This document shows positions 1-36,337 of a stretch of 36,337 nucleotides of DNA, in pieces. The notes under the pieces are model-generated. The model made no database searches and had not been told where the DNA came from. It saw only the letters and a list, made by a program, of their open reading frames with translations. The position numbers and the translations under genes were made by a program. Position 1 is the first letter of the stretch. The number at the start of each line of letters is the position of its first letter. This stretch comes from Planctomycetota bacterium (GTDB taxonomy: Bacteria > Planctomycetota > Phycisphaerae > Phycisphaerales > SM1A02), in NCBI GenBank assembly GCA_022563315.1, contig JADFNO010000017.1, forward strand, positions 1-36,337. Reading direction: 5' to 3'.

Positions 1-368
1 CCATCGATCCATCCAGCGCAATGCAAACTTACCAAACCCGTCTTGTTCGAGGACTCGGTCGAGCGTTCATGCCGCTTCTCGGTAAATGTGGCTGAGGATT
101 GGGCCGAGTCGTTCCCGTCGCGCAACCGTGGTTCTCAGAAGCCGTCGGCAGCTGGACGTAGAGCGGCCTGGGATCAGACGGCCGGGCGGGACGGGTCCAA
201 GGCGCGTGGGGCGATTGAGGGAGGGGGCATGCCAACGACATAGTCAATAACCGCCAACGAGCTATGCCGGCGCTGTTCGGGAACTGATTTTTACGCGTTG
301 GATGGATCAAATCCGTTGGTTCTGCGGAATGGGTTGTATAGTGTTTGGACTCACAGAGGAAGGCAGCC
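1..368. other. Leading non-coding stretch before the first gene
   Basis: I see no convincing gene here. The open frames on both strands have low-complexity, arginine/proline-rich translations typical of out-of-frame GC-rich DNA. No tRNA-like fold was noticed. The only site I can point to is a possible promoter at the right edge. Confidence 0.5.
316..342 (+). promoter_or_regulatory. Possible sigma70-type promoter for the DUF1573 lipoprotein gene
   Basis: TTGGTT at 316-321 and TATAGT at 337-342 are separated by 15 bases, shorter than the ideal 17. Transcription would begin near 349, leaving a leader of about 20 bases before the ATG at 369. This would also exclude the upstream in-frame TTG at 345 as the start. 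The match is by eye only. Confidence 0.3.
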
Positions 369-1592
369 ATGTACCGATTCTTCAGACGACGTCTCAATAG
401 GGTTCCCAATGATTCGGGCGTTATTCTTCGCCGGGCCGCCGGTCTCGTGATTCTCGTCGGTCTTGTGGGCTTGTCCCCTGGTTGCAAGGAGTCGGACGGT
501 TCAGACGCGGCGGCCGTCAGTCCGATCAGCGCGTCCGGATCCGAGGACGGCACAGGAGTCGCGGCGACACCGACCGTCGCAGCGCGCGGGGGCGTGCAAG
601 TGCCCCAGACCCAGCCTGCGCTCCAGGGGGTGGCTGGCAACATCCAGTCGCCGACCAATGTCGTCTCATCCGGCCCGGCCCCGGTCGTGTTCGATCCGCC
701 GGCAGTGGACCTCGGATACATTCTGCCGAACCAGACGGTGAACATGATCATCCAAGTGCGCAACATCGGTTCGGAGCCACTGAAGATCGCGATCGTGAAA
801 CCGAGCTGCACTTGCACAACCTTGGACGATCTGGCCGGCACCGTCATCCCGCCCGGTGATTCCGTCTCGCTCACCGCGCAGCTCAAGGCCAGGCCGAAAC
901 CGAGCCCGATGACTTCATCCGTCACGTTTTCGTTCGAAGGTTATGCTGACTCGTCGAAGGTCTTGATCAGCGCCCAGGTGGCGCGACCGATCAGGACCAT
1001 ACCACAGATCTTCAACTGCGTGACCGGTAAACCGCTGAGCGGCCAGGTCGTGGTGGAATCGATCGATGGACGGCCCTTCACCATCTGGGCGGCGAACCGC
1101 CAGCCGCCGGAGTACATCAATTTCGATCCAGCGACCGACGAACCGCGCAATACCTACGTCCTTGAGTGGGATGTCTCGCGGTACACGCAGCAGACCATGC
1201 CGGGCTGGTGGGTGATCGAAACGGACCACCCGGATTGCCCGGTCGTTGATGTGTGGGTGCGACATGAGTGGAACATGCCCGAGGGGGCGGCGGGTCGGCG
1301 CTGGCGACTCGTGACACAGCACGTCGTGATCGACGGCATCAACGCGGGCGAATCCGGCGAGTTCACGGTCGAGATTGCCAAGCTTGGGCGGGACGACATC
1401 CACTTGGTGCAGTCGCTGTCAAACGAGTTCGACGCCAAGCTCGTGTCGATCCAACGGAACGGCGTTGATACCGAAGCGACGGTGCGAATCACGCCCGCCG
1501 CTGGTCATCACGGGCTGCTGTACGGGACGATCCAGTTCATCTCCAAGGCTCACGCTCAGAAGTTGACGGTGATCGGCACGGTGTTCGAGTAG
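369..1592 (+). CDS. DUF1573-domain putative lipoprotein
   Basis: This is a 407-residue exported protein. A basic N-terminus is followed by a hydrophobic stretch (about 24-36) ending in LSPGC with Cys39. The lipobox is not canonical because the residue at -3 is Ser, so lipid attachment is likely but unproven. A low-complexity Ser/Ala/Pro linker runs to about residue 100. Residues 107-203 match the DUF1573 pattern: FDPPAVDLGYI, then RNIGSEPLKI, then a CTCT motif at 147-150. DUF1573 is an Ig-like fold common in Planctomycetota and Bacteroidota envelopes, with no settled function. The remaining 200 residues look beta-rich and were not recognised. I chose ATG 369 because GAGGAAGG lies just upstream. 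An in-frame TTG at 345 would add eight residues but has no ribosome binding site. Confidence 0.8.
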   Translation: MYRFFRRRLNRVPNDSGVILRRAAGLVILVGLVGLSPGCKESDGSDAAAVSPISASGSEDGTGVAATPTVAARGGVQVPQTQPALQGVAGNIQSPTNVVSSGPAPVVFDPPAVDLGYILPNQTVNMIIQVRNIGSEPLKIAIVKPSCTCTTLDDLAGTVIPPGDSVSLTAQLKARPKPSPMTSSVTFSFEGYADSSKVLISAQVARPIRTIPQIFNCVTGKPLSGQVVVESIDGRPFTIWAANRQPPEYINFDPATDEPRNTYVLEWDVSRYTQQTMPGWWVIETDHPDCPVVDVWVRHEWNMPEGAAGRRWRLVTQHVVIDGINAGESGEFTVEIAKLGRDDIHLVQSLSNEFDAKLVSIQRNGVDTEATVRITPAAGHHGLLYGTIQFISKAHAQKLTVIGTVFE

Positions 1593-1602
1593 GGCCGACG
1601 CG

Positions 1603-1632
1603 TTGCGACTCGGTCCGCTGGTCGTGTATCAT
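1603..1632 (+). promoter_or_regulatory. Possible promoter for ispD
   Basis: TTGCGA at 1603-1608 and TATCAT at 1627-1632 are 18 bases apart, in the short gap between the lipoprotein stop and ispD. Transcription would start about 25 bases before the ATG at 1665. It suggests ispD is transcribed on its own. The match is by eye. Confidence 0.3.
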
Positions 1633-1664
1633 CCAGCTCGGGTGAGGCACGAGGAGTCCGGCCG

Positions 1665-2453
1665 ATGAATGTCTGTGTGATTATCCCCGCGGCCGGGCGA
1701 AGCGAGCGGTTTGGCACAGCGGACAAGCTGGCGCAGGACCTCGGCGGCCGGCCGTTGCTGATGCGCACGGTCGAGCTGTTCACGAAGCGCGAGGAGGTGA
1801 ACTCGATCTTGGTGGCGGCGCCGCCTGATTCGATCGAGGACTTCAAGAACCGGTACGGCGCGTCGCTGGGATTCCACGGGGCCCGGATTGTCGAAGGGGG
1901 GCGCACCGAACGCTGGGAGTCGATTCGCAACGCCCTTCGTGCCGCACCTGAATGTACGCACATTGCGGTGCATGACGCGGCTCGACCCGCAGTGTCCAAG
2001 GCGCTTCTTGATCGGCTGTTCGAGGCAGCGCAAAGCCTCGCGGCCGTCGTCCCGGCCGTTGAGATCGCCGCTACCGTCAAGCGGGTCGCCGAGCAGACAA
2101 CGGATGTGGCGGATCACGCCGAGGATGCCCTGGCCGATGCGATTCTCGGCGAGGCCGGTCGGCAGTCGATCCCCGCTCGGCAGGTCTGCGAGACCATCGA
2201 TCGCCGCGGCTTGGTCGAGGTGCAGACGCCGCAGATTTTCGAGACCGAGCTTCTGCGCCGAGCGTACGAACAAGATGACCTTGGCGGCGCCACCGATGAC
2301 GCGATGCTCGTGGAAAGGTTGGGCGAGGCGGTCTACGTTGTCGAGGGTGACAGGGCCAACATCAAAGTCACGACGCCGGCCGACCTGAAGCTGGTGCGCG
2401 CCCTGCTCGGTGTGCGGGCCCCTTCCCAGCGGCCCATTCACAAGCGATTCTGA
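1665..2453 (+). CDS. ispD: 2-C-methyl-D-erythritol 4-phosphate cytidylyltransferase
   Basis: IspD joins CTP and methylerythritol phosphate to give CDP-methylerythritol, the third step of the non-mevalonate isoprenoid pathway in the cytoplasm. The 262-residue protein has the N-terminal nucleotide-binding loop PAAGRSERFG (8-17), HDAARP at 103-108, VQTPQIF and, near the end, a NIKVTTPADL segment that matches the family's C-terminal motif. Family members are usually about 230 residues. The extra length is a roughly 25-residue acidic insert after the VPAVEIAATVKRV strand. The usual PKQ of the first loop is replaced by ADKL, keeping the lysine. GAGGAG about nine bases upstream supports ATG 1665. 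No ispF neighbour is present, so the pathway genes are scattered. Confidence 0.9.
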   Translation: MNVCVIIPAAGRSERFGTADKLAQDLGGRPLLMRTVELFTKREEVNSILVAAPPDSIEDFKNRYGASLGFHGARIVEGGRTERWESIRNALRAAPECTHIAVHDAARPAVSKALLDRLFEAAQSLAAVVPAVEIAATVKRVAEQTTDVADHAEDALADAILGEAGRQSIPARQVCETIDRRGLVEVQTPQIFETELLRRAYEQDDLGGATDDAMLVERLGEAVYVVEGDRANIKVTTPADLKLVRALLGVRAPSQRPIHKRF

Positions 2454-2685
2454 GCTTCTGACGATCTCGCCGTGCCGCCGCTTCGTCGCCGCCATGCGCC
2501 GCGGCAACGTCATCCGGCTCGGCGAGATCACGGTGTTCTCGGACGCTCGATATCAGCGGCCGGACGCGGTTGGCGTCGCGCCACGCCAAGGTCGCGGCAA
2601 GCCTCGCTTTATGGAAGATCGGCCCGAGGTCATTGAACTTGCTGTGCCTGTCCATGGAGCCGATAGACACGAACAGGAGGACGGG

Positions 2686-2928
2686 ATGCGAGACCAAGAA
2701 TTCATCGCGCCGTCGAAGCGCCAGCGTTGGGGAATAGTCCTGGTCGCGCTGGTCGTAGCCGGAGTTGTCGTGACGCGGGGCGGGACGCCTCAGCCGACCC
2801 AGGCCCAACACCTTCAGCCGTGGCATGACGGCGTCGAGATCACCGAGCCGGATCTGGAATGGCGGTCCGAGGTTGAAACGGGCGAGCTCGACCGTCACGT
2901 GCCTCCGGCGGGATCGAAGTCCGAGTGA
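2686..2928 (+). CDS. Small single-pass membrane protein, unknown function
   Basis: I do not recognise this gene. From ATG 2686 it gives 80 residues: a short charged N-terminus with a KRQR cluster, one hydrophobic helix (about 15-29, WGIVLVALVVAGVVV), then an acidic, proline-containing tail outside the membrane helix. I chose this start because AGGAGG sits six bases upstream, the strongest Shine-Dalgarno in the region. The same frame is open further upstream, with ATGs at 2494 and 2611. The codons after 2494 have GC-rich third positions, so a longer 144-residue form is possible; otherwise 2454-2685 is non-coding. It lies 37 bases before the flippase and may belong to the polysaccharide cluster. 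Confidence 0.5.
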   Translation: MRDQEFIAPSKRQRWGIVLVALVVAGVVVTRGGTPQPTQAQHLQPWHDGVEITEPDLEWRSEVETGELDRHVPPAGSKSE

Positions 2929-2965
2929 CGCCCTGCGGACAATCGGCGACCCGAGACACGAACAG

Positions 2966-4366
2966 ATGACGAGCACGGATACGACGATCGCGGCGCCTGA
3001 TCGTTCGCCGCCGGCCGAACCTGTAACGACGTCCACGCCGTCGCTGAAAACACGCGCGCTGCACGGCTCGATGTGGACCGCGTTCAACTTCGCATCGTCG
3101 CAGGGACTGCGGCTCGGATCGAACCTGATTCTGACCCGATTGCTGGTCCCGGAAGCCTTCGGCACCGTGCTCCTGATCAACGTGGTGATCCAAGGCCTTC
3201 ACATGTTCTCGGATACCGGCATCGGCCCGAGCATCATCCACAACAAGCGCGGCGACGACCCGGCGTTCCTCAACACCGCCTGGACCATCCAGATCTTTCG
3301 CGGCTGCGCCCTGTGGTTGGTCTGCCTGCTGCTGGCCTGGCCGTTGTCGATGTTCTATGAAGATGCCGTGTTGATGTGGCTGCTCCCCGTGGCCGGCCTG
3401 ACCGCCCTGGCTGAAGGCTTCGTGTCCACCGGGCCTTGCACCTTTCACCGCCATCTGCGATTGGGGCGACTCACCGCCTACGAACTTTCCGGGCAGTTCA
3501 CGACGATCGGGGTGACGATCGTTCTCGCCGTGCTTTGGCCCACGGTTTGGGCGTTGGTCCTTGGTCCCGTCGTTGGGTCTGTGGTGCGCCTGCTGCTCAG
3601 TCATACGACTTTTCGAGAAATCCGCAACCGCTTTCGGTGGGACCGAGACGCGGCGCGCCACTTCGTCCGGTTCGGCCGATGGATCTTCATCAGCACGGCG
3701 CTCACCTTTGTCGTAACGCAGGGCGACAAACTCATACTCGGGAAGATATTCGTCGGTGAGCACAAAGGTTTGCTCGGCCTCTATGCCATCGCCTTCTTCC
3801 TCTCCAGCGCGGTTGTTCTGGCTCTGAGGAAGTTCGCGACTATGCTTCTGCTTCCGCTGTATGCGCGGCTGGCGGAAGGATCGGAGCACAGCTTCCGCCG
3901 CAACATGTTCCGGATTCGTGTGTTGTTGATGGGGGCGGCGATCCCTGCCCTGTGCGTACTGGTGATCTGGGGCCAGCCGCTGGTCGAGCTGCTGTATACC
4001 GATCAATACACGCATGTGGGCTGGATGCTTCGAATCCTTGCTGCGGGCAACATCTTCGCCGCAGTGACCCTGACCTGCGCCTCTGTTTTGTTGGCGGTCG
4101 GCGATTCGTTTCGTTACATGATCTACCTTCTCGCCCAGGCGATCCTACTGTTGGGCGGGATGGCCGCCGGCGCGTTGTTCGGTCCGCTGATGGGGTGGCC
4201 GAGCGAGGTCGGTTTGGTGATCGGCGTGGCGGCAGCGCCGGCACTGAGCTATCCCGTGCTGGTGTGGGCGGTTCGCCGGCACGGGGCGTGGATGCCCTGG
4301 CTCGATCTGGCGGCCTTGGCGGGCAGCGGTGTCGTTATCGGTACCGGTTTGCTCCTTACCAACTAA
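2966..4366 (+). CDS. Polysaccharide flippase (Wzx-like, MOP superfamily)
   Basis: This protein probably moves lipid-linked sugar units across the inner membrane. It has 466 residues with many hydrophobic helices spread over the whole length, matching the usual 12-14 helix flippase size. After a Ser/Thr/Pro-rich N-terminus, residues from about 30 read LHGSMWTAFNFASSQGLRL and LILTRLLVPEAFGTVLLI. That is the characteristic first-helix pair of this family, in which a whole-pathway flippase starts with a basic loop and an LxPxxFG turn. ATG 2966 is preferred; the frame is open back to 2825, but the extra residues are arginine-rich and look out of frame. It is the first gene of a glycan cluster with a polymerase and glycosyltransferases downstream, which fits a Wzx/Wzy-type pathway. 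Substrate unknown. Confidence 0.82.
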   Translation: MTSTDTTIAAPDRSPPAEPVTTSTPSLKTRALHGSMWTAFNFASSQGLRLGSNLILTRLLVPEAFGTVLLINVVIQGLHMFSDTGIGPSIIHNKRGDDPAFLNTAWTIQIFRGCALWLVCLLLAWPLSMFYEDAVLMWLLPVAGLTALAEGFVSTGPCTFHRHLRLGRLTAYELSGQFTTIGVTIVLAVLWPTVWALVLGPVVGSVVRLLLSHTTFREIRNRFRWDRDAARHFVRFGRWIFISTALTFVVTQGDKLILGKIFVGEHKGLLGLYAIAFFLSSAVVLALRKFATMLLLPLYARLAEGSEHSFRRNMFRIRVLLMGAAIPALCVLVIWGQPLVELLYTDQYTHVGWMLRILAAGNIFAAVTLTCASVLLAVGDSFRYMIYLLAQAILLLGGMAAGALFGPLMGWPSEVGLVIGVAAAPALSYPVLVWAVRRHGAWMPWLDLAALAGSGVVIGTGLLLTN

Positions 4367-4582
4367 CCGGCGACGCACGTTTGGACCCGCCGAACGGACG
4401 CGCGCGGGGTCGCCTCGTGCCCGATGTTCAACCTGCCGATGATGACTTTACCGACATCAGGACGGCCTTGAAGGTCCGAATATCCGTCGCATCGGCCCGA
4501 TGATGATCAGTGCCGGGCCTGCGTGTTTACGGTAGACCTGACACAGTCGCGCGTCAGCAAACGAAACGGCGGGGCGTAACGC

Positions 4583-5941
4583 ATGACTTCGCTCGTGCCC
4601 ATCTCATTGTTCGGATGGATCTTCGTGGTTGTCATGCTGTTCTCGCTGATGTCGGCGCGGCGGGCGGTGCTGGTGTCATTCATTGGGGCCGTGCTGTTCC
4701 TGCCTCAGGCGGCGATCACGTTGCCGGGCCTGCCTGACATCACCAAGATCAGTGTGACGAGCTTCAGCGTCCTTCTGGCCGTGGCGTTGTTCGATACGGC
4801 GCGGCTGCTGCGCTTCCGACTCAGTTGGGTCGATCTCCCGATGCTTGCGTGGTGTCTGGCGCCGTTGCCGTCGTCGATCGTCAACGGGCTTGGTGTCTAT
4901 GACGGCGCGGCCGGAGCGCTCTCCGAGATGTTTACCTGGGGGATTCCCTATCTCATTGGACGAATTTACTTCAACGACCTTGCGTCACTGCGCGAACTAT
5001 CGATCGGGATTCTCATCGGCGGCCTGATCTATGTGCCACTGTGCTTGCTCGAAATCCGGTTGAGCCCGCAGTTACACCGCTGGGTTTACGGATACCACCA
5101 ACATTCGTTCCAGCAGACGATTCGTTTCGGCGGCTACCGGCCGATGGTCTTCATGCAGCATGGACTGATGGTCGGCATGTGGATGACCAGTGCGTCCCTG
5201 ATCGGTGTGTGGATGTGGAAGACCGGCGCGCTGAGGCATCTGTTGGGTGTGCCAATGGCATTGCTTGTACCGGTGCAGTTAGCCACGACCGTCCTGTGCA
5301 AGTCGACGGCAGCGCTTGTGCTGTTGATCGGAGGGCTCTTTCTTCTGTTCGTGAATCGGTGGGCCCGGCTTTCATTATTGATCGCCTGCTTCGCCGCAAT
5401 TCCGCCCGCGTATGTCACCGCCCGCGTTCGTGGATACTGGTCCGGCCAACAGTTGGTCACGCTGGCTCAGCGGATCGACATGGAGCGCGCCGAGTCATTG
5501 AGCACGCGTTTCGAGACTGAAACCCTGTTGGCGGACAAGGCGATGCAGCGACCGGCGTTCGGGTGGGGACGTTGGGGCCGGTGGCGGCTTTACGACGAGT
5601 ATGGCCGCGACATCACTACCTCCGACAGCCTGTGGATTATCGCCCTGGGTGAGACGGGCGTTGTGGGTCTTGCCGCTCTGCTTGCGGCTTTGGTACTGCC
5701 GGTTTGGTTAGCGCTCAAGCGAGTACCGGCCGGCCAGTGGTGTCTTCCTGCGGCTGCGCCACTCGCGGCGCTGACGATGGTCGTTGCGCTGTATGCGATG
5801 GACAACCTGCTCAACGCGATGCTGAATCCGATCTACGTCCTGGCGCTGGGCGGGATCAGTGGCTACTTCGTTCTCTCGCGGCACGGAGCGGGGGCGGTCG
5901 AACCGAAACAGCTCCTAACGGCGCGACTCTTCGGAGCATGA
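4583..5941 (+). CDS. O-antigen ligase/polymerase-like membrane protein
   Basis: A 452-residue integral membrane protein with roughly 11-12 hydrophobic helices. A long loop before the last helices carries ADKAMQRPAFGWGRWGRW, then DSLWIIALGETGVVGL. This matches the pattern of O-antigen ligases and Wzy polymerases, where a Gly-rich loop is followed by an Asp-Ser and a GxxGL helix. Such enzymes polymerise or ligate lipid-linked glycans on the outer face of the inner membrane. The stop at 5939-5941 lies one base before the next gene's GTG, so the two are probably cotranslated. The 216-base gap before it (4367-4582) shows no clear gene, hairpin or promoter. Polymerase and ligase cannot be told apart from sequence alone. 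Confidence 0.78.
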   Translation: MTSLVPISLFGWIFVVVMLFSLMSARRAVLVSFIGAVLFLPQAAITLPGLPDITKISVTSFSVLLAVALFDTARLLRFRLSWVDLPMLAWCLAPLPSSIVNGLGVYDGAAGALSEMFTWGIPYLIGRIYFNDLASLRELSIGILIGGLIYVPLCLLEIRLSPQLHRWVYGYHQHSFQQTIRFGGYRPMVFMQHGLMVGMWMTSASLIGVWMWKTGALRHLLGVPMALLVPVQLATTVLCKSTAALVLLIGGLFLLFVNRWARLSLLIACFAAIPPAYVTARVRGYWSGQQLVTLAQRIDMERAESLSTRFETETLLADKAMQRPAFGWGRWGRWRLYDEYGRDITTSDSLWIIALGETGVVGLAALLAALVLPVWLALKRVPAGQWCLPAAAPLAALTMVVALYAMDNLLNAMLNPIYVLALGGISGYFVLSRHGAGAVEPKQLLTARLFGA

Positions 5942-5942
5942 T

Positions 5943-7142
5943 GTGAGTTCTCGTGACACGCTTTATCTCGTTCCTGCTCTTGAAGCCCGCGCGTGTGACG
6001 GAGCGTTCGAGCTGACCAAGAAGTTCCTGGACGGCGTGTGCGAATACGTGAAGCGATGGGACGGGCCGGTTGTGGTTCTCCTTGGGGAAACACGAGTTCC
6101 TTCGACGAATCTTGACACCGTGCATGTCGCGCCTGCCGACGTTCCCTTCGGCCTGGCGTGGCGCCCCCAAGACGACGCCGCACTGGTGGAACGCCTGGCC
6201 GATGCACGGCTGGTCCTGGCCACGCTGGTTGATCGCAACACACGTTTGGCCCAACTGTGCGCGGCCATCAGTGTTCCGGTCGTGTACATCACCGAATACA
6301 GCTTCCGGACACGAGGCCAAATAATCCGTGCCGAGACGGTCAATCCCGTGTTGCGCTGGAGGCGGCAGCGGTGGACCAAACTGCTGGAGCGTCGCTACGA
6401 ACGAGCCGTTCGTCTTGCCGAGGGTGTGCAATGCAACGGGACGCCGACTTTCAACGCCTACCGATCAATCAATCCCCGACCAATGTTGTATTTCGATTCC
6501 CGCGTGCGGCGAGAAATGCTCGCTTGCCCCAAGCAATTGGAGCATCGAACGTCGGAGCTTATGGCCGGCGGCCCGCTGCGACTCGTTTTCTCCGGACGTA
6601 TGGTTCCCATGAAGGGTGTGGATCACCTGCCCCTCGTCGCGGCGGAATTGGATCGGCTCGGTGTGCCGTTCGTGATGGATATCTGCGGGGCCGGACCGCA
6701 GGCCGATCGCATCGCCGCGAGAATACGCAGTCTGAACCTGACCGAGCGCGTGCAACTGCACGGCGTTCTGGAGTTTGAATCAGAATTGCTGCCGTATGTG
6801 AGTCGTAACGCGGACCTCTTCATCTGCTGCCATCGACAGGGCGACCCGTCCTGCACGTATTTGGAGACGATGGCGTGCGGGGTTCCGATGATCGGCTACG
6901 ACAACGAGGCGTTGCGAGGGATTGTGGAAACGTCCGGCGTGGGGTGGATCACACCCCTGGATAAGCCCAAGCAGTTGGCGCAGAAGATTGCACAGTTGAA
7001 TCGCGATCGGGCGTCGCTGGCCGATGCTGCGACTGCGGCCGTCGCCTTCGCCTCCCGCCACACGCTCGAACCAACCATGGACGCACGGGTCGAGCATCTT
7101 GAGCAATGTTCGCAACGCTTGGTAACTGGAGCGGCGGCGTGA
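5943..7142 (+). CDS. Glycosyltransferase family 4 (group 1)
   Basis: This is a 399-residue cytoplasmic GT-B glycosyltransferase expected to move a sugar from a nucleotide donor onto a growing lipid-linked glycan. The C-terminal half has the group 1 pattern: LVFSGRMVPMKGVDHL (about residue 217 onward), ICGAGPQ, LHGVLEFESELLPYV, and TYLETMACGVPMIGYDNEA. That last block holds the EX7E-type donor-binding glutamates. The N-terminal acceptor half has no recognisable motif. The start is a GTG one base after the upstream TGA. An in-frame upstream alternative was not seen. The 3' end overlaps the next gene by four bases (GTGA), a sign of translational coupling. Donor and acceptor sugars are unknown. 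Confidence 0.85.
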   Translation: MSSRDTLYLVPALEARACDGAFELTKKFLDGVCEYVKRWDGPVVVLLGETRVPSTNLDTVHVAPADVPFGLAWRPQDDAALVERLADARLVLATLVDRNTRLAQLCAAISVPVVYITEYSFRTRGQIIRAETVNPVLRWRRQRWTKLLERRYERAVRLAEGVQCNGTPTFNAYRSINPRPMLYFDSRVRREMLACPKQLEHRTSELMAGGPLRLVFSGRMVPMKGVDHLPLVAAELDRLGVPFVMDICGAGPQADRIAARIRSLNLTERVQLHGVLEFESELLPYVSRNADLFICCHRQGDPSCTYLETMACGVPMIGYDNEALRGIVETSGVGWITPLDKPKQLAQKIAQLNRDRASLADAATAAVAFASRHTLEPTMDARVEHLEQCSQRLVTGAAA

Positions 7143-8113
7143 AGAAGCTCTGCGTCGTCATCCTGAACTACCGACGAGCTGACTTGACGCTCCGGTGTTT
7201 GCGCAGCCTCGAACCCGAGCTCGCCGGCAATCCTGATTGGTGCGCCGTCGTGGTCGACAATGGTTCAGACGACCAGTCAACCGAGCAGATCGACACGGCG
7301 TTGCGAGAGCGGTGCTGGAGCCAATGGTGCCAGCTCGTGCGCAGTGAGACCAATGGTGGATTCGCCGCGGGCAACAATCTCGGCTTCCAGGCGGTCGAAG
7401 CGGAAGCGTATCTGTTACTCAACAGCGACACGTGCGTCCGGCCCGGCTCGATCACCAGATTGCTCCACATCATGCAGCTCAATCCAAGGGCGGGACTGAT
7501 CGGCCCTCGCCTCGAGACTCCCGACGGCGAGCCGCAGATTAGTTGCTTTCGAGTCCGTTCACCACTGAGCGAGTTCCTCGCAGCCGCGGCGACGGGACCG
7601 ATGACCCGGCTCCTGCGATCCTTCGATATCGGCATTCCCGTGCGCGACGAGCCGCACGAGCCGCCGTGGATCAGCTTCGCCGCCGTTCTGATTCGGCGCG
7701 AGGTTATCGAGCAGGTGGGGTCAATGGACGAAGAGTACTTCATGTACTTCGAGGACATCGACTACTGCCGCCGCGTTCGGCAAGCAGGTTGGACCATCCT
7801 GCACGATCCCTCAGCCCGCATCGTCCATCTGCGGGGGGGCAGCTCGTCGGTCAAGACCGCGATCACGAATCGCGACCGCATTCCATCGTACTACTACGAA
7901 TCGCGCAGCCGATACTTCGCCAAGTTCTACGGCGGCCGATTCGGTCTGTGGTTGACGAACCTTCTGTGGCTGGCGGGTCGATCAATCTCACGAGTACGCG
8001 AGTTGGTCGGGAACAAGAGGCCGCATATCTGCGCCTTCGAAGCACGAGATAACTGGACGAACTGGTGGAGCCCGATGCAGCCGCCGGCGATTCCCAGCGG
8101 AGATGAGCTGTGA
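7139..8113 (+). CDS. Glycosyltransferase family 2, rhamnosyltransferase-like
   Basis: A 324-residue GT-A enzyme. Residues 4-12 (LCVVILNYR) begin the nucleotide-binding fold, VDNGSDD follows, then GGFAAGNNLGF and the DxD-type LLNSDTC metal site. The acceptor half has GSMDEEYFMYFEDIDYCRR followed by QAGW, typical of the WcaA/RfbF-like rhamnosyl- or hexosyltransferases. It is expected to act on the cytoplasmic face of the inner membrane. I chose GTG 7139 rather than the ORF opening at 7106 because it puts the first beta strand at the N-terminus, overlaps the previous stop as GTGA, and has GGAGCGG upstream. It ends in another GTGA overlap with the sulfotransferase. Confidence 0.87.
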   Translation: MKKLCVVILNYRRADLTLRCLRSLEPELAGNPDWCAVVVDNGSDDQSTEQIDTALRERCWSQWCQLVRSETNGGFAAGNNLGFQAVEAEAYLLLNSDTCVRPGSITRLLHIMQLNPRAGLIGPRLETPDGEPQISCFRVRSPLSEFLAAAATGPMTRLLRSFDIGIPVRDEPHEPPWISFAAVLIRREVIEQVGSMDEEYFMYFEDIDYCRRVRQAGWTILHDPSARIVHLRGGSSSVKTAITNRDRIPSYYYESRSRYFAKFYGGRFGLWLTNLLWLAGRSISRVRELVGNKRPHICAFEARDNWTNWWSPMQPPAIPSGDEL

Positions 8114-9003
8114 CGCGCCTGCCGGATTTCATCATCATCGGTGCGATGAAATGCGCTACAAGCACGCTGCACGACCAGCTCGCGCGGCAGCCGGGCCTGT
8201 TCATGAGCACGCCCAAGGAGCCGAACTTCTTCAGCGACGACGAGCAATGGGGGCGCGGCCTTGACTGGTACGGATCGTTGTTCGAGGCCGTCCCTGGCGA
8301 CACGCTGTGCGGCGAATCCAGCACGCACTATACAAAGCTCCCGACCTATCCCGATACGATCCATCGGATGCAAGAGACGTTCCCGAGGCCGGTCAAGCTG
8401 ATCTACATTATGCGCGATCCGATCGAGCGCCTGATCTCGCAGTACATCCACGAATGGACGCAGCGCGTGATAAGCGAGCCGATCGATGACGCCATCCGCT
8501 CGCATCCTCAACTCGTCCAGTACAGCCGCTACGCCTTGCAGATTGCGCCGTACCTTGAGACCTTCGGCCCCGAAGCCGTGCTCCCGGTGTTTTTCGAGCG
8601 GCTGCTGGCGGCACCGCAGGAGGAGTTGGAAAGAGTCTGCCGATTCATCGGGTATCGAGATCGCCCAAGTTGGTGCGCCAAGGATGCGCAGAAGAACGCC
8701 TCGTCTCAACGCCGGCGCTCCAATCCGGTCCGTGACGCGATCCTTGACGCACCGATACTGGCTGCGCTTCGTCGGCGACTGATCCCACGGTCCTGGCGCG
8801 CCCGGCTTCGCCGCTTGTGGGTCATGCAGGATCGCCCGACGATCTCAGCGCCTCAGTGCCGACGTCTACGAGGGGTTTTGGACGAAGATATCGCCCAGCT
8901 TGGCGATTGGTTGGGTTTGGAATTGAGTTGCGACAACTTTGCATCGATAGCCGAGCAAACCTCGCCGCAATGGCGCAAGATCGTCAAGGAGCGAGTTGCA
9001 TGA
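8110..9003 (+). CDS. Sulfotransferase (PAPS-dependent)
   Basis: A 297-residue enzyme that should transfer sulfate from PAPS to a hydroxyl, most likely on the glycan made by its neighbours. The N-terminus DFIIIGAMKCATSTLHDQL (5-23) is the phosphosulfate-binding loop, with the Lys that contacts the 5' phosphosulfate. YIMRDPIERLISQY (about 98-111) is the 3' phosphate-binding Arg/Ser segment. TPKEPNFFSDD between them is also typical of the family. The start is GTG 8110 and it overlaps the preceding stop. The stop overlaps the next ATG (ATGA at 9000-9003). Its place inside the glycosyltransferase run is the best evidence that the product is sulfated; the exact acceptor is not known. Confidence 0.87.
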   Translation: MTRLPDFIIIGAMKCATSTLHDQLARQPGLFMSTPKEPNFFSDDEQWGRGLDWYGSLFEAVPGDTLCGESSTHYTKLPTYPDTIHRMQETFPRPVKLIYIMRDPIERLISQYIHEWTQRVISEPIDDAIRSHPQLVQYSRYALQIAPYLETFGPEAVLPVFFERLLAAPQEELERVCRFIGYRDRPSWCAKDAQKNASSQRRRSNPVRDAILDAPILAALRRRLIPRSWRARLRRLWVMQDRPTISAPQCRRLRGVLDEDIAQLGDWLGLELSCDNFASIAEQTSPQWRKIVKERVA

Positions 9004-10073
9004 GCGAGGTTTCGTTGCACCAGATCGCGGTTGTCGTGATCGGCCGAAACGAAGGCGAGGGACTTCGGCGCTGCCTCGGGTCAATTGACGAGCGCGTGGC
9101 CGCGATCGTCTACGTTGACTCGGGATCGACCGACGGCAGTGTGGCGTTGGCGGAATCGATGGGCGCGCAGGTTGTTGAACTTGATGCGGCCGTTCCGTTC
9201 ACCGCCGCCAGGGCCCGTAACATCGGGATCGCGCATGTGGGACGGCTGGCATCGGACGTGGCGTTCGTACAGGTCGTGGATGGTGACTGCGAGCTGATTG
9301 GGACGTGGCTTGAGCGCGCGTTGGAGGTAATAGTTCAGCATCCGAAGACGGCGATTGTCTGCGGCCGGCGGCGCGAGCGTTTTCCGCATACGTCGATGTA
9401 CAACCGGTTGACGGATATGGAGTGGGACACGCCGGTGGGGGAGGCGACCGAATGTGGCGGCGATGCCCTTCTTCGTCTGGAGGCGTTTGAAGCGGTTAGT
9501 GGATACAACGCGTCGCTGATCGCGGGCGAGGAACCCGAGCTGTGCCTGCGACTTCGCCAAGCCGGATGGACAATCCGACGCATCGCCGCGGAAATGACAC
9601 TGCATGACGTGCGGATGACGCGATTTGGCCAGTGGTGGACGCGTACGGTGCGCAGCGGCTACGCGTTTGCCGAGAGCCGCGCCCTTCACGGTAGCTCGCG
9701 CGAACGGTACTGCGTTCACCAGGTGCGATCGATCATCGAATGGGGGGCGCTGCTCCCACTCGCGGCCATAGCCCTGATCTGGTTCACGTGGGGCGCGAGC
9801 CTGTTGCTGTTGGCCGGTTACGTGATGCTTTGGCGCCGCGTGCGCGCCCACCGGATCGACCACGGCGATACGCCGGCGCTGGCCGGCTTCTATGCACGCT
9901 ACGTTGTCATCGGAAAACTCGCGCAGCTCGTCGGCTGCTTCCGGTACTGGATCGGGCAGTTGATGGGGCGGCAGGCGAGTTTGATCGAATACAAGAATGG
10001 GACTGCTTCATCTGAAGTGCGAAACGAAACCAAACAACCGGGACTCGCAGCGCCCGCAGGTCGCCCCAGCTGA
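9000..10073 (+). CDS. Glycosyltransferase family 2 with C-terminal membrane helix
   Basis: A 357-residue GT-A enzyme. It opens with IAVVVIGRNEGEGLRRCL, then VYVDSGSTDGS (the nucleotide-binding Asp), FTAARARNIG, and QVVDGDCEL, the DxD metal site. An acceptor region GEEPELCLRLRQAGW follows. Hydrophobic segments around residues 248-282 (LLPLAAIALIWFTWG and the next stretch) should tether it to the membrane. The frame is open back to 8817, but that part lies inside the sulfotransferase. ATG 9000 gives a start at the first beta strand and an ATGA overlap with the preceding stop. The family has many activities; I cannot name the sugar. Confidence 0.84.
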   Translation: MSEVSLHQIAVVVIGRNEGEGLRRCLGSIDERVAAIVYVDSGSTDGSVALAESMGAQVVELDAAVPFTAARARNIGIAHVGRLASDVAFVQVVDGDCELIGTWLERALEVIVQHPKTAIVCGRRRERFPHTSMYNRLTDMEWDTPVGEATECGGDALLRLEAFEAVSGYNASLIAGEEPELCLRLRQAGWTIRRIAAEMTLHDVRMTRFGQWWTRTVRSGYAFAESRALHGSSRERYCVHQVRSIIEWGALLPLAAIALIWFTWGASLLLLAGYVMLWRRVRAHRIDHGDTPALAGFYARYVVIGKLAQLVGCFRYWIGQLMGRQASLIEYKNGTASSEVRNETKQPGLAAPAGRPS

Positions 10074-10111
10074 CCCCGCGAAGTATCGCATTTACTGCAT
10101 CACGCTACCCA

Positions 10112-11500
10112 ATGAGACGAAACACCAACAACCCTGCCCGTTACACACCGCCCTTCGAACCCGCTGGTTCGCAGGTCGCGGTGCACGAGCCATCTGCGGC
10201 ATTGATTCGGGATCGGGGCGTCGTTCAGTCGCCAGATCAAGCCGAACGTCCGTCAGCCGAGCGCCGATCGCAACACGTTGCGCTGGCCTACTTGACCACG
10301 GAATATCCCAAGGCCAGTCATACCTTCATCCGGCGCGAGATTCTTGGGCTGGAGCGAAGCGGCCAAACGGTCCTTCGCCTGGCCATCCGCGCGAGCGAAG
10401 AGTCGATCGTCGATCCCGCTGATGTAGCGGAGCACGCGCGCACCACACACTTCCTATCAGAGCCGCGGCTCACGCTGTTGTATTCGTCACTTGTGGCCCT
10501 CCTGTCTCGACCGATCGCGTTTGTTCGAGCCGTCGCCATGACACTGCGCATGGCCCGGCGAAGTGATCGCGGCTTTGTTCGTCACGCCGCGTACTTGGTT
10601 GAGGCGACGCATCTGCTGCGGATCTCGCAACGCGAACGGATTCGGCATGTGCATGTTCATTTCGGGACGAACGCCGCCGCTGTCGCTCGCCTCGCGCAGC
10701 GCCTGGGCGGTCCGACCTACAGCCTCACCATCCACGGCCCGGACGAGTTCGATGCCCCGCAGTCCCTCAGCCTGCCTGCGAAGATTGCGGATGCGCTATT
10801 CGTTGTGGCCATCAGCGACTATGGCGCCGCGCAGATTCGGCGGTGGGTGCCCTACGAGCAGTGGCGGAAGATTCATATCGTGCATTGCACCGTGGATGAC
10901 TCGTTCTTCGACTCGGCGCAGCCGATCGATCCGACGAGCCGAACGCTGGTCTGTGTCGGGCGATTGACGGCGCAGAAGGGGCAATTCGTACTGCTCGATG
11001 CGCTCGCGCAGATTGTTCAAGAAGGGACTGATGCGCAACTCGTGCTCGCTGGCGATGGTGAGCTTCGGCCGCAGATCGAGCGCCGCATCATCGAGCTTGA
11101 GCTTCAGGATCGCGTGGAGATCACGGGTTGGATCGACGAATCCGAAGTTCGTCGTCGGCTATTGGAGGCGAGAGCGCTCATCCTGCCGAGCTTTGCTGAA
11201 GGTTTGCCGGTGGTCATTATGGAAGCATTCGCCCTGGGGCGGGCCGTGGTGAGCACGACCATCGCCGGCATTCCCGAGCTTGTGGCGCCGAAGGAGAACG
11301 GGTGGCTGGTCCCGGCCGGGAACGTCGCCGAGTTGGCCTCAGCGATGCGGACCGTGCTGGAAGCGTCTGCGGCGCAACTGGATCACATGGGGCGAATTGG
11401 GCAGGAGCGAGTTCGCCAAAGCCACCGGTCCGCCACCGAGCTGCCGAAGCTGCTCGACCTCTTCGACCACTACGTCCGGAGCACGAGCGACGAGGTCTGA
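10112..11500 (+). CDS. Glycosyltransferase family 4, colanic-acid WcaL-like
   Basis: A 462-residue GT-B glycosyltransferase. The first ~50 residues look disordered and the start is uncertain. The fold begins at VALAYLTTEYPKASHTFIRRE. HVHVHFGTNAAAVARLAQ and LTIHGPDEFD match the N-terminal half of colanic-acid-type glycosyltransferases (WcaL/AmsK group). The donor half has CVGRLTAQKGQFVLLDAL, LAGDGELRPQIE, and LPSFAEGLPVVIMEAFA with the EX7E glutamates, then TTIAGIPELV. The 38-base gap after the previous stop suggests the same transcript. It probably adds a sugar to a lipid-linked intermediate at the inner membrane. Donor and linkage unknown. Confidence 0.85.
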   Translation: MRRNTNNPARYTPPFEPAGSQVAVHEPSAALIRDRGVVQSPDQAERPSAERRSQHVALAYLTTEYPKASHTFIRREILGLERSGQTVLRLAIRASEESIVDPADVAEHARTTHFLSEPRLTLLYSSLVALLSRPIAFVRAVAMTLRMARRSDRGFVRHAAYLVEATHLLRISQRERIRHVHVHFGTNAAAVARLAQRLGGPTYSLTIHGPDEFDAPQSLSLPAKIADALFVVAISDYGAAQIRRWVPYEQWRKIHIVHCTVDDSFFDSAQPIDPTSRTLVCVGRLTAQKGQFVLLDALAQIVQEGTDAQLVLAGDGELRPQIERRIIELELQDRVEITGWIDESEVRRRLLEARALILPSFAEGLPVVIMEAFALGRAVVSTTIAGIPELVAPKENGWLVPAGNVAELASAMRTVLEASAAQLDHMGRIGQERVRQSHRSATELPKLLDLFDHYVRSTSDEV

Positions 11501-11704
11501 CCGGTAACGCAATAGCCCCGTCTACCCATGCCACAGAGCCCTGTCCGCGCCCTCGACCGAGCCGATTCGCCGCGCCGTTTGGGTCGATCCTAGTTACGGA
11601 CGAGCGTGTAGGCGAAGCGCGTCGAGCGGCCGGAGCGCTGTCTCCACGGCGTGGGCCGCTTGTCGAGGAAAGAGGACGCCACCGTTACCGGACGGGCCGG
11701 GGAG

Positions 11705-13888
11705 ATGATCGACATCGTAGAAATCATCCTGCTCGTTATGGTCGCTGCGCTGTTGGTTCCGCTGAGCATCGTGTCGATCGAGTGTGTCGCTGCGCTGTGT
11801 GCGCGACGATCCGCGCAGCCGGGCTCGGGGCGGTGCTCGCGGCCCACGATCGCCGTACTGATTCCAGCCTGCAACGAAGCAAGCGTGATCGCTAGAACGC
11901 TCGTGTCCGTGCGATCGAATCTTGACGAGGACGACCGGATCGTCGTGATTGCTGACAACTGCCGCGACGAGACGGCGGTCGTTGCGCGATCGTATGGCGT
12001 GGAGGTTTGGGAGCGCCGTGAGCCGTTGCACCGAGGCAAGGGGTACGCGATCGAATACGGTCTGCGCTGTATTTCATCCAATCCGCCGGATGTCGTCATC
12101 ATGTTGGATGCGGACTGCGTGATTGAGCGCGGCGAGCTTGAACGGTTGGCACAAACGGCGGCGGATACCGGCCGGCCCGTGCAAGCCGTCTATCTGATGG
12201 ACCCGCCGGTTGAGGCGACTCGAAAGGACGTCGTTTCGGCGTTTGCGTTTTGCATCAGGAACCTCGTTCGTCCGCTTGGATTGCACGCGCTTGGACTGCC
12301 ATGTCTGTTGACCGGCAGCGGCATGGCGTTTCCGTGGACCGTGCTGCGAACTGTGGGTATGCGGGGCGAGAGTATCGTCGAGGATATGCAGTTGGCCGTA
12401 GATATGATCCGAGCCGGGCATCCTCCGCTGCTCTGTCCGGAGGTCGTGGTGCGCTCGTTGTTGCCGGGTCATTCCGCTACGGCCGCCAAGCAACGTACGC
12501 GGTGGGAGCACGGTCATCTTCGGACCATGTGTACGGCTGTTCCCAAGTTGTTGGCCGCGGCAATGTCTCGACGGAAGTTTGGCGCAGCCGCTCTTGCCGT
12601 CGACCTGTCGGTTCCGCCCTTGTCATTGCTTGCGATTCTTATCGTGATCGTCGCCTTGGCGGCGACCGGTGTCGGACTGCTCGGTGGTTCGTGGACGCCG
12701 CTGATGCTCTTAGTGCTCGGTACGGTCGTGGCGACGACGACGCTCGCCGGCGCCTGGCTCAGGTTCGCACGACACGAGATTAGCGCACGCGACTTGTTGG
12801 CAGCACCGTGGTATTTGCTTTGGAAACTGCCGATCTACCTGCGGTACCTTTGGGGACCGCAGACGAGCTGGACGAAGACGACTCGGGAGGCTGAGCCGTT
12901 GTCCTTGACGCCGGAGGCCGACAGTGTTGCTGTCGTGCCGTCGGGAGCCTGCGATATCGTCGACTTGCCGACGATCTCGTTGCGGGACGTTCGTCTGCAC
13001 AGTATTACCGAGGACGAAGTCATCCATGCGGTCGTTGAGTCACTCCAAGCTGGGAAGGGCGGTTGGATCATCACCGCCAATCTTCAGCATCTTCGGCAAT
13101 GCGAGAAGGACGCGGAGTATCGGAGCATCGTGGACGAGGCGGATATTGTGGTGGCGGATGGAATGCCGTTGCTGTGGGCCGGAGCGCTGCAAGGCACGCC
13201 CATGCCGCAGCGCGTCGCGGGGTCAGATCTTGTTTCGTCATTGACGAGCGCGGCGGCCGAGCACGGCCGATCGATATTTCTCCTGGGCGGCGCCGTGAAC
13301 TCCGCCGATGTTGCGGCGTCAATGTTGCAATCACGCTATCCGCAACTGCAAGTGGCCGGGACATGTGCGCCGGAATATGGGTTTGAAAACGATCCGGCGC
13401 AGATCGATCGAATCGGCGACATGCTCGTGGCCGCAGCGCCGGACATCATCTACGTCGCGCTTGGATCACCGAAGCAGGAGCGCCTGATCCGTCAGCTCCG
13501 CGATCGGCTTCCCTCGGCTTGGTGGATCGGCGTGGGGATCAGTTTCAGCTTCGTGGCCGGGCATGTGAAGCGAGCGCCGCGCTGGATGCAGCGACACGGT
13601 TTGGAGTGGATGCACCGGCTGGCGCAAGAGCCGCGGCGCCTGGCCCGCCGGTACCTCGTGCAGGGGTTGCCATTCGGCGCTCGCGTACTTATATCGTCGA
13701 TGGTCAAGGGCTGGCGTGTCGCCGAGGACCAGACGCCGCCGGCGACGTCGGCTAGCGCTGATCGCGCGGCGCTGCGGCGCTTTCGCCCACCGGCGAGGAC
13801 GGCCCAATCCGGGTCGTCTCGATCACTGGGGAGGCAGCGCGCGAACCAGCCATCAGGTGATCAGCCAGCCAATCGACCGACGCGTTGA
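11705..13888 (+). CDS. Fused GT2 and GT26 (WecG/TagA/CpsF) glycosyltransferase
   Basis: A 727-residue two-enzyme protein. After one N-terminal membrane helix, residues ~46-282 form a processive-type GT2: VLIPACNEA, a GKGYAIEYGL segment, the DADC metal site (135-138), IVEDMQ, and QRTRW (263-267), as in hyaluronan and cellulose synthase relatives. Two or three helices follow (about 298-352). Residues ~423-642 form a GT26 domain: TANLQH (457-462), VADGMPLLWA with the likely catalytic Asp485, RVAGSDL, and GSPKQERLIRQL. GT26 enzymes usually add the second sugar to a lipid-linked primer. ATG 11705 puts the helix at the N-terminus; a GTG at 11651 would add 18 residues. The tail is disordered and its last 137 bases overlap the convergent gene. 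Confidence 0.85.
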   Translation: MIDIVEIILLVMVAALLVPLSIVSIECVAALCARRSAQPGSGRCSRPTIAVLIPACNEASVIARTLVSVRSNLDEDDRIVVIADNCRDETAVVARSYGVEVWERREPLHRGKGYAIEYGLRCISSNPPDVVIMLDADCVIERGELERLAQTAADTGRPVQAVYLMDPPVEATRKDVVSAFAFCIRNLVRPLGLHALGLPCLLTGSGMAFPWTVLRTVGMRGESIVEDMQLAVDMIRAGHPPLLCPEVVVRSLLPGHSATAAKQRTRWEHGHLRTMCTAVPKLLAAAMSRRKFGAAALAVDLSVPPLSLLAILIVIVALAATGVGLLGGSWTPLMLLVLGTVVATTTLAGAWLRFARHEISARDLLAAPWYLLWKLPIYLRYLWGPQTSWTKTTREAEPLSLTPEADSVAVVPSGACDIVDLPTISLRDVRLHSITEDEVIHAVVESLQAGKGGWIITANLQHLRQCEKDAEYRSIVDEADIVVADGMPLLWAGALQGTPMPQRVAGSDLVSSLTSAAAEHGRSIFLLGGAVNSADVAASMLQSRYPQLQVAGTCAPEYGFENDPAQIDRIGDMLVAAAPDIIYVALGSPKQERLIRQLRDRLPSAWWIGVGISFSFVAGHVKRAPRWMQRHGLEWMHRLAQEPRRLARRYLVQGLPFGARVLISSMVKGWRVAEDQTPPATSASADRAALRRFRPPARTAQSGSSRSLGRQRANQPSGDQPANRPTR

Positions 13889-15158
13889 CCATCAGTTCGC
13901 GGCTGATGGGATCGTTGAACAAGCGATTGGAATCGGGAATCTTCAACAGCTCATGCGTGCAGTTCAGTTCGCGCGCGATCGCGCCGGCCGTATCCGCCAG
14001 GGCGGTGTCTCGCTCAGCGTGAATGAGCAGCGTTGGTGCGGTCACCTGCCTCGCCTCGCGGAAGTCTCGATCGAAGACGGGACCGCGCAGCACGAGGGCG
14101 GCGACGTCTGATGTAGAGGCTGCCAAGCACAGCGCGATCATCCCGCCCGTTCCCGATCCGTTCAGACCGATCTGCTGAGAATAAACCTCATCGAGATTGC
14201 GCACGTTCTCAAAGACCGCGCGGAGGTCAGCGAGCATCTGTTCGCCCGTGGCGTCCTTGGGGTTTCCTTCGGATCGCCCATGGCCGGTGAAATCCATGCG
14301 AACGCCGATGATGCCGCGCTTGGCCAGGCGGCGGCTGATCGGAACGGAACGTGGGCTGTGTCCGTCGCTGTCGAGTCCGTGGGCAAAGATCACGGCCGGA
14401 TACGGCCCGCTTCCTCGCTTTGTTCCCGGAGGAAGGTCCAGTTCGCAGTGAATCACGCGACTCTGTGTAGTAGGAAACCGCGCGACGAGTGTCTTGACGC
14501 CGGCGTGTTGTTCGGGCCGGGCTGCCGACCAACGTTCGAGCGTCGAGGCCACGAGGTCGTCGGGAACTTCTTCGAACGATTCATAGAAATGATCGATACC
14601 CTTGAACTTCGACGGCGTGTGTGGGATCACGACGACGTCGGCGGTGTCGTGGAGCTGCCATGTCGCCTTGCCAGCGCCGGCCGGCGCGGCGACGGCGACT
14701 TTGCGCGCGCCGCGGTCGCGCACCGAAGCGATCGCCGCCAGCATGGTCGCGCCCGTCCCTACGCCATGGTCGACAATAATGACCGTCCGTCCCCGGACGT
14801 CGGTTTCGGGCAATATCGCGCGGAATCGCGATCGTCGTTTCTGCAGTTGACCAAAGACCAACCTTGCCGGGCCGATCATCTCCTGGCTCGTCAGATGGTG
14901 CCAGCGGGCCGCGGACTGGATCATCGAGATGCGCCCGTGCTCGTCGACGGCCCCGACAACCTGGTTGGTGTGACCGGGCGCGGACAGTTTCTGAATCAAC
15001 AGGATGTCCAAAGCAGCGTTGAGTCTCTCGGCGATGATCGCCGCAATCTGCAGGCCGCCGTTGGGGATGCCCAGGATCAGCGGATCCTCATGTTTGAGGA
15101 AATGAAGATCGCCGGCCAACTCATGCGCCGCTTGGACCCGGTTCTTGAACAACCGCAT
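13752..15158 (-). CDS. Phosphoribosyltransferase fused to a degenerate alpha/beta hydrolase
   Basis: A 468-residue fusion. Residues 1-210 are a type I phosphoribosyltransferase domain: LILGIPNGGLQIA (27-39), IQKLSAPGH, and the PRPP-binding loop VIIVDHGVGTGATM (126-139). Residues ~238-436 are an alpha/beta hydrolase of the dienelactone-hydrolase type: AVIFAHGLDSDG, VRMDFTGHGRSEG, GLNGSGTGGM (331-340) and LLIHAERDTALAD. By eye, the nucleophile elbow G-x-S-x-G reads G-S-G-T-G, with Gly336 where Ser is expected. The later His is replaced (DSNRLF at 409-414). The acid Asp384 remains, so the hydrolase half may be inactive. AGGAGG about seven bases upstream fixes ATG 15158. PRT-hydrolase fusions are known; the substrate is not. 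Confidence 0.83.
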   Translation of the reverse strand: MRLFKNRVQAAHELAGDLHFLKHEDPLILGIPNGGLQIAAIIAERLNAALDILLIQKLSAPGHTNQVVGAVDEHGRISMIQSAARWHHLTSQEMIGPARLVFGQLQKRRSRFRAILPETDVRGRTVIIVDHGVGTGATMLAAIASVRDRGARKVAVAAPAGAGKATWQLHDTADVVVIPHTPSKFKGIDHFYESFEEVPDDLVASTLERWSAARPEQHAGVKTLVARFPTTQSRVIHCELDLPPGTKRGSGPYPAVIFAHGLDSDGHSPRSVPISRRLAKRGIIGVRMDFTGHGRSEGNPKDATGEQMLADLRAVFENVRNLDEVYSQQIGLNGSGTGGMIALCLAASTSDVAALVLRGPVFDRDFREARQVTAPTLLIHAERDTALADTAGAIARELNCTHELLKIPDSNRLFNDPISRELMVNASVDWLADHLMAGSRAASPVIETTRIGPSSPVGESAAAPRDQR

Positions 15159-15354
15159 CGGTCGCCTCCTTCTCCAATAGATTCCACCACCATCAGCAGC
15201 GCCTTAAACCGGAGGCTGGTCTTTGGCGGAGGCGCTGCCGGTATCGTCAAGGAATGCCGAGGCAGGCTCTCGATCTCTATTCTGCCACGATCGAGGCCCA
15301 AACGCCAATGTCTTGGACCGCTCGCGGCGATCCCTGGTGGCGATGTAGAGGCAG

Positions 15355-15843
15355 CTACGGTCGCCGGGCCGCAGAATCGCGGTTCGTCCCGGCGACCAAG
15401 TCGTGCGCAAGGCCGTGCCCTGCACCATCTTGGACGCCAGCGGAGCCGTCCGCAGGCTCGGCCAGGCCCAAGCACCACGCCGGGCCCGCGATGCGACGTT
15501 TGCCGACCCGCACGATCATCGATTGGCCGAAACGTGAGCGCTTCAGCACTTCGATCGCGTCCCAGGGAATGCTCGTGGGCTTAGCGCCGAGCCAGCCGAC
15601 CAACGCCGCCGGCGTCAAATGCAAATGATTCTCATCAACCGCAGTGTGGATGCAGTAACTCAGATTGAGTAGGCCGATCCGGAAGCTCTGGAGTTGTTTG
15701 CGTACTGCGTCATCAGCGGGCGCACGAGGTGGATACGCCAAGTGCAGCGGGTTCCAGAGGAACTTGAGGCTTGCTGCGATCAGACTGAAAGCGACGAGAA
15801 CGTCAACGATGACGAAAAGGACGATGATCCAAGGCCAACTCAT
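15355..15843 (-). CDS. Small membrane protein coupled to uvrA, unknown function
   Basis: I do not recognise this 162-residue protein. One strong membrane helix occupies residues 4-27 (WPWIIVLFVIVDVLVAFSLI and onward), followed by a soluble part with a VDENHLHL segment and PWDAIEVLKRSRFGQ, which reads like a small beta domain. The C-terminal 30 residues turn Gly/Ala-rich and may be a poorly conserved tail, or a frameshift could have replaced the true end; a second minus-strand frame is open from 15428 to 15204. The ATG overlaps the uvrA stop (ATGA), so the two should be translated together. The 196 bases from here to the next minus-strand gene hold only that gene's ribosome binding site. Confidence 0.6.
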   Translation of the reverse strand: MSWPWIIVLFVIVDVLVAFSLIAASLKFLWNPLHLAYPPRAPADDAVRKQLQSFRIGLLNLSYCIHTAVDENHLHLTPAALVGWLGAKPTSIPWDAIEVLKRSRFGQSMIVRVGKRRIAGPAWCLGLAEPADGSAGVQDGAGHGLAHDLVAGTNRDSAARRP

Positions 15844-18782
15844 GACGCCGTTGCTTTGAGTTTTCGCGACGGATCAGCGCTCAGCACCGCTTTGAGATAC
15901 CGCCCGGTGAAACTGCGCTTGGATTTGGCAATGCGCGAAGGCGGTCCTGTTGCCACGACCGTGCCGCCGCGATCACCGCCTTCGGGGCCGAGATCGATGA
16001 TCCAGTCGGCGCACTTGATCACATCTAGATTGTGCTCGATAACCACCAGCGTGTTGCCGTGATTCGCCAGACGGTTCAGCACGTTCAGCAGTTTTTCAAT
16101 GTCCGCAAAGTGCAGCCCCGTGGTTGGTTCATCGAGTACGTACAACGTCCGGCCGGTCGAGGCCAGCCCGAGTTCACTGGCCAGCTTGATCCGCTGCGCC
16201 TCGCCGCCGGAGAGTGTCGTGGACGGCTGGCCGATCTGCAGATAGTCCAAGCCGACGTCGTACAGACATCGCAGCATTCGCAATGTGCGCGGATGGGCGT
16301 CGAAGAATTCAACCGCCTCCTCGACGGACAGATCCAACACGTCGGCGATCGTCTTGTGCCGGTAGGTGATCTCCAGCGTCTCTCGATTATACCGCCGGCC
16401 CTTGCACGTCTGGCATGTCACGAAGACGTCCGGCAGAAAGTGCATCTCGATCTTCTTGACGCCCTGGCCTTGGCATGACTCGCAACGCCCGCCTTTGACG
16501 TTGAAGCTGAATCGGCCCGGCAGATACCCGCGAATCTTCGACTCCTTGGTCTGGGTGAACAGCTTGCGGATATCGTCGAAGATTCCGGTGTAGGTCGCGG
16601 GGTTCGACCGCGGTGTGCGCCCGATGGGGGACTGATCCACCTGAATGACCCGATCGATTTGGCCGAGCCCGTTGACGCGCGTGTGCAATCCGGGCGTCAC
16701 GCGCGAGGCGTAGATCGCTTTGCGCGCCGCCTTGTAGAGAATCTCGTTCACGAGTGTGGATTTACCTGACCCGGAGACGCCGGTCACGCAGATCATTACA
16801 CCGATGGGGAATGCGACATCGATCGATTTAAGGTTGTTGGCGCGCGCGCCTTTGACGACAATAGCGTTCGATTCATCGCACGTTCGTCGGTTGTCCGGCG
16901 CGGGAATGACGCGGCGTTTGGCGAGATAATCTCCGGTCAGAGAACGCTTGTGGGCGATGATCTGATCCAGCGAACCTTGGGCGACAAGGACGCCGCCGTG
17001 CCGGCCGGGGCCGGGTCCGATGTCGATGATGTGATCGGCGGCGCGAATCATCCCCTCATCGTGTTCCACGACGAGCACCGTGTTCCCAATGTCAGTGAGG
17101 TGTCGCAGCGTCGAGATCAAGCGAGCATTGTCGCGCTGATGCAGACCGATCGTTGGCTCATCTAACACATAGCACACGCCGACGAGTCCCGAGCCGACCT
17201 GTGTCGCCAGACGAATCCGCTGCGATTCGCCGCCGGACAACGTTCCGGCCGTTCGATCAAGGGTCAGGTAGTTCAAGCCCACGGAGGCGAGGAAACCGAG
17301 GCGGGCGTTGATCTCGCGCAGGATCGGCTCGGCGATCCGGGCCTTTTCGTCACTGAGCTTGGGCGCTGCAAAGAACTCGATCGCCTCCTCAATGGTCATC
17401 GCCGTGACCTCGGCGATGCTCAGACGACCTTGCTCGCTATTGACCTTGACGTGGAGCGCCTCGGGCCGAAGGCGTTGACCCCGACACACCGGGCAGGTCG
17501 TACTACTCATGTAGCTGCGCAGACGCTCTTTGATGTAGTCGCTGTCCGTCTTCTGGAATCGGCGGCGCAGGTTCGGGATCACGCCCTCGAAGCTGTATCC
17601 GAGTCGCGATTCGTCGATCTCGGTTGTGCCGTGCATGAGGACCCGCCGCGCGGTCTTCGTCAATTTCTCGTACCGCACGGTCTTTTCGATCCCGATGTGA
17701 TCGCAGAACCAGCGCAGCGTTCGGCCGTAATACATGTTCATTCGCCGGCCGTTCTTGCGCCACGGTTCGATCGCGCCGTCGCCAAGTCGGGCTGCCGGAT
17801 CCGGCACGATAAGCGCCTCGTCGAATTCACTGATCACGCCCAGCCCGTCGCATTCGGAGCAGGCGCCGTACGGGGAATTGAAGGAGAAGAGTCGCGGCGC
17901 TAACTCCTCGATGCTGCACTCCGGGTGCTCGCTGCACGCCAACTTTTCGCTGAAGCGGTACTCTTGCCACTTCCCATCCTCCTCGATCAACGCGACGAGC
18001 AAGCCCTCACTGAGGCGCAGCGTCACTTCCACGGAATCGGCGAGGCGCTGGCGGATATCGTCCGTGAGAACGATCCGGTCGACGACCGCCTCGATGTTGT
18101 GCAGCTCGTACCGCCCCAGCCCCAGCGGATTGTCGCCGCCGTTCTTCAGGACGTCGCGCAGATCGACGATCTCCCCATTCACTCGGGCGCGGACGAACCC
18201 GTGCTTCTGCAAGCCTTCGAGAACCTCCCGGTGATAACCCTTTTTGCCGCGAATTACGGGCGAGCAGACGACGAGTCGCGCGCCGTCGGCGAAGTCCAGC
18301 AACGTATCGACAATTTGCGTCGCGCTGCTAGCGGTGATCGGCAGACCGCACACGAGATCGTGCGCTTGATGCCTTGATGCCTTGAGGTCTTCGGGCCTGG
18401 CGACGACATGCCAGCACGTCGGCGTCCCGCACCGCGCAAAGAGCAATCGCAGATAATCGTAAATCTCCGTGATCGTCGCCACCGTCGATCGCGGATTGTG
18501 GCTCGCCCCGCGCTGTTGAATCGCGATCGTCGGGGGCAGGCCCTCAATCGATTCCACATCAGGCTTTTGCCATTGATCGAGAAACTGCCGCGCGTAGGCG
18601 CTGAGCGACTCCATGTATTTGCGCTGACCTTCAGCGAAGATCGTGTCGAAGGCGAGGGAGCTTTTTCCGGAGCCGGAGACGCCTGTGATGACGACGAGCT
18701 GATCGCGTGGAATGTCGACGTTGAGCGACTTGAGGTTGTGCTCGCACGCCCCGCGAATACCAATGAATTTCTGCTCCGACAC
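15840..18782 (-). CDS. uvrA: Excinuclease ABC subunit A
   Basis: UvrA is the damage-recognition ATPase of nucleotide excision repair, loading UvrB on lesions. The protein has 980 residues, close to the usual 940-970. Two ABC ATPase modules are complete. The first has [25 protein letters not shown] (from residue 32; Walker [10 protein letters not shown]) and [14 protein letters not shown] with [14 protein letters not shown]. The second has [17 protein letters not shown] and [16 protein letters not shown] with [14 protein letters not shown]. The zinc sites are CSEHPEC with [17 protein letters not shown], and CESCQGQG with [11 protein letters not shown] 18782 is the start; the upstream GAGAG is a weak ribosome binding site. 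No uvrB or uvrC is in the window. A small membrane protein follows in ATGA overlap. Confidence 0.96.
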
Positions 18783-18897
18783 GATGGCGCTCTCATGCCG
18801 GCCAGAGCCCTCGGATACGCTGCGGAGGCTTTGACGGCGAGTTGCTCGTCCTTGTTGAAACTCGCTCGATGATAGCGCCGCGTCTGAAAGCGGGTGC

Positions 18898-20037
18898 TCA
18901 GCCTACTTCGCGGCGTTGGAAGAGGATCACGGCCACGCTCAGCGCGGCGAGGATATACAACGGGCCGTAGATCAATGTGAGGCCGACGTAGCTCGGGGGG
19001 ATCACGTGGTCCTGCGTGACCCCGTCAGACAGCCAGAAGACCTGGAAATTGGGAAGGACGGCGTAGGCGGTCCAGTAGGCGGCGTATTCGATCCGCTCGG
19101 CCAGACCATCGGCGAATGAGCTGAGCGGGGCGAGGGCTTGTTCGATCTGCTCGGTCTTCGTCTGCACCTCGCCCGTCGAGACCAGTTCCACGACGCGGGT
19201 CTCACTGATGATCTCCGTTTGGCCCAGGGCCGAGGCGCGCTGCAGCCACATCTCGCGGATTCGATGGAGTTCCCGGCCGAACATCCAATCCGACAGCATC
19301 CCCATCAGAAAGATGCCGAGCGTTGTACAGAGGGTCAGGACCTGTCCGAGGCGTGTCGAGGCGGCGATGGCGATCGCGGTGAGCACGAGGATGGCCATCA
19401 TGATCGACGTCAAGGCCAGCCACAGTTGCCCGTCGAACGACACGGAAATCGGCCGAACGGTGAAGCCGGTGTCAAACATGAGGGAGAAAAGGTAAGCGAG
19501 GCCGGCCAGGGGAGTCACCAAGCAGATCACGGTGCTGGAGAAGACTTTGCCGTAGAAATAATTGCACCACAGCGCCGCGGCGACCCCCAGCCCCCCGGCC
19601 CCCACGCCGAACACGATCACGGGCAGGTGGATCGGCTGGCGGACGGTCTCGAGCACGCCGTGCATCTCCACGAGCAGGAAGACGAAGCTGAGGTAGACCG
19701 TGGCGAGGATCAGTGCCCCGGCCACGCCGAGGAACTTTCCGAGCACGAAGATCGGCCGAGCCACCGGCTTGGAGATGACGGTTAGCGCCGTGAAGTTCTC
19801 AATCTCGCGATTCAGGACGTTGGTGGCGATGAAGGCGGCGAGGAGGGTCCCGCAGAGGAATACCGTGGACAGACCCAGATCGACCATCATCCGCTGGTCG
19901 TCCTCCATCGTGAAACCGGCCATGAGGTTGCAGAAGATCAGGCCGATCGTGCCCACCACCAGCATCACGAGCAAGATCGGCTGCCGGATGCTCTCGAAGA
20001 AGGTGTTGCGGATAATCGCGAGGGTTTGGCCGAACAT
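18898..20037 (-). CDS. ABC-2 type transporter permease
   Basis: A 379-residue membrane protein with about six helices. The N-terminus FGQTLAIIRNTFFESIRQP and a first helix LLVMLVVGTIGLIFCNLM match ABC-2 (NosY/GldF-like) permeases. Residues about 77-100 contain NREIENFTALTVISKPVARP followed by FVLGKFLGV, the family's first cytoplasmic coupling segment. A similar segment (EIRDRQIWHLMTKPLTR, then GKWLGV) occurs in the large permease at 26302, which suggests both serve one transporter. A soluble region (about 245-320) lies before the last helices. The gene faces the SPFH/ABC operon across a 306-base gap, so a shared control region is plausible. No ATPase lies on its own strand. Cargo unknown. Confidence 0.78.
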   Translation of the reverse strand: MFGQTLAIIRNTFFESIRQPILLVMLVVGTIGLIFCNLMAGFTMEDDQRMMVDLGLSTVFLCGTLLAAFIATNVLNREIENFTALTVISKPVARPIFVLGKFLGVAGALILATVYLSFVFLLVEMHGVLETVRQPIHLPVIVFGVGAGGLGVAAALWCNYFYGKVFSSTVICLVTPLAGLAYLFSLMFDTGFTVRPISVSFDGQLWLALTSIMMAILVLTAIAIAASTRLGQVLTLCTTLGIFLMGMLSDWMFGRELHRIREMWLQRASALGQTEIISETRVVELVSTGEVQTKTEQIEQALAPLSSFADGLAERIEYAAYWTAYAVLPNFQVFWLSDGVTQDHVIPPSYVGLTLIYGPLYILAALSVAVILFQRREVG

Positions 20038-20343
20038 GGGTCGAATCGAATGGGTCTGCGCGTCGGCGGAGCCTACCGCCCAGGAGCCGGACTGGCCAGC
20101 CGCGCCCCAAAGGGTAGAGAAGCCGGCCCGGAAATGGAGATTTTTTCAGACGAAGCTGCGAACCGCGGCTGGCCGATCCTACGTACTTCAACCGACTGAG
20201 GTTCGTTGCGAGAGGTCTGCACGAAGCGAGCCTGTCGATACCTGCTATGCTTTCCGACCCGGCTGCGGCGGCCTGGCGGGGGCAGGGAGCGGATCGACAC
20301 TGATCATTTCTCTTCGCGGGCAGACAGACAGGTCGAAGCCAAC
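20038..20343. other. Divergent intergenic region between the ABC permease and SPFH operon
   Basis: These 306 bases separate two divergently transcribed genes, so promoters for both must lie here or nearby. I could not identify a convincing -35/-10 pair, operator or riboswitch. The open frame that begins at 20206 on the plus strand is the upstream extension of the HflK-like gene. A T-run near 20144 is not preceded by a clear stem. Confidence 0.4.
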
Positions 20344-22500
20344 ATGAGAATCGACCACCACGCCTACCGAAAAGCCACCCGGGTCGCCGGGTTCGGGTTC
20401 CTGCTTCAGGCCCTCGCGGCTATCACCATCCTCGTTTTTGCCCTGGGACTGTTTGGGAGCCTGGCTCGGGACGTTGTTCTCGGATTCGCCGCCATCTACC
20501 TCTTCGGCGGGCTGTTTGTGTGGCTGAGCCTCATCGCTGTGTTCTACCAGCACACGCAGGAACGGCTCGAATCGCTGGAGGAGGACGAGCTGGCGGCTGA
20601 ACAGGCTACGACCGGATCACTGTTTGACACCGGCCGGGAGCACGAGAAGGTTGCCGTCCGACGCCTGCGACTGATGCACAAGTGGCTGATGCCGGCCGTC
20701 AGCCTACTCGTGGTGGCGTACCTCAGCCTCGCGGCTTGGGGCATGTGGCGGTATTTGGATCAACTGGACGCCGCTGCCGGTGAGGGTGATTTCCTCCTGA
20801 CCGGCGCGCGGGGGTGGGCCGTCGCCATTTGTCTGGCCTTCGCCGCCGTCTGCTTCGTTGTCTCGCGCTTCGTGGGCGGCATGGCCAAGCAGACCGTGTG
20901 GCAGAATCTCCGCGGCGGGGCCGGGTACATGGTCGGCAACGCGATCGTGCTCATGGCCGTCGCCGTCGGCATCATCTTCCGATACTTCGAGAACGACCAG
21001 GTCATCGGGTTCGTCGCCTACGCCATTCCCCTAGGCATGATCGTCCTGGCCTTCGAGATCGTTCTGAATTTCATTCTGAACCTTTACCGACCGCGGATTA
21101 CCGGCGAGGTGCGCAGGCCGGCTTTCGACTCCAGAATCCTCAGCCTTCTCTCCGCGCCCGACGCACTCATCAAGTCAATCAACGACGCCGTCAATTACCA
21201 GTTCGGCTTCGATATCACCAGCTCGTGGGGCTACCAACTCCTGCTGCGGAGTTTCGCCTGGCTGCTTGCGTTTGGCGTGATGGCGATCGTCCTCCTGGAC
21301 ACCATGGTCGTAGTGGAGCCCCATGAGCAAGCCATCAAGCTGAGTTGGGGGCGGGTCGTTGGTGATGACGTCTACCACTCGGGAATCATGTGGAAATGGC
21401 CTTGGCCGGTACAGTCTGCGGCGATCTACGACGTCAGTCGTATCCGCGAGTTGCCGCTGACCATCCAGCGTATCAACCCTCCGGATGTTGACGATTGGGC
21501 CGCCGCTGCGCCGCGCACCGTGGGGGATATCGAGCCGTTCCTCGTGAGCGCATCCCGTAGTACCGCCATCGCGCCTGATCGGGAGCAAGCCCCGGCGTTG
21601 AGGGACGAAGCCGAAGCGTCACCGGAGCCGACCGAGAAACCGATGGGCGAGCTGTTCTCGCTCGTGGATGCCGAGATCACGCTTCAATACCGCATCAAAC
21701 CTGACGGGTTGCGCGACTATCTGAACTTTACGACAGAGTTCCGCGGTCGCCGTCAGCGACTGACCATGCGCGATCGCGCGTTGAAAGCGCTTGCCCTGCG
21801 CGAGATCACGCAGCATCTGTCGCGATTGTCGATGGAGCAAGTCGTCAGCCGCGGGGATACCAACCTCGCTCGGCAGTTGCACGACAGGATTCAATCGACG
21901 TTCGACAAGCATGAGACCGGCGTGTTGGTGGTGGCGGTCAATCTCCCCATGCTCCGACCGTCGGGCGATGCCGGCAAATACTTTGAAGAGTTCGCCATCG
22001 CCAAACACCAGCGCCGTGAGACGGTTGCGCAAAAGAGAGCCGAAGAGGCGCGAACGTTCATGATCTTGTTGGGTGACTTGGACCGCCGCGAAGAGATCTT
22101 CGCCGAGTTTCACACGTGGGATCAACTCAGGCGTGATCCCGACGTTGATGCGGACACGGTGCTCGAGCAACGAATCGTCGTCGAGCGACTGCTCGCGGCG
22201 GCGGGCGGCGATCTGTCGCAGCAGATCGATCGGGCCGAAGCGGCCCGCTGGGTCACGCTCATGGAAGCGCGAGCCAAGGCCTTCAAGCATCAGGGCAAGC
22301 TCGCCTCCTATCGGGTCGCGCCCGAACTGTTCATGCAGCGTGAAATCATGATCGTTCTGAGCCAGGCGCTTGCCAATCGCCGGAAATACTTTGTCATCGG
22401 CGTCGACCCGGAGCGGATCAAGATCGATATCGACATGCAGGATATGCCCTCGCTGTTTACTACGACCCGCCTGGGCGCCGATGAAGGAAAGTCCAACTAA
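20344..22500 (+). CDS. HflK-like SPFH protein with seven membrane helices
   Basis: A 718-residue membrane protein. About seven hydrophobic helices lie at 16-40, 44-68, 113-135, 157-177, 195-213, 220-246 and 298-324. The SPFH domain begins at DTMVVVEPHEQAIKLSWGRV (319-338). A Pro/Glu-rich insert (about 380-438) breaks it before LVDAEITLQYRIKP (440-453), the strand typical of HflK. A long helical region follows with charged repeats (AKHQRRETVAQKRAEEAR), then a further 150 residues. Standard HflK has one helix and about 400 residues, so this form is much enlarged. ATG 20344 is chosen, since residues from the 20206 start are arginine-rich. The stop overlaps the next start as TAATG. HflK/HflC normally enclose the FtsH protease, absent here. 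Confidence 0.8.
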   Translation: MRIDHHAYRKATRVAGFGFLLQALAAITILVFALGLFGSLARDVVLGFAAIYLFGGLFVWLSLIAVFYQHTQERLESLEEDELAAEQATTGSLFDTGREHEKVAVRRLRLMHKWLMPAVSLLVVAYLSLAAWGMWRYLDQLDAAAGEGDFLLTGARGWAVAICLAFAAVCFVVSRFVGGMAKQTVWQNLRGGAGYMVGNAIVLMAVAVGIIFRYFENDQVIGFVAYAIPLGMIVLAFEIVLNFILNLYRPRITGEVRRPAFDSRILSLLSAPDALIKSINDAVNYQFGFDITSSWGYQLLLRSFAWLLAFGVMAIVLLDTMVVVEPHEQAIKLSWGRVVGDDVYHSGIMWKWPWPVQSAAIYDVSRIRELPLTIQRINPPDVDDWAAAAPRTVGDIEPFLVSASRSTAIAPDREQAPALRDEAEASPEPTEKPMGELFSLVDAEITLQYRIKPDGLRDYLNFTTEFRGRRQRLTMRDRALKALALREITQHLSRLSMEQVVSRGDTNLARQLHDRIQSTFDKHETGVLVVAVNLPMLRPSGDAGKYFEEFAIAKHQRRETVAQKRAEEARTFMILLGDLDRREEIFAEFHTWDQLRRDPDVDADTVLEQRIVVERLLAAAGGDLSQQIDRAEAARWVTLMEARAKAFKHQGKLASYRVAPELFMQREIMIVLSQALANRRKYFVIGVDPERIKIDIDMQDMPSLFTTTRLGADEGKSN

Positions 22501-23510
22501 TGAAAAAGACAATGGCCGTTCTTATCGGTGCGGGCTTGCTGGTGCTATTGGTGTTGTTTAGCTCCACCTACACCGTGCGCTACCACGAGCTGGCGATCAA
22601 GACGAGGTTCGGAAAAATTCACGACGACTCCGTACAGACGGAGGCGGGGCTGCACTTTCAGTTGCCTCTGTTTGCCGAGCACGTCCAGAAGTACGACACG
22701 CGGCTGCAATTGCTGGAGTCGCCGCTGCGCACCGTGGCCACGGCCGACGATCAGCAGGTCATGGTTCGAGCGTACCTGCTGTGGAAGGTGGACGCCGACA
22801 GGGCGATCGAGTTCTACGAGAGCTTCAGCTCCATCGCCAACGCGAACGATTTTCTCAAGGACCGCCTCAACACCGCGCTGGAGCAGAGAATCAAGACCTA
22901 CGCCTTCAACGCGCTGGTGGGCGAGCAGAGCCGACTCCCCGACGCCGAGGCTGCAGTGCTCGCTGATCTCGCCTCCCTCACGGCGCTCGGCGTCGATCCG
23001 GTCTCCGTCGGGATCAGCCAGGTCGTGCTGCCGGCAAAGACGACCACCGCCGTTCTGAATCGCATGAAGGTGAGCCGGGATGCCCTCGCCCTCGTCGAAC
23101 GAGAGAAGGGTATGGCCGAGGCGGCTGGCATTGAGTCCGAGGCGAATACCATCGTGGACAAGCTCCTGGCCTTTGCCAACCAACGCGCTGAAGAAATCCG
23201 GGCCGCCGCGGACGAGACCGCAGCCGAGTATCTCGCCGAGATGCGCGAAGATGTCCAGCTCGCCGTCTTCCTTCTTTGGCTCGATACGCTTGAAGCTTCG
23301 CTGCAAGAGAATACGACGCTTTTCTTCACGGATGAGTTTGCGCCGTGGCACATGCTCAACTCGATCAATCTCGGCGACGCCGGCCCAATCCCTCAGCCGA
23401 AACAGACCTACACCGGACCGGTGGCGACTGATCGGCCACACGGCGACCAACCCACCGCAGAGGCTCAGACCGAGCAGACGCCGCACGCCGCTGAAGGGGA
23501 GGGTTCCTAA
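22500..23510 (+). CDS. HflC-like SPFH protein
   Basis: A 336-residue protein with one N-terminal membrane helix (about 4-20, MAVLIGAGLLVLLVLFS) and an SPFH domain. YTVRYHELAIKTRFGKI, GLHFQLPLFAEHVQKYDTRLQ and the segment TADDQQVMVRAYLLWKV follow the HflC pattern closely. A helical, Glu/Ala-rich region (about 195-245, including EREKGMAEAAGIESEANTI) would form the coiled-coil wall of an SPFH cage. The C-terminal 50 residues are Pro/Thr/Gln-rich and probably disordered. The ATG overlaps the previous TAA, and the next gene begins four bases after its stop, so expression is tightly coupled. Such proteins form large membrane ring assemblies; the partner here is unlikely to be FtsH because none is encoded nearby. 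Confidence 0.85.
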   Translation: MKKTMAVLIGAGLLVLLVLFSSTYTVRYHELAIKTRFGKIHDDSVQTEAGLHFQLPLFAEHVQKYDTRLQLLESPLRTVATADDQQVMVRAYLLWKVDADRAIEFYESFSSIANANDFLKDRLNTALEQRIKTYAFNALVGEQSRLPDAEAAVLADLASLTALGVDPVSVGISQVVLPAKTTTAVLNRMKVSRDALALVEREKGMAEAAGIESEANTIVDKLLAFANQRAEEIRAAADETAAEYLAEMREDVQLAVFLLWLDTLEASLQENTTLFFTDEFAPWHMLNSINLGDAGPIPQPKQTYTGPVATDRPHGDQPTAEAQTEQTPHAAEGEGS

Positions 23511-23513
23511 ACG

Positions 23514-25043
23514 ATGGCCGACACTTCCGATCAAAACTTTGAGCCCCTAGAGCCCGATTCGTTTGAGGATCGCGACCCGCTCCTTGACCAAGAGGAGCCA
23601 ACGGAGGAGTCGCTGCCTCGACGGGCCGCCTCCGCCCAGTTTGTCGTCGATGCGCAGGTGGGCTCGGCGGCGGCGATGCGCGAAGCCATGGACCCGGCCA
23701 ATCAATCGTTGGCCGACGCACTGCGTCTGTCCTTCCGGGTCCTCCTGTTGGTCATACTCGTGCTTCTGGTTCTCTTCCCCATGTCCGCCTTCCAGATCGT
23801 CAAGGAGGGCCACAGCGGTGTGATGCTCCGGTGGGGCCGGGTCGTCCCCGTCGGTGATTCGGATGAACTGGACCCCGGTCCGCACTGGGCGATCTGGCCG
23901 TATCCCGCGGGCGAGTTCGTGATCTTCGACATTGAGGATCGCGACGTGGATATGCGGCGCAAATTCGTCGACGCGGCGGGCGGTGAGACCATGGTGGAGC
24001 CATTCTGGCCCGAGATCCCGCCGAACATGAGTCGTCAGGAGTTCATCGACTCAGCGCAGACGCGCACGGCATTTCGTCCGGGATTCGACGGATCGGTGCT
24101 GACTCGAGACGGTGACCTCGCGCATCTGAGAATCACGGCCGAGTACGACATCGATAATCCCAAGCGGTTTGTCAAGACGCTCAGCCTCGACGATGCGCAG
24201 CGCGTTGTCGCCCTGGTCGTGCAACGGGCGGTCGTCCACGTCATGGCCGGCGCCAGCCTAGAGGACTTGATCGACTATCCCGAGGACATCCGGGAGCGTG
24301 TGCAGCGGCACGCCCAGGCGGCGCTCGATCTGATCGACTGCGGCATCGCCGTGGAAAAGATCACCCTGCCCGAGATCAGCCCACCGATGGCGATGGCGCG
24401 AATCTTCGGCAATCTTCAGAGCGCCCGAGAGGAAGCCAAGGAGATGGTGGAGAAGACTCGCAGCGAGATGGAGAATGCACTGGTCGCGGCCGGGGGACCG
24501 AACTATCGCGATCTTGTGCGACTCATCGATCGTTACGAGGAAGCCGAGCAGCGCGCCGATAGCGAGGGGGCTGAGGAGTTGCTCAGCCAGATCAACACGT
24601 TCTTGGAGAGCGACCGCGTCGAGGGTGATGTAAAAAAGGTTATCGAACGCGCCGGCGCTCATGAGTCTTACATCGATTCGACGCTGGGCAGCGAGGTAAG
24701 GCGCTTCAAGAGTGTGCTGCTGGAGTATCGTGACAATCCCGTCTTGGCCGTCAGCCGGCGCTTGATGCAAGCGCGCAAGACAATCCTCGGCCGGGACGAT
24801 GTTGAAGTCATGCACATGCCGAACGGAATCGGCTCGATCCTACTGAGGATCAAGAGTCTGGAGAAGATCGCCCAGATCCGCCAGGACGCCGAGCTGGATC
24901 GCAGGGAGCGTGAATCCAACCGGGATGCGGCCGGTCGTCGTAGGCCGTTCTTCAATCGGCCGCAGGATTACGAGATCGACAAGGCGAGGCCGCTGCTGAA
25001 GGTCAAGGACGGCAAAGTTGTCCCGGCCGGTTCCGGCCGGTAG
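23514..25043 (+). CDS. HflK-like SPFH protein with acidic N-terminus
   Basis: A 509-residue third SPFH protein. Residues 1-70 are acidic and probably cytoplasmic, then one membrane helix (about 73-93) leads directly to FQIVKEGHSGVMLRWGRVVP. After an insert with PFWPEIPPNMSRQEF, residues 194-212 (SVLTRDGDLAHLRITAEYD) give the characteristic HflK strand. EKITLPEISPP and QSAREEAKEMVEKTRSEME follow. The C-terminal 200 residues are predicted helical and charged, longer than in HflK. The arrangement HflK-like, HflC-like, HflK-like on one transcript suggests a mixed ring of three subunits. The start is four bases after the previous stop. Function inferred only from family: a membrane scaffold, possibly around the ABC transporter encoded next. 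Confidence 0.82.
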   Translation: MADTSDQNFEPLEPDSFEDRDPLLDQEEPTEESLPRRAASAQFVVDAQVGSAAAMREAMDPANQSLADALRLSFRVLLLVILVLLVLFPMSAFQIVKEGHSGVMLRWGRVVPVGDSDELDPGPHWAIWPYPAGEFVIFDIEDRDVDMRRKFVDAAGGETMVEPFWPEIPPNMSRQEFIDSAQTRTAFRPGFDGSVLTRDGDLAHLRITAEYDIDNPKRFVKTLSLDDAQRVVALVVQRAVVHVMAGASLEDLIDYPEDIRERVQRHAQAALDLIDCGIAVEKITLPEISPPMAMARIFGNLQSAREEAKEMVEKTRSEMENALVAAGGPNYRDLVRLIDRYEEAEQRADSEGAEELLSQINTFLESDRVEGDVKKVIERAGAHESYIDSTLGSEVRRFKSVLLEYRDNPVLAVSRRLMQARKTILGRDDVEVMHMPNGIGSILLRIKSLEKIAQIRQDAELDRRERESNRDAAGRRRPFFNRPQDYEIDKARPLLKVKDGKVVPAGSGR

Positions 25044-25063
25044 CGGCGACGACGGATGCACAC

Positions 25064-26287
25064 ATGATGATCGTCTCAGAGAACTCCTACAATGTGGTCG
25101 AGGCCGTCGGGCTTACCAAGGTCTTCAAGGACTTCTGGATGCGCACCAAGGCTCGCGCTGTCGACAACGTCACCTTTGAGATCCGAGCCCATGAGATATT
25201 CGGACTGCTCGGACCCAACGGCTCCGGCAAGAGCACGATCATCAAGATCATCCTCGGCTTGTTGCACAAGACACGTGGTCGGATCAGCGTCTTCGGCCGG
25301 TCCCCGTCCGAAGTCAATATCAAGAGGCGAATCGGATTTCTCCCCGAGGAGTCCTACTTGTACCGCTTCCTGAATCCGCAGGAGACGTTGGACTATTACG
25401 GCAAGCTGTTCGGATTGGATCGTCGAACCCGTCACCGGCGCATCGGCGAGTTGCTGGATATGCTGGGCCTGACCCATGTCGCCCATCGACCGATCGGAGA
25501 GTTCTCCAAGGGCATGACGCGGCGCATCGGGATCGCCCAGGCCCTCATCAACGACCCGGACTTCCTGATCCTCGACGAGCCCACCTCCGGGCTCGATCCT
25601 ATCGGCACCCGCCAGGTCAAGGACCTGATTATCGAGATGGGCAAGCGCGGCAAGACCGTGCTGCTCAGCTCTCACTTGTTGGCCGATGTCGAGGACGTCT
25701 GTGACCGCATGGTCATGTTGTACGGCGGCAAGATCCGGGCGCAGGGGACGGTGGACGAGTTGTTGTCCGACACCGAGCACACCGTCATTTACACGTCGCG
25801 CCTCGCCCCCGAGACCATCTCCAAGGTTGAAAAGGTGCTCGAGGAGGCTGAGGGAAAGTGCATCGACAAGGTCGAGGTCCCGCGCCAGCGACTGGAGCAC
25901 TTCTTCATGGAGCTGGTGGAACAGGCGCGGAAGGAGGACGTGTCGACGTCCGGCGTCATTCACGGCGGCGAAACGGCAAACTTCCTTCGAGCCGAGGACG
26001 CCCGGGGCGACGAGCTCATCGAAACCCTCCTCAACGAACAGGAACAGGTTGCCCCAGCCCGCGAGGTGGCCGAAGCCTCGGCGGCCGCGTCGCCGGTGCA
26101 AGAGCAGCGCGACGAGGTGCTCGCCGACCTCCTCCAGGAGGAGCCGGCGCCGGCCGCGATCTCCCGGACGGAACCGGCCGCCGCCCCCGAGGCGCCCAAG
26201 GACGTCGATGATTCCGTCATCGAATCGCTGCTCGGTGACGCGCAAGGCGAGTCAACCGCCGAACCTACCCGCGAGGAAGAAACGTAG
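25064..26287 (+). CDS. ABC transporter ATP-binding protein with long acidic tail
   Basis: A 407-residue ATPase. Residues 11-240 are a complete nucleotide-binding domain: Walker A GPNGSGKST (50-58), Q-loop region GFLPEES (91-97, without the Gln), signature FSKGM (148-152, in place of LSGGQ), Walker B FLILDEP (167-173), D-loop SGLD and switch His204. FSKGM signatures are common in ABC-2 exporters of the GldA/NatA type. Residues from about 290 on form an Ala/Glu/Pro-rich tail of over 100 residues, low complexity and probably disordered; ABC-2 ATPases are usually about 300 residues. Two Met codons sit at the start; either could be used. It lies 20 bases after the third SPFH gene and 14 before its permease, so the three belong to one operon. 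Confidence 0.88.
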   Translation: MMIVSENSYNVVEAVGLTKVFKDFWMRTKARAVDNVTFEIRAHEIFGLLGPNGSGKSTIIKIILGLLHKTRGRISVFGRSPSEVNIKRRIGFLPEESYLYRFLNPQETLDYYGKLFGLDRRTRHRRIGELLDMLGLTHVAHRPIGEFSKGMTRRIGIAQALINDPDFLILDEPTSGLDPIGTRQVKDLIIEMGKRGKTVLLSSHLLADVEDVCDRMVMLYGGKIRAQGTVDELLSDTEHTVIYTSRLAPETISKVEKVLEEAEGKCIDKVEVPRQRLEHFFMELVEQARKEDVSTSGVIHGGETANFLRAEDARGDELIETLLNEQEQVAPAREVAEASAAASPVQEQRDEVLADLLQEEPAPAAISRTEPAAAPEAPKDVDDSVIESLLGDAQGESTAEPTREEET

Positions 26288-26301
26288 AAAACGGCGGACG
26301 A

Positions 26302-28401
26302 ATGCTCGCGCTGGTCAATCTCTATCGTCGACTCGATCTCATTCAGCGGAAGCTGGTTTTTCGCGTGGCTGCCAGTGTGCTCCTCTTCGCGCTGTGCGGC
26401 GGCGTCTTTGGGGTACTGCTGGCCAAGAGCTATGACCTGCACGGTCAGCGACTGGTCATCGCCCAGGCCCTCCAAGGACAGAACTACAACGACGGCGACC
26501 TGTACGCCGTCTCCCTCCGCCACACCGGGACGGTAACCATCGCCGGCAGGACTTACGGCAGCGATGAGCTGCTTGATCAAATCGATCGTGCCTTCGACGC
26601 CGAGGGCGAGATTTTGAATCCGCTCGGCCTGGCCCGACAGTTCGTCGCCGACCAGGAACCTGCGTGGGCGCCGCGATTCCTGCTGGAGCAGCCGGGCACG
26701 ACGTGGATGCTCGCGCTCGTGGCCACGGCCTGGCTTCTGCTGATCGTTTGGATCCAGATCACCTTGCCCTTCATCCTCACCGTCCTGGGCACGGGCCTGC
26801 CGGTGGGAGTGTGCTGGCGGCTTGGGGAGGAGCAAGCGATGCTCGCCTTCGCGGGCATGGGACTTTTGACCTTCACCTTCGTCCTGCTCACGCGGGGCGT
26901 GTTGATTCTCTTTTCGCGCCCCTACCAGGTGTTGGCGGTCGCCCAGACCGTGGTCAAGGAGGCGACGCGAAGCCGGGTTTCCCTGGTCTTTGTGATTCTG
27001 CTTCTGGTGTTGCTGCCGCTGTTGCCGATTTTCCTCGATCCCGACACGCCGCTGCGCTTCCGGGTGCAGACGTTCATCAGCCGCAGTCTTACGCTCACCT
27101 ATGTGTTGGCGGCCTGTTTGACGCTGTTCCTGTCGTGCGCGACCGTCGCGTTTGAGATCCGCGATCGCCAGATTTGGCATCTCATGACCAAGCCACTTAC
27201 GCGGTTGAACTACCTCGTGGGCAAATGGCTGGGGGTGATGAGCGTGAATCTGATCGTGCTGGTCGTCGCCGGCGTCTCCATCTTCACCTATATCCAGTAT
27301 CTCCGCGAGTTGCCGGTCGCCGCCGGCGTTTCCGGCATCGACGACCGGATCGCGGTTGACCATGAGGTGCTGACCGCCCGGACGGGGATAAGACCGAACT
27401 ACGCGCAACTGACCCCGGCCGAGCTTCGAGGGCGTGTCGAGCAGATGATCCAACGCGATCCCGACCTCGCCAATCTGGACGACGTTCCGCGATCGGTGAA
27501 GAACCAAATGGCGAAGGCGCTTCAGCTCAACTATCAGACCTCGCAGCGGTCGATTCCGCCGGTCGATCTCCAGACGCCCGGCTCGAACCAGCGCACCTAC
27601 GTCTTTTCCGGGTTGAAGCAGGCCCAAGACCTGCAAACGGCGCTGACACTGCGCTACCGGTTCCACATCCTGCGCGACGATGAGCACGAGCGATTCTCAG
27701 CCGCGTTCGTCTTCAACGGCCGCCAGGAAACGGCGATGTTGGTGCAATATACACCGACCGTCGCCCATGTCTTGACGATTCCGATCATCTGGCAAGACGG
27801 GACATCGCTGATCAATCCGGACGGCACGCTGCATCTCACGGTCGTCAACCTCCCCCAACCCGCCGGAGCGGATGAGAGAGGTCGGGGCTCGCTCAACTTT
27901 GACGAAGAGGACTTTGAGCTGCTCTACAAGGTGACCACGTTCGAGGCCAACTTCGTTCGCGCCATGGTGATGACGTGGACGAAACTGGCGTTCCTGTGCA
28001 TGCTCGCGCTGGCCTGCGCGACGCTGCTGAACTTTCCCGTGGCGTGTCTCATGGCGTTTACAATTTTCCTCGCCGGGACGCTCGGGCCGTTCCTTGCCTT
28101 GTCGTTGCAAGACTACTACCCGCCTCTCGTTAGTCAGATGGACTTCACGGACGTGGGCATGGTCATTCAGTGGGCCTTCAAATCGGTGATTCGAGGCATC
28201 GCCCAAGCCGTGGTCTTCCTGCTTCAACGCTTCGGCGAGTATCGTCCGACGCAGGATCTCGTCGAGGGGCGGGTGATTCCTTGGCGAAACGTCGCCGGCG
28301 GAATCTTCTGGCTGGGATTGGTTTGGTCCGGCTTCTCGTTGCTGATTGGGTATCTCGTTCTCCGCAACCGCCAACTGGCTATCTACAGCGGTCATGGTTA
28401 A
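26302..28401 (+). CDS. Large ABC-2 type permease with periplasmic insertions
   Basis: A 699-residue membrane protein, about twice the length of a usual ABC-2 permease. A first helix (about 20-42) is followed by a soluble region to about 130, then a cluster of hydrophobic helices with WIQITLPFILTVLGTGLPVG and LTFTFVLLTRGVLILF. The core ABC-2 segment, EIRDRQIWHLMTKPLTRLNY with GKWLGV, is at about 287-313. A second soluble region of over 200 residues sits between that core and the final helices (about 555-640), so roughly half the protein may face the envelope. ATG 26302 has no strong ribosome binding site but is 14 bases after the ATPase stop. Likely partner of the ATPase upstream; cargo unknown. 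Confidence 0.78.
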   Translation: MLALVNLYRRLDLIQRKLVFRVAASVLLFALCGGVFGVLLAKSYDLHGQRLVIAQALQGQNYNDGDLYAVSLRHTGTVTIAGRTYGSDELLDQIDRAFDAEGEILNPLGLARQFVADQEPAWAPRFLLEQPGTTWMLALVATAWLLLIVWIQITLPFILTVLGTGLPVGVCWRLGEEQAMLAFAGMGLLTFTFVLLTRGVLILFSRPYQVLAVAQTVVKEATRSRVSLVFVILLLVLLPLLPIFLDPDTPLRFRVQTFISRSLTLTYVLAACLTLFLSCATVAFEIRDRQIWHLMTKPLTRLNYLVGKWLGVMSVNLIVLVVAGVSIFTYIQYLRELPVAAGVSGIDDRIAVDHEVLTARTGIRPNYAQLTPAELRGRVEQMIQRDPDLANLDDVPRSVKNQMAKALQLNYQTSQRSIPPVDLQTPGSNQRTYVFSGLKQAQDLQTALTLRYRFHILRDDEHERFSAAFVFNGRQETAMLVQYTPTVAHVLTIPIIWQDGTSLINPDGTLHLTVVNLPQPAGADERGRGSLNFDEEDFELLYKVTTFEANFVRAMVMTWTKLAFLCMLALACATLLNFPVACLMAFTIFLAGTLGPFLALSLQDYYPPLVSQMDFTDVGMVIQWAFKSVIRGIAQAVVFLLQRFGEYRPTQDLVEGRVIPWRNVAGGIFWLGLVWSGFSLLIGYLVLRNRQLAIYSGHG

Positions 28402-28436
28402 GTGTTGAACCGCCTTTTCATGCGGGAGATTGACAC

Positions 28437-30416
28437 ATGAGATCCGACCGACTCGTTCAATTGATTGCCCTCATCATCACCGTGGTCAGCATCTCGTTGT
28501 GTGGCGGCCTCCTGCCGGGAATGACGAAGATCGCCGAAAAGCACATGCTGCGCTACACCGACGTTGCGGTCGAAGGCGCCCCGCCCTTCGTGGTCCTGGG
28601 AACGGCGATTGGCGCGGTGCGCGGCATCATCGTGGATTACCTTTGGATCAAAGTGAACCTCAGGAAGCAGGCGGGGCTGTACTTCGAGGTGATGGCCGAC
28701 GCCGACCTGATCACCAAGCTCCAACCCCGATTTGCCGCGGTCTGGGCCTTTCAGGGCCATAACATGGCCTACAACATCTCCGTCATTCACAACACCGCTG
28801 AGGAACGCTGGGAATGGGTGAACGCGGGAATCAACCTCGTGCGCAACAAGGGGCTGCGCTACAACCCCAACAACCTGCAACTGCATAAGGAGCTCGCGTT
28901 CTGGTTCTCGCACAAGATCGAAGGTGTCGCGGATGATGCTCATTTCTACTACAAGACGGAGCTGGCGCGCGAATGGCACTATGTGCTCGGGGCGCCGCCG
29001 GCCGGCCCTGAAGCTCGCATCCGCTGGATCGGGCAGATCGCCAACGCTCCTGATTCGCTTCAAGAGACCGAGGCGCAGACGCCGGGCGTCCTAGCGCTCG
29101 TTGAACGGCTTCGCAGCAAACTGTCTCCGTATGAGCAGCAGTTCAAATTCGCTCTCGACAGTACGCTGCTTCGAGCGTACGGCCAGTGGCTGGCGGTTCG
29201 CGGGCAGTCGGCGGTCGCGATGCTGCAGGGCATGGAGACTAAGGCCCGGCGCGACAATGATTTCTTCAAGGCCTTCGACGAGATCGCCTCCGATGAAAAC
29301 GCGGCCGACGCGTGGATCGCGCTGCTTGCCCATATCCGCAAGCGCGTGCTGCTAGATGAGTACAACATGGACCCGCAGTTCATGTTGGGGATGATGGACG
29401 GCACGGCGGTGTTTCCTGAGCATCCCGTTCCGCTCCCGATCGATTGGCGGCACGGTTCGGCCCATGCGCTGTACTTCGCCCTGAAGGGTTCGGCCAAAGG
29501 GGAGCAGCGCGTCGTCAGCATCGAGGATGCCTACAACGTCGTCAACAACGATCGAGCAAAAATCCAAGCCATGCAAGACATGGCCCGATGGGGACGCATC
29601 AGTTTCGATCCGTTCTCCAGCGATCTGCCCGGCCGGTTTCCCGAGCCCGGTTGGGTGACGGTCATTGACGCGTATTGGGAACAACTCACGATCAAGCACA
29701 AGGACACCCGCGGTCCCGGACCCGATCTGTTCCGGGATTTCCATCGGAATTTCCTGAGCTACTACGTTCGCCACTACTATCGCTCCGGCGAGCGCAGTCT
29801 GGCCAAGCAGTACATGGAACGGCTCAACAGCCTCTACGGGGAAGGGGCGCCGCTCGGCGATCCGAAGTACAGCCAGCCATTGGACGTCTTTGTGCGCGGC
29901 GAAACCTTCGAGCAGTACGACCAGCAACCGTTCCTTGCCACAAGTGAGGTCGCGGCCTCGTTGCGCCACGGTTTTCGCTTCGGTCTTGGCCGCGGGCGCG
30001 ACGAGGTCTTCGAGCAGGCCAGAGCGTTCGCCAATGAGATCATCATCTTCTTCACGACAACTCGATATAACGACTTCGTGACGAAGATGGGCACGGGGCG
30101 ACTGAAGGATCTCATCAGCACGCTCCAAAACAGCGAAGTCACTGTCCTTGGGCAACTGATGGTCGATTCAACGATCCCGTTGATCGAACGGCTTGCGATC
30201 TTCAGCCGCATCCCGGCGGAATATAAGGTGACGGTCTACGACGACATTTGGCCGCACATTGCCCGACAACTCCAGGCCAGCGACTTCAAAGGCGTGATCC
30301 CTATTGACACAGCGCTGCCGCCCCCGCCTGGGATCGAGGAGTACCGCCGACAACGAGCCCTCCAACAGCAGCAAGGGCAACGGGAGATCCCCAAAGCCAA
30401 AACCGAGCGCAAGTGA
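28437..30416 (+). CDS. Unrecognised membrane-anchored helical protein, last gene of SPFH/ABC operon
   Basis: I cannot assign a family. The 659-residue protein starts with a hydrophobic segment (about 7-28, VQLIALIITVVSISLCGGLL) that could be an uncleaved anchor or signal peptide. A second weaker one (about 48-64) precedes YLWIKVNLRKQAGLYFE. The rest is soluble, rich in helices and aromatic residues, with blocks that resemble TPR-like repeats (for example ERWEWVNAGINLVRN and AVWAFQGHNMAYN), though no clean repeat register is visible. The C-terminus is Gln/Lys-rich. It starts 35 bases after the large permease with GGGAG upstream, and ends before the repeat element. From position it may be the envelope component of the SPFH/ABC assembly. 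Confidence 0.7.
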   Translation: MRSDRLVQLIALIITVVSISLCGGLLPGMTKIAEKHMLRYTDVAVEGAPPFVVLGTAIGAVRGIIVDYLWIKVNLRKQAGLYFEVMADADLITKLQPRFAAVWAFQGHNMAYNISVIHNTAEERWEWVNAGINLVRNKGLRYNPNNLQLHKELAFWFSHKIEGVADDAHFYYKTELAREWHYVLGAPPAGPEARIRWIGQIANAPDSLQETEAQTPGVLALVERLRSKLSPYEQQFKFALDSTLLRAYGQWLAVRGQSAVAMLQGMETKARRDNDFFKAFDEIASDENAADAWIALLAHIRKRVLLDEYNMDPQFMLGMMDGTAVFPEHPVPLPIDWRHGSAHALYFALKGSAKGEQRVVSIEDAYNVVNNDRAKIQAMQDMARWGRISFDPFSSDLPGRFPEPGWVTVIDAYWEQLTIKHKDTRGPGPDLFRDFHRNFLSYYVRHYYRSGERSLAKQYMERLNSLYGEGAPLGDPKYSQPLDVFVRGETFEQYDQQPFLATSEVAASLRHGFRFGLGRGRDEVFEQARAFANEIIIFFTTTRYNDFVTKMGTGRLKDLISTLQNSEVTVLGQLMVDSTIPLIERLAIFSRIPAEYKVTVYDDIWPHIARQLQASDFKGVIPIDTALPPPPGIEEYRRQRALQQQQGQREIPKAKTERK

Positions 30417-30422
30417 AGCGAG

Positions 30423-30562
30423 TGCTAAGAAACTATCTCAGAACCCTAGTTGCGGTGGTACGGGCATCCTGCCCGTACGCTTCATGATGACGCTACGCGT
30501 GCACGGCGAGACGTTTGCACGGGCAAGATGCCCGTGCCACCGGTTTTGAGATAGTTGCTAAG
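30423..30562. mobile_element. MITE-like or REP-pair element with inverted repeats
   Basis: This 140-base element sits between two convergent gene ends. AACTATCTCA at 30431-30440 is mirrored by TGAGATAGTT at 30547-30556, a perfect 10-base terminal inverted repeat, extended by AACC/GGTT. Inside are two hairpins of related sequence: TACGGGCA with TGCCCGTA (30459-30477, 3-base loop) and GCACGGGCA with TGCCCGTGC (30517-30537, 3-base loop). TGCTAAG occurs at 30423-30429 and again at 30556-30562 (the second shares one base with the repeat end), as expected for a target-site duplication. No reading frame or T-run is present. A non-autonomous element moved by an outside transposase is likely. Confidence 0.75.
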
Positions 30563-30597
30563 GGAGACCGGACTCCCAAACGAGACAGATCCGATTC

Positions 30598-30897
30598 TCA
30601 TTCCTTGTTCTTGGCTGTGGAAAGTGGACCGCTTCCGGTTTTTCGCGGCGGGACGGGGTCGTAGCCTGCCCCGCCCAAGGGATGACAGCGCAGCACTCGG
30701 CGCAGGATCAGCCATGAACCTCGCAGGGCGCCGTGGGTCGCCATCGCTTCAACCGCATATTCCGAGCATGTGGGGTGATAGCGACAATGCCCGCCGAGCA
30801 ACGGGCTCAGCGCGGCTTGATACAGCCTCACGCCGAAGATCAACGGCTTGGCGAGGAGGCTGATCCTGAGTCGGGTTGGTCCACCTTGTTCGTCCAT
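30598..30897 (-). CDS. yidD: Membrane protein insertion efficiency factor
   Basis: YidD is a small inner-membrane-associated protein that helps YidC insert membrane proteins. The 99-residue product carries the family signature almost unchanged: [26 protein letters not shown] (about 26-51), [20 protein letters not shown] and GGAGYDPVP. The length fits the family (70-100). The start at 30897 overlaps the end of rnpA by 58 bases, so the pair should be coexpressed. The usual following gene yidC is absent; a repeat element and the convergent operon lie beyond it. Confidence 0.93.
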
Positions 30898-31262
30898 GAG
30901 CGATGCAGCGCTCCCACCGCCTTGAACAAAATGCGCTGATACTCCGCCAGCGTCAGTAAGTCGTGCGGTCGAGCACGAACCACCAGATCATAGCCGCGTG
31001 GCAGATCGTGCTGTAACAGACGAAAAGCCTCGCGTACTCGGCGTTTGACACGATTGCGAAACACGGCCGGGCCGACTCTCCTGGATACCGCCAGCCCGAG
31101 TCGAAGTCGCCCCAGTTTGTTGGGAAAGGCATACACGTTCAGTGGTCCTACGGACTTACGAATCCCCGCCGAGAGCACGGCTCGAAACTGGCTTTGGCGG
31201 CGCAGCCGCATGCCGCCGCTAAACGCGAACCGTTTCCGCCGCTGCGACAATGAGCCGGCCAT
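30840..31262 (-). CDS. rnpA: Ribonuclease P protein component
   Basis: RnpA is the protein subunit of RNase P, which cuts the 5' leader from pre-tRNA. The 140-residue product contains the RNR signature [13 protein letters not shown] (about 69-81) and the family N-terminus with [14 protein letters not shown] and [14 protein letters not shown]. The N-terminal [18 protein letters not shown] is longer than usual, so the later Met at 31211 could be the true start. The stop of the ClC gene lies four bases upstream of the 31262 start. rpmH, which normally precedes rnpA, is not next to it here. Confidence 0.92.
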
Positions 31263-31266
31263 TCGA

Positions 31267-33084
31267 TCAGTCCTTGCTCAGTGCGCGCTGGTACTCCCGC
31301 ATCAGCCGATCGCGGGTAATCAGCCCCAGCACCACACCGCCTCTTGCCTCGTCAAGCACGGCCAGGCTCTGCACGTCGTACTTGGAGAACTTGTCGAGCA
31401 CGAGGTCAAGCGTGTCATCAGAGGCCACCGTCGGCAGATCGCTGCGCTGTAGTTCGTTGACTTGCAGCAGGGGGATCGCCTCCCGATAAAGCAGCGCCTC
31501 CTTCAAATCGGCCGCGGTCACAAGTCCGGCATAATGATCGTGCTCATCAACGACGACGAAGTCGCTCACGGCCTGCTGTTCGCTGAGGTCCAGCAGCCGC
31601 TGGGCGGATTCGTCCGGGTGCACCAGCACTGGGGGCACCAGCGGTACGTCTTCGACCGAGAGGCGCCGCAGGATGGTCAGGTCACTGAGCCCGCCGATAT
31701 GGACGCCCCGGCGCTCGAGCTTGAGCGTGTAAATACTCTGGCGGGAAATCAACTGCGACACGATCGTGCTGATCACCGCGGCCAGCATAAGCGGGAGGAT
31801 GATCTTGTAGCTGCCGGTAATCTCATAGACGATGAGGATGGCGGTCAATGGGGCGTGGGTGGTGGCGGCGACCACGGCGGCCATGCCCACCAACGCATAA
31901 TGGGCCGGGCTTGCGTGCGGGAACCAATCCAGGGCATCGACCAAGACGCCGAACGCCCCGCCTGCGCCAGCCCCCAGCAGCAGGGACGGCGCGAACACCC
32001 CGCCGGAGCCACCGGAGCCGATCGTCAGGCATGTGGCCAATAGTTTCAGAACGCACAATGCCATCAGTCCCAGCAGCAGCGTGCCAGCTTGACCGCCCGC
32101 ATAGTAATTATGGCTGAGAAGCTCCTTGATGACCGGATACCCGTTGCTGAAGAACGGCGGCATCTCTGGATTGCCCCGGCTGAGGACGACATAGCCAAGC
32201 CCGAGTAACCCCAACATGGCCGCCCCCGTGACGGGTTTGAGGATCGGGTGCAGCTTGAGCCGCGCGTACACGTCCTCCGTCCAATACAGCGCCTTGATGA
32301 ACGCCATGGCCGCAAGCCCGCAGAGCACGCCGAGCATCAGGTAGTTTGGAATCTCCGCCGCCGTGAACGCCCCCACGTTGAAGTCCGCCGCCACCGCGAA
32401 GATCGCTTCGTTCTCACCGAGAACCGCTTGCGTACACACCGCGGAAAAGACCGAAGCGATCACGATCGGGGTGAAGGTGCGGAGCGAAAAATCGCGGAGC
32501 AAGATCTCCAGGACGAAAAAGATGCCGGCAATCGGGGCGTTGAACACCGAGGCGATCCCCGCCGCGGCCCCACAGCCCAGCAGCGTGGCCGTGTTCTGAG
32601 GGTTGACCCGCAGAAGCTGGCCGACCTTCGATCCGACCGCCGACCCGATCTGGACGATCGGCCCCTCCGCCCCGGCTGATCCGCCCGAGCCGATCGTGCA
32701 GATGGCGGACACCCACTTGGCGATGGCCACCCGCAACTTGATCCGAGACTTGTTGCGGTGAATCGCGTGCATGACCTCGGGCACGCCATGTCCGCTCGCT
32801 TCGCTGGCCAGGAAATAGACCGTGACTCCTGCCAGCAATGCGCCCACCATCGGAACCAGCGGGATCAACCACCACAATGCGCCGCTGGGAATATCGTTCG
32901 CCACCTTTTCCATGAAGTGGATTGTGCCCATGAAGGCCACCGCGACAAGGGCCGTGAGCGTTCCGATCGCTGCGGCCAGCAGGACGAGATACCAGTCCCG
33001 CTCGAAGCCGAACTTCGCGCTGAATCGGCGCAATCGCCTCGCGAGAGGGCTGTGCAGCAAACGAAATCGGCGTGGACGGGACAT
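31267..33084 (-). CDS. ClC-family chloride channel or H+/Cl- antiporter with CBS domains
   Basis: A 605-residue membrane protein with the ClC pattern: SGHGVPEVMHAI (97-108), GSGGSAGAEGPIVQIGSAVG (132-151) holding the gating Glu140, and a second Gly-rich motif GSGGSGGVFAPSLLLGAGAGG near residue 365. A C-terminal pair of CBS domains (from about 470) should sense a nucleotide or ionic conditions. The retained gating Glu is compatible with either a channel or an antiporter. I chose ATG 33084. A TTG at 33123 overlaps the hydrolase stop and would add 13 residues, so the longer form is possible. It is followed by rnpA after four bases, giving a hydrolase, ClC, rnpA, yidD order on this strand. Confidence 0.9.
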   Translation of the reverse strand: MSRPRRFRLLHSPLARRLRRFSAKFGFERDWYLVLLAAAIGTLTALVAVAFMGTIHFMEKVANDIPSGALWWLIPLVPMVGALLAGVTVYFLASEASGHGVPEVMHAIHRNKSRIKLRVAIAKWVSAICTIGSGGSAGAEGPIVQIGSAVGSKVGQLLRVNPQNTATLLGCGAAAGIASVFNAPIAGIFFVLEILLRDFSLRTFTPIVIASVFSAVCTQAVLGENEAIFAVAADFNVGAFTAAEIPNYLMLGVLCGLAAMAFIKALYWTEDVYARLKLHPILKPVTGAAMLGLLGLGYVVLSRGNPEMPPFFSNGYPVIKELLSHNYYAGGQAGTLLLGLMALCVLKLLATCLTIGSGGSGGVFAPSLLLGAGAGGAFGVLVDALDWFPHASPAHYALVGMAAVVAATTHAPLTAILIVYEITGSYKIILPLMLAAVISTIVSQLISRQSIYTLKLERRGVHIGGLSDLTILRRLSVEDVPLVPPVLVHPDESAQRLLDLSEQQAVSDFVVVDEHDHYAGLVTAADLKEALLYREAIPLLQVNELQRSDLPTVASDDTLDLVLDKFSKYDVQSLAVLDEARGGVVLGLITRDRLMREYQRALSKD

Positions 33085-33119
33085 GAAAATCGTGCAGTGT
33101 ATCGCGCTGGCCTTCGCGC

Positions 33120-34052
33120 TCAAGGTCCGCCGTGGGACTCGCCGCCTTCGCCCAGGTGTTTGCGGAAGAATTCAATCGTCAATTGCTCCACTTGACGATG
33201 TGTTTCCCGTAGTGTGTTGTGGTCTCCCCCTTGAAGTTCGATGAGTTCGGCTCGCTGACCGGCGTCTGCCAAACGTCGCCCGTGACTGATGGGAACCGTC
33301 CCGTCGGCCGTGCCGTGCAGCAGCAGTATGGGACGCTCGATTCGCTTCATGGCGTCCACCGGCCGGTGATCGTCCTTGATCAAAAGCCAGGCCAGGCCAC
33401 GACCGATTGGGTTCGGCGGGTCGCCGCCGACCGCACTGGCCGCGGCCTCACGCCAACTGGCGAATGTCGATTCGAGTACGGCAGCCCGTATCTCCGGTCG
33501 ATCCGCCATAACATTGAGTCCGATCGACCCGCCTAACGACTGGCCGTACATCCCGATGCGCTTGGGATCGACGTCGCTGCGGGCCAGGAGTGCATCGACC
33601 GCCGCCCGCGTGTCGGCGATCAGCGGGCCGCGCGATCTCGCCTTGCCTTCGCTCCGGCCGTATCCGCGAAAATCGAAGATGAACACATTGAACCCGGCTT
33701 CCGGCAGGTAGTCGGTGAACCACACGTGCGACTCGATATTGCCGGCGTTACCATGCACGTGCAGGATGGTGGGCGCTTCTCTTGGCGACGAGACGTTGTG
33801 GGCTGGGATGAACCAGCCGTGCAACTTCGTGCCATCGCCGGACTGGAATGTGACCGACTCCGCCGTTGACAAATGCGGTGGGGGATACGTTGCCCCCTGC
33901 GTTGGATAATAAAACAAGCGTTCCATGCACCCGGTCGTCCACAGGACAAGAATAAGGATCACCGCTCCAAGCAGAAAAACTCGCCTCGCCGCGATCCGCG
34001 ATCGTGACTTGAGGGCGGGCTTGGATTTGAAGCTGCTCAGGACCCGAACCAT
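33120..34052 (-). CDS. Alpha/beta hydrolase, membrane-anchored, ABHD17-like
   Basis: A 310-residue hydrolase. A hydrophobic helix (about 25-41, VFLLGAVILILVLWTTG) ends at Cys42; the -3 residue is Thr, so a lipobox is weak and the protein may instead be anchored by the helix. The fold is complete: ILHVHGNAGN (oxyanion loop), FDFRGYGRSEGK, the nucleophile elbow GQSLGG (about 170-175, Ser172), LLHGTADGTVP with the acid Asp, and GGDHNTL with His near 283. All three catalytic residues are visible, unlike in the fused hydrolase at 13752. It resembles bacterial YfhR/ABHD17-type serine hydrolases, whose substrates are often unknown. It is the first gene of the run towards yidD. Confidence 0.85.
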   Translation of the reverse strand: MVRVLSSFKSKPALKSRSRIAARRVFLLGAVILILVLWTTGCMERLFYYPTQGATYPPPHLSTAESVTFQSGDGTKLHGWFIPAHNVSSPREAPTILHVHGNAGNIESHVWFTDYLPEAGFNVFIFDFRGYGRSEGKARSRGPLIADTRAAVDALLARSDVDPKRIGMYGQSLGGSIGLNVMADRPEIRAAVLESTFASWREAAASAVGGDPPNPIGRGLAWLLIKDDHRPVDAMKRIERPILLLHGTADGTVPISHGRRLADAGQRAELIELQGGDHNTLRETHRQVEQLTIEFFRKHLGEGGESHGGP

Positions 34053-34148
34053 CCGCTAGTCTAGCCGCCGACCGGGGTCGATGAACGCCTCTTTTGGGCC
34101 CGAGCCGTGCCTGTGGCCGAACATCTCGCCTCTGCCGGAGGCGGAGGG

Positions 34149-34154
34149 TATACT
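34149..34154 (+). promoter_or_regulatory. Possible -10 element for rpoZ
   Basis: TATACT, a close match to the sigma70 -10 box, is 63 bases before the rpoZ ATG in the gap between two divergent genes. No good -35 match lies 16-18 bases upstream, so it is only a weak candidate. Confidence 0.25.
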
Positions 34155-34216
34155 CTGCGGCTCGGCGCAACGTCGCGCCTCGACCCATTTCGCAACTCAG
34201 ACGGGATCAAGACCCC

Positions 34217-34450
34217 ATGATTGAAGCGCTCAAGAGCGATGATATTGTCAGGAAGCTCGGCGGCCGGTTCAAGCTCACCGCCCTGATTCAACGCCGGCTC
34301 AAGGAGCTGATCATCGACGGTGAGCGGCCGTTGGTGCCCCGCGAGGGCCGGACCGATCTCGAATTGATCATCGAAGAGATCATGCAGGACAAGATCGCGC
34401 CGGACTTTACCGACGTGACGCCCGATGGTCTGCCGCCCGGCACCAGCTAG
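34217..34450 (+). CDS. rpoZ: DNA-directed RNA polymerase omega subunit-like protein
   Basis: Omega is a small protein that stabilises the beta' subunit of RNA polymerase. The 77-residue product starts MIEALKSDDIVRKLGGRFKL and continues ALIQRRLKELIIDGERPLV and LELIIEEIMQDKIAPD. That keeps the family's N-terminal helix pair: a GGRFKL turn followed by an ALIQRR helix where other bacteria have NRFxLxxxxAxRARQL. The match is diverged, but it is the form I associate with Planctomycetota, and the next gene is coaC, a common partner of rpoZ. ATG 34217 is chosen because upstream residues are arginine-rich. No gmk lies upstream. Confidence 0.75.
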   Translation: MIEALKSDDIVRKLGGRFKLTALIQRRLKELIIDGERPLVPREGRTDLELIIEEIMQDKIAPDFTDVTPDGLPPGTS

Positions 34451-34485
34451 GCCCGCCCTGACCAACGCCAACCAGGGCGCCGCCC

Positions 34486-35070
34486 GTGGCCGAGAGCCAA
34501 ACGACGAATCACGATCCACCGACGGGACGACGAGTCATCGTCGGCCTAAGCGGCGGGATCGCTTGCTATAAAGTCGCCCAAGTCGTGAGCCGACTCGTCC
34601 AGGGGGACGTCGAGGTCACCGTCGCCATGACCGACGCCGCCACGCGGTTCGTCACGCCGTTGACGTTCGAGGCGTTGTCCGGCCGGGCGGTTTATTCCAG
34701 CCAGTGGCAGCACGTTGAATCGCATGACCCGCAGCACATCAGCCTCGCCCGCGCTGCCGATTTGATGCTCATCGCCCCGTGTACCATGGACATGCTTGCC
34801 AAGCTGGCGCACGGGCGCGCCGATGATGTGGTGAGTCTCATCGCCTCAGCTGTGGATTGGTCGCGTCAGCCGATGTTGATCGCGCCGTCGATGAACGAGG
34901 TGATGTGGAACCAGCCGTCCACACAGCGCAATCTGGCGCAGGTGAAGGCCGACGGCTGCGAGATCATCGACCCGGGTGAAGGTTGGCAAGCCTGCCGCAC
35001 CAAAGGCAAGGGACGCCTTGCCGAGCCGGACGTCATCCTCGACGCCGTGATGGCGAAACTCCAGCCATAG
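34486..35070 (+). CDS. coaC: Phosphopantothenoylcysteine decarboxylase (CoaC), stand-alone
   Basis: This flavoprotein makes 4'-phosphopantetheine from phosphopantothenoylcysteine in coenzyme A synthesis. The 194-residue product has the FMN-binding start RVIVGLSGGIACYKVAQV (about 16-33), then an HISLARAADLMLIAP segment with the active-site His (about residue 84). APSMNEVMWNQPSTQRNL supplies the PxMNxxMW substrate motif, and EGWQACRTKGKGRLAEP holds the active-site Cys. It ends near residue 190, as a stand-alone CoaC would; many bacteria instead continue into a CoaB domain. Start GTG 34486 is 35 bases after rpoZ. The final codons (35052-35070) coincide with the composition break, so the natural 3' end and a possible separate coaB cannot be verified. 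Confidence 0.88.
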   Translation: MAESQTTNHDPPTGRRVIVGLSGGIACYKVAQVVSRLVQGDVEVTVAMTDAATRFVTPLTFEALSGRAVYSSQWQHVESHDPQHISLARAADLMLIAPCTMDMLAKLAHGRADDVVSLIASAVDWSRQPMLIAPSMNEVMWNQPSTQRNLAQVKADGCEIIDPGEGWQACRTKGKGRLAEPDVILDAVMAKLQP

Positions 35071-35213
35071 GCGGAAAGCTGCGCATCCCGTACGGGACCG
35101 AACAGCGCGCCTGCAATTTCGGACTCTGCCGTACCGTCAGCAAAAGATGTTATAGGGGCGGCGCCAAGGCGGATTAAAGCCCGGCTGGCCAGCCCGATAT
35201 CTGATAAAGCCAT
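35052..35213 (-). CDS. Phage tail-tubular-like protein, N-terminal fragment cut at junction
   Basis: About 54 residues match the N-terminus of a podovirus-type tail tubular / head-tail connector protein family that I recall from alphaproteobacterial phages and prophages: ALSDIGLASRALIRLGAAPI, DGTAESEIAGALFGPVRDAQ and LSAYGWSFA. In such proteins the next residues continue the same fold; here they turn into the reverse complement of coaC (ITASRMTSG and on), which makes no sense as protein. The gene is therefore truncated at about 35052. A good ribosome binding site, AGGAG, sits seven bases before the ATG, so the 5' end is intact. The family call rests on memory of the N-terminal motif and needs a search. 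Confidence 0.6.
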
Positions 35214-35244
35214 CTATATTCTCCTGATTTGGATGGTTTTAGAT

Positions 35245-35271
35245 AGTAAAAAACCCGCTTATCAGCGGGTT
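35245..35271 (-). terminator. Intrinsic terminator upstream of the phage tail-like gene
   Basis: On the minus strand AACCCGCT (35271-35264) pairs with AGCGGGTT (35259-35252), an 8-base stem with a 4-base loop, followed by a run of T. It lies between the stop of the 88-residue gene (35292) and the ATG at 35213, so it should end that gene's transcript while some reads through. A second AACCCGCT copy just before it could form an alternative stem. Position between two head/tail-region genes recalls the T-phi terminator of T7-like phages. Confidence 0.75.
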
Positions 35272-35291
35272 AGCGGGTTGTGAAAATTTTG

Positions 35292-35558
35292 TTATGATAT
35301 GTGCAAACGGTGATCTATATGTTCCGGCCAACCTTTATGCTTAGCTTTGTTCTGCACAAGATCATAGATGCCGACGGCTGTAGGGCACGACTCTGACGGC
35401 GGTCCTATTCTGGCGTGTTCATGCACGAAAGTCGAGGAACTGCTAACTTTGTAGATAACCTTATCTCCCTCCTGCGTTACTTTCTCTGGAGTAGCATTGG
35501 TCCGCCATACGAACAGCAAACCGTCTTCTACAATATCGGCAGGTCTATCTTGATTCAT
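35292..35558 (-). CDS. Hypothetical 88-residue protein, phage-like context
   Basis: I do not recognise this protein. It has no membrane helix and no obvious motif; residues are mixed charged and polar, with a conserved-looking segment DGLLFVWRTNATPEKVT and a Pro/His-containing C-terminus. GC content is intermediate, lower than in the coaC side and higher than in the DNA to its right. No Shine-Dalgarno is visible before ATG 35558; a short palindrome lies there instead. A terminator follows 21 bases after the stop, and then the tail-like gene on the same strand, so it is probably part of a phage structural or accessory region. Confidence 0.5.
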   Translation of the reverse strand: MNQDRPADIVEDGLLFVWRTNATPEKVTQEGDKVIYKVSSSSTFVHEHARIGPPSESCPTAVGIYDLVQNKAKHKGWPEHIDHRLHIS

Positions 35559-35559
35559 G

Positions 35560-35581
35560 GTAAATTTTTACAGTAAATTTT
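35560..35581. promoter_or_regulatory. Possible operator: GTAAATTTT direct repeats beside a start codon
   Basis: GTAAATTTTTAC (35560-35571) is a perfect inverted repeat with a two-base centre. GTAAATTTT occurs again at 35573-35581, 13 bases on. It occupies the ribosome-binding position of the minus-strand gene starting at 35558. In AT-rich DNA this can arise by chance. Confidence 0.25.
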
Positions 35582-35657
35582 AACATAATACTAAGGTTGT
35601 ACCATACAAAGACAGGGCGCGTCAATTGCTTTATGTAAAAATAATTGCCCCGAATCA

Positions 35658-36035
35658 ATGAGAGGCCAACGTTTTTTAACCGCCCCTGATGAAATACACG
35701 AAGGAGTTTTTAAAGGATTTATTCAAGGTTATAATCTATTAAGATTTGCGAAAAAATTTTATGATGTGATCGTTTACAATCCAAGACCATTTAAATTTTT
35801 AGATGTTAAATCTTGGTTTGAACCCGATAGAATAGCTTATTTAAGTGCGGAAAAAATAAAAGATTATAATATCAGTTCACTGAGAAACGCCTTAAGTAAA
35901 ATAGATACAAGTATAAGTTATGAAAAGGCTTTTACTTATGAATCATTTTTTATTAAACCTTTTGTTAGAAAAATTTTTGGAATAAAGTCGTTATCTTCTT
36001 CTGATTTAACAAATATTTTAAGGAAACAAATTTAA
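35658..36035 (+). CDS. Hypothetical AT-rich gene, unknown function
   Basis: A 125-residue protein in DNA of about 30 percent GC, with AGA, AAA and TTA codons rare in the rest of the window. No family recognised. It is rich in Phe, Lys and Ile, has no clear membrane helix, and contains HEGVFKGFIQGYNLLRFAKK, then KSWFEPDRIAYLSAEKIKDY and a basic C-terminus ending LRKQI. The frame is open back to about 35595 without a good start, so the true gene could be longer or this could be a 3' remnant joined at the composition break. No Shine-Dalgarno is visible before ATG 35658. Confidence 0.5.
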   Translation: MRGQRFLTAPDEIHEGVFKGFIQGYNLLRFAKKFYDVIVYNPRPFKFLDVKSWFEPDRIAYLSAEKIKDYNISSLRNALSKIDTSISYEKAFTYESFFIKPFVRKIFGIKSLSSSDLTNILRKQI

Positions 36036-36089
36036 TTAATTTGTCCTTTTTGTGCAAGTATTACTGTGTACAATTATAGAAGAAACGCC

Positions 36090-36337
36090 ATGAGCATCAT
36101 CAAAGCAAATGCATCTCAACTTAGTTATTTAAACACTTCAAAGAAAGTTAACGATAGATGGTATGATAGATCAAACAGATCACTAGACACTCAACGCACC
36201 CTAGCAAGTTCTCAAAATAAAAGTTCTAGAAAAATTGTTGCAAGAATTCAAAATCTGATAACAAAAAGTAGTAGTATGGGAACAATTACTTCTTTTGTAG
36301 TAAACCCCGATGAAAGAACATCAATAAGACGCTTTGT
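36090..36337 (+). CDS. Partial AT-rich gene running off the window end
   Basis: ATG 36090 opens a frame of 82 codons with no stop before the end of the window. The translation begins MSIIKANASQLSYLNTSKKV and continues with a Ser/Arg/Asn-rich region (DRWYDRSNRSLDTQRTLASS) and a basic stretch SSRKIVARIQNLI. No family recognised. Codon use is like the gene before it, both on the same strand with a 54-base gap that has TACAAT (36069-36074) as a possible -10 box. The ribosome binding site is weak (AGAAA). The real gene extends beyond the sequence given. Confidence 0.5.
   Translation, partial: MSIIKANASQLSYLNTSKKVNDRWYDRSNRSLDTQRTLASSQNKSSRKIVARIQNLITKSSSMGTITSFVVNPDERTSIRRF

Follow-up and report, generated by a model that had tools for sequence, protein, structure and literature searches.

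Integrating elements often target the 3′ ends of conserved genes, where the end of the gene is restored. A short word common to unrelated genomes can also be found at joins of another kind, in chimeric contigs of short-read assemblies; in de Bruijn graph assembly, the smallest word is usually about 21. The locus described here has to be compared with both, as an intact coaC gene on the plus strand is met tail to tail by a fragment of a gene for a protein similar to tail tubular protein A (TTPA), which runs on the minus strand from 35213 down to 35052. The window that was analyzed is an entire contig of 36,337 bp (C270) from a draft assembly of 298 contigs and 3.76 Mb. The contig appears very likely to be chimeric from about 35052–35070 onward, with an origin in assembly or in the library. 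The last 1.3 kb is very probably a piece of a phage-like element from another bacterium, and its attachment to coaC an artifact instead of a biological fusion.

Organization of the contig end

The coaC-like ORF encodes 194 amino acids, terminates with a TAG stop codon at 35068–35070, and is the final native gene of the contig (Table 1). Its product matches the Pfam Flavoprotein family with an E-value of 5e-31, and its amino acid identity to same-genus orthologs is 96–97%. The GC content in one-kilobase bins is 0.59–0.66 along the contig and 0.41 and 0.31 in the final two bins, and the contig terminates 1.27 kb beyond the join.

Table 1. Features of the contig end, with positions in the window
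Feature	Position	Strand	Basis
coaC-like flavoprotein gene (phosphopantothenoylcysteine decarboxylase type), intact	34486–35070	+	PF02441; same-genus orthologs
Minimal shared word GGCGAAACTCCAGCC, coding in both genes	35052–35066	.	coaC and tail homology limits
Tail-tubular-protein-A-like gene, first 54 codons, truncated by the join	35052–35213	-	phrog_394; Micavibrio-type relatives
Terminator-like hairpin immediately upstream of the tail gene	35252–35271	-	Position
88-aa ORF without convincing relatives, at the place of the relatives' variable cargo slot	35292–35558	-	
AT-rich ORF, 125 aa, no relatives found	35658–36035	+	
AT-rich ORF reaching the contig end, at least 90 aa, no relatives found	36066–36335	+	

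Native flank of coaC and strain mixture

The end of coaC is present in two genomes of the same genus (G001 and G002) and in a second contig of the same assembly (C196), and in all of them it is 95–97% identical to the window up to the stop codon. Downstream of coaC, these three sequences are 87–92% alike to one another over 350–865 bp, and the window after the stop codon bears no likeness to the flank of any of them. A DNA search of 35040–36337 in G001 and G002 matched only the 30–34-bp tip of coaC. The native continuation of the host sequence is thus found elsewhere (in C196, G001 and G002), as a chimera requires. The original prediction had pointed to the 3′ flank of coaC in relatives as a means of checking the join, and this comparison came out in the expected direction, with a native flank that is conserved in three other sequences and absent in the window.

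C196 (L038) is a 3.4-kb contig of the same bin that begins inside coaC and carries the 3′ end of the gene together with the native flank. Its coaC is a second copy, diverged by ~5% from that of the window, so at least two strains are present at this gene, and the bin is mixed here.

The truncated tail gene

The minus-strand fragment, with its ATG at 35213, shows the profile similarity expected of the TTPA family: residues 4–62 align with positions 3–61 of the 190 positions of phrog_394, with an E-value of 8.9e-9. Related loci in IMG/VR number 35, the best of which is 83% identical across all 54 residues. Amino acid identity of the 54 residues to Micavibrio-type chromosomal copies is at most 91%, and that of residues 4–54 to annotated TTPA proteins of phages is 35–41%. 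Full-length relatives are mostly 188–190 aa long, and the window keeps 54 residues. Similarity stops at residue 54, which corresponds to base 35052. In the best relatives, ~100–117 of 162 nucleotides match before this position, and 16–26 of 90 match after it, which is the chance level; most blastn alignments with Micavibrio-type loci end at 35051–35053. After '...SAYGWSFA', the relatives continue with a conserved stretch of the type 'TGQ...ADY..AF.LP.DFLRALSAG', and at this place the window reads the complement of coaC. The terminator-like hairpin listed in Table 1 is assigned by its position, as the count (one) compares with a mean of 1.1 in shuffled sequences; similar hairpins lie upstream of the tail gene in several relatives.

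Shared word at the join

The sequence that codes in both genes is at least 15 bp (35052–35066) and at most ~20 bp long (about 35051–35070). Orthologs of coaC match the window continuously to 35066 and differ at the synonymous position 35067, and the stop codon ends at 35070. The ~20-bp overlap holds only if the host strain carries a variant with the synonymous A at 35067 (CCA before the stop codon). The word encodes the conserved residues 49–54 of the tail gene, which is cut there; the codons of 'YGWSFA' on the opposite strand form the coaC end '...AKLQP*'. It had been predicted that the tail-like frame loses its sense at about 35052, that coaC ends at 35070, and that ~18 bases between these positions code plausibly in both genes. 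The limit of similarity to the relatives, the intact coaC ORF and the measured range of the overlap bear out all of this.

The 15-mer TGGCGAAACTCCAGC occurs in the native coaC genes of G001, G002 and C196 and in the corresponding codons of a phage locus (L013), and neither the native coaC ends nor the L013 tail gene carries the junction of the window. As relatives of each parent have this 15-mer independently of one another, the overlap is older than the join; the test was performed on relatives, and the exact donor is not among them. The shared word is a coincidence that is able to exist ahead of any join, and the breakpoint has the form expected of a chimera, in which a short sequence is present in both parents.

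The 15–20 bp identity could alternatively represent the attachment core of a prophage or a related element with its integration site at the coaC 3′ end, which would agree with the intact state of coaC. We regard a real element edge of this kind as extremely unlikely. An attachment core is expected to lie outside essential element genes, but the shared word is located inside a conserved structural gene (codons 49–54 of TTPA), so that the element would disrupt its own tail gene on integrating. The ORFs at 35052–36337, which cover the last 1.3 kb, show no integrase or recombinase family; one located beyond the contig end would escape this search. Moreover, the assembly yielded no other piece of the element, as neither the remainder of the tail gene nor the capsid gene was detected there (both searches were without a positive control in that genome), and none of the other 396 genomes sampled from the class has the tail gene. 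A prophage edge was therefore rejected, based on the location of the shared word in the element's tail gene and the lack of a recombinase and of additional element genes.

Origin of the phage side

Of 397 genomes sampled from the class of the window, one has the tail gene, and this one is the present contig. The gene occurs in 97 of 142 genomes (about two thirds) from the order of one Micavibrio-type genome, mostly once. The 57 loci found among species genomes of bacteria and archaea all bear the titles Alphaproteobacteria, Micavibrio, Pseudomonadota/Proteobacteria, or two Magnetospirillum-type genera. Micavibrio is placed under Bdellovibrionota in the NCBI taxonomy, and most record titles say Alphaproteobacteria. 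From the gene distributions and record titles, we infer that the host and donor groups are different classes. Two ancestries are thereby present on one contig, as expected of a chimera: same-genus on the host side and Micavibrio-type on the phage side. The most likely donor is a Micavibrio-type alphaproteobacterium that was present in the same sample. Neither a 27-mer of the tail gene nor a 26-mer of the AT-rich part gave an exact match in IMG/VR, and blastn with 35040–36337 against 50,697 phage records was likewise without a match.

In many Micavibrio-type genomes, podovirus-type structural genes form a cluster (L068–L124, e.g. L097:1652–12162, L072:4609–9064 and L090). It is composed of a head-tail adaptor (portal-type), a small PilZ-like gene on the opposite strand (a label given by eye, not by profile), the major head protein, a small conserved gene, a variable slot, TTPA, more cargo, a TTPB-like tail protein, and a tail fiber. 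The cluster may be a gene transfer agent or a resident podovirus-type element, perhaps a domesticated one. Judged by titles and the beginnings of abstracts, literature searches on Micavibrio with prophages or gene transfer agents yielded no paper on this cluster.

The cargo slot is located between a small gene of 79–83 aa, which follows the capsid gene, and TTPA (L003–L124, e.g. L089:3159–6000, L124 and L007), and its length is 75–2846 bp. Its place in the cluster is fixed, and it holds different genes in different genomes, often with lower GC content than the surroundings. Additional cargo is found between TTPA and TTPB. In L124, the cargo slots flanking TTPA contain related ORFs of 353 and 389 aa (L124:4024–5085 and L124:6634–7803), both beginning with MSLFGNSIGQMMIN, which suggests a duplication of cargo. 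Three ORFs with similar starts (MP...R.DATGRIIRDW) are located between TTPA and TTPB in L078 (6574–7176, 8558–9157 and 9484–10266).

The AT-rich contig end

The GC content drops abruptly after ~35560 and amounts to ~28% in 35570–36337. Searches of 35214–36337 against Pfam, PHROGs, IMG/VR, GTDB genomes, phage records, and the 142 genomes of the donor order yielded nothing convincing; the 88-aa ORF gave two weak matches within much longer frames, which were unconvincing. The abrupt fall in GC content and the AT-rich ORFs, which are without relatives in any collection searched, would fit a second join within the foreign end, besides the first one, such that 35570–36337 derives from yet another genome. 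This is rather unlikely, as the variable slot of the donor, with GC content down to 0.21–0.33 in L008 and L120, accounts for an AT-rich stretch. A single donor with such a slot explains the whole 1.27 kb, and a second join is possible but unneeded. The ORF at 35658–36035 probably belongs to this slot of the donor.

Formation of the join

In the proposed mechanism, the sequence up to about 35052–35070 would be the host genome, and the sequence from there to 36337 would be a phage-derived locus of another bacterium. The join would be caused by the tail 'YGWSFA' codons, whose opposite strand is identical to the final coaC codons (GGCGAAACTCCAGCC[A]TAG). With a second strain present where the host sequence ends, the assembler or a library chimera would have crossed from one genome to the other via the 15–20 bp word. 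We infer that the crossing took place during library preparation or assembly rather than in vivo. What was directly observed is the two halves, the point at which homology breaks off on either side, a native flank in other sequences, and a shared word that existed beforehand. The chimeric origin is also supported by the location of the join near the contig end and by the second copy of the adjoining gene, coaC. Points against it are the provable overlap of 15 bp, a length below that of the smallest word usual in de Bruijn assembly, and the failure to find the exact donor. Given this overlap, crossing purely through a k-mer would need the host CCA variant (~20 bp) and one additional base; otherwise, a library chimera would be needed. 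The assembler and the library are both candidate sources of the join. In either case, the proposal that unrelated genomes are joined here is supported, as host sequence meets the phage side of another bacterial group in a cut through the middle of a gene.

Microhomology at the joint is also the expected look of a real, non-programmed event, in which recombination over 15–20 bp would have brought a Micavibrio-type fragment into the host chromosome, and sequence alone cannot tell such a capture from a library or assembly chimera. However, the event would have to be confined to this strain and to coincide with both the contig end and an unresolved strain variant at coaC, which makes it highly improbable. 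It is just as hard to credit that a Micavibrio-type phage-like fragment was recently transferred to its place beside coaC via the 15–20 bp microhomology, for example by a particle made by the cluster. Even when biological integration and microhomology capture are taken together, they are very unlikely to account for the join.

In the case of the favored chimera, the foreign sequence (~1.27 kb) after ~35070 needs to be trimmed from the contig. The untrimmed contig would introduce a false phage gene into the bin and a false link between the class of the host and a phage element of another class. Flanks of relatives are able to diagnose a chimera over 15–20 bp without reads.

Comparison with known systems

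The locus resembles the insertion of a phage or element at a core gene's 3′ end in that the core gene is intact and a short block of identity is present at the edge. It differs in that no integrase is seen in the last 1.3 kb and there is no second edge, and the block is located inside a structural gene of the element. The tail fragment is similar in sequence to TTPA of T7-like podoviruses (phrog_394; e.g. Methylophilales phage MEP301 and Pelagibacter phage EXVC032P), but the window holds only 54 of about 189 residues because the gene is truncated by the join. Judged from sequence, the contig is also like chimeric contigs of short-read metagenomes (interspecies misassembly), from which the window shows no difference at this level: the sources are unrelated, the word that they share is short, the join is near the contig end, strain variants are present, and the assembly is a draft of 298 contigs.
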